Positions 1 through 64,000 of a stretch of DNA of 64,000 nt are shown piece after piece; within the stretch, counting starts at the first letter, position 1; every line of letters starts with the position of its first letter. The stretch comes from Cupriavidus necator N-1 (GTDB lineage: Bacteria > Pseudomonadota > Gammaproteobacteria > Burkholderiales > Burkholderiaceae). The DNA lies in the NCBI RefSeq assembly GCF_000219215.1, contig NC_015727.1, forward strand, positions 1,054,001 through 1,118,000. Direction: 5' to 3'. The notes beneath the pieces are model-generated. The model worked only from the letters and a program-made list of their open reading frames with translations. It did no database searches and was not told where the DNA came from. Both the position numbers and the translations under genes were made by a program.

Positions 1-758
1 TCACGCACTGCACCCGCGGGTAGGAGGCCAATGCCGTGCCCCGCTTCTATCATGCGGCAAATGCCGTCGAAACTAGTCACCTGGATCCTGAGTTTCAATA
101 TTCGCTCAAGCGCCGCCGCTGCTTCCGTCATCCGGTTCAAAAGGGAGCTGCCCTGGTTCAGCCCAACGAAGTCGAAGTCCAAAGTGTCAGCAAACTGTAC
201 CTCAGCTCGATCTGCGAGCGGATGGTCGGCAGGCACAAGGACTACTAGCACATCCTTGCGATAAGCGAACTTTTGTATACCCGGCGCATGTACGTTGTCT
301 GCGAACACCCCAATGTCAGCAACACCTCTCATCACCGCCTCGACCACCTCGTAGCTCAGTTTCTCTTCCAAGCTGATTCGGATGAGAGGCTCGCGCTCAA
401 GAAAGGCAGCTAAGTCATTGGGCAGGAACTGTACTACCGCAGATGTGTTGGCCCACACCCGAACATGTCCGCGGACCCCAACGGCAAAGTCACTCATAGC
501 GCTCGACATCTCATTCACGGTCTCCAAGACACTCTTGGCGTGTCGCACCAACTCATGGCCGGCAGAAGTGAGCATCAAGCCCCTAGGGAGCCTAAAAAAC
601 AATGGGCAATCCACTGTTCGCTCCAGTTCCGCTATCCGCTTGCTAACCGCCGATAGCGTCATATGCGCCTTTTCCGACGCACGGGTTACGCCGCCGTTCT
701 CTGCGACGAGCAGAAAGATTCGAAGGGATTGAAGGTCGAAATGTGTTGGCTTAAGCAC
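1..758 (-). CDS. LysR-family transcriptional regulator, C-terminus cut by window edge
   Basis: The reverse strand reads as a LysR regulator of about 252 residues before the sequence runs out at base 1. The winged helix-turn-helix lies at about residues 5-63, with the motif TLSAVSKRIAELE. The substrate-binding domain begins with GHVRVWANTSAVVQFLP. I chose the GTG at 756-758 because GAGAG lies seven bases upstream and the helix-turn-helix then starts at the usual place. The reading frame stays open further upstream, so the start is inferred. It is divergent from the dctA-like gene at 927 and probably controls it. It belongs to the same subfamily as the regulators at 9004 and 44129. The effector is unknown. 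Confidence 0.9.
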   Translation of the reverse strand, partial: MLKPTHFDLQSLRIFLLVAENGGVTRASEKAHMTLSAVSKRIAELERTVDCPLFFRLPRGLMLTSAGHELVRHAKSVLETVNEMSSAMSDFAVGVRGHVRVWANTSAVVQFLPNDLAAFLEREPLIRISLEEKLSYEVVEAVMRGVADIGVFADNVHAPGIQKFAYRKDVLVVLVPADHPLADRAEVQFADTLDFDFVGLNQGSSLLNRMTEAAAALERILKLRIQVTSFDGICRMIEAGHGIGLLPAGAVR

Positions 759-926
759 AAAAATTCTCTCGTATTCGCGTCCGCTCCTATAGTAATCGCC
801 CTCAGTAGCTTTTCCCAGAAGGAAAGGGTTGTTGACCGATAACTGATTCTCGGATGTAGGCATCTGTAAAAAAATACCGCCCTAACGAGCGGAATTACCC
901 GCCGGGCACAGTAGCAGGAGACAGAC

Positions 927-2240
927 ATGCCCACAGTCGATTCGGCCATTCCCGCCGGCGTGCCAGACGAACGCCCGCACAAGAAGTGGTACAGCCACCT
1001 CTATGTCCAGGTGCTCATTGCCGTAGCAATCGGCATTATTATGGGACACATCTACCCCAATGCCGCCCAAGCCATGAAGCCGCTTGGCGACAACTTCCTG
1101 AAGCTGGTGAAGTTGATGGTCGCACCGCTAATCTTCTGCACCGTCGTGCATGGCATCGCAAGCATGCGGGACATAAAGGCGGTGGGGCGCCTTGGCGGCA
1201 AAGCCCTCATCTACTTCGAGGTCATGACAACACTGGCCCTGGCCATAGGCTTGCTGGTTGTCAACATCATGAAGCCCGGCGTCGGAATGCACGTAGACCC
1301 ATCGACGCTTGATGCTTCGTCTATTGCAACCTACACCAAGGCCGCCCATGAGCAAACGGTGGTCGGCTACCTCTCCCACATCATTCCTCACACCGTGATT
1401 GGGGCATTTGCGGAAGGTGACCTTCTGCAGGTGTTGTTCATCTCCATCATCTTTGCGTTTGCTCTGCAAATGCTTGGTGAACGAGGCAAGCCGATGTTGG
1501 ACGTGATCGACTCGGCTGCGAACACCTTCTTCAACATGGTACGTATCGTCATGTACGTATCGCCATTGGGTGCCTTCGGAGCAATCGCATTCACGATCGG
1601 CAAGTACGGCATTGGGTCGTTGGCATCATATGGCCAACTGCTTGTCACGTATTACCTGACTGCGGTGCTGTTTGTCGTGATTGTTTTGGGTGCGGTATGC
1701 CGCCTAACTGGTTTCGGCTTGTTCAGCTTCCTCCGGTACATCCGCGAAGAGCTGCTGATTGTCCTTGGGACATCATCCTCAGAGTCTGCGCTTCCCAGGC
1801 TGATGGCAAAGTTGGAGCGCCTCGGTTGCGACAAGTCAGCAGTCGGCCTTGTCGTTCCATCGGGCTATTCCTTCAATCTGGACGGAAGCTGCATCAACAT
1901 GACCGTCCTTGCAATCTTCATCGCGCAGGCAACCGACACATATCTGTCTTTCGGCCACCAAGTTACCCTGCTGGCCATTCTCCTGTTGACCTCGAAGGGC
2001 GCGGCGAGCGTGAGTGGCGGTGCATTCATCGTACTAGCTGCCACCCTCGGCTCGATCCCGGGGTTCCCCGTCGCAGGCTTGGTGCTCGTGCTTGGCGTCT
2101 ACCGCTTCATTTCAGAAGGCGGCGCAATCGTGAACGTCATTGGGAATGGGATCGCCACGATTGTCGTCGCCAAATGGGAGAAGCTTCTGGATGAAGAAGC
2201 ACTCCACCTTGAGCTTCAGCGTGGCCCCGATTTCAATTGA
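927..2240 (+). CDS. dctA: DctA-type dicarboxylate/cation symporter
   Basis: This 437-residue protein has the length and layout of the DAACS (glutamate/C4-dicarboxylate:cation symporter) family. An N-terminal segment carrying LYVQVLIAVAIGIIMG is followed by repeated hydrophobic helices. The serine-rich re-entrant loop reads GTSSSESALPRLMAKLE at about residues 282-298. The family motif PSGYSFNLDGS and a second re-entrant loop ending near VNVIGNGIAT follow. It should import a carboxylate across the inner membrane with protons or sodium. AGGAG precedes the ATG. The next gene, a broken HMG-CoA lyase, starts 70 bases downstream, and a second dctA-like gene lies at 3268. The exact substrate cannot be read from the sequence. 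Confidence 0.93.
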   Translation: MPTVDSAIPAGVPDERPHKKWYSHLYVQVLIAVAIGIIMGHIYPNAAQAMKPLGDNFLKLVKLMVAPLIFCTVVHGIASMRDIKAVGRLGGKALIYFEVMTTLALAIGLLVVNIMKPGVGMHVDPSTLDASSIATYTKAAHEQTVVGYLSHIIPHTVIGAFAEGDLLQVLFISIIFAFALQMLGERGKPMLDVIDSAANTFFNMVRIVMYVSPLGAFGAIAFTIGKYGIGSLASYGQLLVTYYLTAVLFVVIVLGAVCRLTGFGLFSFLRYIREELLIVLGTSSSESALPRLMAKLERLGCDKSAVGLVVPSGYSFNLDGSCINMTVLAIFIAQATDTYLSFGHQVTLLAILLLTSKGAASVSGGAFIVLAATLGSIPGFPVAGLVLVLGVYRFISEGGAIVNVIGNGIATIVVAKWEKLLDEEALHLELQRGPDFN

Positions 2241-2310
2241 GCAGCAAGAGCTCAAGTTGCCGAAGACAGGGCCGGCTTTCCCAAGCTCATTCAAGAAGGA
2301 AAACACCATC

Positions 2311-2993
2311 ATGGATGCCAAGAGGGTTTTCATCCAGGAAGTTGCGACGCGCGACGGATTCCAAAACGAGGCAAAGTACGTTGAGACTGATGAAAAAGTA
2401 AGTCTCATCAACGCACTGAGCGAGTGCGGCTATGCGAAGGTCGAAGTGACATCCTTTACGTCACCCAAAGCCATTCCGGCCCTTCGAGACGCCGAAGCCG
2501 TGATGCACCGCATTTCCCGTCATGAAGGCGTTGTGTACACGGTTCTGGTGCCCAACGTACGTGGCGCAGAACGCGCGCTCTCGTGTAGCGTTGATGAGGT
2601 CAACCTCGTCATGTCTGTCAGCGAGAGCCACAATCGCACCAACCTCAGGATGTCGCGGGAGCAGTCATTCGCCCAGCTCTCAGACGTCATCGGCCTCGTC
2701 CGTAGCACACAGACAGCGATCAACGTCTACCTGGCTTGGGCGGCTGCCCCTACGCGCCCGGCGCCACCGGAAACGTATGCACAGAAGAGCTCGTTCACAT
2801 GCTAGAGCTTGATGGATACGACACGGGTATCGACCTCGCTGCCATCATGGCTGCGTCAGCAAGGCTTCCTGGACTCATCGGGCACGACGTCCCGAGTCAA
2901 CTACTCAAGGCCGGTCGCCGTCTAGACCTTCACCCGATGCCTCCCACCGTCAGCGTGCCGGAGCAGAATGCATTCGCGTCCTCGGCAGGCTGA
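2311..2993 (+). pseudogene. HMG-CoA lyase family gene with internal deletion and frameshift
   Basis: The gene opens with a typical hydroxymethylglutaryl-CoA lyase N-terminus: FIQEVATRDGFQNE, then VEVTSFTSPKAIPALRDAE. It runs normally to about residue 140 (TAINVYL). Near 2730-2736 the sequence jumps directly, in another frame, to the C-terminal catalytic-loop motif LGGCPYAPGATGNVCTEELVH. Roughly 75-85 codons of the TIM barrel are missing by comparison with the usual length of about 300 residues, and the number of bases lost is not a multiple of three. AAGAAGGA precedes the ATG. An intact enzyme would cleave a 3-hydroxy-3-methylacyl-CoA to acetyl-CoA and a ketoacid. This copy should be inactive. 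Confidence 0.85.
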
Positions 2994-3076
2994 TCCGAAA
3001 CTCACAGCCTGCATTCCTCGCGCAGCAGGACCGCGCTCTCCGAAACGAGCCGCAGCGTCCGGCCGCCACATTATCC

Positions 3077-3110
3077 CGGGCAGCGGTCGTCGCTGCCCGC
3101 GCCTCTTTTT
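3077..3110 (+). terminator. Rho-independent terminator after the HMG-CoA lyase remnant
   Basis: A perfect 9-bp stem, CGGGCAGCG / CGCTGCCCG, surrounds a five-base loop at 3077-3099. It is followed after five bases by a run of five T at 3106-3110. It lies between the lyase remnant and the second dctA-like gene and should separate their transcripts. Confidence 0.75.
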
Positions 3111-3267
3111 GTCGGCCATTTAGCAGCGCCCCAGCTCACACAGAACCGCTTTTCCAAAACGAGGGTTTACCCGGCCCCGCTCCAGGGTGTCAGTCGTTGC
3201 GCTGTAGGTAGACCATACCTATGGCGTCTAGGGTTGTCTGGATGGGAATTCAACGGAGCGAGACGAA

Positions 3268-4581
3268 ATGCCAAATTCTGTGAACCAGACAGACGTACTA
3301 TCTACAAGGCCGGGAAGTCTCTTCCGATTTGTGGCGCGAAACCTCTATGTGCAGGTTCTGCTTGCCATGGCGATCGGCATTACCTTAGGGCATTACTATC
3401 CCGAAATCGCCGCCCAAATGAAGCCATTTGGCGACGGATTTATTAAGTTGATCAAGATGACAATCGGTATGGTCATCTTCTTCACCGTGGTTTCAGGCAT
3501 CGCCGGCATGCAAAGTTTCGGCAAGGTCGGAAAGGTGGGAGGCATTGCACTGCTCTATTTCGAAATCGTCTCGACTATTGCCCTTCTCATTGGCTTGGTT
3601 GTCGCAAACATCATCAAGCCCGGCGAAAGCTTCAACGTCGACCCCGCCAAGCTGGACGCGAGCCAGATTAAGCAGTACGTCACCGCGGCTCAAGGCAACG
3701 GCTTGACCGATTTCTTCCTGAACATTATTCCCAAGACGCTTGTTGGCGCATTCACCAGCGACAGTATCCTTTCGGTGGTGTTCGTTTCCATTCTTATGGG
3801 ACTGGTGCTCGGAAAAATTGGCGACAAAGGCCGTCCCATTCGCGAACTGGTTGACGCCTGCTCGCATTGGATATTCGGCATCATTAACATGATTATGCGC
3901 TTCGCTCCGATTGGAGCATTCGGCGCCATGGCATTCACCGTCGGCAAGTTTGGTATTGCCTCACTGCAGTCACTGGTTGTTCTGATCTCGACTTTCTACC
4001 TGACCGCGGCAATCTTTGTTTTCGTGGTCTTGGGTGCGATTGGCTACTGGTACGGCTTCAGCATCTTCACGGTTCTGCGCCACTTCCGGAGCGAACTCGT
4101 GCTGGTTCTTGCTACGTCCTCCTCGGATGCCGCCCTGCCGGCCCTCATGCGCAAGCTGGAGAACGTTGGCTGCAAGCCTGGAACGGTTGGCTTGGTTATG
4201 CCCGCGGGTTATGTCTTCAACTCTGATGGAACCAACATCTACATTACGATGGCGGTCCTATTCATCGCACAAGCCATGCATGTGGAACTCACGATTTGGC
4301 ATCAACTCATGATCTTGGGCGTCGCCACGCTGACGACCAAGGGTTCCGCCGGTGTACCTGGTGCCGGATTCGTATCGCTAGTCGCAACTCTCGCGTTGGT
4401 GCCGGAAATCCCACTCGTCGGCGTAACGATGCTGCTCGGCATCGACCGCATTATCAGCGAAGGCCGTGCACTCGTGAACGTCATCGGAAATGTTGTCGCA
4501 ACGCTGGTAATTGCGCGACGTGAAGGTGAAGTTGGATCAAACGACTTGCAGCTTGCTATGCGCACCGTCACTTCCGACTGA
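3268..4581 (+). CDS. dctA: Second DctA-type dicarboxylate/cation symporter
   Basis: This 437-residue DAACS-family carrier has the same length as the product at 927 and is clearly its paralogue. Shared motifs include the NLYVQVLLAMAIGI N-terminal helix, a serine-rich loop ATSSSDAALPALMRKLE and MPAGYVFNSDGTNIY. The second motif has N-S-D where the first copy has N-L-D, and T-N-I where the first has C-I-N. These changes near the substrate loop suggest a different carboxylate. GGAG lies about ten bases before the ATG. The Ldh2-type dehydrogenase follows 49 bases downstream, so import and first oxidation of a 2-hydroxy acid may be co-transcribed. Confidence 0.92.
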   Translation: MPNSVNQTDVLSTRPGSLFRFVARNLYVQVLLAMAIGITLGHYYPEIAAQMKPFGDGFIKLIKMTIGMVIFFTVVSGIAGMQSFGKVGKVGGIALLYFEIVSTIALLIGLVVANIIKPGESFNVDPAKLDASQIKQYVTAAQGNGLTDFFLNIIPKTLVGAFTSDSILSVVFVSILMGLVLGKIGDKGRPIRELVDACSHWIFGIINMIMRFAPIGAFGAMAFTVGKFGIASLQSLVVLISTFYLTAAIFVFVVLGAIGYWYGFSIFTVLRHFRSELVLVLATSSSDAALPALMRKLENVGCKPGTVGLVMPAGYVFNSDGTNIYITMAVLFIAQAMHVELTIWHQLMILGVATLTTKGSAGVPGAGFVSLVATLALVPEIPLVGVTMLLGIDRIISEGRALVNVIGNVVATLVIARREGEVGSNDLQLAMRTVTSD

Positions 4582-4630
4582 CATCCGAGTTTCGAGAACC
4601 TTTCCAATTCATTTCGAATGTTGAGATAAT

Positions 4631-5698
4631 ATGTCTGACGAAAACGATGTTCTGATTTCGGAGTGCTCACTCCAGAGATTTTGCACTCAAGTGCTGGAAA
4701 AGATCGGCGTTCCGGCCGTTGAAGCGCTCCTTGCCACGAACAACCTCATCGAGGCAGACCTTCGCGGCGTGTACTCGCACGGCGTGGTGCGTTTCCCCAT
4801 CTACGTAAAACGCATCCTGGATGGCGGAACCAACCCGAAGCCGAAAATTTCGGTGGTCCGCGAAACTAGGACGACCACCGTTGTTGACGGTGACAACGGC
4901 TTGGGCCATCTGGTGGGCATCCGGGCCATGGAGATGGCAATCGACAAAGCCAAGGATGGCGATTGCGCCTTTGTTGCCGTCAAAAATAGCAACCATTTTG
5001 GTGCGGCCGCCTACTACGCAGAGATGGCCGCGCGCGCCAACATGATTGGCTTCAGCTTCACGATTGGAGCTATTAATCACATGGCTCCTTGGGGCGGCGC
5101 CGAAGCGGTACTGGGTAATAACCCGTTCGCCGTCGCCTTCCCAACGCGAGAGCCCTTCCCGATTGTCTTGGACATGGCGTGCAGCGTCGCAGCGCGGGGG
5201 AAAATCATTGTCGCCGCAAAGGAAGGAAAACCCATTCCGGGCGACTGGGCAACGGGTCCTGATGGTCTTCCCACCACCGATGCGGTTGAAGCGCTCAAAG
5301 GTTTCGTCATCCCCGTGGGCGGCCCGAAGGGCTACGCTCTGACTTTGACAGTCGGGTTGCTCAGCACCATGCTGTCTGGGGCATATTTTGGCAGCGAAGT
5401 GGGCGACCTGTATGCCAAGACCACTACTGCTCAAAACAGCGGCCACCTGTTTGGTGTGCTACCGGTCGCGTCTTTCGATGACCTCGACGCATACTTTGAC
5501 CGGATTCAGAGGGGTATTGCTGACATTCGAGGTGCCAAGAAAGCTACTGGGGTCGACCGCATTTATCTTCCTGGCGAGCGCGAATATCTTTCCCTGGTGC
5601 AGCATCGCGAACATGGCATTCCCATCGGGCCGGCCTTGGCCGAAGAGCTAAGCGCCCTCGCTAAGGCGTATCATGCAGAGTTTGACATACTCACATGA
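4631..5698 (+). CDS. Malate/L-lactate dehydrogenase, Ldh2/YlbC type
   Basis: This 355-residue protein belongs to the NAD(P)-dependent malate/L-lactate/sulfolactate dehydrogenase family, which has a fold unlike classical MDH/LDH. Diagnostic blocks visible are SHGVVRFPIYVKRI near residue 50, GHLVGIRAMEMAIDKA, KNSNHFGAAAYYAEMA with the conserved His, NNPFAVAFPT, and GGPKGYALTLTVGLLS. It should oxidise a 2-hydroxy acid to the 2-keto acid in the cytoplasm. It sits between a DctA-type carrier and a FadR-type regulator 17 bases downstream, which fits uptake and oxidation of a hydroxy-acid. The substrate (malate, lactate, tartronate or similar) is not determined by sequence. Confidence 0.9.
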   Translation: MSDENDVLISECSLQRFCTQVLEKIGVPAVEALLATNNLIEADLRGVYSHGVVRFPIYVKRILDGGTNPKPKISVVRETRTTTVVDGDNGLGHLVGIRAMEMAIDKAKDGDCAFVAVKNSNHFGAAAYYAEMAARANMIGFSFTIGAINHMAPWGGAEAVLGNNPFAVAFPTREPFPIVLDMACSVAARGKIIVAAKEGKPIPGDWATGPDGLPTTDAVEALKGFVIPVGGPKGYALTLTVGLLSTMLSGAYFGSEVGDLYAKTTTAQNSGHLFGVLPVASFDDLDAYFDRIQRGIADIRGAKKATGVDRIYLPGEREYLSLVQHREHGIPIGPALAEELSALAKAYHAEFDILT

Positions 5699-5715
5699 TA
5701 AAGCTGAGGTAAATC

Positions 5716-6446
5716 GTGAAAGGTGCACTCCTGCCGGTGGAACCGGTGCGTCGCCGCAAACTGTCCGAGGAAGTTGCCGAGCAACTGCAGTCAATGATGC
5801 TTAGTGGCCAGCTGCAGGCCGGCCAGTCGCTGCCCTCGGAGCGTGAGCTAATGAGCATGTTTGCGGTGGGACGTTCCTCGGTACGAGAAGCACTCTATTA
5901 CTGCAACGGATGGGCTTAGTCTCATTACGGAATGAGGAACCAGCCTCGGTTACCAGGCCGTCAGCTCAAACCCTCGTGGACGAGCTCTCTGGAGCGGTGA
6001 CGCATATTCTGGCAGACGCGGAAGGAGCGCGGGAGCTACAGCAAGCGCGCACTTTGTTTGAGGCGCTGCTCGTGCGCTATGCGGCGGAACATGCATCGAA
6101 CGAGGACATCGTCAGACTGAAGGAGGCGCTGGACGCCAACCACTCGGCAATAGGCAATCAGGCTGAGTTTGGGAAAACGGACGTCGCATTTCACCAGGTC
6201 CTCGCAGAGATACCGAAGAATTCGATATTCACATCGCTCCAAGCTGCCGTTGCGGCCTGGCTGGCGGAGCAGCGATTCGTATCGTTGCGTATGGAGGGGG
6301 CGGAACAGGCGGCCTATGACGCCCACCGTGCCATCTACGAAGCAATCGCTGCGCATGACCCCAACGCTGCGGAGCGAGCAATGAACTCGCACCTTAATAA
6401 GGTCGGTGACTATTACTGGAGCGCACGCCACGACAATAGTGAATGA
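5716..6446 (+). pseudogene. FadR/GntR-family (FCD) regulator split by a one-base frameshift
   Basis: The first frame (GTG at 5716, preceded by GAGG) encodes a GntR winged helix with EQLQSMMLSGQLQAGQSLPSEREL and GRSSVREAL. The expected continuation, LQRMGLVSL, appears in the next frame from 5901, where the FCD effector domain runs to 6446. Five bases (5896-5900) stand where six are needed, so one base is missing. The FCD metal-ligand pattern is visible around FHQVLAE and AHRAIYEAI. Either the regulator is dead or this is a sequencing error. If dead, the adjacent carrier and dehydrogenase genes have lost their local repressor. Confidence 0.85.
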
Positions 6447-6506
6447 ACAGTTTTTCCGAGTTCATTTTGCTGGAATCGCGCGACTCCACAACTTTTTGTG
6501 GAAGAC

Positions 6507-6815
6507 ATGCTTATAATCTGCGTTACCTTCACAGTTTACGACGCTCATATTGAATCTTTTCGTGAGGCGATTCTCGCTAACGCGAGCACTTCGCTGAAAG
6601 AGGAAAACGGCTGCCTTCGGTTTGACGTATGTCAGAGTAAGGATGGAGCCACCTTCTTTTTTTACGAGCAGTACGTCGACGACCAGGCCTTCGACGTGCA
6701 TCTACTCAGCCCTCACTTCCTCGAGTTCGACAGGTTCTCGGTGCCTCTGGTCAAGGACAAGAAGGTCGAACGCTATTACCTGGTCGAACAATCAGCTTGC
6801 GTAACAAGCTCGTGA
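6507..6815 (+). CDS. Antibiotic-biosynthesis-monooxygenase (ABM) domain protein
   Basis: A protein of about 102 residues with the dimeric alpha-beta-barrel ABM pattern: ICVTFTVYDAHIESFREAI, LKEENGCLRFDVCQSKDG, then FFFYEQYVDDQAFDVHLLSPHF. Small proteins of this type include LsrG/YgiN-like isomerases and monooxygenases. Start choice is between GTG at 6498 and ATG at 6507, and I prefer the ATG because the conserved first strand begins there. It sits between the FadR-type regulator and the OtnK-type kinase. A second ABM gene at 48137 is truncated. Cofactor and substrate cannot be told from sequence. Confidence 0.75.
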   Translation: MLIICVTFTVYDAHIESFREAILANASTSLKEENGCLRFDVCQSKDGATFFFYEQYVDDQAFDVHLLSPHFLEFDRFSVPLVKDKKVERYYLVEQSACVTSS

Positions 6816-6911
6816 CACGCTGGCCCATATAGGGCCTCTGCATTCCAAAGTCTGCGACTGTGCCATTTCCCTTGGCACAGGGCCGCCTCACGTACATACG
6901 GAGCACGCAAG

Positions 6912-8213
6912 TTGAATTCACAAGGCAAGAAACCCCTTCTCGGTTGCATCGCGGACGACTTCACCGGCGCAACTGACCTCGCAAACAATTTGGTCCGCGC
7001 CGGTATGCGCGTGGTTCAGACAATCGGGATTCCGACTCACACAGACATCGGGTCGGCAATCGCTTTGGAGACTGCGGACGCGATCGTTGTTGCCCTGAAG
7101 TCACGCACAGCTCCGATCGACGAAGCCGTCGAGCAGTCGCTATCCGCTGCAAATTGGCTGCAGAGCTTAGGTGTGGCCCAACTGTACTTTAAAGTGTGCT
7201 CGACCTTCGATTCGACTGACCGCGGGAACATTGGCCCCGTGGCCGAGGAACTGGCAGAAGTTTTGCAGGCGGGAATCGTCCCGGTCTGCCCCGCTTTTCC
7301 GGAGACCAATCGGACGGTCTACAAGGCACACCTGTATGTCGGCGATGTACTTCTGAGCGACAGCAGCATGCGTCATCACCCGCTCACACCGATGACGGAC
7401 TCGAACCTCATTCACGTGCTGCAACGTCAGTCTAAGGGGAAAGTCGGCCATGTCGACCATGCAGTAGTTCGCGGTGGCTCTGACACAATTCGAGAGCGAC
7501 TGGAAGCGCTCCGTACCGACGGGACTCGATTCGCCATCGTCGACGCCATCGCCAATGACGACCTCATGACCATGGGAAGAGCCTTCGCTAGTATGCCCTT
7601 GGTAGTGGCAGGATCCGGCGTGGCGATTGGCTTACCACAGAACTTTGGCATTTCACCCAGCGAGAGCGCCGCTCAACTTCCCCGCGCTCAGGGCCCGCGG
7701 GCGATAGTGTCAGGTAGTTGCTCCGCGGCGTCCAACGCCCAGGTAGTGGACTTCATTAAGCGAGGCGGAGAAGCGTTTCCCGTCGACCCGCTTCGCATTG
7801 CGGCAGGCAACGACATCGTCGGCGAAGCTCTGCATTGGGCTGGGTCCCGACTTTCCGAATCACCTGTGCTCTTCTATGCCACTGCCGCGCCCGAAGCGGT
7901 GAAGTCTGTACAGGCGCAACTCGGCGTTGAACATGCGGGGGAGCTTGTTGAGCGAACACTGTCGGCTATCGCTCTTGGCTTGGTGGAGCGCGGCGTTCGA
8001 CAGCTCATCGTTGCCGGCGGCGAAACTTCCGGTGCGTGCGTACAGGCTTTGGAGGTACAGCAGATGCGTATCGGCCCGCAAATCGACCCCGGGGTACCCT
8101 GGTGCTACGCTCTCTCGCCGGCGGCTGGTAAGGATGGCCTTATGCTAGCGCTGAAGTCCGGAAACTTTGGCACCGTTGACTTCTTCACCAAAGCCTTTGG
8201 GATGCTGCCATGA
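6912..8213 (+). CDS. Four-carbon acid sugar kinase family protein, OtnK/YgbK-like
   Basis: The 433-residue protein carries the N-terminal DUF1537 domain motif GCIADDFTGATDLANNLV and the C-terminal nucleotide-binding block RQLIVAGGETSGACVQAL. Members phosphorylate 3-oxo-tetronates or related four-carbon sugar acids, which a class II aldolase (OtnC) then decarboxylates. The start is a TTG at 6912, giving MNSQGKK. The OtnC-type gene begins four bases before the stop of this one, the usual kinase-aldolase pairing. No frame damage is seen here, although its partner is broken. The substrate is inferred only from the family. Confidence 0.88.
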   Translation: MNSQGKKPLLGCIADDFTGATDLANNLVRAGMRVVQTIGIPTHTDIGSAIALETADAIVVALKSRTAPIDEAVEQSLSAANWLQSLGVAQLYFKVCSTFDSTDRGNIGPVAEELAEVLQAGIVPVCPAFPETNRTVYKAHLYVGDVLLSDSSMRHHPLTPMTDSNLIHVLQRQSKGKVGHVDHAVVRGGSDTIRERLEALRTDGTRFAIVDAIANDDLMTMGRAFASMPLVVAGSGVAIGLPQNFGISPSESAAQLPRAQGPRAIVSGSCSAASNAQVVDFIKRGGEAFPVDPLRIAAGNDIVGEALHWAGSRLSESPVLFYATAAPEAVKSVQAQLGVEHAGELVERTLSAIALGLVERGVRQLIVAGGETSGACVQALEVQQMRIGPQIDPGVPWCYALSPAAGKDGLMLALKSGNFGTVDFFTKAFGMLP

Positions 8214-8864
8214 CGGAGCAGGAACTTCGGTTTGAGATTTGCCGGGTCAGACGCAGTCTGTTTGAACGCGGCTACGTGCATGCCACCGCCGGTAACATCA
8301 GCGTCCGGCTTGAAGACGGTTACCTGATCACACCAACCGATGCAGCTTGGGCTTTCTCGAGCCGGAACGGCTGGCCAAGGTCACGAGCAATGGTGAGCAA
8401 GTCTCGGGCGACCGAGCAAGCAAGACGCTGACACTGCATCGCAGAATCTATAGCGCAGACACCGAAGCACGTTGTGTCCTCCACACTCATTCAACTCATC
8501 TGGTGGCACTAACTTTATCGGGAGTCTGGTCTACCGAAGACATCGTACCGCCTATCACTCCATACTTCGTCATGAAGGTCGGCCATGTACCTTTGGTTGA
8601 GTATCACCGTCCAGGGCACCCCCGCGTTGCCGATTTGGTTTCCAAGGCAATTGAAGAACGCCAGGCACGGGGAGATCGGCTTCGTGCGGTGACGCTAGAC
8701 CGATTAGGTCCGAACGTCTGGGGCGACACGCCAGCAAGTGCCATGGCAACCTTGGAAGAGTTGGAGGAGACTGCGCCCTTATGGCTGATGGCTCATCCGA
8801 AGCCGGCCCCCTGGATGAAGAGGCAATTGATGCGCTTCGCCAGACCTTTGGGGCTGATTGGTAG
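8210..8864 (+). pseudogene. Class II aldolase, OtnC/YgbL-like, two frameshifts and a lost zinc ligand
   Basis: The ATG overlaps the stop of the kinase. The first frame reads GYVHATAGNISVRLEDGYLITPTDA and then shifts near 8342-8347, where one base is missing. The second frame continues LGFLEPERLAKV and keeps the zinc motif HTHSTH. A second shift near 8773-8780 returns the true C-terminus SSEAGPLDEEAIDALRQTF, ending at the TAG 8862-8864. The third zinc histidine, expected in an (A/N)xHGP motif, reads DRLGP here. Two frameshifts plus a lost metal ligand point to genuine decay, not one sequencing error. Confidence 0.82.
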
Positions 8865-9003
8865 GAATGTCCCGATATCGGGGGCGGAAATCACATCAAG
8901 CGTTCCATGACTGCGAAACCCGCCCTTACCGAGCGGCGCGTCTAGCACATTCGCCTCATGCGCGCTATCCTGTCCGCAATTGGCCTACCTATCGGCGGCG
9001 ATT

Positions 9004-9894
9004 GTGCGGATTGACCCCATTACCCTAGCTATTTTTCTCACGGTCGTTGAGGAGCAGAGTCTTGCGCGCGCCGCGGAGCGCCATTTCATGGCCGCGTCCG
9101 CTGTCAGCAAGAGAATAAGCGACCTAGAGGACGCTCTTTCCGCGCGGCTCCTTGACCGACATAGTGGCGGCGTCCGCCCTACGGCGGCAGGACTCGAACT
9201 TGTGGAATACGCAAAAGGAGTTGTCGATTTACTCCAGCGTCTCCGTGCGGATATGAGTCTGTATAGCGAAGGCACAAAAGGCGACGTGCGCGTCTTCGCT
9301 AATAGCACTTCCATCGTTGGGTTCTTGGATAAGGATCTTCCAGGATTTCTTCTCCGCTATCCGCAAGTTGAAGTGCGACTCGAGGAGTGGAGTAGTCCAT
9401 ATATTGTCCGCTCCTTAAAAGAAGGCCTTGCGGATGTTGGACTCTTTTGGGCTGATACCCCACACGCGGGTCTGGAGACGGAGCCCTACCGATCGGCCCG
9501 CCTCGTCGTTGTCGTGCCTGCAGACCACCCATTAGCGGAGAGCCTAGGAGTCCACTTTTCAGAGACGTTGGAGTTTGCTCATGTAGCCTTTCATGAGGGC
9601 AGCATGATTCACAGGCTGACCGTTCAGGCCGCCGAGTCATTCCAGCGAACCATACGGACTAGGCTGCAGGTCACGAGCTTCGACGCCATGCGTACCATGG
9701 TATCGGCGGGCGTGGGGCTCGGCATCATGACCGATGTCACCGTTTCTGCAAAGCCCAGCCTCAAGGAGCTTCGCGTCGTCCCCTTGCTCGATGAATGGGC
9801 TGCACTCGATATGAGGATTGGGTACCGCGACCGCGCTGCATTGCCTCGTGCAGCGCAGCAATTTGTCGAACACCTCCTGGGGAACGGTGGGTAG
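9004..9894 (+). CDS. LysR-family transcriptional regulator
   Basis: From the GTG at 9004 the product is 296 residues starting MRIDPITLAIFLTVVEEQSL. The helix-turn-helix is ASAVSKRISDLEDAL and the effector domain starts GDVRVFANSTSIVGFL. The frame is open back to a TTG at 8980, but the conserved N-terminus of this subfamily begins at 9004. No strong ribosome site is visible. It resembles the regulators at 1-758 and 44129. It lies just before the CoA-transferase/CitE/Bug genes on the same strand and probably regulates them. Confidence 0.9.
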   Translation: MRIDPITLAIFLTVVEEQSLARAAERHFMAASAVSKRISDLEDALSARLLDRHSGGVRPTAAGLELVEYAKGVVDLLQRLRADMSLYSEGTKGDVRVFANSTSIVGFLDKDLPGFLLRYPQVEVRLEEWSSPYIVRSLKEGLADVGLFWADTPHAGLETEPYRSARLVVVVPADHPLAESLGVHFSETLEFAHVAFHEGSMIHRLTVQAAESFQRTIRTRLQVTSFDAMRTMVSAGVGLGIMTDVTVSAKPSLKELRVVPLLDEWAALDMRIGYRDRAALPRAAQQFVEHLLGNGG

Positions 9895-10001
9895 TACTCA
9901 GTCATCAAAATTTGGAACGGCCGCCATCGAAATCCAATGATTTACGGCCGTCCCAGCTTTACCGACACTAGCCATTCAAGAAACAAGACGGCTGGTGTCC
10001 C

Positions 10002-11168
10002 ATGACTCTTCCCCTGGATGGAATTACTGTAGTAGCGCTGGAGCAAGCCATCGCTGCTCCCCTGGCAACACGTCACCTCGCAGACTGGGGGGCTCGGGTC
10101 ATCAAGGTCGAGCGTCCTGAGACCGGGGATTTCGCACGCGGCTATGACAAGGTCATGCAAGGCATGTCGAGCCAGTTTGTGTGGACGAACCGCACCAAGG
10201 AAAGCGTCGCGCTCGATATCAAGACGGAGGAGGGACGGCGCGCGCTGGATGCTCTCCTTGAAAAAGCGGATGTGTTCCTGCAAAACCTGGCGCCCGGTGC
10301 CGCCAAGAAGCTCGGCCTTGATGCCAAGAGCCTCGTCGAGCGTCACCCCTCCCTGATTGCATGCGACATCTCGGGCTACGGCTCAACCGGGCCGTTCCGC
10401 CACAAGAAAGCGTATGACTTGCTGGTCCAGTGTGAAACTGGCTTCCTTTCCATCAATGGGACACCTGAGGCACAAGCCAAGTGTGGGTTGTCGATTGTCG
10501 ACATCGCCACCGGGATGTACGCACTGAACGGCGTCCTCATGGCGCTGTACCGACGCGAGCGTACCGGCAAGGGCACGGCATTCGAAGTCTCGCTGTTCGA
10601 CAGTATGGCGGAATGGATGAGTTACCCCGCCTACTACACGCGTGACAGCGGAACACCGCTGACCCGCGCCGGCGCGCGTCACGCCACCATTGCGCCGTAC
10701 GGACCCTTCAAGGCCGGCGATGGCAAGGCTGTGTTCTTTGGCATTCAGAACGAACGCGAGTGGCAAGCTTTCTGCGGCAAGGTTCTCGAAGATGCCGCCA
10801 TTGCTTCCGACCCGCGGTTTAGCTCCAATCCGCAACGCCTCGCCAACCAACTGGAGCTGGAGGCTCTGATTACGGCACGCTTTGCAAAGTGGTCGAGCGA
10901 GGAAGTCGCGGAAAAGCTGGAGACCGCCTCAATTGCCAACGCGCGTCTAAACGACGTAGAAGCGTTCTTGCAACACCCACAGTTGCACGAACGAGACCGG
11001 ATTCAAAGCGTTTCAAGCCCGGTAGGCCCGCTTCAGGTGTTCAAGCCTCCTCTCATCATCGATGGAATCGAGCCAGTACTGGGACCGGTTCCGGCCGTCG
11101 GCGAGCACACCGGCAAAGTGCTTGCAGAACTTGGCCTGGAGGCATCGGCTCAAGGGAGCATCCAATGA
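10002..11168 (+). CDS. Family III CoA-transferase (CaiB/BaiF)
   Basis: This 388-residue protein has the family III CoA-transferase pattern: LDGITVVALEQAIAAPLATRHLADWGARVIKVERP at the N-terminus, VWTNRTKESVALDIKTEEGRRAL, and YDLLVQCETGFLSINGTPE. The last contains the conserved Asp used as acyl-carrier nucleophile. It should move CoA between a donor such as succinyl-CoA and a carboxylic acid. The next gene, a CitE-type lyase, overlaps its stop by four bases. The pair therefore suggests activation of a 2-hydroxy or 3-hydroxy acid (citramalate, malate or similar) followed by C-C cleavage. The substrate is inferred. Confidence 0.9.
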   Translation: MTLPLDGITVVALEQAIAAPLATRHLADWGARVIKVERPETGDFARGYDKVMQGMSSQFVWTNRTKESVALDIKTEEGRRALDALLEKADVFLQNLAPGAAKKLGLDAKSLVERHPSLIACDISGYGSTGPFRHKKAYDLLVQCETGFLSINGTPEAQAKCGLSIVDIATGMYALNGVLMALYRRERTGKGTAFEVSLFDSMAEWMSYPAYYTRDSGTPLTRAGARHATIAPYGPFKAGDGKAVFFGIQNEREWQAFCGKVLEDAAIASDPRFSSNPQRLANQLELEALITARFAKWSSEEVAEKLETASIANARLNDVEAFLQHPQLHERDRIQSVSSPVGPLQVFKPPLIIDGIEPVLGPVPAVGEHTGKVLAELGLEASAQGSIQ

Positions 11169-12073
11169 ACATCACGCGAACCTATCTTGCCGTCCCCGCT
11201 CATCAGGAAAAGCTGGTGACGTCAGCTGCACGCTCCAGTGCAGACGCCGTCTTCCTGGACCTTGAGGATGCAGTTCCGGAAAGCATGAAGGCGACTGCCC
11301 TGGATGCTGCCGTCCGTGCCATTAATGACCTGGATTGGGGTCAGAAGGTAATCGTGGTCCGAGTCAATGGCATCGGCCTGCGCCAGCAGCAGGAAGTCGA
11401 GTCACTGGTTCGCTTGGCCCCCCGGCTGAATGCCGTGCTGTTGCCAAAGGTCGAGTCCGCTGAGGAAATCGTTGCCGTACAGCGCCAGGTGGACGGCACC
11501 AGCGTTGCCATCGAGGCGATGATTGAGACGGCCAAGGGATTGGTCTTCTGCGAACAGATTGCGGCCGCCGGCGGCGGCCTCGAAGCACTGCACTTTGGGG
11601 TAGGAGACTTCGGCGCATCCATTGGTGCCAAAGGGGTGGAAATCGGGCTTTCCCACCCGCAGTATGCGCTGGCATCCCGGGCCGGCGACGGCTATGCCGA
11701 CACTGCCCTTGATATGTGGGCTTACCCGATGATGCGCATCCTGGTCGCCGCTCATGCTTTTGGCCTCCGGGCTATTGACGGCCCGTGCGGTGCTTTCCGT
11801 GATGTCAGGTTAAGCGAGTCGAGTGCGCTGAAGGCAGCAGCCATGGGCTATGACGGCAAGCAGGTGATTCACCCGCTGCAGTTGGACTGTACCAACGCGG
11901 CCTTCACACCGACTGACGAAGAATACGCCGCAGCCCAGCGAGTCGTTGCCGCCCTTGCCGAGGCGGAGCGGGAAGGGCGTGGTGCTGTGCAACTCGACGG
12001 GAAGCTCGTGGATTACGCAAACATCAGGATGGCAAAGAAGGTCGTGGAAGCACGCGGCCGGGCAATTGCTTAA
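11165..12073 (+). CDS. CitE/HpcH-HpaI family lyase (citramalyl- or malyl-CoA lyase-like)
   Basis: The ATG at 11165 overlaps the upstream stop (ATGA), giving a 302-residue protein. Family motifs are RTYLAVPAHQ, DAVFLDLEDAVPES (Mg-binding acidic residues), VIVVRVNG, LPKVESAEEI, IEAMIETAKGLV and LHFGVGDFGASIG, then DGPCGAFRDVRL and GKQVIHP. These are the hallmarks of stand-alone CitE-like lyases that split beta-hydroxyacyl-CoA thioesters to acetyl-CoA plus an oxo acid. With the CoA-transferase in front and a Bug binding protein behind, it likely completes a short organic-acid degradation route. Confidence 0.9.
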   Translation: MNITRTYLAVPAHQEKLVTSAARSSADAVFLDLEDAVPESMKATALDAAVRAINDLDWGQKVIVVRVNGIGLRQQQEVESLVRLAPRLNAVLLPKVESAEEIVAVQRQVDGTSVAIEAMIETAKGLVFCEQIAAAGGGLEALHFGVGDFGASIGAKGVEIGLSHPQYALASRAGDGYADTALDMWAYPMMRILVAAHAFGLRAIDGPCGAFRDVRLSESSALKAAAMGYDGKQVIHPLQLDCTNAAFTPTDEEYAAAQRVVAALAEAEREGRGAVQLDGKLVDYANIRMAKKVVEARGRAIA

Positions 12074-12137
12074 GGCAGTTCAGCACCGGACATAGCCGCC
12101 CCCATACGAGGGCCGGAATTACCTCAGGAGACAAAAA

Positions 12138-13109
12138 ATGAATCGACCGGTTCGGATGGCACTTGCGTGTCTTCTCTTTGGAGTGTCACTGGCACACGCA
12201 GCTGCTAGCGATACCTATCCCTCAAAACCTGTAACCATTGTCGTGCCCCAGGCTCCGGGTGGTACAAATGACATCGTCGCTCGCATCTTGGGCGCGGCGC
12301 TTTCGCAGTCTACGGGTCAGCAGTTCATCGTCGACAACCGGCCCGGCGCCGGCGGCAACATTGGTAGTCAGTATGCTGCGAGAGCCAACCCGGACGGCTA
12401 CACCGTATTACTGACAATCAGTAGCACTCAGGCCATCAATCCGGCGTTGTACAAGAAAATACCGTTCGACCCGGTGAAGGACTTCGACCCCGTCGCGCTC
12501 GTGGCCAGCGTGCCTAATGTGTTGGTCGCCCACCCATCCTTCCCGGCGTCGAACATGAAGGACCTCATCGCCCTGGCGAAAAGCAAGCCGAACGAGCTTC
12601 GGTACGGCTCAGCCGGCAATGGCTCGCTAAATCACTTGCTTGGTGAAATGCTGAACAACATGGCCGGCATTTCCTTAGAGCACGTTCCGTACAAGGGTGT
12701 GGGTCCTGCCCTCAATGATTTGCTGGGCAACCAGATTCCGCTTGCGTTCGCCAGCCTGCCGTCCGTCTTGCCGCACATCAAGGCCGGCAAGCTCAAGGCA
12801 CTTGGCGTCAGCTCCGCCAAGCGGTCGAGCGCGGCGCCGGACATCCCCGCCATTGCTGAGACCATTCCAAACTACAGTGGCGACCTGTGGGTTGCCCTCT
12901 TCGCAGTGCATGGCACCCCTAAGGACGTAGTTTCCAAGCTGACAACTGCTGTGGACAAAGTGCTTGACGACAAGAGTGTCCAGGAAAAGCTTAAGGCTCA
13001 GGGTGCCGAACTTCCCCGCGCCACGCCACAGCAGCTGTCCGGCATGCTGAAGTCTGACATGGAGAAGTGGGCGAAGATCGTCAAGACGTCCGGTGCGACC
13101 GTCGACTGA
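12138..13109 (+). CDS. Bug-type periplasmic solute-binding protein (TctC family)
   Basis: A 323-residue secreted protein. It has a cleavable signal peptide (about residues 1-23, ending AHAAA), then YPSKPVTIVVPQAPGGTNDIVAR, typical of Bug proteins. The ligand region AARANPDGYTVLL and the motif VPYKGVGPALNDLLG are also present. Bug proteins bind carboxylates in the periplasm and normally serve a TctA/TctB carrier, but no tctAB lies in this window. CAGGAG precedes the ATG. It follows the CoA-transferase/CitE pair on the same strand and is probably co-regulated. Confidence 0.93.
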   Translation: MNRPVRMALACLLFGVSLAHAAASDTYPSKPVTIVVPQAPGGTNDIVARILGAALSQSTGQQFIVDNRPGAGGNIGSQYAARANPDGYTVLLTISSTQAINPALYKKIPFDPVKDFDPVALVASVPNVLVAHPSFPASNMKDLIALAKSKPNELRYGSAGNGSLNHLLGEMLNNMAGISLEHVPYKGVGPALNDLLGNQIPLAFASLPSVLPHIKAGKLKALGVSSAKRSSAAPDIPAIAETIPNYSGDLWVALFAVHGTPKDVVSKLTTAVDKVLDDKSVQEKLKAQGAELPRATPQQLSGMLKSDMEKWAKIVKTSGATVD

Positions 13110-13322
13110 GGTAGTGTGACCGGATGGAGGGGAAACTGGGCGCCGACCTTTTCCATTTCGGAAAGGACAGTCAACTAAGCCTCGATTCCCCCGCAGCAGC
13201 GTTCCGGTCATCATGTAAGCCAGCGCGAAGCAGTCCTGCCCGCTCTTCGTTCATCCAATCCCGGCGGGATGGTTCAACCATGCGTAAATCGACGCGTCCT
13301 GCCCGCACCTGGTGCTATTCCC

Positions 13323-14276
13323 ATGAAGATTGTATTTCTGGACCGGTCAACCATCTCCCCCCAGACTACGCTCAAGACGTTGCCGTTCTCGCATCAATTT
13401 GTTTTTCATGACGAGACTGCCGAAGAAGATGTTGCCGGCCGAATTGCCGACGCTGACGTCGTGATTACCAACAAGGTAAAACTTAGTGGCCAGCAGCTGC
13501 AACAGGCGCCGAATCTGAAGCTCATCGCCGTTGCAGCGACCGGGACCGACATCGTCGACCTGAAGGCATGTGCGTCAAGAGGAATCGTGGTGTCCAACAT
13601 CCGGAATTATGCCGTGCACACGGTCCCGGAACATACGTTCGCACTGATATTTGCATTGCGTCGAAGCTTGACCGCATACCATGATTCTGTCCGCAGCGGA
13701 CGTTGGCAGCAAGCAGGAACGTTCTGCTACTTCGATTACCCCATTAAAGACCTTCACGGCTCCGTCCTCGGCATCATCGGAGATGGTGTCCTTGGGCAGT
13801 CTGTTGCCGCTATAGCCCGTGCGCTCGGCATACAGCCTCTTTTCGCCACCTACAAGGGCCGACAGGATATGGGGCCGCTGTACACGCCCTTTGAGGAAGT
13901 CATGCGTCGAAGCGACATCATCACGTTGCATTGCCCGCTGACGCCGCAGACGCGCGATGTCATCGATACCCCGGAATTCGAGATGATGGAAAGGCGCCCC
14001 CTCCTCATCAACACTGCGCGCGGCGGCCTCGTCAATGAATCAGCGCTCGTAGACGCATTGAAAAGCGGCAAGGTTGGCGGTGCGGGATTTGACGTAGCGA
14101 CCCAGGAACCCCCCGGTGTGGACCACCCCTTCCACCAATTGAAGGACACACCCAACTTCATTCTGACTCCGCATGTGGCCTGGGCAAGCGACGAGGCCGT
14201 GCAAGGCTTGGCTGACCAGCTCATCGACAACATCATTGCCTTTGCACGGGGCACTCCCCGAAACGTTGTGGTCTAA
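13323..14276 (+). CDS. D-2-hydroxyacid dehydrogenase (hydroxypyruvate/glyoxylate reductase-like)
   Basis: From the ATG at 13323 the product is 317 residues. It shows the substrate-domain block LIAVAATGTDIVDLKACASRGIVVSN and the Rossmann fold GIIGDGVLGQSVAAIARALG. The catalytic Arg lies in INTARGGLVNE, the Glu in ATQEPP, and the His in LTPHVAWAS. An ATG 54 bases upstream is in frame, but 13323 matches the family start (MKIVFLDR). It should interconvert hydroxypyruvate or glyoxylate with D-glycerate or glycolate. With the pyruvate kinase and glycerate kinase genes just downstream, a glycerate route to lower glycolysis is likely. Confidence 0.9.
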   Translation: MKIVFLDRSTISPQTTLKTLPFSHQFVFHDETAEEDVAGRIADADVVITNKVKLSGQQLQQAPNLKLIAVAATGTDIVDLKACASRGIVVSNIRNYAVHTVPEHTFALIFALRRSLTAYHDSVRSGRWQQAGTFCYFDYPIKDLHGSVLGIIGDGVLGQSVAAIARALGIQPLFATYKGRQDMGPLYTPFEEVMRRSDIITLHCPLTPQTRDVIDTPEFEMMERRPLLINTARGGLVNESALVDALKSGKVGGAGFDVATQEPPGVDHPFHQLKDTPNFILTPHVAWASDEAVQGLADQLIDNIIAFARGTPRNVVV

Positions 14277-14311
14277 ACAAGAGATAGCAACTGACAATTT
14301 TGAGTACGTAA

Positions 14312-15719
14312 ATGAGACGCTATCGCAAAGCGAAGGTTGTTGTCACGTTGGGACCTGCAACGTCGTCCCTGGAGACTATCCGTTCGTTGTTTGTTGCCGG
14401 GGCAGATGTATTCCGTTTCAACTTCAGCCATGGTACGCATGAAGCTCACCAGCAGAACTACGAGCATGTGCGACGGGTTGAGAGAGAAACTGGGCGGCCA
14501 ATAGCGGTGCTAGCTGACCTCCAAGGTCCGATGCGCCGAGTAGGACTGATGGCAGAGCCAAGTACCTTGGTAGAGGGACAGCGTTTCGTCTTGGACCGTG
14601 CGCAGGCGCCGGGCGATTCCACGCGGGTGTGCTTGCCGCACTCGGAGCTCTTCGATTGTGCGGAGCCCGGCAAGACCCTCCTGATCGACGACGGGAAGCT
14701 GCAACTGCGTGTGGAGTCAGTCGAGCCGGATAGGCTGGTGACCACGGTCATGACGGGCGGCATTCTATCGTCGCGCAAAGGTGTCAATGTGCCGGACGCA
14801 GTAATCCCCATCCATGCGCTGACCGAAAAGGACATCCGCTGCGAAGCAACGCATTGCCGGCAGAGCCACGGTCGTTGCGAAGCTGGAGAAGCCATCGGCG
14901 ATCGAGCATATCGAGGAAATTGCCTTGCGGGCTGATGCGGTTATGGTTGCCCGCAGCGACCTTGGCGTTGAGCTACCGCCAGAGCGCGTGCCTGCTGTGC
15001 AGAAGCGAATCTCTCGCTTGTGCAGGCAGTTGGGACGCCCGGTCATCGTCGCCACGCAGATGCTTGAATCGATGATTTCAGCCCCTGTTACCACCCGCGC
15101 TGAAGCTTCGGACGTCGCAAGTGCAATCTATGACGGCGTTGACGCCGTGATGCTATCTGCAGAATCGGCATCGGGTCGCTATCCAGTCGAAGCCGACAAG
15201 ATGATGGATCGGATCATCCGGAAAGTGGAAGCTGACCCTTTGTATCGCAATGTCCTGGATGCGCAGCAGGTAGATGCGTTGTCGAATAGACAGGATGCCG
15301 TTTGCGGTGCGCTCCGCGACATTGCTCGCACGGTGGGCGCGAAGATCGCGATCGCATATACCTCATCCGGAGCGACGACTTTGCGAGCCGCTCGCGTGCG
15401 TCCTCAGACGCCAATCGTTGGCGTGACTCCTTCGCTTGGAGTTGCCCGTCGCATGAGTCTCACGTGGGGCGTTCACGCGTCTGTTTTTCCCCATGTCAAA
15501 GACGTGGATGAAATGGTTTCGGTAGCGAGCGATGCCGCTTTGACGGAAGGATTCGCCTCTGAAGGCGAAGAGATTGTCATTGTTGCTGGCATGCCATTCG
15601 GTATCCTCGGCTCCACAAACATGCTCCACGTGGCCCGTGTCACAGCGTCACAGAAATCTGGCGTCGCGGCTGATGCGCATGCGGGAAACCTGGCAGGTCG
15701 CCAAGGAGTTCTGATATGA
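14312..15719 (+). pseudogene. Pyruvate kinase with an internal out-of-frame deletion
   Basis: The first frame starts MRRYRKAKVVVTLGPATSS and runs through FRFNFSHG, VLADLQGP and IPIHALTEKD. Near 14834-14840 it breaks. The next frame resumes at AKQRIAGRATVVAKLEKPS, then VARSDLGVELPPERVPAVQKRI, VATQMLESMI and DGVDAVMLSAE. About 25-27 residues that normally hold the WVALSFVQ strand are missing, and the loss is not a multiple of three. The motif VARGDLG also reads VARSDLG. This copy cannot make active pyruvate kinase unless the break is an assembly error. Its stop overlaps the glycerate kinase start. Confidence 0.85.
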
Positions 15720-16870
15720 GTGGCGCGGCATTCAGGGTCCTGGTGGCCCCAGACTCGTTTAAGGGAAGCCTTGGAGCGTCCACAGTCGCGGAACGGATTC
15801 GCGCGGGAATTGTTCGTGCCGTTCCGTCGGCTGACGTAGTGTTGACGCCAATTGCTGATGGAGGAGAAGGTACGGCGGAAGTTCTCGCGACGACCCTTCC
15901 CGGAGAATGGGACGAAGTGACCGTCGTAGACGCTAACGGTACCCAAAAATCCGTCCGCTATTTTCAAGGCCGCAGCGGAGAGTTTGGCGACATTGCCGTC
16001 CTTGAGGTGGCGGAAGTCGTGGGCCTACCACATGCCGTCGTCGATCCTGAATGGCGAACAACGCGGGGGATTGGCCAGGCAATTCGACTGATTGCGTCTC
16101 GCGGAGTGGATACTATTGCCATCGGTCTGGGTGGCTCGTCCACCAATGAGGCCGGATCCGGGCTGCTCTCTGAGTTGGGATTCCGCTTTACTGATGCAAG
16201 CGGCTCCGCTGTGTCGCCATGCTTGGCAAAGCTGGAATCTATTCGCGACGTCTGCGCCGAAAGACCTGAGTTTCTTTCCGGCATTAGACTAATCGGACTG
16301 TCCGACGTCAATAGCCCCTTGTGCGGTCCAACGGGCGCTACATACGTCTTCGGTCCGCAAAAGGGCATCAAGGCTTTGGCCGCGGTCGACGCGACGTTGG
16401 CTCGATTCGCGGAGCGATGCACCGCAGCGATGGGCATGGATTTCACCCAGGCCGAAGGGAGCGGTGCTGCGGGCGGAATTGGTTACGCCTTGCGACTCGT
16501 AGGCGCGGAAATGGTTTCTGGGGCAACCTTTATCCTCCAGGCGGCCGGTCTACATGCTGGGCTTGGAGCATTTGATTGGGTTATCACTGGTGAAGGACGC
16601 TCTGATGCCCAGACGATGATGGGAAAGGGTCCAGCTATGATTGCACGTCTGGCACGGCATGCCGGAGTGCCCGTCTCGCTCCTATCTGGTGCCGTCGAAC
16701 CCAGCCCTGCCTTGACGGAGGCCTTTGACGGTTGCATATCTATTCAGCAAGCACCCGTTTCATTGAGCTCTGCAATGGACAACGCCGGAGAATTGCTCGA
16801 AGACGCGTCACTTCAATTGACGCGACTATTCACCGCTGCGCGGCATGGGGCAAGGTTCTTGGAGCGTTAG
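15716..16870 (+). CDS. Glycerate kinase (GlxK/GarK family)
   Basis: This 384-residue protein matches the type I glycerate kinase family: VLVAPDSFKGSL at the N-terminus, TPIADGGEGTAEVL, ALEVAEVVGLPH-like text, IGLGGSSTNEAGSG and FDWVITGEGRSDAQTMMGKGP near the C-terminus. It phosphorylates D-glycerate, usually to 2-phosphoglycerate, using ATP in the cytoplasm. Its ATG overlaps the stop of the pyruvate kinase remnant (ATGA), showing that the two were once translated as a pair. With the 2-hydroxyacid dehydrogenase upstream, it completes glyoxylate or tartronate semialdehyde disposal. No frame damage is visible. Confidence 0.92.
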   Translation: MSGAAFRVLVAPDSFKGSLGASTVAERIRAGIVRAVPSADVVLTPIADGGEGTAEVLATTLPGEWDEVTVVDANGTQKSVRYFQGRSGEFGDIAVLEVAEVVGLPHAVVDPEWRTTRGIGQAIRLIASRGVDTIAIGLGGSSTNEAGSGLLSELGFRFTDASGSAVSPCLAKLESIRDVCAERPEFLSGIRLIGLSDVNSPLCGPTGATYVFGPQKGIKALAAVDATLARFAERCTAAMGMDFTQAEGSGAAGGIGYALRLVGAEMVSGATFILQAAGLHAGLGAFDWVITGEGRSDAQTMMGKGPAMIARLARHAGVPVSLLSGAVEPSPALTEAFDGCISIQQAPVSLSSAMDNAGELLEDASLQLTRLFTAARHGARFLER

Positions 16871-17011
16871 CCGCAGCCTTTTGTGAAGTTCGTTTCCTTG
16901 GAAATCGGGCAAGATCCGGAATCCATATGCTTTTCTCATGGTGATTTTGGCTTTGTTGTTGAGTCCCTCGATCACCCCGCTGGAGAACTGCTTTCGCGCC
17001 CGGAAGTAGTT
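16871..17011 (-). pseudogene. ISL3-family transposase C-terminal remnant
   Basis: Read on the reverse strand from about 17011, the peptide is [20 protein letters not shown] followed by [14 protein letters not shown], the hallmark C-terminal block of ISL3-type transposases (DDE, last Glu in the VIEGLN motif). Nothing upstream of it remains, because the sequence switches abruptly to a different IS at about 17011. Inactive fragment. Confidence 0.7.
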
Positions 17012-17265
17012 GAGGATGAGCGCTGCCCGCAGAGCAACGGGATGGCCGAGAGCTTCCTGAAAACCATGAAGCGCGACTACGTCGCCTTCATGCCCAAGCC
17101 TGATGCCGAGACGGCGGTTCACAATCTGGCCATCGCCTTTGAGCATTACAACGAGCAGCACCCCCGTAGCACCCTGCATTACCGCTCGCCGCGGGAGTTC
17201 AGGCGTGCGATGGCCTGATCAACCTAAGGGTGTGACCGTGTCCGGAGATATGGGGGAAAATCCAC
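17012..17265 (+). mobile_element. IS3-family transposase (OrfB) 3' remnant with right end
   Basis: The + strand reads [20 protein letters not shown], then [20 protein letters not shown] and [12 protein letters not shown], ending with a TGA at 17216-17218. This is the last part of an IS3-group integrase core, including the final catalytic Glu in MAESF. Bases 17232-17265, just beyond the stop, are rich in GTGTCCGGAGATATGGGGG-type sequence and probably represent the terminal inverted repeat. The 5' part and left end are absent. Confidence 0.72.
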
Positions 17266-17308
17266 GGGCGACGGTGCGAACTCTGGCCATCGAATGCGAT
17301 TCATCTAC

Positions 17309-18748
17309 CTAACCACAATGCCGCGTGACGAGCTTGGTAATCAAGTAACCTTCGAACGTCTCCACCCCGCCTTCGCTGCCAAGGCCGCTGTCCTTCATGC
17401 CACCAAACGGGACCTCGGCCAGACCAGCCCCGAAATGGTTGATGTTCACCATGCCCGCCTCGAGACCGCGCGAAATGGCGTGCGCATTGCGCGAGGAGGA
17501 CGTGAACGCGTACGCCGCAAGTCCGAATGGCAAGCCGTTCGCCAGCGCGATAGCGCTATCCAACTCACCGAACGGTACGATCGCGGCAAGCGGGCCGAAG
17601 GGTTCCTGTGTCATCACCTGGCTTTGTGCCGCCGGATCGAGAATGACCGTCGGGGCAAAGAAGCAGCCCGTGTCACCTAAGCGTGCTCCTCCCGCGGCTA
17701 TTTCCGCTCCACCGTTGCGCGCATCGGTGACGAACTCCTGCATTTCTGAGACGCGGCGCTGATGCGCCAGTGGCCCCATGGTCGTCCCTTCCGCCAGACC
17801 CGGGCCTATGCGGATCCGGCTTGTGTAAAGCAAGAACGCATCGACAAAGCGCTCATAAACGGTGCGATGCACCAGAAAACGTGTCGGCGAAATGCAGACC
17901 TGGCCAGCGTTCCGGTACTTGAACGCGACCAGCTTGCGGGCAGCGTCGTCAACGTCCGCATCATCGCAAACGATCACCGGCGCGTGCCCGCCGAGTTCCA
18001 TGGTCGTTCGCTTCATCTGCGAGCCCGCCAGCGCCGCCAATTGCTTGCCGACCGCGACCGAGCCGGTGAACGAAACCTTCCGGACGACCGATGATTCGAT
18101 CAGGTGTCGCGATACCTCGTGTGGTACGCCCCAGACTACGTTAAGGCACCCATTCGGCAACCCGGCATCATGGAACAGTCGCGCGAGGGCAACCAGCGCG
18201 CTCGGAGCATCCTCGGGGCCTTTGATGATGATCGTGCATCCGCTAGCCAAGGCCGCCGCAATCTTGCGCATTGCCTGGCTGAAAGGAAAATTCCAGGGCG
18301 TAAAGGCCGCGCTGACGCCGATCGGCTCGCGCAGCACGACCTGTTCGACTTCCGGAGTGCGTGCGGGAATCACCCGCCCATAGATGCGCCGCCCCTCCTC
18401 GGCATGCCATTCAGCATGCTCGGCGGCCGATAGAACCTCGCTCTCCGCCTCGGCAAGCGGCTTGCCCTGGTCGAGCGTGATGTGACGACCGATCTCGCGC
18501 GCGCGTTCGCGGGCGAGATGCGCCGCGCGCCGCAGGATCTCGGAGCGAACTAGCGGCGATTCCAACCGCCAGCTCAGGAAGGCGCGCTGGGCGGCAGCGA
18601 GGGCGCGATCCAGATCGTCAGCGCTGGCATGTGGCAGCTCGCCAAGGACGCTGCCGTCGGCGGGATTGCTGACGGTTTGAGACCGACGTTGCGCGCCATC
18701 GATAAACTCGCCGTCGATGTAAAGATACAAGTTGTCGTATTGGGTCAT
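17309..18748 (-). CDS. NAD(P)-dependent aldehyde dehydrogenase (GabD-like)
   Basis: From the ATG at 18748 the product is 479 residues. Motifs are [38 protein letters not shown] (cofactor site), [12 protein letters not shown] (general-base Glu), [15 protein letters not shown] (catalytic Cys) and [12 protein letters not shown]. The family includes succinate-semialdehyde and glutarate-semialdehyde dehydrogenases, so a semialdehyde or aliphatic aldehyde substrate is likely. It follows the ThDP-dependent enzyme and MFS carrier on the same strand. An aldehyde made by decarboxylation upstream could therefore be its substrate. The gene end is intact. Confidence 0.9.
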
Positions 18749-18795
18749 GTCGGAATTGCACGGGAGACGGCGAAGCCTCCCGTGGGATGCATGCT

Positions 18796-20508
18796 TCAGG
18801 CTGCGGGGATATTCTCGTAGTAGGGAATCAGCGTGTCGCCGCTGCCTGCCTCGACCATGCCGAGCGCCGACGTGGTCACCGGATGTACCACATCCGGATC
18901 GATCATGATCTCCACGCACGCCGGCTTGCCGCTGCAAAAGGCGCGCTCGATCGCGGCGGCGATGTCCTCATGGCGCGTCACACGCTCACCGTGGCAGCCG
19001 AACGCTTCGGCGATCCGGGCATACTGGGTGTCGCCCAGCTTCGAGATGGCGCTGTAGTCAGGCCCATACATGATTTGCTGCCCGTGGATCGACATCCCCC
19101 ATACCTGGTTGTTCAGCACTACCGTCACGATCGGCAATGCGCGGCGCACCATGATGTCGAATTCGCCGATATGAAAGCCCATTGCACCGTCGCCAGTGAT
19201 TTGCATTACGCGTTTTCCGGGCGCCGCGGTCTGGGCACCGATGGCATGGCCCGGCCCCGTGCCAAGACAGCCGAGGTAGCCGTGCCCGATCACCTCGCCT
19301 GGCTGGTTGGCGCGCACATGGTGTGCTGCCCAACTCGCCGCCTCGCCACCATCCAGTACGAAGATGGCGTCGCCGGCCGCCGCGACTGCAGCCTTCGCTG
19401 CGTGGTACGGATGAATACCGCCCCGGGTTTCGCGCTCGGGGTATCGCTCGTCGAGAATGTGCTGTGCCGCGACCGCTCGCGCGCACCATGCCTCACGCTG
19501 GGGCCATGAGCGCTGCGCGGCAGCCTCGGCCAGTTGTTCGCAAACGGCGCCACTATCGGCACTGATTGCCACCGCAATATCGCGAATCCGCCCGATCTCT
19601 GCGGCGTCCTGATGCACCTGCATCAACGTTGCACTGCGCGGCAGCAGGCTGTTGCCCCGTCCGCCCATGCGCAAGCCCAACCGCTGGCCGAGCAATAGGA
19701 TCACGTCTGGCACGTCGTCGCCCAGCAATGCCAGATTCGCGGCAGCTTGTCCGTTCAGCCGATGCGCCGCTGGCAGCACACCCATGCCGCGTGCCGTCGC
19801 AAACACCGGCACCCCCGTTGTCTCGGCCAAGTGCGCCAACGCTTCGCCGCAACGTGCGTGGGCCGCTTCCACGCCGCAGACGATGGCCGGGCGCTTCGCG
19901 GCATGCAGCAGGTCGAGCACGCGCCTGACCTCATCTGGCGAGCCATGAGGGCGTGGCGGGGTCGCCGTGCCGGTCGGCGTGGTGGCGCGGGACGCGTCCA
20001 CCGACATATGCAGCACGTCGATCGGCAGTTCGAGCAGGACGGCGCCTTTCCGTCCGGTCATGGCCTTGCGGATTGCCATGGCGGTCAGATCGGGAATCCG
20101 CTCGGTGTTCGTGATGCGATGGGCCCACTTGGTCGCAGTCGCGGACATCGCGATCTGGTCCAGCCCTCCCTGCAGCGCATTGGTTTCGGCTTCGCGCAGG
20201 GGCGGCGCGCCGACAATGAACAGCACCGGGATGCCGTCAAGCTGCGCATTGGCGATGGCGGACACCGCGTTGGTGAAGCCCGGTCCGGCGGTCACTACGC
20301 ACACGCCCAGTTTGCCCGTCACGCGCGCATACGCGTCGGCGGCATGGCCCGCCGAGGACTCGTGGCGGAAGTCGACCAGTTCGATATCCTGCTCGAGGCA
20401 ACCGCGAAACAGCGCTTCGAGATGACCGCCATGCAGGGCGAAGATTTTCTCGACGCCCGCGTGGCGCAAGGCCTCCGCCAGCAGCAACCCACCATTCTTC
20501 CTATCCAT
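18796..20508 (-). CDS. ThDP-dependent enzyme of the acetolactate synthase/decarboxylase family
   Basis: This protein of about 570 residues has the three-domain ThDP fold. The N-terminal pyrimidine-binding domain carries the catalytic Glu in [17 protein letters not shown] and the VTAGPGFTN block. The C-terminal pyrophosphate motif runs from [15 protein letters not shown] to [10 protein letters not shown], with the GDG...NN spacing. Two starts are possible: ATG 20514, only one base after AGGAGG, and ATG 20508, at normal spacing. I chose 20508. It overlaps or abuts the MFS gene stop. It should act on a 2-oxo acid (decarboxylation or carboligation), with the aldehyde dehydrogenase next door. Confidence 0.85.
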
Positions 20509-20510
20509 TC

Positions 20511-21794
20511 TCATGCCTCCTGAAATCGTTCGTTGGAAATGCGCGGGGCACGTACAAAAAGCATCACGACCGCTGCGCCACCCAGCACCAGGATGCCGGC
20601 TACGTAGAAGGCAGTGGCAAAGCTTCCCGTATCCCGCACCAGATAGCCGGTCACCGCGGGCGCCACCATGCCACCTAGATTGGCGACCAGCACCATGAAG
20701 CCCCCCACACCGCCGATGTTGCGCGCCGATACCGCCTCCAGTGCAATGGCAAAGTACGTCGGGCCGGTCAGATACATGCAGCCCACGCCGATTGCCATGT
20801 AGATGATCGCCGCCGTTGCAGTAGTTGCCACCCCTGCCAGCATCACAGTCACGGCAGCGATGCTCAGGCCGATCCCGAGCACAAGCTTGCGCGCCAGCAG
20901 CGCATTGCCCATCCGACGCACCGCGGCATCACACACGAAGCCGCCCGAGATCAAACCGATGACGCCCAGCAGCCACGGCACGGCGCTCGCCAGGCTCATG
21001 TCGCTCAGCTTCATGTGGAAGGCCTGGGTCAAGTAGCTGGGGAACCAGGACAGGAAAAAATAGAGCAGGTAGGTGTAGGCAAAGAAGCAGGCAGCCGTCG
21101 CCAGCACCATCCGGTTCGCGATAGCTGTGAGCATGCTGCCTTCCGCCCCAGACGCGGCAGCCGTCTCGGCCTGGACGGAATCCCGCACCGGCACCGCCCT
21201 CTCGTGCGCCGCCAGCCACTTGTGGATCTCGGGGCGGTCGCTGCTCAGCAAGAGCCAGCAGACAACCCATGCAAGGCCGACCAGCGCGACCAGGACGAAG
21301 CACCAGCGCCAGTTCACGGTTGCCGCCATGATGCCAATCAGGGGTCCGGCCACCACGCCGCCAAGCGGCTGCCCGGAGCTAGCGATGCCGAACGCACTGG
21401 CATACCGCTCTTTCGGGAACCACTGTACCAGCGCCTTGTTTGCGGAGGAAATCCAGGGGGACTCTCCGATGCCGAACAGGGTTCGCACGATCAACAGAGA
21501 GATCAGGTTGAAGACTGCGCCAGTTGCCGCACAAAAGACCGACCACAAGGCCATCGACACAGCCAGCGTGCGACGCGAGCCAAATTTGTCGGATGCCCAC
21601 CCGCCGACCATGCAGAACGCCGTGTAGCCAAAGGAGAAGAAGCTGAAGGCGAGACCTAGTTGAGCGGCGTCGAGGCCGAGATCCTTACTGATCTGCGGCG
21701 CGAGCACGGCGAAGACCGCTCGATCCATGTAGTTGATCAGGCCACCGCAGAAAAGCAGCGCCAGCAGGATTCGTTGCAGGGCCGAGCGCGTCAT
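20511..21794 (-). CDS. MFS transporter, anion:cation symporter (ACS) type
   Basis: This 427-residue, 12-helix carrier starts with LLALLFCGGLINYMDRAVFAVLAPQISKDLG, an ACS-family pattern in which the YMDR motif is conserved. GWASDKFGSRRTLAVSM is the MFS signature loop. FGIGESPWISSANKALVQWFPKERYASA, typical of hexuronate and phthalate-type carriers, follows. It should import an organic anion with protons. It is the first gene of the minus-strand trio and divergent from the IclR regulator, with 162 bases between start codons. Confidence 0.9.
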   Translation of the reverse strand: MTRSALQRILLALLFCGGLINYMDRAVFAVLAPQISKDLGLDAAQLGLAFSFFSFGYTAFCMVGGWASDKFGSRRTLAVSMALWSVFCAATGAVFNLISLLIVRTLFGIGESPWISSANKALVQWFPKERYASAFGIASSGQPLGGVVAGPLIGIMAATVNWRWCFVLVALVGLAWVVCWLLLSSDRPEIHKWLAAHERAVPVRDSVQAETAAASGAEGSMLTAIANRMVLATAACFFAYTYLLYFFLSWFPSYLTQAFHMKLSDMSLASAVPWLLGVIGLISGGFVCDAAVRRMGNALLARKLVLGIGLSIAAVTVMLAGVATTATAAIIYMAIGVGCMYLTGPTYFAIALEAVSARNIGGVGGFMVLVANLGGMVAPAVTGYLVRDTGSFATAFYVAGILVLGGAAVVMLFVRAPRISNERFQEA

Positions 21795-21942
21795 GCTGCG
21801 CTCCTCGCGCGCGCAACGCAGACGTGTAGCGGCGTGGCATGCCGCGCAAGAGTCATAATGTGCATGTTGTCTCCAGTGGCCGTCCCGGGCCGATGTAGTG
21901 GTGATGCGCTTTTGAGCGGACTATACGCGCAGCTTTTCCATA

Positions 21943-21977
21943 ATTCAACATAGAGAATGGCATTCACAATGAAAAAT
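21943..21977. promoter_or_regulatory. Tandem IclR-type operator at the iclR start
   Basis: Two 16-base pseudo-palindromes, ATTCAACATAGAGAAT (21943-21958) and ATTCACAATGAAAAAT (21962-21977), are spaced 19 bases start to start. The first fits ATTC-N8-GAAT, and the second differs at one position of the right arm. The same arrangement is found at 22815-22849. They overlap the annotated IclR start, fitting autorepression and control of the divergent MFS operon. Confidence 0.6.
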
Positions 21978-22787
21978 CTTAACGCACGTGACGAATCCGA
22001 CGCGGCCGGCGAGGAAGCGCCACGCAAGGAAGTGGGTGCAGTCGTGCATGCCGTTACCATCCTGCGTTACCTCGCGAAGGCCAATGTCCCTGACGGCGTG
22101 ACCATGATTGCCCGCGCAACAGGGATCAGCCCCAGCACCACCTTCAACATCCTGCGCACGCTGACGCACCTGCAGTTGCTGAACTTCGACGCCGAATCGA
22201 AGACCTACCGGCTTGGCATCGGCCTGGCGGAGATCTTCGCCGGCCTGATCGGGATGTCTCCCACGGAACTCGTGCAGCCGGAACTCGACCGGGTCTCGGC
22301 CTGGACCAGTGCGCTGACGGTGCTGTGGCGCCGTGTAGGCGACGAGATGGTCGTAGTCGGACGGGGCGCGATCAACAGTACGGTGCGCATCGAGACGGAA
22401 ATGGGCACACGAATCCCCGTCTATGCAGGCGCAATTGGCCGTTGCGTCGCAGCAGCAAAACGGTTGAATGCCACCGAGCTGAAGCACTCCTACGGCCAGC
22501 TCACCTGGGAGAACCCTCCTACATGGAAGGAATACCAGGCTCAGGTCAGGCTGGCTGCCGAGGAAGGATGGGCCATGGATGACAGCCAGACCTATCAGGG
22601 CGTTACGGCCGTCGCCTCGGCGATCGTCGATGCCAACGGTGAGCCGCAGTTCGGCATGAGCGCCATCATGCTGACCAGCCGTCACAAGCCCGACGTGCTG
22701 CGAAAGATCGGGGAAGACGTAAGACGCTCGTGTGAGCGCATCGCCGGCGTGCTCTACCCCACCTCGCAACCGTCGAATCAGGGCTGA
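21957..22787 (+). CDS. IclR-family transcriptional regulator
   Basis: This 276-residue protein has an N-terminal winged helix (about residues 25-85, KEVGAVVHAVTILRYL and GISPSTTFNILRTLTHLQLL). A C-terminal IclR effector domain follows, with RLGIGLAEIFAGLIG, RIETEMGTRIPVYAGAIGRC and GVTAVASAIVDANGEPQFGMS. Two in-frame ATGs exist, at 21957 and 21969. The first lies inside the predicted operator, so the second may be the true start. It is divergent from the MFS/decarboxylase/aldehyde dehydrogenase genes and upstream of an alcohol dehydrogenase, and the shared operator suggests it controls both. Confidence 0.92.
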   Translation: MAFTMKNLNARDESDAAGEEAPRKEVGAVVHAVTILRYLAKANVPDGVTMIARATGISPSTTFNILRTLTHLQLLNFDAESKTYRLGIGLAEIFAGLIGMSPTELVQPELDRVSAWTSALTVLWRRVGDEMVVVGRGAINSTVRIETEMGTRIPVYAGAIGRCVAAAKRLNATELKHSYGQLTWENPPTWKEYQAQVRLAAEEGWAMDDSQTYQGVTAVASAIVDANGEPQFGMSAIMLTSRHKPDVLRKIGEDVRRSCERIAGVLYPTSQPSNQG

Positions 22788-22814
22788 CCAAGCCGCACGA
22801 GCAACACCAGACTG

Positions 22815-22849
22815 ATTCAATATACAGAATGCTATTCCCGATATTGAAT
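22815..22849. promoter_or_regulatory. Tandem IclR-type operator upstream of the alcohol dehydrogenase
   Basis: Two 16-base boxes, ATTCAATATACAGAAT (22815-22830) and ATTCCCGATATTGAAT (22834-22849), again lie 19 bases apart. The outer arms ATTCAATAT and ATATTGAAT form a perfect 9-bp inverted repeat with 17 bases between them. The first 23 bases match the site at 21943 at 19 of 23 positions. The site lies about 78 bases before the dehydrogenase ATG. Confidence 0.65.
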
Positions 22850-22926
22850 TTATGGATTCGACGTGCTAGTCTGCGCTCCAACCGGGACACGGGCACTTGC
22901 CCGGCCCCATATTGGAGACAGACGAA

Positions 22927-24003
22927 ATGCTTGCCTTACGCAAATGCGAACCGGTGCGCGGCCTCGCGTTGACGGACGTGGAGCCACGACAGGAATGCGG
23001 CCCTGGCGAAGTGCTGGTCAAGGTCTACGCCACCGGGATTTGTGGCAGCGACCTGCATATCGACGACTGGCATGAGGGCACACTAGGTTGGCTGCGGCAA
23101 AGCCTCCCTGTCACGCTCGGCCATGAGTTTTCGGGGATCGTCGTGCAAGCAGGTTCCGATGTCGCCAACCTGTCGCCGGGCATGGGAGTCGTGGTGCAAC
23201 CGGCGTTGTATTGCGGCCAGTGTGCCGCCTGCGCCGCAGGTCGCAGCGATCTCTGCGGGTCGATCGGATTCGTCGGCATCACGCGCGACGGCGCCTTCAG
23301 CGAGACGGTGGTCGTGCCTGCCGCCAATTGCTATGCCGTGCCGGAGGGCACGGACCTCGCCCTGGCAGCGCTGGCCGAGCCGTTATGCGTCGCCCGCAAT
23401 GCGCTGAATACCGGAGAGGTACTTGACGAAGCCACTGTGCTGGTGCTGGGTCCCGGGACCATCGGCCAGGGCATCGCACTGCAAGCGAAGTTGAACGGCG
23501 CACGGACGGTGATAGTCGCTGGTCTCAACGACGGTCCGCGGCTGCGACGGTGTCTGGCGCTCGGCATCGACCACGTGATCGACCTGGCCGAGGATAGCCT
23601 GCAGGACGCGATCCGCCGCATCACCGGTGGGCAGGTGGACCGGGTCTTCGAGGCGACCGGCGCGCCTGGCAGCATCGGCGATGCTCTTTCCGTGCTGCGA
23701 ACGGGCGGCATTCTGACCTGCTCCGGCATCCATTTCGATTCTGCGGCCGTGGATATTTCCATGCTGGTTCGGCGTCGTCTGCAGATTCGCGGCGCGTACA
23801 GTTCCGTGCCGGCAGACTGGACCCACGTGCTAGGACTGCTGGCCACCCACGGCGAGCGCTTTCGGCCGATGATCACGCACCATCTGCCGTTGGATCGCGT
23901 GCTGGAAGGTTTCGCACTGGCGCGCACCAAGGATGTCTCGAAGGTTCTCGTCTATCCCGGCGGTCCCGATACGTTGACCGCCCCCACCCTCCCCGTCTCC
24001 TGA
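22927..24003 (+). CDS. Zinc-dependent alcohol/polyol dehydrogenase (MDR superfamily)
   Basis: From the ATG at 22927 (GGAG nine bases upstream) the product is 358 residues. The catalytic zinc site is ATGICGSDLHIDDW plus LGHEFSGIVV. The structural zinc loop, with four cysteines, is CGQCAACAAGRSDLC. The nucleotide fold is VLVLGPGTIGQGIALQAKL. The open frame extends to 22897, but the conserved N-terminus begins at 22927. The family includes threonine, sorbitol and butanediol dehydrogenases. It is followed six bases downstream by an SDR and sits behind the IclR operator, so it belongs to the proposed IclR regulon. Confidence 0.88.
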   Translation: MLALRKCEPVRGLALTDVEPRQECGPGEVLVKVYATGICGSDLHIDDWHEGTLGWLRQSLPVTLGHEFSGIVVQAGSDVANLSPGMGVVVQPALYCGQCAACAAGRSDLCGSIGFVGITRDGAFSETVVVPAANCYAVPEGTDLALAALAEPLCVARNALNTGEVLDEATVLVLGPGTIGQGIALQAKLNGARTVIVAGLNDGPRLRRCLALGIDHVIDLAEDSLQDAIRRITGGQVDRVFEATGAPGSIGDALSVLRTGGILTCSGIHFDSAAVDISMLVRRRLQIRGAYSSVPADWTHVLGLLATHGERFRPMITHHLPLDRVLEGFALARTKDVSKVLVYPGGPDTLTAPTLPVS

Positions 24004-24009
24004 GCGACC

Positions 24010-24786
24010 ATGCGATTTGCCAATACCCGAATCCTGATCACCGCCGCCGCTTCCGGCATTGGTGCCGCGGCAGCGCGGCGCTTCGCCAGTGAGGGCGCCA
24101 CTGTCGTCATGTCGGATATCGACAACGATCGGCTGGTCGCCTGTGCGGAGGCGATGAAATCCCTGCCCGGCCGCATCACCACACACGCGGCTGACGTGAG
24201 CGACGAACGGCAGATTCAAGACTTGGTCGCGCACGCCGCAACGACGCTGGGCGGCCTCGACGTCCTGGTGAACAACGCCGGCCTCGGCTGCCACGGTCGC
24301 GTGACTGAACTAAGCACCGACGACTGGCGCCGCGTGCTGGGAATCAGCCTCGACTCCGTCTTCTACGCCACCCGTGCCGCGATGCCGCACTTGATCACGT
24401 CGCACGGATGCATCGTCAACACCGCCTCAATTTCCGGCCTTGCGGGCGACTATGGCTTTGCGGCCTATGCTGCGGCCAAGGGAGGGGTTGTAAACTTGAC
24501 TCGCACGCTGGCGCTCGACCATGCCCGCGACGGCGTACGGGTGAACGCGGTTTGCCCCGGCCTGGTGGCAACGCAGCTAACGCGCAAGTTCTTCGACAAT
24601 GCGAGAATCGCCCGCGCCTACGAAGACGCGATTCCGATGGGCCGCGCGGCGCAGCCAGAAGAGATCGCAAGTGTCATTGCCTTCCTGGCATCGTCTGACG
24701 CCTCCTATGTAACCGGCGTCAATCTTGCTGCCGACGGAGGACTGATGGCAGCGACAGGGCAGCCCAATTTCACGAGGCTCATGTAG
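24010..24786 (+). CDS. Short-chain dehydrogenase/reductase (SDR)
   Basis: This 258-residue classical SDR has the cofactor motif TAAASGIGAAAARRFA, with the acidic residue in VMSDIDNDR suggesting NAD(H). NNAGLG is present, and the catalytic Ser-Tyr-Lys set lies in NTASISG and YAAAKGG. The C-terminal substrate loop runs CPGLVATQLTRKF to VNLAADGGLMA. It directly follows the zinc alcohol dehydrogenase, and the six-base gap implies co-translation. Two oxidoreductases in a row suggest stepwise oxidation of a polyol or diol. Substrate unknown. Confidence 0.9.
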   Translation: MRFANTRILITAAASGIGAAAARRFASEGATVVMSDIDNDRLVACAEAMKSLPGRITTHAADVSDERQIQDLVAHAATTLGGLDVLVNNAGLGCHGRVTELSTDDWRRVLGISLDSVFYATRAAMPHLITSHGCIVNTASISGLAGDYGFAAYAAAKGGVVNLTRTLALDHARDGVRVNAVCPGLVATQLTRKFFDNARIARAYEDAIPMGRAAQPEEIASVIAFLASSDASYVTGVNLAADGGLMAATGQPNFTRLM

Positions 24787-24923
24787 CCTGGGCTCCGAGG
24801 CGCGACAGAGGAGTGTCATTGCGAATCTCCACTTGTGAAGCGGCTCACCGTTTCGCGGAGATTCAATCTTAATGACTGTGGTGAGTAGAAGGGCTGGGCG
24901 TTGGCGGCGGTCACCCCTCGTGC

Positions 24924-25678
24924 TTACGCCATTTCCCGATGAATTGATAGCGGCCCGAACGACTGTGTCACGGGCATAAGTTCGAGAAGGTTGATGTTGA
25001 CGCGCGCGGGCAGCGTTCCGGCCCAATACACCGCTTCCGCGATATCGTCTGGTGTCAGCGCATCTGCGCCTTCATAGACTTTGTTCACTCGGACCTGGTC
25101 GCCATTGAAGCGTACCAAGGAGAACTCCGTTCCCCCTCCAAGGCCGGGGGCTATGTCTGTCACACGCACGCGAGTACCAAGCAAGTCCGCTCGTAGGTTT
25201 AGCGCGAACTGACGTACGAACGCTTTGGTTGCCCCATAGGCATTGCCGCCTGGATAGGGATAGGCTCCAGGTGGAGCCAATACTTATCACGTGACCACGA
25301 TTACGAGCGACCATGCCGGGCAACACGGCGCGCGTCATGTACATCAACCCCTTCACATTCGTGTCGACCATAGCGTCCCAATTGTCCAAATTGGCGTTCT
25401 GAGCTGGCTCCAACCCAAGGGCCAAGCCGGCATTGTTGACGAGAAGGTCGATGTTGGCATAGTCGGCGGGAAGTTCGGCTACCGCGGCACTCACGGCTTC
25501 CCGATTGCGAACATCGAGAACCAGTGGCAATACCTTGTCGCTGCCTAGCTCATCAACTAGCGCTTCAAGCCGGTCCTGACGGCGGCCGGCAGCGATTACG
25601 CGATGTCCGGCGTTAGCGAAACGTTCGGCAATTGCGGCGCCGAATCCCGAGGTCGCCCCTAGTAACGAATACGATCAT
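24924..25678 (-). pseudogene. SDR-family oxidoreductase (YdfG-like) with two frameshifts
   Basis: Read on the reverse strand, MIVFVT should continue as GATSGFGAAIAERFANAGHRVIAAGRRQDRLEAL, but an extra base at about 25660 shifts the frame. The middle part (VLDVRNREAVSAAVAELP, LVNNAGLALGLEPAQNANLDNW, HVISIGS) is in one frame. A second shift at about 25269 (GGTGG context) puts the catalytic Tyr-x3-Lys (NAYGATKAF) and the C-terminus in another. The overall pattern resembles serine/3-hydroxy-acid dehydrogenases of the YdfG type. No neighbour depends on it. Confidence 0.8.
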
Positions 25679-25838
25679 CTATCTACTCCAAACAGACTGC
25701 GAGTCGGTATGCTGGGTCACCACCACCCTCCTCGGACTTGCTTCTGAACCACACAGGACGACACCTTTCTCAACTGTGCCAGTAGGCTGAGGTCATTGCG
25801 GCGGTATGGGAGATATACCGCCTTTTCCACGTCGGAAA

Positions 25839-26930
25839 TTACCGCTCGCAACCAAGTTGATCGCGGTACTCCCACTCCCCATTCCGCGTGAGAACCAATG
25901 CTCGTCGGTAGAGATACGCGGTCGTACACGTATGCCGAGGAACAAGCGCTACCCGGTCACCAGGCACCAGGCTTTGAGCGGTGGCAGTCGTGTGCTCCTC
26001 TTTCATACTGACAATCTGGTCGACGCCAACGAAACGCTTATCCATCGGGATGTCCGGTGCGATTGCTTTGGACCCCGCATCGAGAGTCAGCGTACCGTCG
26101 CGCTCAGAAAGCACCGTGGAGAGGACATATGCCGCGACCTTCCAACCACGGTGCGGTTGCTCAGCTTGGTGCTGGGAGTTCGTGTAGACCCAGCTACCAG
26201 GCGAGACGCGTGCCTTGGTGTGTTGCGCCCAAAACGGAAACGTATAGCTGCCTCCACCCACAATGTCGCTGGGTAGTCCGAGTTGCTCGGCGCGCTCGAA
26301 CATCGCGTTGAGTTGACCCTGCACTTCCAAGAAGCGAGATTCACGCACGGCGAGGTCTACATCGTTGATATGGCCGTCATAGACATGCCATCCCGCGAAT
26401 AGGCCGGCGCGCGAAACCTTCAGCGCAAGCTCGATCGCGGCATCACCAATGGCCGCACCCGTGCGCTTCATACCAGGGTCAATGTCAACACGCAGCGTTA
26501 CGTTGGGGTGCTGACCTTCGCTCAACAAGCGCAGCCAGGTGTCAAGCCCAACGTCGTTATCGACGACACCTGTCACGCGCGCTTTGGGATAGGCGTCGGC
26601 AGCCTTGATCACCCGTGCAATAGCGGCAGCGCCGGTGGTCGGATACGACCAGACGACTTCATTGGCGCCCGCTTCCAACACCATCTCGACTTCTCGGGGG
26701 GTGGCAGTTTTGAATGCTGTCACGCCGCGGTCGACAAGGAACCGCGTCAACCACGGCGAACGGTGTGTCTTCACGTGTGGCACCATTCGATCAACGCCAC
26801 CTGCCAGCGCGGCAGTCTGCTTCAGGTTGTGCTCGATGTTTGCTTCGATGACAACGAAGCAAGGGGTCTCCACGTCGAAATCCGGTATGGGAAGCGTATG
26901 GTCTAACAAATCGTCACGAACGTTTGTCAT
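25839..26930 (-). CDS. D-threonine aldolase/D-serine dehydratase-like PLP enzyme
   Basis: This 363-residue protein has an alanine-racemase-type N-terminal barrel and a metal-binding C-terminal domain. The PLP lysine is in PHVKTHRSPWL. Phosphate-binding glycine loops lie near DIVGGGSYTF. The divalent-metal site is VPRHTCTTAYLY (His-x-Cys). The family covers D-threonine aldolase, D-3-hydroxyaspartate aldolase and D-serine dehydratase, and sequence alone does not separate these. It is the last gene of a nine-gene minus-strand operon carrying an amino-acid ABC transporter and a DadA-type oxidase, so a D-configured 3-hydroxy amino acid is a plausible substrate. Confidence 0.88.
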   Translation of the reverse strand: MTNVRDDLLDHTLPIPDFDVETPCFVVIEANIEHNLKQTAALAGGVDRMVPHVKTHRSPWLTRFLVDRGVTAFKTATPREVEMVLEAGANEVVWSYPTTGAAAIARVIKAADAYPKARVTGVVDNDVGLDTWLRLLSEGQHPNVTLRVDIDPGMKRTGAAIGDAAIELALKVSRAGLFAGWHVYDGHINDVDLAVRESRFLEVQGQLNAMFERAEQLGLPSDIVGGGSYTFPFWAQHTKARVSPGSWVYTNSQHQAEQPHRGWKVAAYVLSTVLSERDGTLTLDAGSKAIAPDIPMDKRFVGVDQIVSMKEEHTTATAQSLVPGDRVALVPRHTCTTAYLYRRALVLTRNGEWEYRDQLGCER

Positions 26931-26991
26931 GGTAATTCTCTTATATACAAAGGATGAGACGTAATTGCTGGCAGTGAACGGGCGAGTTGGA

Positions 26992-27660
26992 CTATAGAGC
27001 GGGCAGTCCAGCTTGCTTCAACGCATCGTCAAGCCATGGCGAGACCAGAATGCCGGCTTCGATTTCGTCGATGCGCTGCCTCTCTGCTGCGACTTTCTTT
27101 GCTGCAGCTTCGAGAACCGCTTCCACCTCAAGACGCGGAATGACGACCACGCCATCGACATCTCCCACGATGAGATCGCCCGGATTCACAGCTACACCGC
27201 CAACCGACACTGGTTGACCAATTCTCCCAGGCAGGCCCTTCGTAGGGCCACAAGGATTCGTGCCCGCCGCGAAGACCGGAAAATCGCCCCCAGCGAGAGA
27301 ATCCGTGTCGCGCGACGCTGCGTCGACTACAAATCCGCCGAGCTTCGCTGCGGCCGCCTGCGTGACCATGAGGTCGCCGAACAGCGCACATGTCTCGTCC
27401 GCCTTCCCATCGACCACGATAACGTCGCCCGGCTTGGCTACAGCCAGCGCCACGTGGAACATCAAGTTATCGCCTGGCCTCACCTCCACAGGGAATGCTG
27501 GACCGCAGACGATCATGCCCGGGTTCAGTGCACGAATTCGCGAATGCATCGTTCCGCGCCGCCCCGCCACATCGCACAGAATGGCCGCCTGGAATTCTCT
27601 CGCGCGCTCGATTAGGTGCTGCGGGACACGGTCGAATTCGGAAGACTCTTGATAGTTCAT
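26992..27660 (-). CDS. RraA-like aldolase/decarboxylase (HMG aldolase family)
   Basis: This 222-residue protein belongs to the class II pyruvate aldolase RraA-like group. It has AILCDVAGRRGTM near the N-terminus, MIVCGPAFPVEVRPGDNL, GDVIVVDGKADETCALFGDLM, the substrate-binding region VVDAASRDTDSLAGGDFPVFA and VNPGDLIVGDVDGVVVIPR. Bona fide enzymes split 4-hydroxy-4-methyl-2-oxoglutarate or decarboxylate oxaloacetate, while RraA itself inhibits RNase E. The Arg-Asp pair in the substrate loop favours an enzyme. It lies between the aminotransferase and the D-threonine-aldolase-like gene in the same operon. A 4-hydroxy-2-oxo acid from transamination could be its substrate. Confidence 0.85.
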   Translation of the reverse strand: MNYQESSEFDRVPQHLIERAREFQAAILCDVAGRRGTMHSRIRALNPGMIVCGPAFPVEVRPGDNLMFHVALAVAKPGDVIVVDGKADETCALFGDLMVTQAAAAKLGGFVVDAASRDTDSLAGGDFPVFAAGTNPCGPTKGLPGRIGQPVSVGGVAVNPGDLIVGDVDGVVVIPRLEVEAVLEAAAKKVAAERQRIDEIEAGILVSPWLDDALKQAGLPAL

Positions 27661-27687
27661 ACTTTCACCTTTTTTGGATGTCCTGGA

Positions 27688-28908
27688 CTACTGCTGCTTG
27701 AGCTGGGATACTGCCGCGGCAATGGCATCACAGCCGCGGTCGATCTCGCTCATCGAGGTGGCAAAAGAAAAGCGTATAAAGGGAGAAAGCCCATAGGAGC
27801 TGCCATCAATGGCCACCACCCCTGCTTCTTCGCGCAGGAACTCGGCGACGTCCACGTCGGACCTGATCTGCTTGCCGTCCTGCGTTGTCCGACCGATGAG
27901 ACCCGCCACCGATGCGAAAACATAGAACGCGCCATCCGGGAGGCCGCATACGAAGCCGTCGATCGCATTGAGCCGGTTCACCATATGGTCTCGACGCTCC
28001 TGAAACAGTTTGGAGGCGTCGGCTACGCAGTCTTGTGGGCCGTTAAGCGCGACGGCGGCCGCTGCTTGCGCAGCCGCGGACGCGCATGTTGTGCTCTGCG
28101 TGATGAGCAACGTGATGGCCTTGATCAGTGGGGCCGGTCCAGCGCCATAGCCAATCCGCCAGCCGGTCATGGCGTGGGATTTCGAAAGGCCATTCACGAC
28201 GAGCGTTCGCCCCCGAAGCTCTGGTGTCGTGTTAAGAAGGCAGACGTGGCGCGCTGAACCATACACGAAGTGCTCGTAAATCTCGTCGGTCATGACGTGT
28301 ACCTGAGGATGCCGCAGGAGCACCTCACCGATCGCCCGCAACTCACCCTCGGAGTAAACGGCCCCAGTTGGATTGTTTGGCGAGTTCAGTACAACCCATT
28401 TCGTCTTCTCATTGATCGTTTGGGCCAACGCCTGGGCGCGGATCTTGAAGCCGTCTTCGGCGGGACAGTCCACAATCCGGGGCACGCCACCGTTGAGCAG
28501 AACCATATCGGGATAGGAGACCCAATAGGGGGCCGGCACGATGACTTCGTCCCCCGGATTGAGGGATGCCATAAAAGCGTTAAAGATGATGTGCTTCGCG
28601 CCGCTCCCGACAACTACCTCGCTGAGCTCGTAAGAAAGCTGGTTCTCTCGCAGCAGCTTGCCGACAATTGCGTTACGGAGTTCAGCCGTTCCAGCCGATG
28701 CGGTATAGCGCGTATGCCCCCCTGCTAGGGCACGTGCTCCCGCTTCAATAATGTGCTGCGGTGTGGGGAAATCCGGCTCTCCCGTGGTGAAGTCGATGAT
28801 CTCGCGACCGGATGCGCGCATCGCGTCGGCTCTAGCCTTTGCCGCAATGCTCGCCGATGGCTTCACAACGGCAAGCCGGGAGGCAAGGATTTCAGATTGG
28901 TTGCTCAT
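27688..28908 (-). CDS. Class I aminotransferase (AspC/AAT type Ib)
   Basis: This 406-residue PLP enzyme carries FTTGEPDFPTPQHIIEAG and RYTASAGTAELRNAI at the N-terminus. VLNSPNNPTGAVYS and the Schiff-base lysine in LSKSHAMTGWRIGY follow, and the carboxylate-binding Arg lies in FIRFSFATS near the end. Its layout fits type I-beta aspartate/aromatic aminotransferases. It sits in the minus-strand operon between RidA and the RraA-like aldolase, where it would transaminate an imported amino acid or a downstream oxo acid. Confidence 0.9.
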   Translation of the reverse strand: MSNQSEILASRLAVVKPSASIAAKARADAMRASGREIIDFTTGEPDFPTPQHIIEAGARALAGGHTRYTASAGTAELRNAIVGKLLRENQLSYELSEVVVGSGAKHIIFNAFMASLNPGDEVIVPAPYWVSYPDMVLLNGGVPRIVDCPAEDGFKIRAQALAQTINEKTKWVVLNSPNNPTGAVYSEGELRAIGEVLLRHPQVHVMTDEIYEHFVYGSARHVCLLNTTPELRGRTLVVNGLSKSHAMTGWRIGYGAGPAPLIKAITLLITQSTTCASAAAQAAAAVALNGPQDCVADASKLFQERRDHMVNRLNAIDGFVCGLPDGAFYVFASVAGLIGRTTQDGKQIRSDVDVAEFLREEAGVVAIDGSSYGLSPFIRFSFATSMSEIDRGCDAIAAAVSQLKQQ

Positions 28909-28963
28909 GGGAATCTACGTCAAGGAGTGGAGTTGTGCTCTAGTCTTGCGACTGGGTACGTCG

Positions 28964-29347
28964 TTACTGCCCTTCGGTATGCGGTGCCCAGGCGGTCACT
29001 TCAATTTCGACATCCACTTCCTGCGACAGCTTGGCTTCGATCGTACTGCGCACCGGCAGATGGTTCTCGAAGTATGAGCGGTACACCTCGTTAAACGGAG
29101 CCATCAACTTGATGTCCGACAGCCATACCGTTGCACGAACGACGCTACTCAGATCGAGGCCGTGCTCCGCCAAGCTCGCCGTAATAGCGTCCAGAACGTT
29201 TATCGATTGCTCGCGGATGTCCCCGCGTAGCGGCGTCAAATCGGGAGTTTTCGGCGTCTGCCCCGAAAGAAACAAAAAATCGCCGGCCTTCACCGCCTTC
29301 GAAAGCGGTGCGGTCAGCGGAGATGGGAAACGAACGAGTTTGGTCAT
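28964..29347 (-). CDS. RidA-family enamine/imine deaminase
   Basis: The 127-residue product starts at ATG 29347, preceded by GAGGACA. It has the RidA/YjgF pattern: FLFLSGQTPKTP, REQSINVLDAITASLAEHGLDLSSVVRATVWLSDI, FNEVYRSYF and PVRSTIEAKLSQEVDVEIEV. The conserved Arg in VRSTIEAKL is the residue that binds the carboxylate. RidA proteins hydrolyse reactive 2-imino or enamine acids. Its place next to an FAD-dependent amino acid oxidoreductase, which releases imino acids, makes that role likely here. Confidence 0.9.
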   Translation of the reverse strand: MTKLVRFPSPLTAPLSKAVKAGDFLFLSGQTPKTPDLTPLRGDIREQSINVLDAITASLAEHGLDLSSVVRATVWLSDIKLMAPFNEVYRSYFENHLPVRSTIEAKLSQEVDVEIEVTAWAPHTEGQ

Positions 29348-29361
29348 GTTTTGTCCTCTAA

Positions 29362-30669
29362 TTAGTTTGGCGGGGCGGCTATTGCACCCTGTTGTTTCAA
29401 TCGGGAAAAGCCCCGTTCGAAGCGCATAAGGCCAAGGCCTGATACATCGATTGGCGCTGCTTCTCCCTTTACCTGGGCCGAAACGCACTTTGCGGTGATC
29501 GCAGACAACGTCAGGCCGTTGTGTGCGTGTCCGAAGGCGTAGTGAATAGCCGTATGGCCCTCTACCTTCCCAATGGCGGGCAGTCCGTCAGGAAGTGAAG
29601 GCCGAACTCCCATCCAGGGAACCGCGCCCTCACCGTTCAATGGTCCGAGATACTCTTGGGCGAGTCGTAGCAACATCTTGGCTCGCTGAAAGTTTGGCGG
29701 GCTTTCTGGCGCTGCGAACTCGGCCGTCCCGGCAAGACGAAGGCCTTCTTCCATCGGTGTTGCGGCAAAGTGAGGTTCACCAAAAACCACCGGCCGCTTC
29801 AGACCAAGACCGGGATTTGGCAGCATTAGGTGGTACCCACGTTCCGAAACGATCGGGACACGGCGGGTGTAAGGCTCCAGCAGCTTTCCGCTCCAGAATC
29901 CTGCGCACACGACAACCTTGGAGAAATGCAAGTCACCACTCGAGCCGTGGACGACAGCTCCACCTGTCGCGTCCGGGTTGACAGCGCGGACACTATCTCG
30001 GACGAACCGCGCTCCATTGCGTTGAAGGTGGTCTGCATACAGCAACCCCAGTCGACGGGGATTGCTGCAACGCCCCGAGTTCTCGAAAAAGAGCCCCCCA
30101 GCAATGCCTGGAGCTAGTGCCGGCTCCAATACCTGGATTTCGATACCAGACAGGCGAGTGACTTTGATTCCGTACCGGCGCCATATAGGCAGCGACTCGC
30201 ACTTACGTTCTAACGCTTGCACACTCTTGAATGCCACGAGTCCGCCGTCGCGCGAGATCAGGCTAGACCCACCGGCATGCTCAGCGAGGTCCGCAATCGT
30301 GGCGTAAGCGTGCACGGTCATGTTCGCCAGCGTGTCCGTTATCGAGCGGCGAGACGCTTCCTTCACTGCTACCAATGCATGCCGCCCCCATGACACCATC
30401 CGCGGCGCATACGCTGGCTTGATGACGAGTGGACCATCATCGGCCAGCAGTAGCCTGGGCAACTGCATCAGCATGTCGGGAGCGGCTGGCGGAAAGATAT
30501 TGGCTTCGGAAAGGTAGCCAGCATTGCCCGAGGAGCAGCCCGACATTGGATCGTCGCGGTCGACGATGGTGACGTGGAAACCGCTGCGCTGAAGCTCCAG
30601 CGCCACCGAAAGGCCGACAATGCCCGCACCGATTACGCCAACCGTCGTTGGCTCGGCTGTGGAGGTCAT
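29362..30669 (-). CDS. FAD-dependent D-amino-acid dehydrogenase (DadA-like)
   Basis: This 435-residue flavoprotein has the N-terminal dinucleotide fold VGVIGAGIVGLSVALELQRSG with the acidic end at TIVDRDDP. A DadA-type SSGNAGYLSEANIFP block and the C-terminal FAD contact HYAFGHAHNGLTLSAIT are also present. It should oxidise the alpha-carbon-nitrogen bond of a D-amino acid or an N-substituted amino acid to an imino acid. RidA lies 14 bases downstream. The transporter genes precede it in the operon, so the substrate is likely imported. L-configured or opine-type substrates cannot be excluded. Confidence 0.88.
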   Translation of the reverse strand: MTSTAEPTTVGVIGAGIVGLSVALELQRSGFHVTIVDRDDPMSGCSSGNAGYLSEANIFPPAAPDMLMQLPRLLLADDGPLVIKPAYAPRMVSWGRHALVAVKEASRRSITDTLANMTVHAYATIADLAEHAGGSSLISRDGGLVAFKSVQALERKCESLPIWRRYGIKVTRLSGIEIQVLEPALAPGIAGGLFFENSGRCSNPRRLGLLYADHLQRNGARFVRDSVRAVNPDATGGAVVHGSSGDLHFSKVVVCAGFWSGKLLEPYTRRVPIVSERGYHLMLPNPGLGLKRPVVFGEPHFAATPMEEGLRLAGTAEFAAPESPPNFQRAKMLLRLAQEYLGPLNGEGAVPWMGVRPSLPDGLPAIGKVEGHTAIHYAFGHAHNGLTLSAITAKCVSAQVKGEAAPIDVSGLGLMRFERGFSRLKQQGAIAAPPN

Positions 30670-30681
30670 AAGTGCTTCTCT

Positions 30682-31410
30682 TCAGTGGGACCGGAGGTCA
30701 GACAAGAACCGCTTCGCACGATCACTCTGCGGATTGCGGAAGAATTCGTCTGGCTTACCTGTTTCGACCAGACGCCCGTGGTCCATGAACCAGACGCGGT
30801 TGCTCACCTCCCGCGCAAAATTCATCTCGTGAGTTACGCACATCATCGTCATGCCGTCACGGGCCAAGGACTTCATGACATTCAGGACCTCACCCACCAT
30901 CTCCGGGTCGAGCGCGCTAGTCGGCTCATCGAACAGCATGACCGGTGGATCCATTGCTAACGCGCGGGCGATTGCGACACGCTGCTGCTGGCCGCCGGAG
31001 AGCTGCTGCGGATAGGACGCGGCCTTATGTGCAAGGCCCACCCGGTCGAGCAGCGCCATGCCTTTTTCCCTGGCCTGCGCTTTCGATTTCCCCCCAACCT
31101 TCACCGGCGCGAGGCAAACATTGTCGATTGCCGACATGTGGGGAAACAGGTTGAACTGCTGGAACACAAAGCCGACTTTCGTCCGGAACTTGTTCAAGTC
31201 CAGCTTCTTGTGGTGGACATCGACGCCCTCGAGCTTAATTTGCCCCTTCTGGATCTCCTCGAGCCGATTGACGGTACGGATCAGCGTCGATTTGCCAGAT
31301 CCAGAAGGGCCGCAAACCACCACTACTTCGCCTTTCCCGACTTCCTCAGAGATATCAGCGAGCGCGTGGTACTCGCCGTACCACTTATTGACCTTGGAGA
31401 ACTGGATCAT
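30682..31410 (-). CDS. Polar amino acid ABC transporter, ATP-binding subunit (GlnQ/HisP type)
   Basis: A 242-residue ATPase from ATG 31410 ([17 protein letters not shown]). It has Walker [11 protein letters not shown]-loop [11 protein letters not shown], signature LSGGQQQR, Walker [17 protein letters not shown] and the switch His in CVTHEMNF. These are the hallmarks of the polar amino acid uptake subfamily. Its start overlaps the end of the upstream permease by 26 bases, and the DadA-like gene lies 12 bases downstream. It powers uptake through the two permeases at 31385 and 32126. Confidence 0.94.
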
Positions 31411-32122
31411 GGGAGTTACCTTCCGTAGAGACAGCGGCGCCGGTACGACGTCGATTAATACGCTTGTCCACAATCTGCGCGCACTGCGTCAGGGAGTAGC
31501 AGACAACAAAATAGATGAGAGACAGCGTTGCAAACACTTCCAGCGGGCGCGTCAACAGTGCCGAGTTGACTTGGCTTGCCGAGTAGGTCAGCTCATGCAC
31601 GCTGATCACGTATCCGATGGAGGTCTCCTTCACCGTGGAAATGAACTGGCTGATGAGACTAGGAAGCATGTTGTACAGCGCCTGGGGCAGAATGATTTCC
31701 TTCATCGTTCTGCCGTAGCCAAGTCCAAGTGACCTGGCAGCTTCGGTCTGCCCCCGTGGCAGCGCCTCAATGCCAGCGCGGACGATTTCCGACATGTAAG
31801 CCGCCTGGTACACAACCAGCGTCACCACGAGCGTCGTAAAAGCACTCACTGTCCCTCCGATCAGACCGGGCACCAAGAAGTAGCTCCAGAAGACCAGCAT
31901 GACAAGAGGAATCCCGCGGACCATGTACACGATGACCGTGCTCGGGATACGAAACACCGCGTACGGCGAGGTGCGGCATAGCGCGAGTGCGATACTGAGT
32001 GGAAAAGCCAGCCCAAGACCGAGTACCGAGAGAATCAGCGTAAGTGCAAGGCCACCCAGCGGACCGTTCGGGTACTGACCAATCAACAAGCTTGGCAAGT
32101 GTTCTGAGAAGATTTCCCACAT
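31385..32122 (-). CDS. Polar amino acid ABC transporter permease (HisM/GltK type)
   Basis: This 245-residue membrane protein has the amino-acid permease pattern. [14 protein letters not shown] is followed by helices and the EAA loop [31 protein letters not shown], which docks the ATPase. It lies immediately after the other permease, with three bases between. The two probably form the heteromeric membrane channel fed by the binding protein at 32848. Confidence 0.93.
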
Positions 32123-32125
32123 GGC

Positions 32126-32824
32126 TTATCTCGTAGGAGTTTGCAGATTGCGCGCGATGACAGCGCCAAGTCCCATCAGGCCGAGGGAAACCACGAGGTA
32201 GAACACCGTTGCGAGCGAGTATGCTTCGAAGGTCTTGAACGTCTGGTTTTCCATTTCTCTAACCACATAGGTCATCTCTGCCGCGCCGAGCGCCATGGCA
32301 AGGCTTGTGTTCTTGAACAGAATCACGGTGTGGTTGATGAACGGCGGAAACGCCGTGCGAATCGCCTGAGGAAGAATCACGAAGCGCATTGACTTCAGAA
32401 AGCTCAATCCTAGGGAGCGAGCGGCCTCGTGCTGACCATGGGGCACGGCACGTAGCCCGCTGCGAACGTCCTCACAGAAATAGGCCGACATGCAAAGTCC
32501 GATAGCGATGGACGCAAAAATCAGCTCGCCGTTATTAGTGTTGATCCAAGACTGAACTGAGTCAGGCAGCATGGTGGGAATACCGAAGTACCACAAAAAC
32601 AGATGGGCAAGCATCGGTACGTTCTGCTGATAGGCAACCCAGCCAGCCACGCACCGCTCGGCCACCGGATTGCCCGCCACTCGCACCGTCGCCAGTGTCA
32701 CACCAAGAACCACAGCCAGCACCCAGCTCGCAGCCGTGAGCACCCCCGTGTACTTGAGTCCGGAGATAAGATGCCCCAAATATGGTTCGACTAGAAGCGA
32801 GCCGAAGTTCAAAGATGTAGCCAT
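32126..32824 (-). CDS. Polar amino acid ABC transporter permease (HisQ/GltJ type)
   Basis: This 232-residue inner-membrane protein begins with helix LKYTGVLTAASWVLAVVLGV. NVPMLAHLFLWYF occupies the family channel region, and [35 protein letters not shown] is the EAA loop. It sits between the binding protein and the second permease. The arrangement is the standard binding protein-permease-permease-ATPase order. Confidence 0.93.
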   Translation of the reverse strand: MATSLNFGSLLVEPYLGHLISGLKYTGVLTAASWVLAVVLGVTLATVRVAGNPVAERCVAGWVAYQQNVPMLAHLFLWYFGIPTMLPDSVQSWINTNNGELIFASIAIGLCMSAYFCEDVRSGLRAVPHGQHEAARSLGLSFLKSMRFVILPQAIRTAFPPFINHTVILFKNTSLAMALGAAEMTYVVREMENQTFKTFEAYSLATVFYLVVSLGLMGLGAVIARNLQTPTR

Positions 32825-32847
32825 AGCGTCTACCTATCCGGTGTATT

Positions 32848-33675
32848 TCAGCCCGAAATCAATTCCGCCTTGAAGTCCCGGCGCATTTGATAAATCGTGT
32901 TCGGACCCATCCACTTGTCGAAGATCTGCTGAGACTCTCCAGACTTCTCCATGGCGTCCAGCGCATCGTTGACAGCCTTTTGGAATGCCGGTTCGCCCTT
33001 GCGCAGACCAAGTCCCCACTTCTCGCGTCCCACAGGAGGCGTAAGAACTTCCACATTGCTGTTGGCGCCAAGCTTGGCAATGAATCGGCGAAGCAGCGAC
33101 TCAGACAGGACGTAGCCGTCGACTTTCCCCTGTGCCAGCGCCGTAAAGGCAGAGGGAGCGTCGTCATAACTCACGACCGTTGCGGTCGGAATCTCGCGCT
33201 GCATGAGGGGGATATTGCTGGACCCCTTAATGGTAGCGACGCGCTTGCTGGCGAGGTCGTCACGCTGCTTGAAGACCCCCTTCTTTGCGGCGATCGACTG
33301 ATTGCTGACGAAATACACCTTGGAAAAGGCAATTTGCTCTGCTCGTGCGGGGTTGTAGCCCAGGACCGCAGCAAGAAGGTCCACTCGACCCTGCGTCAGC
33401 TCGGGAATCCGTGCCTCAAGTGAGACGGCCTTGAGCTCCGGCTTGAGCCCCATGTGCTTGGCCACCGCCTTGCAGAAGTCAATGTCGTACCCGACCACAT
33501 CGCGCGTCGTAGGGTCCTGGTAGGCGAAGGGCTCGAGCGTGCCGACTACACCGCAAGTCAGAACGCCTTTGGCTTTCACATCAGCGAGTTGATCGGCATG
33601 CGCTGCAGAAACACCAGCCGAAACGGTGGCGACGGTCAGAAACGAGAGCAGTTTGAAGAGCTTCATGGTTGCCAT
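32848..33675 (-). CDS. Amino acid ABC transporter periplasmic binding protein
   Basis: A family 3 binding protein with a signal peptide at its N-terminus (MKLFKLLSFLTVATVSAGVS, then AAHAD). The mature part begins QLADVKAKGVLTCGVVGTLEPFAYQ, with DVVGYDIDFCKAVAKHMG and QGRVDLLAAVLGYNPARAEQIAFS. ATG 33675 (MATMKLF) and ATG 33666 (MKLF) are both possible, and neither has a clear ribosome site. It is the first gene of the nine-gene operon and is divergent from a LysR gene 167 bases away. Ligand class is cationic or polar amino acid by family only. Confidence 0.92.
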   Translation of the reverse strand: MATMKLFKLLSFLTVATVSAGVSAAHADQLADVKAKGVLTCGVVGTLEPFAYQDPTTRDVVGYDIDFCKAVAKHMGLKPELKAVSLEARIPELTQGRVDLLAAVLGYNPARAEQIAFSKVYFVSNQSIAAKKGVFKQRDDLASKRVATIKGSSNIPLMQREIPTATVVSYDDAPSAFTALAQGKVDGYVLSESLLRRFIAKLGANSNVEVLTPPVGREKWGLGLRKGEPAFQKAVNDALDAMEKSGESQQIFDKWMGPNTIYQMRRDFKAELISG

Positions 33676-33842
33676 ATGTCGTTTTGAGGGGGAAGTCCGC
33701 CGGGCCTTCATGCTGCCTTGGCACCCGAAAAGTGTTGCGAGCGGATGACTGCATTGTTGTCCTTGTAAATTGTTCTGAAAAGAGATATTTTCTGATGCAG
33801 AATCTTTCCAAGATGGTATGAAAAGCAGGGGTGAACACTGAG

Positions 33843-34742
33843 ATGACAACTTTTCGTGAGCTCGAAGCCTTCGTCGCGGTGGCAGACATGGGTTCTTTCG
33901 AGAAGGCAGCTCGCAGCCTTCAGACATCGCAGTCGAACATCTCGCGCCAAATTAGCGCCTTCGAAAGCTCATTCGACAGACTTTTGTTCAACCGTGAGCA
34001 GCGTGCAGCACGCCTGACCATGGACGGTCAAGAAGTGCTACGCATCGCCCGCGGCATCCTGCGACAGCGCGCCAATCTCACAGAGCGTTTCGGCAACCCA
34101 GACCTCGTGTCTTCGACACTGAGACTTGGCGTGACGGAATTGGCAGCGCTGACTTGGCTCGGCAGATTTCTGGCTGAGCTGAGAGATAGGTATCCACGGA
34201 TGCGTATAGAACCAGAAGTCGGCTCGTCTACCTCCTTGCATACCCGCGTGCGGGACGGGCAGCTGGATATCGCCATTGTTTTGGATGCAATACGCACAAC
34301 CGAAATGGCGCGGCTACCCATCGGTGCTGCCCATTTCGGTTGGTATTGCTCGTCAGGGTTGACAACCCCGGACGAGCTATCGCTGACTGACTTCGAGCGA
34401 CAAACGGTGTTATTGCAGAGCGACGTGCGTACAGGCGGCAGCGTATTGGCTAGCTGGTTGCTGGATCACGGTGTCCACGCAAACAACACGATTCACAGCG
34501 ATAGCTTAGTAGCGCTTGCCGGCATCTGCGCCGCCGGCCTCGGTATTGCGGGCCTACCCAGAGCAGTTGCGCAGGGGCCCGTGAGGAACGGGGCTCTACG
34601 CGAGCTCCAGATTCCCATTGGTGCCGCCGAAATGGAGTACATCGCGCTGATTAGAATCGATGCAATCTCGGATTTCCATCGCAATGTCGCGGCACTCGCT
34701 CACGAGAAGTGTGACTTTCAGACGCCGTTTCACGGGGCCTGA
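33843..34742 (+). CDS. LysR-family transcriptional regulator
   Basis: The product is 299 residues from ATG 33843. GTG 33831 is also in frame but would sit only one or two bases from the AGGGG, so ATG 33843 at normal spacing is preferred. The helix-turn-helix is SLQTSQSNISRQISAFESSF. The effector domain starts LRLGVTELAALTWLGRF and resembles that of the next gene (VGLGELTALTWFPSF). It is divergent from the amino-acid transporter operon at 32848 and is the best candidate regulator of it. Two LysR paralogues in a row suggests a duplication. Confidence 0.9.
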   Translation: MTTFRELEAFVAVADMGSFEKAARSLQTSQSNISRQISAFESSFDRLLFNREQRAARLTMDGQEVLRIARGILRQRANLTERFGNPDLVSSTLRLGVTELAALTWLGRFLAELRDRYPRMRIEPEVGSSTSLHTRVRDGQLDIAIVLDAIRTTEMARLPIGAAHFGWYCSSGLTTPDELSLTDFERQTVLLQSDVRTGGSVLASWLLDHGVHANNTIHSDSLVALAGICAAGLGIAGLPRAVAQGPVRNGALRELQIPIGAAEMEYIALIRIDAISDFHRNVAALAHEKCDFQTPFHGA

Positions 34743-34775
34743 GCACTCTCGGACGACGCTGGACGTAGGTCATAA

Positions 34776-35684
34776 ATGTTTACCATCAAGCAACTAGAAA
34801 CTTTTTACTGGGTTGGCCGCCTTGGCACCATCGCTAAGGCAGCGGACAAGCTTCATGTCACCCAGTCCGCAGTCACAAAGCGCTTGCAGGAGCTGGAAGC
34901 GAGTGTCGCCGCGCCACTATTTGAGCGGGAGAGCAGAAAGAATCTGCTAACGCCCGCAGGCAAAGAGCTCCTGATCAAAAGTGAACATATCTTTGAGATG
35001 CTTGACCGACTCGAGAAGATGAAGGGCTCAACCCAACAGCCAGCACGGATTCTGCACGTGGGCCTGGGAGAACTTACGGCGCTGACATGGTTCCCGTCTT
35101 TCCTCAAGCGGATGAAAGATGTCTACCCGAGTGTCACAGTTCAACCCGAAATTGACATGTCCTCACTACTTCTTCAAAAGGTGAAGGAAGGACGCTTGGA
35201 CTTTGCCATTCTTCCCGATCTTCCTGATGCGGATGATTTGGTGCGCGTTCCAGTCGGCAACGTGCAATTCGGCTGGTTTGCCGGGCCTGGGAAATTTGCT
35301 GTGGGAGAAACGCAGTCTTTGCACGACCTCGCGTCACAGCCCGTTGTCGAACAATCGGAACACTCCATCATCAACAGACTTTGCGCGAGTTTATGGGAAG
35401 GTGCTGGAGTCCGGCCGGAGCGATTGAATGGCGGCAACAATATTGCTGCCCTCGCCGGACTGGTGGCCGCAGGCGTGGGCATTAGCTGCCTGCCCGTAGC
35501 GTTATTCGAGGACGAGATTGCTCAAGGAAGGCTTCAACTCGTGAAAACGCATCCGCCAGCACCGAGCGTCGCGTATGCATGCTACTTCTTGAAGTATCCC
35601 CACTCAGCCCTGGGCTACAGCGTCGCGGAGATCGCCAAGCAGACCTGTACCTTTCCGGGGGCGGGCAGTTCTCCGGGGCACTAA
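34776..35684 (+). CDS. LysR-family transcriptional regulator
   Basis: A 302-residue regulator: MFTIKQLETFYWVGRLGTIAKAADKLHVTQSAVTKRLQELEASV is the winged helix, and ILHVGLGELTALTWFPSFLKRMKDVYPSV begins the effector domain. It lies 34 bases after the previous LysR gene on the same strand, and the two share the TALTWF-type effector-domain start. The ends of both look intact. Effector and targets are unknown, and the neighbouring transporter operon is the most likely target of the pair. Confidence 0.9.
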   Translation: MFTIKQLETFYWVGRLGTIAKAADKLHVTQSAVTKRLQELEASVAAPLFERESRKNLLTPAGKELLIKSEHIFEMLDRLEKMKGSTQQPARILHVGLGELTALTWFPSFLKRMKDVYPSVTVQPEIDMSSLLLQKVKEGRLDFAILPDLPDADDLVRVPVGNVQFGWFAGPGKFAVGETQSLHDLASQPVVEQSEHSIINRLCASLWEGAGVRPERLNGGNNIAALAGLVAAGVGISCLPVALFEDEIAQGRLQLVKTHPPAPSVAYACYFLKYPHSALGYSVAEIAKQTCTFPGAGSSPGH

Positions 35685-35836
35685 GCGCGACACGGGGCCG
35701 GTAGGCAGGCCCATCGCCAGACGTCCATCGCGCAAGAGCGAGCAGTGTCATAGGTGAAAGTGATATCGTTGCTTTGCCCACCGCGCCCGCGTCACAGCAT
35801 CAGTGATTTTCATGACGTCTCCGGTTTGTTTATTGG

Positions 35837-36547
35837 CTAGACGGCGTGGCGCGTCCGCCGCTTTTTAGAATCCGACCCGCCTTCATTCATAGGATCTAGC
35901 TCTAAACGTTCGCGCGGAACAATGTCGTGTTCGCGCAGGTAGCGCTCGACAAGTTGTCCTCCAAGCACGCTGCGGTCATACCTAATAAACGGCTCTCTCG
36001 CCAACAATTCGAGCGGATCGTTCTCGACAAGGTCGCTCGGAACAACTAGCACGACAGGCTCGGAAAGAAGGGGACGCCAAGCACAATACTTCGGAACGGA
36101 ATACTGGGGTTCGACCACGATGGCAGCGTCTAGACTTCCGTCATTGACTCTACAACAGAGTTCTATCGAGAAGTCCGACGTCACGGAAATTTGGATCGAC
36201 GGAAAGCTTTCATAGAAGCTTTCGAGAACGGCCGGTAGCAAACTCGTCATCGCTGAGGGAAACGCGCCTAGGCGAAGCTCACCCACCGCAGTGTCACTGC
36301 TCGCGATAGCGCGCAAGTCCCGCATCTCCCGTAGCAAATGTCTGCTTCGCTCAAGAATATTGACGCCCGCTAAGGTCGGTCTCATTACGCGACCGCTGCG
36401 GTTAAGCAAGGACGCACCGATCTCACTCTCTAAACCGTGAACCCTTGCACTGACCGCTGCCGGGGTGATGCCGAGCTTCTTTGCCGCCTCCGTTAAGGAG
36501 CCGAGTTCAACTACCAATACGAAGCTCTGAAGCTGTTGAGAGTCCAT
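35837..36547 (-). CDS. Truncated LysR-family regulator
   Basis: The 236-residue frame has an intact winged helix (MDSQQLQSFVLVVELGSLTE, ITPAAVSARVHGLESEIGAS) and part of the effector domain (GELRLGAFPSAMTSLLPAVLESF). It stops early with an unrelated lysine-rich tail (SDSKKRRTRHAV). The usual length is about 300 residues, so roughly 60 residues are missing. DNA binding may survive without a complete effector domain, but a truncated remnant is more likely. It is convergent with the LysR gene at 34776. Confidence 0.75.
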   Translation of the reverse strand: MDSQQLQSFVLVVELGSLTEAAKKLGITPAAVSARVHGLESEIGASLLNRSGRVMRPTLAGVNILERSRHLLREMRDLRAIASSDTAVGELRLGAFPSAMTSLLPAVLESFYESFPSIQISVTSDFSIELCCRVNDGSLDAAIVVEPQYSVPKYCAWRPLLSEPVVLVVPSDLVENDPLELLAREPFIRYDRSVLGGQLVERYLREHDIVPRERLELDPMNEGGSDSKKRRTRHAV

Positions 36548-37018
36548 TCTTCACTGCCATCGGGGCTCGCAGTTGAGCGCAACGTTAGAAGTCTACCTAG
36601 AAAGGCTCACAGCTCTCTGGCGCAGAGATCGCTAGGAGGAGAGACGAAATGGCTGTGTATGTGAATTGCGCCGACAGCATTAGCTTCCGGTCTAATCTCG
36701 CAGCATTCGCTCGGCCTGTATATTACTATTTCGCTATTATGCTCATACGAAAAAAAAATCAGGCCTGAAACGGGCACCCCAAGCGGTAGGCCAGAGCACG
36801 CCATCATCCAGACTCTGCTAGAGCTTGTTAATGCAGCCCGGGGCGATTGACGCGTCGTCATCCGCGGCGTGGCACAGAAAATAGGCAAGGAAACTGGCCT
36901 GAACGAGGGCCCGCATGTGCCCGTGCAAACCATCACCGGCCCCAAAGGAGGCGCCCCCGCGCTAACGGCTAGCGAGACACCGTATTGGCCTCAGCGCGCC
37001 ATACGGCATCCGCGTTTT
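36548..37018. other. Intergenic stretch with no recognised gene
   Basis: This 471-base stretch lies between the truncated LysR gene and the carboxylesterase end. On the + strand a frame from about 36750 reads as if once coding (GRPEHAIIQTLLELVNAARG, a stop, then VVIRGVAQKIGKETGLNEGP), which I could not assign to a family. It is probably a degraded gene end. No terminator or clear promoter was seen. Confidence 0.35.
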
Positions 37019-38557
37019 CTATCGCCGAACACTGGCGTAATAGTCCCGTACCAGGTCGAGTCTGCTACTTTTGAAGCCGCTGGTAACTCTGGCAGTGTCT
37101 GCAAACTCCATATAGAGTTCTCGCGGCTCTTTGAATAACGGCCACGCGACGTGGTCAGGACTGCCAGGGGCTCCGGTCTTCGCAAAGGTCACCCACGCGT
37201 CGGCCATGGCCTTAGCGACCTTGGAATCGACTTCTGTGAAGGGAAGCTTCTTTCCGCGATGTGAGGCGGACAAGTTATCGAAGGCGAACTGAAGCTCGTC
37301 ACCGTGGACTGGCTCCACTGCCCCGTCGTTGCGATGGCGAGAGAACAGGTACCGGTAGGCTGGCAACCCCGCCTTGGCATACGCCCGCAACAGTTCACGC
37401 GTGCCGAAGTTGAACTGCGTGTCGCTGTACATGTCGGCCGTCGTGCGGTAAATCTGGGCGTCAGACTGCACGCCGTATTCACTTCGCGCACGCGACTCGA
37501 AGCCAGGGAAATTCCTGTCCACAAACGATTGATAGCCTGCAACCGACGACTGCACAAAATTCTTTGCCGCTCGCCCGCCTTCGTCGGAGTTGCTCCCCAC
37601 CAAGATTGGAACGGCAGGAAGCGCGCCGGCTCCGATGGCTTGATAATCTGGCCTAGACACGATGTCGCCATCCTGAACGATGCTAATCATCGCTGGCGTC
37701 GTCATGCGCGCTTCGGACTTCGGACCCGAACTCTGCAGTGCGACCAGCTCTTTTGCAGGTAGCCCCCGGAGAGCTTCGATGCTCTCGCCATATTTCACGC
37801 CGAACGCTTGTGCCTCGGCCTGCGTCGCTTGGGGACGCATCACGCCGACGCTCTGCATAATTGCCTGCTGAAACAACCCCTTCGCCTTCGGCGACAGCAG
37901 CAGCGTGCTGATGGAATGCGCACCTGCTGATTGGCCGAACACGGTTACCTTCGCAGGGTCACCACCAAATGCTGCGATGTTGCGCTGGACCCATCGGAGC
38001 GCAGCCATTTGGTCCATCAGTCCGTAGTTGCCCGATGTACGACTTGGTGACTCGGCAGCAAGCCCAGGGTGAGCCAAGAAACCCAACAATCCAAGACGAT
38101 AGTTGATGGTGACCACCACAACGCCCCTGCTCGCGAGCGCTTCGCCATCATAGGTTGGATGCGAACCTGAGCCATACCGAAAGCCGCCGCCATGAATCCA
38201 GACCATGACGGGCAGCTTGTCAGTGGCAGCTTTGGCGGGGCTCCATACGTTCAGCCGCAGGCAATCTTCGCTCATGCCATTGCCGCGCAGTTCAGGATAC
38301 TCGGCGGTCTGAGGGCAATCTGGCCCAAATCGACTCCCGTCGAGCACGCCATCCCACGGTTGGGCTGACTGAGGAGACTTCCAGCGAAGTTTTCCTACTG
38401 GCGGCGCAGCATATGGAATCCCACGGAAGCTCTTCACAGTATCCCCGATGCCGGCGACCTCACCACCTTCGGTCTTTGCAACCGTCAGGGTTGATGCTGC
38501 CGCTGCCGACATCGCTACTACACCGACTACCGCCGCAAACAGGTACGCTGCTTTCAT
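37019..38557 (-). CDS. Secreted type-B carboxylesterase
   Basis: This 512-residue protein has an N-terminal signal peptide (about residues 1-21, AAVVGVVAMSAAAAS) and the esterase/lipase type-B fold. FRGIPYAAPPVGKLRW, EDCLRLNVWSP, the oxyanion-hole MVWIHGGGFRYGSG and the nucleophile elbow FGQSAGAHS are visible. The acid is probably in VGSNSDEGG and the His in PVHGDELQFAF. It should hydrolyse an ester in the periplasm or outside the cell. A Bug binding protein lies 26 bases downstream in transcription order reversed, so it may release the acid that the Bug protein binds. Confidence 0.9.
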   Translation of the reverse strand: MKAAYLFAAVVGVVAMSAAAASTLTVAKTEGGEVAGIGDTVKSFRGIPYAAPPVGKLRWKSPQSAQPWDGVLDGSRFGPDCPQTAEYPELRGNGMSEDCLRLNVWSPAKAATDKLPVMVWIHGGGFRYGSGSHPTYDGEALASRGVVVVTINYRLGLLGFLAHPGLAAESPSRTSGNYGLMDQMAALRWVQRNIAAFGGDPAKVTVFGQSAGAHSISTLLLSPKAKGLFQQAIMQSVGVMRPQATQAEAQAFGVKYGESIEALRGLPAKELVALQSSGPKSEARMTTPAMISIVQDGDIVSRPDYQAIGAGALPAVPILVGSNSDEGGRAAKNFVQSSVAGYQSFVDRNFPGFESRARSEYGVQSDAQIYRTTADMYSDTQFNFGTRELLRAYAKAGLPAYRYLFSRHRNDGAVEPVHGDELQFAFDNLSASHRGKKLPFTEVDSKVAKAMADAWVTFAKTGAPGSPDHVAWPLFKEPRELYMEFADTARVTSGFKSSRLDLVRDYYASVRR

Positions 38558-38583
38558 CGCTGCTGCTTCCTCAGAAGTTATTG

Positions 38584-39552
38584 TTATTCTGCGGTGATTT
38601 TTCCGTCCTTAATCACCTTCGCCCATATAGCGAGTTCTTGGGTCACGAATTTGTCCAAAGTTGGAGGATCCATGTAGGCAGCAAAGCCACCCTGCTCCTC
38701 AATCTTCTTCTTATACTCCGGGCTTTCCGCGATTTTCTTAATGGATGCGGAGAGCTTCTTGACGATGTCCGGAGGTGTGCCTGCCGGCGCGAATACCGCA
38801 AACCAGGACTCCACTTCGTAGCTTGGCAAGCCCGCTTCGGCAGAAGTTGGTACATCAGGCATCGAAGGATGGCGCTTTGGCCCCGTGTAAGCCAGTGCCT
38901 TGATTTTTCCGGCCTTCACCTGACCGATTACCGAAGGCGGCGTCGTCACGAACATGTCGACCTGGCCGCCAATAAGGTCGCTCACCACTGGGCCGGCACC
39001 CTTATACGGAACGTGTGTTACCGGGACCTGCGCTTGATTGCCGAACATGACGCCGGCGATATGCTGGATGGAGCCATTGCCCGATGACGCAAAGAACAAG
39101 CCTCGATTGTCCTTCTTGCCAAAGGCAATCAGGTCGCGCAGGTTCTGAGCTGGTATCTTGCCACTGACAGCGACGACATGCGGGGCACGCATCACCAGCG
39201 CTACAGATGCGAAGTCCTTAGGCTTCCAGCGCGCTTGGGGAAACAGCGCCGGATTGCCCACGTGATAGCCGGAGTACTGCATGAGGAGCGTGTACCCATC
39301 CGGCTTGGCTCGTGCGACCGCTTCTGTACCAATGTTGCCGCTTGCACCAGGCCGGTTCTCAATCACGATAGGCTGCCCCAAGTCCTTGGCGAGCTGCTCG
39401 CCGATCAGCCGCGCGACGATATCTGTCGACCCAGCGGGTGCGCTCGGGACAATCATCGTGACAGGCTTGGTGGGGTAGGCGTCCGCGGCGGACACTTGCG
39501 ATGCAGCCGCCAGCACGATCGCCGTCGCGGAGATTTTCACACTCCATTTCAT
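38584..39552 (-). CDS. Bug-type periplasmic solute-binding protein (TctC family)
   Basis: A 322-residue secreted protein with signal peptide MKWSVKISATAIVLAAASQV and SAADA. The Bug N-terminus YPTKPVTMIVPSAPAGSTDIVARL and the ligand region VARAKPDGYTLLMQYSGYH follow. The motif VPYKGAGPVVSDLIGG is also present. The carboxylate-binding fold is shared with the copies at 12138 and 47151. The SAF-domain oxidoreductase lies upstream in the same direction and the carboxylesterase downstream. No TctA/TctB partner is present. Confidence 0.93.
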   Translation of the reverse strand: MKWSVKISATAIVLAAASQVSAADAYPTKPVTMIVPSAPAGSTDIVARLIGEQLAKDLGQPIVIENRPGASGNIGTEAVARAKPDGYTLLMQYSGYHVGNPALFPQARWKPKDFASVALVMRAPHVVAVSGKIPAQNLRDLIAFGKKDNRGLFFASSGNGSIQHIAGVMFGNQAQVPVTHVPYKGAGPVVSDLIGGQVDMFVTTPPSVIGQVKAGKIKALAYTGPKRHPSMPDVPTSAEAGLPSYEVESWFAVFAPAGTPPDIVKKLSASIKKIAESPEYKKKIEEQGGFAAYMDPPTLDKFVTQELAIWAKVIKDGKITAE

Positions 39553-39619
39553 TTTTCGTCTCCTACAGACTTATACGCCGGAAAGGTCTGGCCATCCCGG
39601 CTTTGTCATTGGTTTTCTG

Positions 39620-40960
39620 TCACTTCTGGAACAGTGCTTCCATCTCTTTACGAACGCGGTAAGCCGGTTGCTCTGCGTCGATGACCACGTCCTCCCATGT
39701 CAGGGACTGGTCCTTAGCTACATCGCGGCGGAGCTTGAGGTGATGGGCCAGACCCAGAGGCAGGCTGCCAACGCGGAGGGACTCCTTGGCCGGGAACAGC
39801 TTGCCGAAGACGGTGTAGCCGCCTTCGCCATCCAGCATTTCCCCTGCCTTCAAATCCCGCTTTGCAGTGGCAACAACATCAGCATTGAAGTGCTGGCCTA
39901 CGCCGGTAGGCTCGCGACGCAGTCCAACGCTCGCGACGGAGATGCCGAGCTCCAAGCCGATGAGGTGCCATTTCTTGTACTGCACCATGCACTGGCCATT
40001 GGGATCGGTGAAGACTTGGTATTCCTTGAAGCAGCGTCGAATGTACTCAGTCGGTGCCTCGACGCAGACCCAGACGCCCTTGCGAATGTCGTAACCCACG
40101 GACGTTCCATCGGTGTTCAGCGACGACACTACGTCAACCACCCCCTTCTGCGACAGGACGCCGCCATCCGACTTGAGCCGCATGACCGTGGGAATCTGCT
40201 CAACGGACGCCGGCGCAAAGGTGATACCTTCGGCTTGAACCTGAAGACCGGTGGCATTCGCAATCGCCGTACTTTCGATTGCCGGCTTAGAGCCGTCGAG
40301 GAAGGCATTGAACATCTTCGGATTCATGCCACCGATGCGAGCCTGCTCGGCCGTCACGCCCCAGTGGTCCCAGACCGTATCGGGCGTCGATTCGCGGAAC
40401 TTGGGCAGCCACTTGTGGCCCCGCCCCGCGGCGATGATCGGGAACCCGCACGTACGGGCCCAATCGACCAGTTCGCAAGCCAGGCCTGGTTGGTCGCCAT
40501 AGGCAAGCGAGTACACCACTCCTGCCTCGCGGGCACGATGAGCAAGCAGCGGACCGCAGAATGCATCGGCTTCCACGGTAACGTTGATGACGTGCTTACC
40601 GTGCTTGAACGCAGCCAGGCAGTGGTCGACAGCTGCGATCGGGTTACCCGTACATTCAATGATGATGTCGACGCCAGGATGCGCTACGAGCGCTTCCCAA
40701 TCATCACCGACATGCGTCGAGCCCATGCGAACCGCATCATCCAGCGATGCGGCTTGAGCGCGACCAGCTTCCCAACCCACACGCTCTAGGCTGGCGTGGG
40801 CGTTTGCGGGTACCAGATCAGCAATACCCACCATGTGTACGCCCGGCGTGCGGGGTACTTGCGCCAGATACATCGATCCGAATTTGCCTGCGCCGATTAG
40901 GCCAACACGGATGGGCTTTCCTTGCTCGGCACGCGCGAGCAGCTGAGGATAGAAGTTCAT
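39620..40960 (-). CDS. NAD(P)-binding oxidoreductase with C-terminal SAF domain
   Basis: A 446-residue protein. Its N-terminus is a homoserine-dehydrogenase-like Rossmann domain with RVGLIGAGKFGSMYLAQVPRT, then VDIIIECTGNPIAAVDHCLAA and HVINVTVEADAFCGPLLA. A middle domain follows. Its C-terminus (about residues 350-440) reads VVATAKRDLKAGEMLDGEGG, the SAF fold also found in sugar-acid dehydratases and FlgA. This combination occurs in sugar-acid operons, and its reaction is not settled by sequence. It is followed by an IlvD-type dehydratase in the same operon, which suggests a dehydrogenation step on a polyhydroxy acid. Confidence 0.82.
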   Translation of the reverse strand: MNFYPQLLARAEQGKPIRVGLIGAGKFGSMYLAQVPRTPGVHMVGIADLVPANAHASLERVGWEAGRAQAASLDDAVRMGSTHVGDDWEALVAHPGVDIIIECTGNPIAAVDHCLAAFKHGKHVINVTVEADAFCGPLLAHRAREAGVVYSLAYGDQPGLACELVDWARTCGFPIIAAGRGHKWLPKFRESTPDTVWDHWGVTAEQARIGGMNPKMFNAFLDGSKPAIESTAIANATGLQVQAEGITFAPASVEQIPTVMRLKSDGGVLSQKGVVDVVSSLNTDGTSVGYDIRKGVWVCVEAPTEYIRRCFKEYQVFTDPNGQCMVQYKKWHLIGLELGISVASVGLRREPTGVGQHFNADVVATAKRDLKAGEMLDGEGGYTVFGKLFPAKESLRVGSLPLGLAHHLKLRRDVAKDQSLTWEDVVIDAEQPAYRVRKEMEALFQK

Positions 40961-40991
40961 GGTTAATTAGGTAAGGTTGAAACGAAAGGCG

Positions 40992-42686
40992 TCAGCTACG
41001 GGGCTGGGCGAGGAAGTCCAGGTCGCAGCCTTCAGGAGCCTGCAGTACGGTGCGCTGATAGAGCTCCTGATAGCCACCACGTTTCTGAGGCAGTGGCTTG
41101 CGCTCGCCAAGGCGGCGTGCGATTTCTTCAGGCTCGACCAGCAAGTCGATGCTCTTTTGAGACACCGACAAGCGAATCCGGTCGCCGTTGCGCACCGCTT
41201 CCAGAGGCCCCCCGGCCGCCGCTTCAGGAGATACGTGCAGAACGATGGTTCCGTAGGCGGTGCCGCTCATGCGTGCATCCGAGATGCGCACCATATCCTT
41301 AACGCCCGCCTTGGCGAGCTTGGACGGAATGGGCAAGTAGCCGGCTTCTGGCATCCCCGCGGCGAGCGGGCCGGCGTTCTTCAGCACCAGGATGTCGTCA
41401 GCGGTGACGTCGAGGTCGGGTGAATCGATGCGGTTTGCCAGGTCTTCCAGACCCTCGAACACCACGGCGCGACCTTCCTTCTCGAACAGAGCGGGCGTTG
41501 CCGCGGCGCGCTTGAAGATCGCGCCATCGGGTGCGAGGCTGCCGTGCAGTGCAATCAGGCCACCTACATCGCTTACCGGATCAGAGAAGGAGCGGATGAC
41601 CTTCCGGTCCACCCAGCCAGCCGGTTCGTCAAGGCGTTCGCGCAGCGTGCGACCGTCAACGGTCAGGCAGTCCAGGTTCAGCAAGGGACGCAGCTCGCGG
41701 AGCACGGCGCCCATACCGCCCGCGGCATGGAAGTCCTCCATGTAGCCCTCACCCACCGGCTTGAGGTCAACCAGTACCGGGGTTTCATCAGAAATCTCAT
41801 TGAGACGTTCCGGGCTGATGCGAATGCCGAGGCGACCGGCGACGGCAGTCAGGTGAATGATGGCGTTGGTCGAACCGCCGAGCGCCATCAGGATACGGAA
41901 GGCATTTTCGACCGACTGCTCTGTCATGATCTGCGAGGGCAGGATGGGCGAATGTGCAAGCCGTACGGCTGCCTTGCCGGTCTCCTCAGCGGCCACCAGA
42001 CGTTGGGAGTCCACCGCGGGAATTGCAGCCGTACCCGGCAGGGACATACCAAGTGTCTCGGCGATGCACGCCATCGTGCTCGCGGTGCCCATGACGGCAC
42101 AGGTGCCGGCAGTGGTGGCCAGACGCGTTTCGACCATCCGGATTTCTTGCTGGTCAATCTCTCCGGCTCGGAACTTGCCCCAGAAGCGGCGGCAATCCGT
42201 ACATGCGCCCAGTCGCTCACCCTTGTGCCGCCCCGTGGACATTGGGCCGGTGACCAGTTGGATGGCGGGAAGATTGGCGGAAGCGGCGCCCATCAGCTGC
42301 GCCGGCACCGTTTTGTCGCAGCCACCAATCAGGACGACGGCGTCCATCGGTTGGGCCCGCACCATTTCCTCGACGTCCATCGACATCAGGTTGCGGTACA
42401 CCATGCTGGTCGGGTTGAGGAACACCTCACCCAGGGACACCGTGGGGAACATCCGCGGCAAGCCGCCTGCCGCGAGCACGCCGCGCGATACCGCTTCTAC
42501 GAGTTGCGGCATGTAGCGGTGGCAGTTGTTGAAATCGCTGGGCGATGCCGCGATGCCGATAACCGGTTTCGACAGCAATTCTCCCGAGATGCCCATCGAA
42601 TGCGCCATCGAGCGGCGCAGGTAACGCGCGAAGTCGCGGTCACCGTAGTTTGTCAGTCCGTTGTCGAGGCCAAGCGGTTCAGCCAT
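40992..42686 (-). CDS. IlvD/Edd-family dehydratase (sugar-acid type)
   Basis: From ATG 42686 the product is 564 residues. It contains cluster-binding cysteines in FNNCHRYMPQLVEAV, VLIGGCDKTVPAQLMG and TAGTCAVMGTASTMACIAE, the usual set for an Fe-S dehydratase. RISDARMSGTAYGTIVLHVSPEAA is the conserved C-terminal active-site block. The length is like that of arabonate, xylonate or galactonate dehydratases, shorter than classical 6-phosphogluconate dehydratase. It overlaps the start-side end of the 3-hydroxyisobutyrate-dehydrogenase-like gene by eight bases. It likely dehydrates a sugar acid to a 2-keto-3-deoxy acid. Confidence 0.9.
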   Translation of the reverse strand: MAEPLGLDNGLTNYGDRDFARYLRRSMAHSMGISGELLSKPVIGIAASPSDFNNCHRYMPQLVEAVSRGVLAAGGLPRMFPTVSLGEVFLNPTSMVYRNLMSMDVEEMVRAQPMDAVVLIGGCDKTVPAQLMGAASANLPAIQLVTGPMSTGRHKGERLGACTDCRRFWGKFRAGEIDQQEIRMVETRLATTAGTCAVMGTASTMACIAETLGMSLPGTAAIPAVDSQRLVAAEETGKAAVRLAHSPILPSQIMTEQSVENAFRILMALGGSTNAIIHLTAVAGRLGIRISPERLNEISDETPVLVDLKPVGEGYMEDFHAAGGMGAVLRELRPLLNLDCLTVDGRTLRERLDEPAGWVDRKVIRSFSDPVSDVGGLIALHGSLAPDGAIFKRAAATPALFEKEGRAVVFEGLEDLANRIDSPDLDVTADDILVLKNAGPLAAGMPEAGYLPIPSKLAKAGVKDMVRISDARMSGTAYGTIVLHVSPEAAAGGPLEAVRNGDRIRLSVSQKSIDLLVEPEEIARRLGERKPLPQKRGGYQELYQRTVLQAPEGCDLDFLAQPRS

Positions 42687-43614
42687 GTTCCTTCTCCGTC
42701 TGGGGTGCTGCGGCGCTGAACTGCACGGCCAGCATATCTTCAAAGAATCGAGTCATCGAACCCTTGTCGCTGGCTCCGTGGCCAGCCAAAAGGCTCATTT
42801 GGTAGGTGGCAGTGGCTGCAGCAAGCACCGGCATCGGGATGCAATGGCGAGCGCCGAGCTCGGCGGCGCTGACCAAGTCCTTGTAGGCGGCCTGAAGCGG
42901 GTAGCCATCGCTGAAGTAGCGCGCCAGGATGCGGGGGAGGAAGAACTCCGATGCGTAGCTACGGCCCGTGCCACTATTGATGACCGACGCAATCTTTTCC
43001 GGGTCAAGTCCCATGCGTCGAGACATGGGGAGAATTTCTGCAAGTGCTGCGCAGTTGATGTCGAAGAGCAGCTGATTCACAAGCTTCGTCAGCTGCCCGC
43101 TGCCGGCCTCGCCCATGTAGAGTATGTTGTTGCCCATACGCTCAAGCCACGGTTTCACCGTCTCGAACGTCTCCTGCGAGCCGCCACACATAACAGTCAG
43201 GGTGCCGGCTTCCGCGCGCGATTGCATTCCCGACACCGGGGCATCCAGGAATGCAAGATTGCCTTCCGCCAGACGCGAATGGATATCCAGCGTGGCGCCA
43301 TGCTCCATCGTGCTCGTATCGACAATGATGGAACCGGGACGGAGCAGGCTCGTCAGTCCGCCGTCGCCAAACAGCACGTCCATGACAGCCGCCGTGCCTG
43401 GCAAGCTCAGGAACACAATTTGCGCATCAGTGAGGCCAGCTAGGGAGTCCGCCGTCGTAGCACCAGCTGCCTGCAATTCCGGATAGGCGTCCTGCACTTT
43501 CGACGTGACTAGCAGGTCCGTATCGGCATGCAGGAGGTTTAGGGCCATCGGCTTGCCCATCTGGCCGAGGCCAACGAAGCCAACGATGGTGCGCTCGGAG
43601 TTCGCGGCAGTCAT
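42679..43614 (-). CDS. 3-hydroxyisobutyrate dehydrogenase-like (HIBADH/GarR type) enzyme
   Basis: This 311-residue beta-hydroxyacid dehydrogenase has the Rossmann motif GFVGLGQMGKPMALNLLHAD, the substrate-binding DAPVSGMQSRAEAGTLTVM and the catalytic Lys in GSGQLTKLVNQLL. The family includes tartronate-semialdehyde reductase and L-threonate dehydrogenase. It overlaps the VOC gene (43611) by four bases and the dehydratase by eight bases, so the three are translationally coupled. It likely handles a 3-hydroxy acid in the sugar-acid route. Confidence 0.9.
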   Translation of the reverse strand: MTAANSERTIVGFVGLGQMGKPMALNLLHADTDLLVTSKVQDAYPELQAAGATTADSLAGLTDAQIVFLSLPGTAAVMDVLFGDGGLTSLLRPGSIIVDTSTMEHGATLDIHSRLAEGNLAFLDAPVSGMQSRAEAGTLTVMCGGSQETFETVKPWLERMGNNILYMGEAGSGQLTKLVNQLLFDINCAALAEILPMSRRMGLDPEKIASVINSGTGRSYASEFFLPRILARYFSDGYPLQAAYKDLVSAAELGARHCIPMPVLAAATATYQMSLLAGHGASDKGSMTRFFEDMLAVQFSAAAPQTEKEHG

Positions 43615-43994
43615 GCGTCGGCCCTCTCGGAGATCTCAATCAAATTCAGGTCGGGATCGCGCAGGTAAATCGAACGAATGCGGTAGTTCGCGCCGGTACG
43701 TGCGACCGGCCCTTCGATAATCTGGGCGCCGCGAGCATTCAGCTGCGCGATGACGTCATCGAGGGGAATCGCTGCAATGAAGCAGAGGTCAAGGGCGCCC
43801 GGCACGGGTAGGTGAGCCTTAGGCTCGAACTCCTTGCCTTTCACGTGCAGATTGATTTTCTGCTCGCCGAACTTGAATGCCTTGCGGCCTTCACCAAATG
43901 TCTCGAGCTTCATGCCCAGCAGCCCCACGTAAAACTCAACGCACGCTTCTTCGTTGCCGGTCGTTAAGACAAGATGGTCCAAGTGATGAATCAT
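43611..43994 (-). CDS. VOC-family (glyoxalase-fold) protein
   Basis: A 127-residue protein from ATG 43994 (GAAGGAGA upstream). It has the vicinal-oxygen-chelate pattern MIHHLDHLVLTTGNEEACVEFYV, GLLGMKLETF, HLPVPGALDLCFIAA and YLRDPDLNLIEISE. The metal-ligand positions (His near residue 6, Glu in NLIEI) are kept. Such proteins act as isomerases, epimerases or dioxygenases, and the reaction here is unknown. It is the first gene of the minus-strand sugar-acid operon, divergent from the LysR gene at 44129. Confidence 0.85.
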   Translation of the reverse strand: MIHHLDHLVLTTGNEEACVEFYVGLLGMKLETFGEGRKAFKFGEQKINLHVKGKEFEPKAHLPVPGALDLCFIAAIPLDDVIAQLNARGAQIIEGPVARTGANYRIRSIYLRDPDLNLIEISERADA

Positions 43995-44012
43995 TAGCGT
44001 CTCCTTCTTGCA

Positions 44013-44095
44013 ATTTTGCGAATGACCCAAATGTATGCTTGGCGAAAGCTGGGAAGGAATGCCTAATTTCGCATGCACCCTTCTCATTTTGCGAA
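44013..44095. promoter_or_regulatory. Direct repeat, candidate LysR binding sites
   Basis: The 10-base sequence ATTTTGCGAA occurs at 44013-44022 and again at 44086-44095, 73 bases apart. An inverted partial copy (TTTCGCA) lies at 44067-44073. All fall in the 134-base gap between the divergent VOC and LysR genes, where LysR regulators usually bind. Confidence 0.5.
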
Positions 44096-44128
44096 GCCGC
44101 TCCTCTGTGGGACTGCTAAGATGTGGAT

Positions 44129-45061
44129 ATGTCACAGGAACTCATCAATCCCGCACGTGTTGATTTCGTCACTTTGCGACTGTTCTGCGCAGTGGCTCAG
44201 ACGGGCAGCATCACCAAGGGCGCGGAGCGGTGTAGCTTGGCGCTATCGGCCGCAAGCAGAAGGATTTCGGACTTCGAAGCCGCCTCGAAGGCCATCCTGA
44301 TGGAGCGAACTGCTCACGGCATTCGGCTGACGCCCGCAGGCCATGTCGCGCTTCAGCACGCAATGCGGCTTTTCCAGGGCTTCGAACTTTTCAGCAATGA
44401 GCTAAGCGAGTACTCGCATGGGTCTCGAGGGCATGTTCGACTCTGGGCGAACATGTCCGCCCTGGTCGAATTCCTGCCTTCTGCGCTAGAGCGCTTCTTG
44501 CACCTTTACCCAGACACCCGGGTCGAGGTTGAGGAGCAACTCAGCGGTGACATAGTTCGCGCAATCGTGGAAGGATTGGCAGATGTCGGCATATTCGTCG
44601 AGGGTGCGCCAACACACGGCCTGAACGTCATCCCCTATCAAACTGACCGGCTCGTTGTCCTTTGCTCGAAGACGCACCCCTTGGCCGAGGCGGACGAAAT
44701 CGACTTCCGCAGCTGTCTTTCTTATGACTTCGTGGGCCTGAATCGCGGCAGCTCGCTGCTCAACACCATCTCTACTGCGGCGCATGACATTGGCTTTCCC
44801 TTGCGGCTGCGCATCCAGGTTCGAAGCTTTGACGCCATGTCCGAAATGATTGCTTCGAATTTGGGAATAGGTGTACTTCCCCTCGGAGCATGCTTTCGAA
44901 AGCTCGAGCCGTGGGGCCTGAAAGCGATTCGACTCGTCGATGACTGGGCAGAGCGAAGGCTGCTCATCGCCACGAGCGCCTCCCGCGCTTTGTCTGGCTC
45001 AGCGGCGCTTCTCGTCGAGCATCTGAGCAAGACGCCTGATGAAATTGCTGACGGCCATTAG
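44129..45061 (+). CDS. LysR-family transcriptional regulator
   Basis: The product is 310 residues from ATG 44129; an in-frame GTG at 44123 is possible but has no better ribosome site. The winged helix is VDFVTLRLFCAVAQTGSITKGAERCSLALSAASRRISDFE. The effector domain begins GHVRLWANMSALVEFLP, closely matching the regulator at the left window edge. It is divergent from the VOC-HIBADH-dehydratase-SAF operon, the expected target. The end is intact (EIADGH). Confidence 0.9.
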   Translation: MSQELINPARVDFVTLRLFCAVAQTGSITKGAERCSLALSAASRRISDFEAASKAILMERTAHGIRLTPAGHVALQHAMRLFQGFELFSNELSEYSHGSRGHVRLWANMSALVEFLPSALERFLHLYPDTRVEVEEQLSGDIVRAIVEGLADVGIFVEGAPTHGLNVIPYQTDRLVVLCSKTHPLAEADEIDFRSCLSYDFVGLNRGSSLLNTISTAAHDIGFPLRLRIQVRSFDAMSEMIASNLGIGVLPLGACFRKLEPWGLKAIRLVDDWAERRLLIATSASRALSGSAALLVEHLSKTPDEIADGH

Positions 45062-45221
45062 GCCGACCTGTTTTCCGCTTTCCGCCCGCCCCTCACGAGC
45101 GCGCGCCCGTCCCTCCACTCCCCCTTGATCCATCGCTTCATCCAGCCAATACAACCTAGCGTGGAGTGCCGTATCCTGCGCACAGCCGCCTACCAAAGGG
45201 TTTTCCCCATCTAACCGAAAA

Positions 45222-45259
45222 CAATGCATGCATTAAAGTATGCGTTAATGCATGCATTG
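45222..45259. promoter_or_regulatory. Large perfect inverted repeat, candidate GntR operator
   Basis: Arms CAATGCATGCATTAA (45222-45236) and TTAATGCATGCATTG (45245-45259) are exact inverted repeats of 15 bases around an 8-base centre. Each arm itself holds the 12-base palindrome AATGCATGCATT. The two palindromes are 24 bases apart start to start. It overlaps an in-frame ATG at 45224, which is therefore unlikely to be the GntR start. Confidence 0.7.
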
Positions 45260-45283
45260 TTGAGGCACGGCCTCACGCTGGAA

Positions 45284-45961
45284 ATGAACGCCAAACCCTT
45301 GCCGGTCGCGTCGCTTGCCGACGCCGCATACGAAAAGATTCGCCAGCGAATACTGGATAACGAGTGGCCACCCGGCTATAGGGCGCTGGAGCAGGAAGTC
45401 GCTCTCGCCTTGGGAATGAGCCGTACGCCAGTACACGAAGCACTGGTGCGCCTGCACGCTGAGCGCCTCATCGACCTGATTCCGCGGCACGGAATGCTTG
45501 TATTGCCCGTTTCGCCGACAGATATGCGCGAGATCTACGAGGTGTTGACCGCGCTGGAATGCATGGCCGCCGAACTCGTCGCCCGCAAGAAGCCCACAAC
45601 TAGTGACTTGGTGCCTTTGACCGAAGCGACCGACGAAATGGAGCGCGCGCTCGAGAACGATGACCTTGACGCGTGGGCGGCTGCAGATGAGGAGTTCCAC
45701 GTCGCACTGCTCGACCTTGCCGACAACAAGCTGCTGGCAGAGGCGGTCATGAAGCATTGGGACCGGGCCCACCGAGCGCGCATGTTTTCCCTTCGTTTGC
45801 GCCCGAAACCTGTGAACTCGACTCGCGAACATCGCGCTCTGGTGGCGCGCTTGCTTGATGGTGACGCCGAAGGGGCTGCTCGGGAAAACCGTGCGCACCG
45901 GGAGCGCGCTAGTCGGGAACTGTTAGCAATCTTCGAGCAATTCAAGCTCGCACATATGTGA
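45284..45961 (+). CDS. GntR-family regulator with FCD domain
   Basis: The likely product starts at ATG 45284 (MNAKPLPVASLADAAYEKI) and has 225 residues. The open frame extends to 45224, but that start lies inside the palindrome. The GntR winged helix reads ILDNEWPPGYRALEQEVALALGMSRTPVHEALVRLHAERLI. The FCD domain follows, with FHVALLDLADNK and the REHRALVARL metal-ligand segment. It is followed eight bases downstream by the tartrate/D-malate-type dehydrogenase and should repress that operon by binding its own operator. Confidence 0.9.
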   Translation: MNAKPLPVASLADAAYEKIRQRILDNEWPPGYRALEQEVALALGMSRTPVHEALVRLHAERLIDLIPRHGMLVLPVSPTDMREIYEVLTALECMAAELVARKKPTTSDLVPLTEATDEMERALENDDLDAWAAADEEFHVALLDLADNKLLAEAVMKHWDRAHRARMFSLRLRPKPVNSTREHRALVARLLDGDAEGAARENRAHRERASRELLAIFEQFKLAHM

Positions 45962-45968
45962 GGCACAA

Positions 45969-47054
45969 GTGACTAGCTACGACATCGCTGTTTTGCCTGG
46001 TGATGGTATTGGCGTTGAGGTAATGAACGCCGCCATGGAAGTTCTTCGCGCACTTGAGACGCGCATCGGTAGCAAGTTCACAATGACCGTACATCCCGCT
46101 GGCGCTCAGCTCTATTCCGAGACCGGCAATGCCCTACCCGATTCGACCCTGGACGCGTGCAGAAAAGCCCATGCCATTCTGTTCGGCGCGATGGGCCTCC
46201 CTCATGTTCGGGGCAAGGACGGCACCGAAGTCATTCCTCAATTGGACATCCGCTTCGCGCTGGACTTGTACGCCGGCGTCCGTCCCATCAAGACTTGGCA
46301 AGGCCTGCCGGTACCCCTGCGCGACCGACGTGCGGCAGAAATTGACCTCGTGCTGGTACGTGAAAGCACCGAAGGTCTCTTCTACGCACGCGGACGCGGA
46401 ACTGTCGAAGGTTCGGGCGACGACTCGTACGCGTTGGATACGATGAAGATTACCCACAAGGGCACTGCTCGAGTGTGTGACTTTGCGTTCCGGCTCGCAG
46501 AGCAGAGAAAGGCGGCGGGAAAACGCGGCCATGTTACGAATGTGGACAAGGCCAATGTGTTTACGTCGATGGCCTACTGGCGGCAGATTTTCGAGCAGCG
46601 TGCGAAGGACTTCCCGAGCATCACGGTCGAGAACGCGTATGTTGACGCCATGGCGCTCAACCTGGTCATGAAGCCGTGGCAATACGACGTGCTTGTGACT
46701 GAAAACATGTTCGGCGACATCCTCTCGGACCTCATCGCGGCCCTGGTGGGCGGCATGGGCATGGCTCCGTCGGCTGACATCGGTGACGACCATGCGGTAT
46801 TCCAGCCAGCTCATGGGACCGCGCCAGATATTGCAGGACGCGGCATTGCCAACCCAAGTGCGATGCTGCTTTCTGCAGCAATGATGCTCGATTGGCTCGC
46901 CGTACGCCACGACGACCCGGCGCTTGTCGATGGAGCTCGCGCAATCGAGAAGGCACTCCAAACTTCGTTCGAAAAGAAGGAAGTTCTGCCGTTTGACTTC
47001 GGTGGTTCGAGCACAACGGCCGATATTGCCAACGCGGTACTCCGCCACCTGTGA
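45969..47054 (+). CDS. Tartrate/D-malate dehydrogenase family protein (TtuC/DmlA type)
   Basis: This 361-residue isopropylmalate-dehydrogenase-superfamily enzyme starts at GTG 45969 (GAGG nearby). It shows IAVLPGDGIGVEV, FGAMGLPHVRGKDG, VRPIKTWQGLP, LVLVRESTEGLFYARG (substrate Arg and Glu) and TENMFGDILSDLIAALVGGMGMAPSA with the metal Asp residues. AHGTAPDIAGRGIANPSAM follows. These are typical of tartrate dehydrogenase/decarboxylase and D-malate dehydrogenase. It is flanked by the GntR regulator and a Bug protein, a compact hydroxy-dicarboxylate catabolic cluster. Confidence 0.88.
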   Translation: MTSYDIAVLPGDGIGVEVMNAAMEVLRALETRIGSKFTMTVHPAGAQLYSETGNALPDSTLDACRKAHAILFGAMGLPHVRGKDGTEVIPQLDIRFALDLYAGVRPIKTWQGLPVPLRDRRAAEIDLVLVRESTEGLFYARGRGTVEGSGDDSYALDTMKITHKGTARVCDFAFRLAEQRKAAGKRGHVTNVDKANVFTSMAYWRQIFEQRAKDFPSITVENAYVDAMALNLVMKPWQYDVLVTENMFGDILSDLIAALVGGMGMAPSADIGDDHAVFQPAHGTAPDIAGRGIANPSAMLLSAAMMLDWLAVRHDDPALVDGARAIEKALQTSFEKKEVLPFDFGGSSTTADIANAVLRHL

Positions 47055-47150
47055 CGCTATAAGCGGACGCCCAACACAAGACAGATACCAGGGCGTCCTC
47101 GCCTCGCTAGGAGACAACGCACCTACGGGTGCTTCATTGAGGAATAGCAA

Positions 47151-48140
47151 ATGACTGACGTTCGTATGTCGCGCCGGCAGTTTATCGCGCTACCGGTAGC
47201 TGCCGCATGCCTGACCCTGCCCACCCTTCCCGCTTTCGGGCAGAGTTTTCCGACTCGTCCCATTAAGATTGTCGTGCCCTCCCCTCCTGCCGGCACAACG
47301 GACCTGATTGCACGGGCCGTTGGCAGCCGGATGCAAGGTACTTGGCGGCAGCCCGTTGTCATTGAGAACAAGCCTGGCGCAGGCTTGCGCCTGGGTGCCG
47401 AGTATGTAGCAAAGTCCCAGCCGGATGGCTACACGCTGCTGCTCGCAGCAGTCCACCATTCCATTGCTCAAGCAGTCTACAAAAAGCGGAGCTACGACCT
47501 TGAGAAGGATCTGACTCCCGTTAGCATCATCGCGGTCGTTCCGAACGTCCTTATCGTGCCTGCGTCGTTGCCGGTCAAGAACGTAAAGGAGTTCATCGCC
47601 CTCGCCAAGTCACAGCGAGGAAAGTTGTCGTACGGGAGCACCGGCAACGGGACCGCTCACCATCTTATCGGCGAACAGTTCAACGACATGGCCGGAACCA
47701 AGCTCCTGCACGTTCCCTACAAAGGGAGCGCTCCTGCGCTAACGGATTTGATGGGCGGACAGATACAGGCGATGTTTGACACGGCGTCGTCGTGCTTGCC
47801 GTACATTACCTCCGGTAAAGTCCGCGCACTCGCCGTAACCTCTGCAAAGCGGTCAGTAGCACTTCCCGATGTGCCCACGCTTTCCGAGTCTGGCCTGGCT
47901 GGTTTCGACATCGCGACTTGGTTCGGCCTCATGGCACCGGCCGGTACTTCTAAGGATGTCGTTGCACAGTTGCAGAAGGAGACAGCCAGGATGCTGGCAC
48001 TTCCGGAAATGCGTGAGCAGCTGACCAAAGCGGGCGCCGAGCCCGTAGGCAGCACGTCAGAGCAGATGGCACAACAGATTCATGGAGAGGTCCAACGCTT
48101 CTCCACGCTAGCGAAGAAGGTCGATCTGGAGCTGGAATGA
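47151..48140 (+). CDS. Bug-type periplasmic solute-binding protein (TctC family)
   Basis: A 329-residue secreted protein. The N-terminus MTDVRMSRRQFIALPVAAACLTLPT contains a twin-arginine-like SRRQF followed by a hydrophobic stretch. The mature part begins FPTRPIKIVVPSPPAGTTDLIARAV. The ligand region AKSQPDGYTLLLAAVHHS and the motif VPYKGSAPALTDLMGG are seen. Its stop overlaps the next ATG (ABM gene remnant). It follows the tartrate-type dehydrogenase and presumably binds that dicarboxylate, but no TctAB partner is visible. Confidence 0.92.
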   Translation: MTDVRMSRRQFIALPVAAACLTLPTLPAFGQSFPTRPIKIVVPSPPAGTTDLIARAVGSRMQGTWRQPVVIENKPGAGLRLGAEYVAKSQPDGYTLLLAAVHHSIAQAVYKKRSYDLEKDLTPVSIIAVVPNVLIVPASLPVKNVKEFIALAKSQRGKLSYGSTGNGTAHHLIGEQFNDMAGTKLLHVPYKGSAPALTDLMGGQIQAMFDTASSCLPYITSGKVRALAVTSAKRSVALPDVPTLSESGLAGFDIATWFGLMAPAGTSKDVVAQLQKETARMLALPEMREQLTKAGAEPVGSTSEQMAQQIHGEVQRFSTLAKKVDLELE

Positions 48141-48239
48141 AACATGCATCGTCGAACCCGCCATACGTGGTAGTCGTCGAGTTCGCTGTAGAGAAAGAGA
48201 GGTCGGAGGAGTTCTTGCAACTCCTCCTGCAAAATGCCG
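48137..48239 (+). pseudogene. ABM-domain gene truncated by an IS256-type element
   Basis: The ATG at 48137 overlaps the Bug stop (ATGA). The frame encodes VVVVEFAVEKERSEEFLQLLLQN, the first strand and helix of an antibiotic-biosynthesis-monooxygenase-like protein as seen at 6507. At about 48240 the sequence changes to the end of an IS256-type element. Some 65 or more residues are lost. The gene was evidently the last of the GntR-dehydrogenase-Bug operon. Confidence 0.7.
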
Positions 48240-48854
48240 GAGGTGTCAGCAATTCTGTGTGCTGAGGTCGGTTAAATAAATCTCAGCGTAGGGCGTTGGT
48301 GAAGCGGTCACCGAAGAGAATGGCGAACTGGTTGGCCGCTTGTTTCCAGGTGATGGGCGGCATCTTCCAATCTTTCTCGATGTTGCGCAAGGCCAGGTAC
48401 AGCAGCTTGCTGGCGGCTTCGTCGCTGGGGAAGTGGCTCCGGTTCTTGACGATCTTGCGCAACTGCAGTGCATGCTCTCGATGGCATTAGTGGTGTAGAT
48501 GATTCTGCGCACTTCCGGCGGATAGGCGAAGAACGGGATGACCTGCTCCCATTGCCGCCGCCACATGTCGGCCACCGTCGGGAATTTGCGGCCCCAGTCG
48601 CTGCCGGCAAAGGCATCCAGCGCATACGCTCGGCCAACTGCTTCTTGAGCAGGCCGGCCAAGCCTGATTCACCGAGAATCGACTCGGCACCTTGTTCTGT
48701 ACCTGAGCCAGCAGTTGATCGATCAAATCATCCGGAAACAGCTTCGGCGCGCTCGATTTCTTGCTCTTCTTGGTCATGCTTGTTGTTTCGGTCATAAGGG
48801 CGTTTCTTTTGATATCGTCTCATGAGCTCAACACACAACAAATCTGACAGGCTC
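48240..48854 (-). mobile_element. IS256-family element with internal deletion and frameshift
   Basis: The terminal sequences GAGGTGTCAGCAATTCTGTG (48240 inward) and, reversed, GAGCCTGTCAGATTTGTTGT (48854 inward) are related imperfect inverted repeats. The reverse strand has the transposase N-terminus (KLFPDDLIDQLLAQVQNK, near 48795) joined to a late segment (FPTVADMWRRQWEQVIPFF, IYTTNAIES) after loss of most of the catalytic core. A further base loss after IES moves the conserved end (KQAANQFAILFGDRF) into another frame. The element is only about 615 bases, against about 1.3 kb for a full one. It cannot transpose by itself. Confidence 0.75.
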
Positions 48855-49215
48855 GTGGGGGCTCGCCCAACATTTCCAGCTCCTGCAGCATCAGGTCCGC
48901 GATGGCCTGCGGCTCCGCGTGCTCGAGCATCGACAGACGATCCAGCAATGGATTGGTGTCGACTTGCGTCAACTCGCCCCAGCGCGTCATCTTCTCCGAC
49001 AGGCTGGCGGCACCGCTGATGCCCTCGGCGCGGCTGCGCACGGCTGGCAACACCCTCCCCTCGAGCTTGACCTCGGCCGCACCGGCACACAGGGCGCCTA
49101 TGGCGTCGCGATCGACTATTTGGCGGTGCTCCTCGTCCACGACCCAGCGGATACGCACGAACTTGTCGGACCGCTTCAGCTGCGACGCGAGCGAGCTGCG
49201 CCATGTCGGGCGGCC
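48855..49215 (-). pseudogene. C-terminal remnant of an ICE/plasmid-type protein
   Basis: On the reverse strand one frame reads SQLKRSDKFVRIRWVVDEEH, then AGAAEVKLEGRVLPAVRSRA and SLSEKMTRWGELTQVDTNPL, ending near the IS256 right end. I recognise it only as the type of protein found in integrative elements and plasmids. A short stretch of a different frame (CIDFDGPPDMAQLA) adjoins it, consistent with a frameshift. It is fused directly to the truncated RDF-like gene at 49176 by loss of intervening DNA. Confidence 0.45.
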
Positions 49216-49730
49216 CGTCGAAGTCGATGCACGGCGTCGACTTCCGGCGCCGCGTACATCTTGCAGTACCGTTTGCCATCCGCGCCGTACTGCGAGAAGT
49301 ACTGCAGGCCCCGTGCGTTCCACGCCTTCAACTGGTTGGGCAGGTTCGCCATCCAGTCGTCGAAGGCGAAGACAACCGGGAAGCGCCACAGCTTCAGGCC
49401 ATCGCAGCGATCCTCGCCGTACTTCTGAAGGATTTCGTCGACGGTGTTGGTGAAGTCCGAACCACGGCAGGTGAACCAACCGGTGTTCTTGGGCGCCAGC
49501 GCGTTGCGCAGCTTGGTCTTGCGCTCGATCTCGTTGCCGATCGCCTCGAAAGACTCGCCGAGGGCGAGCATAGCGTCATGCATCTTGACCGCCTCCGGGT
49601 TGGCCTTGGTGGCCTTGGTGAGAACCTTGATACCGGGGCGGATCTCGCCAATGATGGGCGGCCGCGCGGGCTGCTTTTCTATGAGACTGCGGGGATGCCC
49701 GAAGTCGGTGTAGCCAATGGTTCGTTGCAT
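49176..49730 (-). pseudogene. Gp3-like recombination directionality factor family protein, truncated
   Basis: From ATG 49730 (AGGAG ten bases upstream) the product starts QRTIGYTDFGHPRSLIEKQP, then ARPPIIGEIRPGIKVLTKAT, WFTCRGSDFTN, YGEDRCDGLKLWRFPVVFAFDD and YFSQYGADGKRYCKMYAAPE. This matches my recollection of the Gp3-like RDF family carried by ICEs and phages, usually well over 300 residues and often annotated hydrolase or metal-binding protein. Here the frame leaves the family after about 165 residues (AARHGAARSRRS), so the cysteine-rich middle and the C-terminus are lost. Confidence 0.6.
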
Positions 49731-50002
49731 AGTGCGCTTCTCCTGCGTTCAAGGACTTGAACGACGGCAGCGCGAATGGACGCAGCATGCTCCCGAAGAC
49801 GCAGGGCTGTGTCGGCCCCGCGCCGGGTCGTTACTTGGGAAAGGAACGCCGCTTGGGCGGGCTCCGCTAGACAGGCCACATGAGCGGCTTCACACAAACT
49901 GAGCCACGTACTGGGCTGGCCGACATAGTCGGACCGCCGGCGGGCGAGCATGGCCGCAATCGCGGCACGAATCTCGGAATTCTGTTCGATGGCAGACAGC
50001 AT
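49679..50002 (-). CDS. Small hypothetical protein of ICE type
   Basis: A 107-residue frame from ATG 50002 with CAGGAG at normal spacing. Sequence: LSAIEQNSEIRAAIAAMLAR, then CEAAHVACLAEPAQAAFLSQ, and an arginine-rich second half. It overlaps the start of the RDF-like gene, as in a small operon of mobile-element genes. No conserved domain is recognised. The good ribosome site and overlap support it as real. Confidence 0.55.
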   Translation of the reverse strand: MLSAIEQNSEIRAAIAAMLARRRSDYVGQPSTWLSLCEAAHVACLAEPAQAAFLSQVTTRRGADTALRLREHAASIRAAVVQVLERRRSALCNEPLATPTSGIPAVS

Positions 50003-50086
50003 GCTCAGCTCCTGTGTCGAGGGTTCCTACAAACAAAAAAAGCCCGCTCCGGCAATGCGGAAGCGAGCTTGTTTGCAGGAAAACCC

Positions 50087-50117
50087 GTTGCCACACCCCT
50101 TCCGGGGGCGTGGCAAC
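50087..50117. repeat. Stem-loop in the leader of the ICE-type gene pair
   Basis: GTTGCCACACCCC (50087-50099) pairs with GGGGGCGTGGCAAC (50104-50117) around a short TTCC loop, with one unpaired base. It lies upstream of the minus-strand genes at 50002 and 49730. No T-run follows on either strand, so it is not an obvious terminator. A second weaker pairing (CGCTCCG with CGGAAGCG) lies at about 50045-50064. Confidence 0.55.
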
Positions 50118-50563
50118 CAGGGAGCTGTGCGCCAATGCGCATGCTCTATGAGGACGTAAGAGTCGTCCTCGTGCAGCAGGGTCACGCTGCACTTTAGAAC
50201 ACGAGGTTCACCGCAGGATCACGGATCAGCCGACGACGGCCGTTCTGCCCAAGAGGGGCCAAGAGAGAGACGCCACTTGGTCCCGAGCTCGAACGGTGTC
50301 CACAGTCTCCGCAATTCCCGGGCCAGGGCTAACAGGAACACAGGTGCTCGCCTGTTGGGTCAGCCGATCTTTCTTGAGAAGTCGGCGGTCGACGGATAGT
50401 AGTGCCGCTTCAGGCTGCAGCATGGTCAGGTTGTAATGGCCGGATACGGCAGCCAGCGCGCGTAACCTTGTCACCAGCCGCATGGTCGCCGTATGCCGTA
50501 GATTGTGCCAATGGGAAGCATTCCTGGCAGCCTGTACCCTGACTGCTCCCCACCGCCGTCCTG
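50118..50563. other. Intergenic stretch downstream of hmp
   Basis: 446 bases between the ICE-type leader and the end of hmp. The minus strand has an 85-codon frame (50226-50483, HYNLTMLQPEAALLSVDRR) that I could not assign, and its gene-like character is weak. No terminator is obvious. Confidence 0.35.
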
Positions 50564-52205
<1,642 letters not shown>

Positions 52206-52388
52206 CTATGCCAGAACCGCCAGGCGAGCGCTGACCAGACGGTTAATGCTGACGCCTTGCTCCGCCGCCTGAGTCGCCAAGGAACGATGCAACTCCGGCG
52301 GGATGCGAAGCGATAGGACTCCGCTATATTGCTTATCCGCCAGCGGGATCAAGAACGATGCCCAGATTAGAGTCGGCGGTGAATCCAT
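52206..52388 (-). pseudogene. HicB-type antitoxin C-terminal remnant
   Basis: A 60-codon frame contains KQYSGVLSLRIPPELHRSLA and TQAAEQGVSINRLVSARLAV. This is the ribbon-helix-helix C-terminal domain of HicB antitoxins. The larger N-terminal RNase-like domain and any hicA toxin gene are missing from the surrounding DNA, so this is a remnant. Confidence 0.6.
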
Positions 52389-52615
52389 TACGCAGTCGCC
52401 TCGTCGCGGAGAATAAGCTTGTGGATTATCGGAGAGCGCGGGTGGGACGACCTCCCGTGCATCGATCTTCGAAGCGTAGGGCCTCCCCTCTTGTACGGTC
52501 TTGTGTTTTTGTCAACGTGATCTATTGTGAATTGGCGTCTGTGTCGGCAAGCATCCGAGGCTGGCGTAGCTGAAGAATCAACACGCACGATTTAGCACCC
52601 AAGAGAGGGAACATC

Positions 52616-53122
52616 ATGCTTCGCGGACTATTCATACTCCTTTGCTTCTGCCTTGGAACATTGTCCGCAGCACAGACCAAGGGAGAACCTGAAAAAAGCA
52701 TCGAGCAAGGCCCCCTGGAGAACCGGGTTAAGACCCTTGCGTCCATACAACCAGGGCTCGGGACTGTGATGCATGAGATGGGTTACCGTTTTACTAATAT
52801 CTATTGGGCAGCCAATGGTGGCAATTAGAGCTTGGCGCAATACCAGCTCAAGGAGCTTCTTGAAGCTCAGGAAGTGGGAGAAATAACCAGACCGCAGCAC
52901 GCACCAATGCTAAAGGCCAATGAGGAAACCTACCTCGCACCGCTGGCTCAAGCCATTGAAAAGCAAAACATCAACCAATTTAATCACCGTTTCTCGGCGG
53001 CGGTGAACGGTTGTAACGCGTGTCATACCGCATTGGGCTATGGCTTCATTCTGTTTAAGGTACCAAAGCTGCCGAAGCAGGAGTTTCTTGACTTTTCCCT
53101 CAAGACCGACCCCAAGCGCTGA
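52616..53122 (+). pseudogene. Secreted c-type cytochrome-like protein gene with an in-frame amber codon
   Basis: The ATG at 52616 follows GAGAGGGA. The frame encodes a signal peptide (GLFILLCFCLGTLSAAQ), a helical segment VMHEMGYRFTNIYWAANGGN, a TAG at 52826-52828, then in the same frame LAQYQLKELLEAQEVGEI and a single haem-binding motif CNACH near the end. Family members have a Trp at the TAG position (GGNW), so TGG to TAG is the likely change. Unless the stop is read through, the secreted product lacks its haem site. Confidence 0.8.
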
Positions 53123-53177
53123 CGTTCGCTCAGCGTCAGGGCGGTTGTCACCATGGAAAACCGCGTAGCGCCCTCAC

Positions 53178-53290
53178 GGGCTTCGCCGTACCGCCGGCCA
53201 CGAATGGTGAACTGATGCAGATGTTCGTCCGTCCAGCCCATGACCGCCTGGATGACAGGCGTGTGGCTGCCCAAGGGCAATGTGCTCGGA
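53178..53290 (-). pseudogene. pRiA4b ORF-3-like remnant
   Basis: On the reverse strand HTPVIQAVMGWTDEHLHQFT and IRGRRYGEAREG match the conserved block of plasmid pRiA4b ORF-3-like proteins. The rest of the gene is not intact. Further fragments in several frames up to about 53740 (for example SPVKDAYLFFQKVE) appear coding but broken and could not be named. Confidence 0.5.
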
Positions 53291-53939
53291 ATAGACGATA
53301 GTGCCCATCAAATTTAACCCGCTTCCGTGGATCGCGTCATAGCCAACCAACTTGCTGCATAGCATGCCGAGCACATCAATTTCGCTCTGCTACTCGACCT
53401 TCTGGAAGAACAGGTAGGCGTCTTTCACCGGGGAGAGCGGCCAAAATAGCTGGCACCCTGGCATCATCACTGGCGAGCGTGCCTTGGCCAGCGTGACGGA
53501 CCCATTCATGCAGCGGCTGGCCGCCGGCCAGCGCCGCCACCGCGCACGGCACCACGGTGTCGAAATCGATGGGGCAGACGCCGCTTTTAGCCGCCTCTTT
53601 CTTTTGGGGATCCGACACGCCCCGCTACGCAGGAATGCGGGACGACTGCCGGCCCAGGCGCCTTGGCGAATACGAAGCGCGGGCAACTCACAGCGGTTAA
53701 TCGATTTTTCGTTCTACGGCTCTCTTCTACCGGATCGCGAGCTTTTTTGCGCCGCGGCATCGAGGAGAACGTTGATCGCCCACGTCGCGGGCGCCGTCAC
53801 GGAGTGCAGCCATTTCCGTCAGCGGATGTCTCGGCAGGCTCGTGGACGCGGCGAAAATCCTCCTTAGCCTGCCTCCCCCACGTCCTCTTCGGAGGTCCTA
53901 TCAAGTCGCCGGCGCGCGTGGGGGCCCGCGTGCGACCGG
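53291..53939. other. Degraded stretch without an intact gene
   Basis: 649 bases. The minus strand carries frame-shifting gene-like text at 53376-53690 (VCPIDFDTVVPCAVAALAGG; MMPGCQLFWPLSPVKDAYLF, then a stop and SEIDVLGMLCSKLVGYDA), suggesting a decayed gene I cannot identify. The H-NS-like gene ends at 53940. Confidence 0.35.
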
Positions 53940-54254
53940 TCATTCCTGCGGGATGAGGAAACGCTCGGGACGTTTGCCCAACCATGCAGGCGCCCGGCCT
54001 CGTCCGGACCAGGTTTTCCCGGTCTTGGGATCCATATACTTCGGCGGCAGCGGCTCCTTTTCCGCGGGAGCGGAGGCGGTACCGGCGGGCCTGCCCCGAC
54101 GGCGCCGCGGCGCGACATCTTCCGGCGACAGACCATACTGAGACATCAAGCCGCGAATCTGTTCGATGACGCTCGCGACCTCGGTGGCGCGTGCCTCTTC
54201 GATCTGTGCTTCCAAAGCTTGTTTTTGCACAATCAGTTCTTTATACGTCGCCAT
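53940..54254 (-). CDS. H-NS-like nucleoid protein
   Basis: From ATG 54254 (GGAG upstream) the product is 104 residues. An N-terminal helix forms the coiled-coil dimerisation part (MATYKELIVQKQALEAQIEE, ATEVASVIEQIRGLM). The linker is basic (APRRRRGRPAGTA), and the C-terminal DNA-binding motif reads KYMDPKTGKTWSGRGRAPAWL. It belongs to the H-NS histone family common on Burkholderiales accessory DNA. Such proteins silence AT-rich foreign DNA. A start at 54275 is in frame but less well placed. Confidence 0.9.
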   Translation of the reverse strand: MATYKELIVQKQALEAQIEEARATEVASVIEQIRGLMSQYGLSPEDVAPRRRRGRPAGTASAPAEKEPLPPKYMDPKTGKTWSGRGRAPAWLGKRPERFLIPQE

Positions 54255-54756
54255 CTCTTCGTCTCCAATTTTCAAGTCACGATTGACTTATACGCATTTT
54301 AAAGTCGGTCCGCAAGGTGTTCTCTAGATACTGATATGACTTCCCGTGTCAATCGGGATTGGTCTTTGGTTTCTGGTTTGTGCGTTTGATCTGAATTTCC
54401 TGAGGGCAACGTAGCAGTAAGTCTCGACGGTGGCTCACACTGGATATTCGCGGGTTGGCTACCGCATTACAGAGGTCTACCTGGACGTCCCCCGTTTGCG
54501 AAGGTTTTCGTGCGCGCTGACTGACAGGATAGGTTGCAGCTCTACATTCGGCCTTGTTGCAGCCTGACGCGCTGCGGGCCCCTATGAAATCCCCTGACTC
54601 GCACCTCATTCCGCCCACGAGCTAAAAGCTCTCTCTGTAATTCAGGTTTGGCGAGCCCCGGTCCGACCTGTGTTGTCATCGCATACGGTTGCCACCGCAA
54701 CCTTTCAACGTGTCGTCCTGTAAAGGGTTATTGCTCTGGTACAGCACACACCGTGA
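54255..54756. other. Intergenic stretch between hns and the IS110-type remnant
   Basis: 502 bases containing the H-NS gene promoter region. Short frames on the minus strand (54349-54618) are not recognised. The IS110-type transposase stop lies at its right edge. No terminator seen. Confidence 0.35.
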
Positions 54757-55962
54757 TCATGCCGGCTTCGTACTCACATGCTCTTTTTCATAGGGGCTGT
54801 TGTGGGCGAGAACTGCCCAGATTGTACGGGCCATCTTGTTGGCGAGCGCGACGATCGCGACGTTGGAATGCCGTCGTTTGACGAGCTGGGTACCCCATGC
54901 ACCCGGATCCTTCGCATTAGGTATCACCTCGCTTACTGATGCCCAGCAACACGGTTTTCCGGCCCGTGCCCGTTTGTTTGGGAACCAGGCCGAGCCACGC
55001 CGCGAATTCCCGCCCGGACCTGAACGGCTTCGGATTACCCATGGTCGCGACGGCCGCGGTGGCGGTCAGGAGCCCGACGCCCGGTATGGCAGCAATCGCC
55101 TTGCATGCCTGGTCGTCTTTCAGCCATGCCTGCAAGCGCCGTTCAATGTCGGCGATCTGCCGGTCGAGCTTATCGAGGTCATTCCACTGCTCGCGCAGTG
55201 ACTCGATGAGCATGCCGGGTAGTCGCCCGGCGAGTTTCTCCAGAACACCGGGGATTGCCTTGTCGAGCGCCGCTCGGCTCTTGCCCATCACTTCACCATG
55301 GCCTGCAAGCCCAGTACGGCCGGGGAGAAGCGCCAGTTGACCACTGCCTCGCGCAGGGCCGCTTCGAGACGGCTGCATTGCGCGATCCGGTCCTCGATAG
55401 CACGTCGATATTCGTCAAAGGCAAGTTGCTGCCACGCGCTATCGAACACAAAGGCGCTGATCCAGCGCCGGTGAGCTGTTCCCCAGTCGGCTCTGCCGCT
55501 GTAGCGGACCCCATGTGAAAGCAGAAAGGCCTTCAGCAGTTGGCGGGCGCGCTTCATATCGTCTTTGGCGTTGACCCAGGCGCGTGACAGATCCCGGAAT
55601 GCTTCGTCCTCGACGCTGGGCACGTACACCGCCGACAGCCCTGCACGCAACGAGCGCACCAGCTTGACCGCATCGCGCCGATCGGTCTTGACGCGCTCTC
55701 CGGGTTTCTTCGGGATTAGCGACGGCGCGCACACCATGCATTCGAATCCCTTCCCTGCAAGCTGCCGGTAAAGGCCATATCCGCATGGGCCCGCATCGTC
55801 TACGAGGCGGGCCAGTTGGTCGCGCTCGAGCTTGCTTACCCGCACTGCCAGATGGCACAAGTGCGGCTGTTCGTGCGCCGGACGACCACTATCGGTGGCG
55901 GCCAACCGGCTGCTGACGGAAATCGAGAAAAACTTCTCGGTGTTCCGGAATCGGCCGGCCAA
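54757..55962 (-). mobile_element. Chimeric IS110/IS1111-type transposase remnant
   Basis: The upstream part (about 55300-55962) reads LVDDAGPCGYGLYRQLAGKG, MVCAPSLIPKKPGERVKTDRRDAVKLVRSL and YVPSVEDEAFRDLSRAWV, an IS1111-type DEDD domain. The downstream part reads DKLDRQIADIERRLQAWLKD and IAAIPGVGLLTATAAVATMG, the IS110-type C-terminal domain, in another frame. Stops and a frame change separate GISKRGDT from RRHSNVAIVALANKMARTI. The two halves look like they came from different elements joined at about 55300. Not functional. Confidence 0.65.
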
Positions 55963-55990
55963 CGCCTCTAGCCCTTTGGATTCGCATGAC

Positions 55991-56004
55991 CATCATCTAT
56001 GATG
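55991..56004. promoter_or_regulatory. Palindrome upstream of the first RHH gene
   Basis: CATCATCTATGATG is an inverted repeat with 6-bp arms, 40 bases before the RHH ATG. GATTCATGTAATC, a weaker one, follows at 56005-56017. Autoregulatory RHH binding is a reasonable guess. Confidence 0.45.
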
Positions 56005-56043
56005 TGATTCATGTAATCATCGTATTGCCATCTTGAGGCTCCC

Positions 56044-56319
56044 ATGGAGCAAAAGACCGCTCGGCTTACGCTGCTCATCGATCCCAACAAGAAGGCTGCC
56101 TTCGAGCGCCTTTGCGCACAGCAGGATCTGACCGCCTCGCAGGTGATACGGCGTCTTATCCGCGACTACCTGGCCCGGCATGGCGTCCAGTACGTCCCCA
56201 GCGGCGTGGACACCGACAAAGCGGAAGCCATGGGCAAAGAGAGGCCACCGGTCGGCGCGCCGTCGCGGCGCGACGCGAAACTTCCCGCCAAGCGCCGTGC
56301 GATCCGTCGCGGAGCCTGA
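56044..56319 (+). CDS. Ribbon-helix-helix regulator upstream of the hyf-like operon
   Basis: A 91-residue protein: MEQKTARLTLLIDPNKKAAF, ERLCAQQDLTASQVIRRLIRDYLARHG, then an arginine-lysine-rich tail (PSRRDAKLPAKRRAIRRGA). The first 50 residues form a short beta strand and two helices of the CopG/Arc (RHH) type. The protein at 63683-63886 is a clear paralogue. It lies three bases upstream of the hyfB-like ATG and is probably the first gene of that operon. Confidence 0.85.
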   Translation: MEQKTARLTLLIDPNKKAAFERLCAQQDLTASQVIRRLIRDYLARHGVQYVPSGVDTDKAEAMGKERPPVGAPSRRDAKLPAKRRAIRRGA

Positions 56320-56322
56320 TCC

Positions 56323-58347
56323 ATGAGCAGCGTGCCCCCTCTTACCCAATGGCTCCATCTCGACTGGATGCTTGTTGTGGTTGGGGCCTGGCTGCTTGTC
56401 GGCGTGGCAGGGGTCCTGGTGCTGCATCGGTTTGCCCTGGTATCCCATGTGCTATTCCCCATCGGGGGACTGCTAGGGCTGGCGCTGTTCGGTCTGGCGC
56501 TCCACGCCGTATTCCGCGCGCCTGAGGCTGCCGTGCTGCCCATTGGCCTGCCCGCACTGCCGTTCCACCTCCGGCTCGACAGCCTGTCGGCCTACTTCCT
56601 GATGGTAATGGGAGGGGTGGCGACCGGCATCTCGACGTTTGCGGCTGGCTACTTCCGCAAGGGCGAAGGCACGCCACCAGGCCTCCTTTGTCTTGAGTAC
56701 CACCTGTTCCTCGCCAGCATGACCGGGGTGATCCTAGCAGACGATGCCTACTCTTTCATGGTGATGTGGGAAACCATGGCGTTGTCTTCATTTTTCCTGA
56801 TGACCGCCAACCACCGCATCGCCGAAGTCCGCGCCGCCGGCTATCTCTACATCACGATGGCACGCATCGGAGCGATCGCCATCCTGCTGTGCTTTGGCGT
56901 GCTGCAGGCCAACACCGGCGACTATACGTTTGCCAGCATGCGAGGCCAGGCGCTGACGCCGCTCTGGGCCTCGGTCGGTTTCCTGCTGGCGCTGTTCGGA
57001 TTCGGCGCCAAGGCCGGCGTCCTACCTTTGCACGTCTGGCTGCCGGAGGCGCATCCGGCTGCGCCGTCACCGGTGTCGGCAATGATGAGCGGCGTCATGC
57101 TCAACACTGCCATCTACGGCCTGCTGCGTGTGTCCTTCGACCTGCTGCATGTGCGTCTGTGGTGGTGGGGCGGATTGCTGCTGGCCATTGGATTGGCCAC
57201 CGCGCTGTTCGGCGTGGTCTTTGCCGCGGTACAAACGGACATGAAGCGGCTTCTGGCTTATTCGTCGATCGAGAATATGGGCCTACTCTTCGTTGCCATG
57301 GGCCTGACACTGCTGTTTTCAGCCTACGGCATGGCGCCAATGGCCGCCCTGGCCCTGACAGCCGCGCTCTACCATGTCGCCAGCCATGCCTTCTTCAAGA
57401 GCCTGCTCTTTCTGGGAACCGGTAGCGTGCTGCATGCCACCGAGGAGCGAAGCCTCGGCAAGCTAGGCGGATTGATTCGCTATATGCCATGGGTGGGCTG
57501 GCTGACGCTGCTGGGCGTGTTGGCTAGCGCCGGGCTGCCCCCGCTCGGCGGTTTCGTCTCAGAGTGGCTGCTGCTGCAGAGCTTCCTGTTCACGCCGGGT
57601 CTCCCGGAACCGATATTGACCATGCTGATCCCGGTGGTAGCCGCGCTGATCGCGCTGGTGGCGGCACTGGCCGGCTACACCATGGTCAAGTTCTTCGGCG
57701 TGATCTTCCTCGGCCAGCCCCGTGAGCCCAAGCTGGCCTACGCGCACGACGCCGGCCGCTGGGAGCGCGCGGGCATGCTGTGGCTGGGGCTGGGTTGTAT
57801 CGCGCTTGGCCTGCTGCCGACCCAGTTCGTCCAGCTGATCGATCCGGTGACGCAGCAGCTGGTGGCGAGCGGACTCGGCGCCCGGACCGCGGCCAGCGGC
57901 TGGCTGCTGGCGCCGACCGGCCTGGCTCAGGCCAGCTATGGGCCGGTCATTTTCCTGCTAGGCATCCTCGCCAGTTTTGCGCTCGCCTACCTGCTGGTGC
58001 GCCGCTTTTACCACGGTCGGCTTCGCCGCAGCCCGCCCTGGGCTTGCGGCTTCCCATGGAGCACCGCGCGCATGCAGGACACTGCCGAGGGTTTCGGACA
58101 GCCGATCCGCCAGATCTTTGAACCGTTTTTCCTGATGCGCCGCGATCTGCCGACGCCATTCGATGAACAGCCGCACTACCGGGTCACTGTGGCGGATCAT
58201 TTTTGGCGCTGGATGTATGTCCCCGTGATCGATCTGGCGTCGTATCTGGCCCGGCTGATCGGCCTGATGCAACAGGGACGCATCTCGGCATACCTGCTGT
58301 ACAGCTTCCTGACCCTGGCCGCCACGCTATTGGCTGTGATGCGATAA
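56323..58347 (+). CDS. hyfB: HyfB-like (NuoL/Mrp-type) proton-translocating membrane subunit
   Basis: This 674-residue protein is a multi-helix Na+/H+ antiporter-like subunit of the complex-I/hydrogenase-4 family. Blocks include LRLDSLSAYFLMVMGGVATGIS, ADDAYSFMVMWETMALSSFFL (with the key Glu), HVWLPEAHPAAPSPVSAMMSGVMLNTAIYG, MKRLLAYSSIENMGLLF and ASAGLPPLGGFVSEWLLL. Members pump protons in the membrane. It is the first of six genes whose products match HyfB, C, E, F, G and I. The C-terminus (DLPTPFDEQPHYRVTVADHFW) is the hyfB type. Confidence 0.93.
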   Translation: MSSVPPLTQWLHLDWMLVVVGAWLLVGVAGVLVLHRFALVSHVLFPIGGLLGLALFGLALHAVFRAPEAAVLPIGLPALPFHLRLDSLSAYFLMVMGGVATGISTFAAGYFRKGEGTPPGLLCLEYHLFLASMTGVILADDAYSFMVMWETMALSSFFLMTANHRIAEVRAAGYLYITMARIGAIAILLCFGVLQANTGDYTFASMRGQALTPLWASVGFLLALFGFGAKAGVLPLHVWLPEAHPAAPSPVSAMMSGVMLNTAIYGLLRVSFDLLHVRLWWWGGLLLAIGLATALFGVVFAAVQTDMKRLLAYSSIENMGLLFVAMGLTLLFSAYGMAPMAALALTAALYHVASHAFFKSLLFLGTGSVLHATEERSLGKLGGLIRYMPWVGWLTLLGVLASAGLPPLGGFVSEWLLLQSFLFTPGLPEPILTMLIPVVAALIALVAALAGYTMVKFFGVIFLGQPREPKLAYAHDAGRWERAGMLWLGLGCIALGLLPTQFVQLIDPVTQQLVASGLGARTAASGWLLAPTGLAQASYGPVIFLLGILASFALAYLLVRRFYHGRLRRSPPWACGFPWSTARMQDTAEGFGQPIRQIFEPFFLMRRDLPTPFDEQPHYRVTVADHFWRWMYVPVIDLASYLARLIGLMQQGRISAYLLYSFLTLAATLLAVMR

Positions 58348-58354
58348 AGGTTAC

Positions 58355-59302
58355 ATGAACCTGACCGGAATCCTGTCACAGCTACTCGAGATTGTGATCT
58401 CGATCGCGCTGGCGCCACTACTGATCGGCTGGGTCAATCAGTGGCGGGCATGGCTGCAGAACAAGTCGGCACCCAGCCTCTGGCAACCGTATCGAATGCT
58501 GCACAAACTATTCAACAAGGAATCGGTGGTCGCAGATAATGCGTCGCCGCTGTTCCGCGCCACGCCCTATGTGGTGTTCGGCTGCATGGCGCTCGCTTGC
58601 TCGATCATCCCTACCGTTTCCACGGACCTGCCACTGGCACCGGCCGCCGACGCGATCGCCCTGGTCGGCCTGTTCGCGCTGGCGCGGGTCTTCATCTCGC
58701 TGGCGGCGATGGATGTCGGCACCGCGTTCGGAACGCTGGGCGCGCGGCGCGAGATGCTGATCGGCTTCCTGGCGGAACCGGCGCTGCTGATGGTGCTGTT
58801 CTCCGCCTCGCTGATCTCCAAGTCCACCTCGCTCACCACCATTGTCGAGACGATCGCTCACCGGGACCTGGCCATCTACCCGGGCCTGGCGTTTGCCGGC
58901 GTTGCGTTCACCATGGTATCTCTGGCCGAGAACGCCCGTATACCGGTCGACAATCCCGCCACTCACCTCGAGCTGACGATGATCCACGAGGCGCTAATCC
59001 TCGAATACTCGGGCCGACATCTGGGACTCCTTGAATGGGCGGCCAGCCTCAAGCTGTTCGCCTATTCCTGCATCGGCCTGGCACTGTTCTTTCCCTGGGG
59101 CGTTGCCGAAGCGCATGCTCCCCTGGCCATACTGCTGGCGCTGCCCGCGCTGCTGCTCAAGCTCATCGTGGGTGGGGTCCTGCTGGCGGCGCTGGAGACG
59201 GCGAGCGCCAAGATGCGCATCTTCCGTGTGCCGGAGTTCCTGGCCACTGCCTTTCTGCTGGCTGTGATCGGCATGCTGGTCCACTTGCTGCTGGCTCACT
59301 GA
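58355..59302 (+). CDS. hyfC: HyfC-like (NuoH-type) membrane subunit
   Basis: A 315-residue membrane protein of the NuoH/HyfC family: LAPLLIGWVNQWRAWLQNKSAPSLWQPYR at the N-terminus, RVFISLAAMDVGTAFGTLGARREM, GLAFAGVAFTMVSLAENARIPVDNPATHLELTMIHEA and the loop GRHLGLLEWAASLKLFAY. It forms the hinge between the membrane arm and the hydrophilic arm in this enzyme class. The next gene lies ten bases downstream. Confidence 0.93.
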   Translation: MNLTGILSQLLEIVISIALAPLLIGWVNQWRAWLQNKSAPSLWQPYRMLHKLFNKESVVADNASPLFRATPYVVFGCMALACSIIPTVSTDLPLAPAADAIALVGLFALARVFISLAAMDVGTAFGTLGARREMLIGFLAEPALLMVLFSASLISKSTSLTTIVETIAHRDLAIYPGLAFAGVAFTMVSLAENARIPVDNPATHLELTMIHEALILEYSGRHLGLLEWAASLKLFAYSCIGLALFFPWGVAEAHAPLAILLALPALLLKLIVGGVLLAALETASAKMRIFRVPEFLATAFLLAVIGMLVHLLLAH

Positions 59303-59312
59303 GAACACGGCA

Positions 59313-59972
59313 ATGACTGCGCTCCTCACCCAGTTCGTCAACCTCCTTGGCGCGGTGCTATTGATCCTCGCCTTCGCCATGATCTCGCAACGACGAATCC
59401 TGTCGCTGATTTACCTGTTCACGCTGCAGGGGGCGACCTTGGCGTTGGCCACGGCCGTCGTCGGCTACGTGACGGGCCAGCCGCACCTTTATCTGTCGGC
59501 CGGGCTGACCCTGATACTCAAGGTGTTGCTCATCCCCTATCTGCTGCACCGCGTTATCGATCGTCTCCAGATACGCTGGGACGTCGAGACGCTGATCAAC
59601 ATTCCCACTACCATGCTGATCGGCATCATAGTGGTTATCTTCGCCTTCAACCTCACCATGCCGATCTCGCGGCTATCGCTGAAGCTCGCCAGCGGCACGC
59701 TGGGCATCGCGCTGGCCTGCGTGCTGTTGTCCTTCCTGATGATGATCACGCGCTCCAAGGCGGTGCCACAGGTCATCGGTTTCCTGGCGATAGAGAACGG
59801 TCTCTTCTTCGCCGCCACCGCCGCAACCTACGGCATGCCGATGGTGGTCGAGCTGGGCATCGCACTGGATGTGCTGATCGGCGTGCTGATCCTGGGTGTG
59901 TTCATGTTCCAGATCCGCGAGCAGTTCGACAGCTTGGACATCCGTCACCTTGAGAAGCTGAAGGAGGACTGA
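59313..59972 (+). CDS. hyfE: HyfE-like membrane subunit
   Basis: A 219-residue membrane protein starting MTALLTQFVNLLGAVLLILA and continuing AMISQRRILSLIYLFTLQGA, VVGYVTGQPHLYLSAGLTLILKVLLIPYLLHRVIDRL. The late part QVIGFLAIENGLFFAATAATYGMPMVVELGIALDVLIGVLI has the NuoK-like Glu pattern of the hyfE family. It lies between hyfC- and hyfF-like genes, as expected for a hydrogenase-4-type membrane arm. Confidence 0.9.
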   Translation: MTALLTQFVNLLGAVLLILAFAMISQRRILSLIYLFTLQGATLALATAVVGYVTGQPHLYLSAGLTLILKVLLIPYLLHRVIDRLQIRWDVETLINIPTTMLIGIIVVIFAFNLTMPISRLSLKLASGTLGIALACVLLSFLMMITRSKAVPQVIGFLAIENGLFFAATAATYGMPMVVELGIALDVLIGVLILGVFMFQIREQFDSLDIRHLEKLKED

Positions 59973-59973
59973 G

Positions 59974-61428
59974 TTGATTTCCTTGGCCATGCTGCTCGCA
60001 ACCCCGTTCGCCGGAGGGCTGGTGCTGGCGCTGGTGGGACATCGCGAGCGTGCACGCGACATCAATGTCGCGTTCAGCCTGGGCACATTCCTCGCCGCCT
60101 GCATGCTTACGGCGCAAATCGTCGCCAATGGCCCGATGCTGGCGTGGGGCCGTGAGTTCTACATCGACCCGCTGAACGTTTTTCTGGTTGCGCTCACCGC
60201 GTTCGTGGGCCTGACCACCTCGATCTTCTCGCGGCCGTACATGCGGGTGGAGCACGATCACGGTAAGATGACGCCGCCGCGGCTGCGCCTGTACCACAGC
60301 ATGTACCAGCTCTTCACCTTCACCATGCTGCTGGCGCTGACGACCAACAATATGGGCATCGTGTGGGTTGCGATGGAGGCCGCCACACTGACCACGGTGC
60401 TGCTGGTCAGCGTCTACCGCACCGCCGCTAGCCTGGAGGCGGCATGGAAGTACTTCATCCTGTGCGGGGTGGGGATTGCCCAGGCACTGTTCGGCACGGT
60501 GCTGCTGTACATGGCCGCCGAGCAGGTCATCGGCCCGGAGGGTGGCGCGCTGCTGTGGACCAACCTGGACGCGGTCAAGCGCCAGCTCGATCCCAACATC
60601 ATCACGCTGGCGTTCGCCTTCCTGTTTATCGGCTATGGCACCAAGGTCGGCCTGGTCCCACTGCACAACTGGCTGCCCGATGCCCACGCCGAGGGGCCAA
60701 CCCCGGTGTCCGCGGTGCTCTCCGGCCTGCTGCTCAATGTGGCGCTCTATGCCGTGCTGCGCTGCAAGGTGCTGACCGATGCGGCGCTGGGCAACCATCT
60801 GACCGGCCGCCTGATGATGGGGTTCGGCCTACTATCGGTGGTCGCGGCCGTCTTCTTCCTGATCCGGCAGCGCGACATCAAGCGCATGTTCGCGTATTCG
60901 TCGATCGAGCACATGGGCTTGATGACCTTCGCCTTCGGCATGGGCGGGCCGGTCGCCAGCTACGCCGGCCTGCTGCACATGACGGTGCATTCGCTGGTCA
61001 AGTCCGCGATCTTCTTCGCTGTTGGCCACGCCGCGCAGAAAGCTGGCACGCAAATCATGGACGACATCCGCGGACTGATCCGTGTCAGTCCCACGGTCGG
61101 CTGGGGTCTGATGGTAGGGGTGCTCGCCATCCTGGGTATGCCGCCGTTCGGGGTCTTTGCTAGCGAGTTCCTGATCGTCACGACCGCCATGCGCGAGCAG
61201 CCGTGGGCCACGCCCTTCCTGCTGCTCGCACTCGGGTTGGCGTTCGCCGCGGTGTTCAGTCGGGTGCAACCGATGGTGTTCGGCGACACCACGCTCAAGC
61301 CGCTGGCGCATCCGCCAGCGCTGGTCCCGGTGTTCACGCACCTCGCCCTAGGGCTAATGTTGGGTCTTTATATCCCGCCCTATCTCAACACCTGGTACCG
61401 GCAGGCAGCCGCCATGCTGGGGAGCTGA
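59974..61428 (+). CDS. hyfF: HyfF-like (NuoN/NuoM-type) membrane subunit
   Basis: This 484-residue protein starts at TTG 59974 (AAGGAGG upstream, one base after the HyfE stop). It has antiporter-like segments: NMGIVWVAMEAATLTTVLLVSVYRTAASLEAAWKYFILCG (key Glu), FLFIGYGTKVGLVPLHNWLPDAHAEGPTPVSAVLSGLLLN and KRMFAYSSIEHMGLMTFAFGMG. These are typical of the second proton-translocating subunit. Together with HyfB it would give two channel-like modules. Confidence 0.92.
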   Translation: MISLAMLLATPFAGGLVLALVGHRERARDINVAFSLGTFLAACMLTAQIVANGPMLAWGREFYIDPLNVFLVALTAFVGLTTSIFSRPYMRVEHDHGKMTPPRLRLYHSMYQLFTFTMLLALTTNNMGIVWVAMEAATLTTVLLVSVYRTAASLEAAWKYFILCGVGIAQALFGTVLLYMAAEQVIGPEGGALLWTNLDAVKRQLDPNIITLAFAFLFIGYGTKVGLVPLHNWLPDAHAEGPTPVSAVLSGLLLNVALYAVLRCKVLTDAALGNHLTGRLMMGFGLLSVVAAVFFLIRQRDIKRMFAYSSIEHMGLMTFAFGMGGPVASYAGLLHMTVHSLVKSAIFFAVGHAAQKAGTQIMDDIRGLIRVSPTVGWGLMVGVLAILGMPPFGVFASEFLIVTTAMREQPWATPFLLLALGLAFAAVFSRVQPMVFGDTTLKPLAHPPALVPVFTHLALGLMLGLYIPPYLNTWYRQAAAMLGS

Positions 61429-61432
61429 CCCG

Positions 61433-62983
61433 ATGACACCGTCAGATCTCAGGCTCGATCTGCTGCGACTGCCCGGGCCGCTGCCAGTCTGGCATGGCCA
61501 GGTCGGGCACGACGGCTGGTCCGCCACGGCCCGTGCGGTGGCGGACGCGGGCGGGCGCCTCGTCGCGCTGTGGGGCGTCGACCGGAGTGGCAGCGGCGGT
61601 GCGTTGACGGCATGCGTGACGTACGCCACGCCGCGGGGACTGATATGGCTCGAACTGCGGCTTGATGGTATCGCGCCCGCGGTGCCGGATCTGGCCGGCG
61701 TATTCCCATGCGCGGGCCGGATGCAGCGTGCCATGACCGACCTGGTGGGTATCGCCGTGCCGGGCAACCGCGATGCCCGGGCCTGGCTGGACCACGGCCT
61801 GTGGCCGCCGGGGGCGCGGCCGCTGCAAAGCGGCGCGTCTGCGGGAGCGGCCACGGCCGGCAAACTGCCTGCCGACTATCCTTTCGTGCGTGTGGAGGGT
61901 GACGGGGTGCACGAGATCGCCGTCGGCCCGGTGCATGCCGGCATCATCGAGCCCGGCCATTTCCGCTTTTCCGTGGTCGGCGAGAAGGTGCTGCGGCTGG
62001 AAGAACACCTGGGCTACACCCACAAGGGCATCGAGCGGCGTTTCACCGATCTGGCGCCGCTTGAGGGATTCCGGCTGGCCGGCCGGGTCTCGGGCGATTC
62101 CACCGTGGCTTATGCCTGGGCCTATTGCATGGCGCTGGAGTCCGCCTGGGGCTGCACGCCTCCACCGCGGGCGGACTGGCTGCGCGCCCTGATGCTCGAG
62201 CGTGAGCGGGTGGCCAATCATATGGGTGACCTGGGGGCGCTGGGCAACGACGCGGGGCTCGCCTTCGGCCTGGCGCAATTCTCGCGCTTGCGCGAAGACT
62301 GGCAGCGGCTGTCCGGAGAGGCTTTCGGTCACCGGCTGATGATGGACGCCGTGGTGCCGGGCGGCGTTGCGCGCGACCTGACGCCAGCGATGCTTGAGCG
62401 CCTGCGTCAGCAGTGCGACCACATTGAGCGGGAAGTACGCGTGCTGCGTGCGGTGTACGATGAGCACGCGGGCCTGCAGGACCGCTTTCTTGAGGCGGGC
62501 CGCGTCACGCCACAGCTTGCCGCCCAGCTTGGGCTGACCGGCCTCGCCGGACGTGCCAGTGGCCGCGCCGTGGACCTGCGCTGCGACCTCGCCTGGCTAC
62601 CTTACGATAGCTTGGCAGTGAAAATGGCCACCCACCGCGGTGGCGATGTCGCCGCCCGCGTGGCGGTGCGATTCGATGAGCTGTTGGAGTCGCTGCGCCT
62701 GATCCGCGCTATCTGTGCAGGCCTGCCGGAGGGAGCCACGCGAATCGTGCTGCAAGCGCCCGCTGGCGCCGCCATCGGGGCAGGATGGGTGGAGGGCTGG
62801 CGTGGCGAAGTCTTCGTCGCGCTCGAACTTACCTATGACGGCCGCATCCTCCGTTGCCATTGCCACGACCCATCGTGGCAGAACTGGCCGGTGCTCGAGC
62901 ACGCCATCATCGGCAACATCGTGCCGGACTTTCCGCTGATCAACAAATCCTTCAACCTCAGCTATTCGGGGCACGATCTCTGA
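61433..62983 (+). CDS. hyfG: HyfG/HycE-like large subunit without Ni-binding cysteines
   Basis: A 516-residue fusion of a NuoC-like N-terminal domain (about residues 1-140) with a NuoD/hydrogenase-large-subunit domain. GPVHAGIIEPGHFRFSVVGE, RLEEHLGYTHKGIERRF and RERVANHMGDLGALGNDAG are conserved. Hydrogenases have a CxxC in the position of residues 218-223, which here reads RVSGDS, and a DPCxxC at the C-terminus, which here reads INKSFNLSYSGHDL. No other CxxC that could hold Ni is seen. It therefore should not oxidise or make H2, and instead fits the Ehr group. Confidence 0.93.
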   Translation: MTPSDLRLDLLRLPGPLPVWHGQVGHDGWSATARAVADAGGRLVALWGVDRSGSGGALTACVTYATPRGLIWLELRLDGIAPAVPDLAGVFPCAGRMQRAMTDLVGIAVPGNRDARAWLDHGLWPPGARPLQSGASAGAATAGKLPADYPFVRVEGDGVHEIAVGPVHAGIIEPGHFRFSVVGEKVLRLEEHLGYTHKGIERRFTDLAPLEGFRLAGRVSGDSTVAYAWAYCMALESAWGCTPPPRADWLRALMLERERVANHMGDLGALGNDAGLAFGLAQFSRLREDWQRLSGEAFGHRLMMDAVVPGGVARDLTPAMLERLRQQCDHIEREVRVLRAVYDEHAGLQDRFLEAGRVTPQLAAQLGLTGLAGRASGRAVDLRCDLAWLPYDSLAVKMATHRGGDVAARVAVRFDELLESLRLIRAICAGLPEGATRIVLQAPAGAAIGAGWVEGWRGEVFVALELTYDGRILRCHCHDPSWQNWPVLEHAIIGNIVPDFPLINKSFNLSYSGHDL

Positions 62984-63513
62984 TGTGGCAAATCCTCAAG
63001 CAGATTGCCCGCACCGGCATTGTCACCGAGCCGGCGCCGCCCACCGCGGCGGGCGAGCCCGCCTCTATCCAGCGCATTCACCGGGAGCTGCTCGACATTC
63101 TCGGTCAGGCGCTGACGATCCGGCAGGTCGACGCAGGCTCGTGCAATGGCTGCGAGCTGGAGATCCACGCACTCGGCAATCCTTACTACAACATTGAAGG
63201 TCTCGGCATCAAGTTCGTCGCCAGCCCGCGCCATGCCGACATGCTCCTGGTGACCGGACCCGTCTCGCGTCACATGGAAGAGGCCCTGCGACGCACCTAC
63301 GCGGCAACCCCGGAGCCGAAACTGGTAGTGGCGGTGGGCGACTGTGGCTGCACCGGCGGTATCTTTGGGGAGAGCTATGCAAGCTGCGGTCGTGTCGCCA
63401 ATGTCATCCCCGTAGACGTAACCGTGCCAGGCTGTCCACCGCCGCCATTAGAGATCCTGCGCGGGATTCTGAGCGCCATTCGGCAGCGGCAGACCAATCC
63501 CGCACGGCGCTAG
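62983..63513 (+). CDS. hyfI: HyfI-like small subunit with [4Fe-4S] cysteines
   Basis: A 176-residue NuoB-like subunit from ATG 62983, which overlaps the HyfG stop (TGATG). The cysteines expected for the N2-type cluster are present: GSCNGCEL (C54, C57), VGDCGCTGG (C121, C123), YASCGR (C135) and VPGCPPPP (C151). It should hold the electron-entry cluster nearest the large subunit. This is the last gene of the six-gene operon, and no ferredoxin-like HyfH subunit, maturation protease or formate dehydrogenase follows. Confidence 0.92.
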   Translation: MWQILKQIARTGIVTEPAPPTAAGEPASIQRIHRELLDILGQALTIRQVDAGSCNGCELEIHALGNPYYNIEGLGIKFVASPRHADMLLVTGPVSRHMEEALRRTYAATPEPKLVVAVGDCGCTGGIFGESYASCGRVANVIPVDVTVPGCPPPPLEILRGILSAIRQRQTNPARR

Positions 63514-63682
63514 CGATGTTGCTCGCCAGGGCGCCTTGTATGCGATGCCCTGCAATTTGCCAACTTAGGCCCAGACTCGCAATCGTCGACACCGCTTGGC
63601 CCCGAAAGCACCTAACGCGCGTCGCGCCATGTGAAGCAGACCCATGCGAACGCCTGGGCAACTAGCCCTTTCCTACTACGTA

Positions 63683-63886
63683 TCACCCACGTTCCTTCGC
63701 CGCCAAACCAGGTGCGCCGATCTTCGGTTTGGTGGCGTAGTCCACCTCGTACTGCTGCAAATAGTCGCGGATCATCTGGCGAACAATCTGAGATGGCGTC
63801 TGGTCTTGGGCGGCACAGAGCGCCTCAAAAGCCTTCTTCTTCTCCGGATCGATCAATACGGTCAGGCGAGCGGTCTTGGATTCCAT
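63683..63886 (-). CDS. Second ribbon-helix-helix regulator, convergent with the hyf-like operon
   Basis: A 67-residue protein: MESKTARLTVLIDPEKKKAF, EALCAAQDQTPSQIVRQMIRDYLQQYE, then a short tail (YATKPKIGAPGLAAKERG). Its first 45 residues match the 56044 protein in the pattern KTARLT-LIDP-KK-AFE-LCA-QD, then SQ and IRDYL. It is on the opposite strand to the operon, so the operon is bracketed by two related regulators. A perfect palindrome lies upstream of its ATG. Confidence 0.85.
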   Translation of the reverse strand: MESKTARLTVLIDPEKKKAFEALCAAQDQTPSQIVRQMIRDYLQQYEVDYATKPKIGAPGLAAKERG

Positions 63887-63906
63887 GCGTTCTGGAGTGT
63901 CATGTT

Positions 63907-63925
63907 ATGATAATAGCATTATCAT
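63907..63925. promoter_or_regulatory. Perfect palindrome upstream of the second RHH gene
   Basis: ATGATAAT, three bases (AGC), then ATTATCAT form a perfect inverted repeat with 8-bp arms, 21 bases before the ATG at 63886. AT-rich sequence follows (ATATACAATTG). It is the likely operator of the RHH regulator, whose binding also could overlap a promoter there. Confidence 0.6.
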
Positions 63926-64000
63926 TATATACAATTGCAAGGCTCACCACGTATCCCGCCGACATGAACTGTCGTGATGCCGGAGCGTAAGCAAGACTGC

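Follow-up and report, generated by a model that had tools for sequence, protein, structure and literature searches.

Ehr (Ech-hydrogenase-related) complexes are defined by six genes, ehrABCDLS, and by a large subunit that lacks CxxC motifs (PMC6688271, PMC10284858). Their function is given as unknown (PMC6688271, PMC10284858, PMC6349859, PMC7894505), and the relevant passages of the Ehr literature report no substrate, electron donor, or activity. The hyfBCEFGI genes of Cupriavidus metallidurans CH34 (Rmet_4666-4671) and Cupriavidus necator H16 (H16_A2196-2201), the same six genes as at the locus studied here, have been read as an incomplete hydrogenase-4 operon, and their authors considered a lithotrophic role in the two species very unlikely; no discussion of nickel ligands was found in the passages on these genes (PMC2864759). 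Hydrogenase-like clusters of Acidithiobacillus thiooxidans carry the motifs SGD[TS][TS][AV][GA]Y and NLSYSGHDL, which are also those of the large subunit described below; part of the cluster was named a formate dehydrogenase, and a novel complex was suspected (PMC6002666).

We analyzed a stretch of 64,000 nucleotides from Cupriavidus necator N-1 (NC_015727.1, positions 1,054,001 to 1,118,000; hereafter the window) and searched the 8.48 Mb genome, which comprises four contigs and is 100% complete according to its record. Six open, tightly packed reading frames lie on the plus strand at 56323-63513, neighbors being separated by no more than 10 nt or overlapping by a single base. In order, they encode the antiporter-type membrane subunit HyfB (EhrA-like; 56323-58347, 674 aa; NF005086, 908 bits), the NuoH-type membrane subunit HyfC (EhrB-like; 58355-59302, 315 aa; PF00146, 1.2e-32), the membrane subunit HyfE (EhrC-like; 59313-59972, 219 aa; NF008556, 7e-24), a second antiporter-type subunit, HyfF (EhrD-like; 59974-61428, 484 aa, TTG start; NF005045, 918 bits), the large subunit HyfG (EhrL-like; 61433-62983, 516 aa; NuoC/NuoD-type by NCBIfam and Pfam), and the small subunit HyfI (EhrS-like; 62983-63513, 176 aa; PF01058, 1.9e-31), whose ATG overlaps the hyfG stop. 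NCBIfam names HyfB and HyfF hydrogenase 4 subunits B and F, both above cut-off, and assigns HyfC to NuoH, HyfE to a hydrogenase 4 membrane subunit, HyfG to NuoD, and HyfI to NuoB, all under their cut-offs. Pfam agrees except for HyfE, for which it has no match. The closest named proteins among the matches listed (the best 120) are from Cupriavidus, and the operon DNA has a 79.3% match in the CH34 record NC_007974.2. The gene order and products proposed in the initial annotation are thus borne out by the family models and the reading-frame map, as is its statement that a ferredoxin-like subunit is missing: no HyfA/HyfH-type reading frame lies between the six genes. Its count of six hyf genes also stands. 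The extent of the operon probably does not, since a gene for a ribbon-helix-helix (RHH) DNA-binding protein on the same strand (56044-56319, 91 aa; Pfam RHH_9, 9.5e-23) stops 3 nt upstream of the hyfB ATG, and the operon therefore probably has seven genes, with the RHH gene first.

The large subunit had been claimed to lack every nickel ligand. HyfG residues 71-513 align with E. coli HycE (7z0s_E; E 1.4e-51), placing RVSGDS opposite RVCGIC and NLSYSG opposite DPCYSC; the former L1 motif reads S220-G221-D222-S223 and the former L2 motif S510-Y511-S512-G513, as the claim requires. None of 146 HyfG sequences, the window's included, has a CxxC pair at the nickel-ligand columns (relatives are 39-90% identical to the window HyfG, median 51%; alignment A2 omits L085, whose HyfG contains a stop). 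Column 220 holds S in 132 sequences, A in 7, C in 6, and V in 1; column 223, S in 114, T in 20, A in 6, M in 4, and C in 2; column 510, S in 129, A in 10, N in 6, and one gap; and column 513, G in 142, A in 3, and one gap. Because the pair is missing from all 146, the loss is not accounted for by a local sequencing error or by a local frameshift, the latter being the escape that the initial annotation had allowed for. Asp222, within the former first CxxC, is D in 146/146 sequences; N504, K505, S506, Y511, and D515 are shared by 145 of the 146, and N508 by 144. Judged by these columns, the NiFe pocket of HyfG is rebuilt without any nickel ligand around an invariant Asp222. We claim no pocket geometry, because the AlphaFold model of HyfG (38-row alignment, mean pLDDT 84.3) is poor at residues 163-198 and 510-516, the latter at the end of the pocket.

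The other parts of the predicted complex are conserved in more familiar form. In HyfI, C54, C57, C121, and C151, a predicted single [4Fe-4S] site, are all fixed (129-130 of 129-130 sequences), so that the cluster cysteines are kept as first described and, by this pattern, one [4Fe-4S] site is intact. Charged residues are fixed in HyfB (E150, K230, K308, H355, K359, and E414; 111-112 of 111-112 sequences), HyfF (E135, K224, K303, H339, K343, and E398; 134-135 of 134-135), and HyfC (E141, E192, D199, E206, E212, and E217; 122/122). We take them to have the roles of the complex I proton path; on that assignment, complex I-type proton-path charges are retained in all three subunits. Also fixed in 122/122 HyfC sequences are N200, T203, H204, T208, and H211, which fall within the stretch DNPATHLELTMIHE, three residues longer than its counterparts in E. 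coli HycD, HyfC, and NuoH.

Four membrane subunits plus a large and a small subunit, and a group 4 hydrogenase-related large subunit without CxxC motifs (HyfG), are the features by which Ehr complexes are recognized, and both are present in the operon. An Ehr-type complex, as the initial annotation proposed, is supported, the name resting on defining features as described in print. In one draw of 398 genomes spread evenly across the phylum, HyfG matches at 1e-40 or better occurred in 73, of which 63, the window's genome included, belong to this HyfG family (at least 41% identity) and 10 are formate-hydrogenlyase-like (28-30%). Ehr-type complexes are therefore widespread (63/398), and they carry hydrogenase names in databases. 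HypD is found in 22/63 Ehr genomes compared with 10/10 formate-hydrogenlyase-like genomes; it is missing from 29 of the 49 Ehr genomes that are at least 90% complete. Occurrence in the genus is patchy, the operon being present in 16/60 genomes.

Gene order was compared at 145 further loci outside the window: the best 80 of 579 from one scan, 60 from the even sample (its 63 less the window, G049, and G144), and 5 from plasmid records, with one contig counted twice (L115 and L132). All six genes are found at 113 of the 145, always in the order B-C-E-F-G-I (113/113); most of the remaining 32 loci are cut by contig ends or have a member that went undetected (for example, L104 and L106). Clustering of flanking genes across the loci revealed no constant neighbor that would betray a substrate. 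The clusters recovered are lineage-bound and comprise SulP, spermidine-synthase-like, methionyl-tRNA-synthetase-like, and small regulator genes. A link to CbbR was considered and rejected, as the LysR cluster near the loci mixes different LysR proteins.

Small regulators recur directly upstream. An RHH gene precedes hyfB in L046, L047, and L123 as well, and a small DNA-binding gene precedes the operon in 29 of the 47 even-sample loci with upstream sequence. At 25 of these the regulator is the next gene (17 XRE-cupin, 7 small XRE, and 1 RHH); at the other 4, an XRE gene is followed by a protein of 701-713 aa and then the operon, the intervening protein being antiporter-type in L139, the one scanned. 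Most upstream regulator genes overlap the hyfB start by 6-49 nt, where gene starts and gaps to hyfB in relatives are estimates from tblastn and longest reading frames. We consider the RHH protein encoded with the operon its probable regulator. One copy of the palindrome TGATAATN3ATTATCA lies in the window, compared with 0.55 in shuffled sequence (up to 3 mismatches). This candidate site seems to recur near the same genes in relatives.

We think it reasonably likely, reading from the sequences, that the operon encodes an Ehr-kind redox-linked proton pump with a nickel-free pocket, a minimal relative of complex I and formate hydrogenlyase. A working pump of this kind is favored because the cluster site and the pump residues are conserved and the pocket is conserved but altered. 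In such a complex, a cytoplasmic reaction would be coupled to transmembrane proton movement. The operon encodes no ferredoxin-like subunit, so ferredoxin or flavodoxin, as a soluble carrier of low potential, may dock directly on HyfI. From there, electrons would pass to a small acceptor bound in the HyfG pocket and reduce it; this acceptor is presumably not a proton at nickel, nor a quinone positioned by the classical His/Tyr pair. The resulting charge change would be relayed by HyfC to HyfB and HyfF and would drive proton pumping. The complex might also run in reverse, with the proton motive force driving an uphill reduction. Some observations sit uneasily with a redox pump: no neighbor is constant enough to name a partner, and the published opinions on Geobacter Ehr (nonfunctional; PMC13194489) and on lithotrophy in Cupriavidus (very unlikely; PMC2864759) point the other way.

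The complex could instead be a small quinone-reducing complex I, in which electrons from ferredoxin or a different carrier go to quinone where HyfG, HyfI, and HyfC meet. Its NuoD/NuoB/NuoH-type subunits are consistent with this, as is the C terminus of HyfG, which shares with NuoD a conserved Asp one residue from the end. However, the columns of Nqo4 His38 and Tyr87, the classical quinone residues, are occupied in HyfG by I172 (146/146) and G221 (143/146), and HyfC is closer to the formate hydrogenlyase subunits than to NuoH at many fixed columns. With the His/Tyr pair lost, quinone reduction is disfavored, and we regard it as unlikely.

Cyanobacterial NDH-1/Cup and DAB are CO2/bicarbonate complexes related to complex I. 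By analogy, pumping by Ehr, or the proton motive force, might be linked to the uptake of bicarbonate or the hydration of CO2, SulP and carbonic anhydrase being the partners. SulP-like genes account for 12 of 1054 flanking reading frames, in 11 loci (in L087 only the STAS end is visible, and in L085 the reading frame is merged). Eleven of the 12 sit on the same strand at upstream places 1-3, in 10 of the 110 loci with upstream sequence; none was found among 152 reading frames at upstream place 4 or beyond or among 488 at downstream place 2 or beyond. At a generous rate of 0.2% per gene, at least 11 SulP genes in 288 places would arise by chance with a probability of 3e-11, the places being taken as independent. 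In a quick tree built from 141 HyfG rows, with long branches flagged, the SulP label changes 9 times for 11 rows, so the neighbor appears to be recurrent rather than a single inherited event (losses count too). In three of the loci (L127, L089, and L076), a hexapeptide, gamma-carbonic-anhydrase-like protein is encoded beside SulP. The one from L127 has PDB carbonic anhydrases among its matches (3oup_A, 7.7e-28; the best match, named dGCA1, 6.2e-31). The L127 and L089 proteins keep the motifs DGxxIH and AHxSxxHG with three histidines, which are presumably zinc ligands, and their genes run about 16 nt past the estimated hyfB start; the L076 protein is cut and shows the second motif (AHxSxxHG) only. 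Carbonic anhydrase neighbors are also in print: the hyf cluster of A. caldus adjoins a beta-carbonic anhydrase (PMC3826726), and a 2024 review noted recurring carbonic anhydrase/formate hydrogenlyase neighbors that it found hard to understand (PMC10880623). SulP/carbonic anhydrase pairs are also described in the A. ferrooxidans genome paper (PMC2621215). Apart from the A. caldus report and the review, the passages returned by our literature search did not link SulP or gamma-carbonic anhydrase to the six-gene unit.

Weighing against an inorganic-carbon role, 100 of the 110 loci have no upstream SulP gene, the even sample has it in only 2/47, and none of the five SulP genes of the window's own genome is near the operon. 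Further, against the BicA model for bicarbonate transporters the SulP proteins score far under the cut-off, two of three reach the general sulP cut-off, and their substrate may be sulfate or another anion; the hexapeptide proteins fall under the NCBIfam carbonic anhydrase cut-offs. RuBisCO is present in 38/63 Ehr genomes of the phylum sample (counting fragments in family f39 with E of 1e-71 to 1e-79 and excluding weaker form-IV-like matches elsewhere). Outside f39 it is enriched, which speaks for the carbon role, in 15/32 Ehr genomes compared with 25 of about 302 others (p 1.5e-7, kinship ignored), although 17 of those 32 lack it. Inside f39 the trend is reversed, with 23/31 Ehr genomes compared with 33/33 others, the totals covering only genomes that appear in the two lists. 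Within the genus, 8/16 operon genomes have RuBisCO compared with 7/44 others (p 0.015), but p rises to 0.11 once labels are shuffled within genome-size thirds. Co-occurrence with RuBisCO was therefore rejected as proof of an autotrophic role and is a hint only. That pumping or proton motive force serves bicarbonate uptake or CO2 hydration seems to us quite unlikely, and we hold the same low expectation for the broader idea of Ehr as an energy-coupling complex for inorganic carbon, whether through the rebuilt pocket or through SulP/gamma-carbonic-anhydrase partners. If true, NDH-1/Cup and DAB would be joined by another complex-I-like CO2 machine, and the carbonic anhydrase/"formate hydrogenlyase" neighbors of the 2024 review (PMC10880623) would become easier to understand. 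The recurrent SulP and carbonic anhydrase neighbors indicate a first phenotype to seek.

In a 2026 paper, Ehr of Geobacter is described as nonfunctional and drifting (PMC13194489), and the patchy occurrence in the genus could likewise be expected of a hydrogenase relic. The hyf family examined here, a set without Geobacter sequences, does not appear to fit that description: Asp222 and the pump residues are fixed, fixed columns are present in all six proteins, and dN/dS of the six genes against four relatives is 0.05-0.26. These values contradict a relic, which we consider very improbable. Conservation of this kind shows use, as far as sequence comparison can, though not use as a redox pump specifically, and suggests strong selection for a nickel-free reaction carried out by a complex I relative.

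The formate dehydrogenase and maturation genes bear on the last alternative. No formate dehydrogenase gene lies near the operon, as had been stated, but genome-wide the statement fails, with two Fdh-alpha genes above the family cut-off on contigs 1 and 3. The reported lack of maturation genes holds across the genome for HypD, the Hyp gene searched, and its scope is that gene only; PF00374 likewise has no match in the genome, and a separate full NuoD is encoded elsewhere. A working [NiFe] hydrogenase-4 or formate hydrogenlyase, suggested by the gene order, the automatic names, the two Fdh-alpha genes, and the abundance of Geobacter Ehr proteins, which is higher on formate than under conditions with hydrogen (PMC7894505), is excluded by sequence and has practically no chance of being right, given a HyfG with no nickel ligand, a genome with neither HypD nor a PF00374 match, and an operon with no ferredoxin-like subunit.

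Compared with known systems, the redox-linked pump proposed here has a possible parallel in cyanobacterial NDH-1/Cup and DAB, in that carbonic anhydrase-like or SulP genes are neighbors in some operon relatives, though SulP is not a neighbor at this operon; DabA (PF10070) is absent from the genome. Its pump subunits are homologous to those of respiratory complex I, whereas the NADH module and the classical quinone residues are missing. With E. coli formate hydrogenlyase and hydrogenase-4 it has the fold and subunit types in common; unlike it, those enzymes have nickel ligands, ferredoxin-like subunits, and maturation proteins. With Ehr complexes, compared by their published description, it shares the six kinds of genes and a large subunit without CxxC; Geobacter Ehr differs in having a second EhrA (PMC7894505, PMC13194489). 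The reported carriers C. necator H16 and C. metallidurans CH34 make the question of function testable. The operon in Cupriavidus and the two motifs in Acidithiobacillus are already in print; added here are the evidence that the complex is not a relic, the probable seventh gene, for the RHH protein, and the upstream SulP gene in 10/110 loci.

A second ribbon-helix-helix gene (63683 to 63886, minus strand), encoding a protein of 67 amino acids, lies on the far side of the hyf operon and faces it. This product shares 51% identity with the ribbon-helix-helix protein encoded immediately before hyfB. Directly upstream of the second gene is an exact palindrome, TGATAATAGCATTATCA (63908 to 63924), which recurs in two related loci, L005 of B. 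stagnalis and L125, where it precedes hyfB by roughly 100 bp.

Four loci of the even sample (L139, L141, L176, and L178) encode an extra protein of 701 to 713 amino acids between an XRE regulator and hyfB, and perhaps represent a seven-subunit variant of the complex. In L139, the only one of the four covered by the family scan, this protein is of the antiporter type. In Variovorax sp. PBL-E5, a second operon of the same kind, with a 4Fe-4S protein, is located directly upstream of the hyf operon (L004, 1 to 3547); its large subunit ends C-terminally in SFDLSYCGNDL.

The upstream flank in the window (50564 to 55962) carries, all on the minus strand, a flavohaemoglobin-like gene (50564 to 52048), an H-NS-like gene (53940 to 54275), and an IS110-type transposase in two pieces (54917 to 55378 and 55288 to 55962). 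Elsewhere in this genome, contig 1 carries a RuBisCO gene with a high score, and a RuBisCO-like gene from the class with weaker scores is present about 98 kb from the operon (G000:C4:1215240-1216082).

Past the downstream end of the window (L182, 10072 to 14383) are genes that we named by eye as HPr-like, spermidine-synthase-like, YoaK-like, and sigma-70-like (619 amino acids). In B. stagnalis (L005), the annotated neighbours of hyfB are HPr, spermidine synthase, CopG, and YoaK. In C. metallidurans CH34, Rmet_4661, close to the hyf genes (Rmet_4666-4671), is described as a second sigma-70 gene (PMC2864759).
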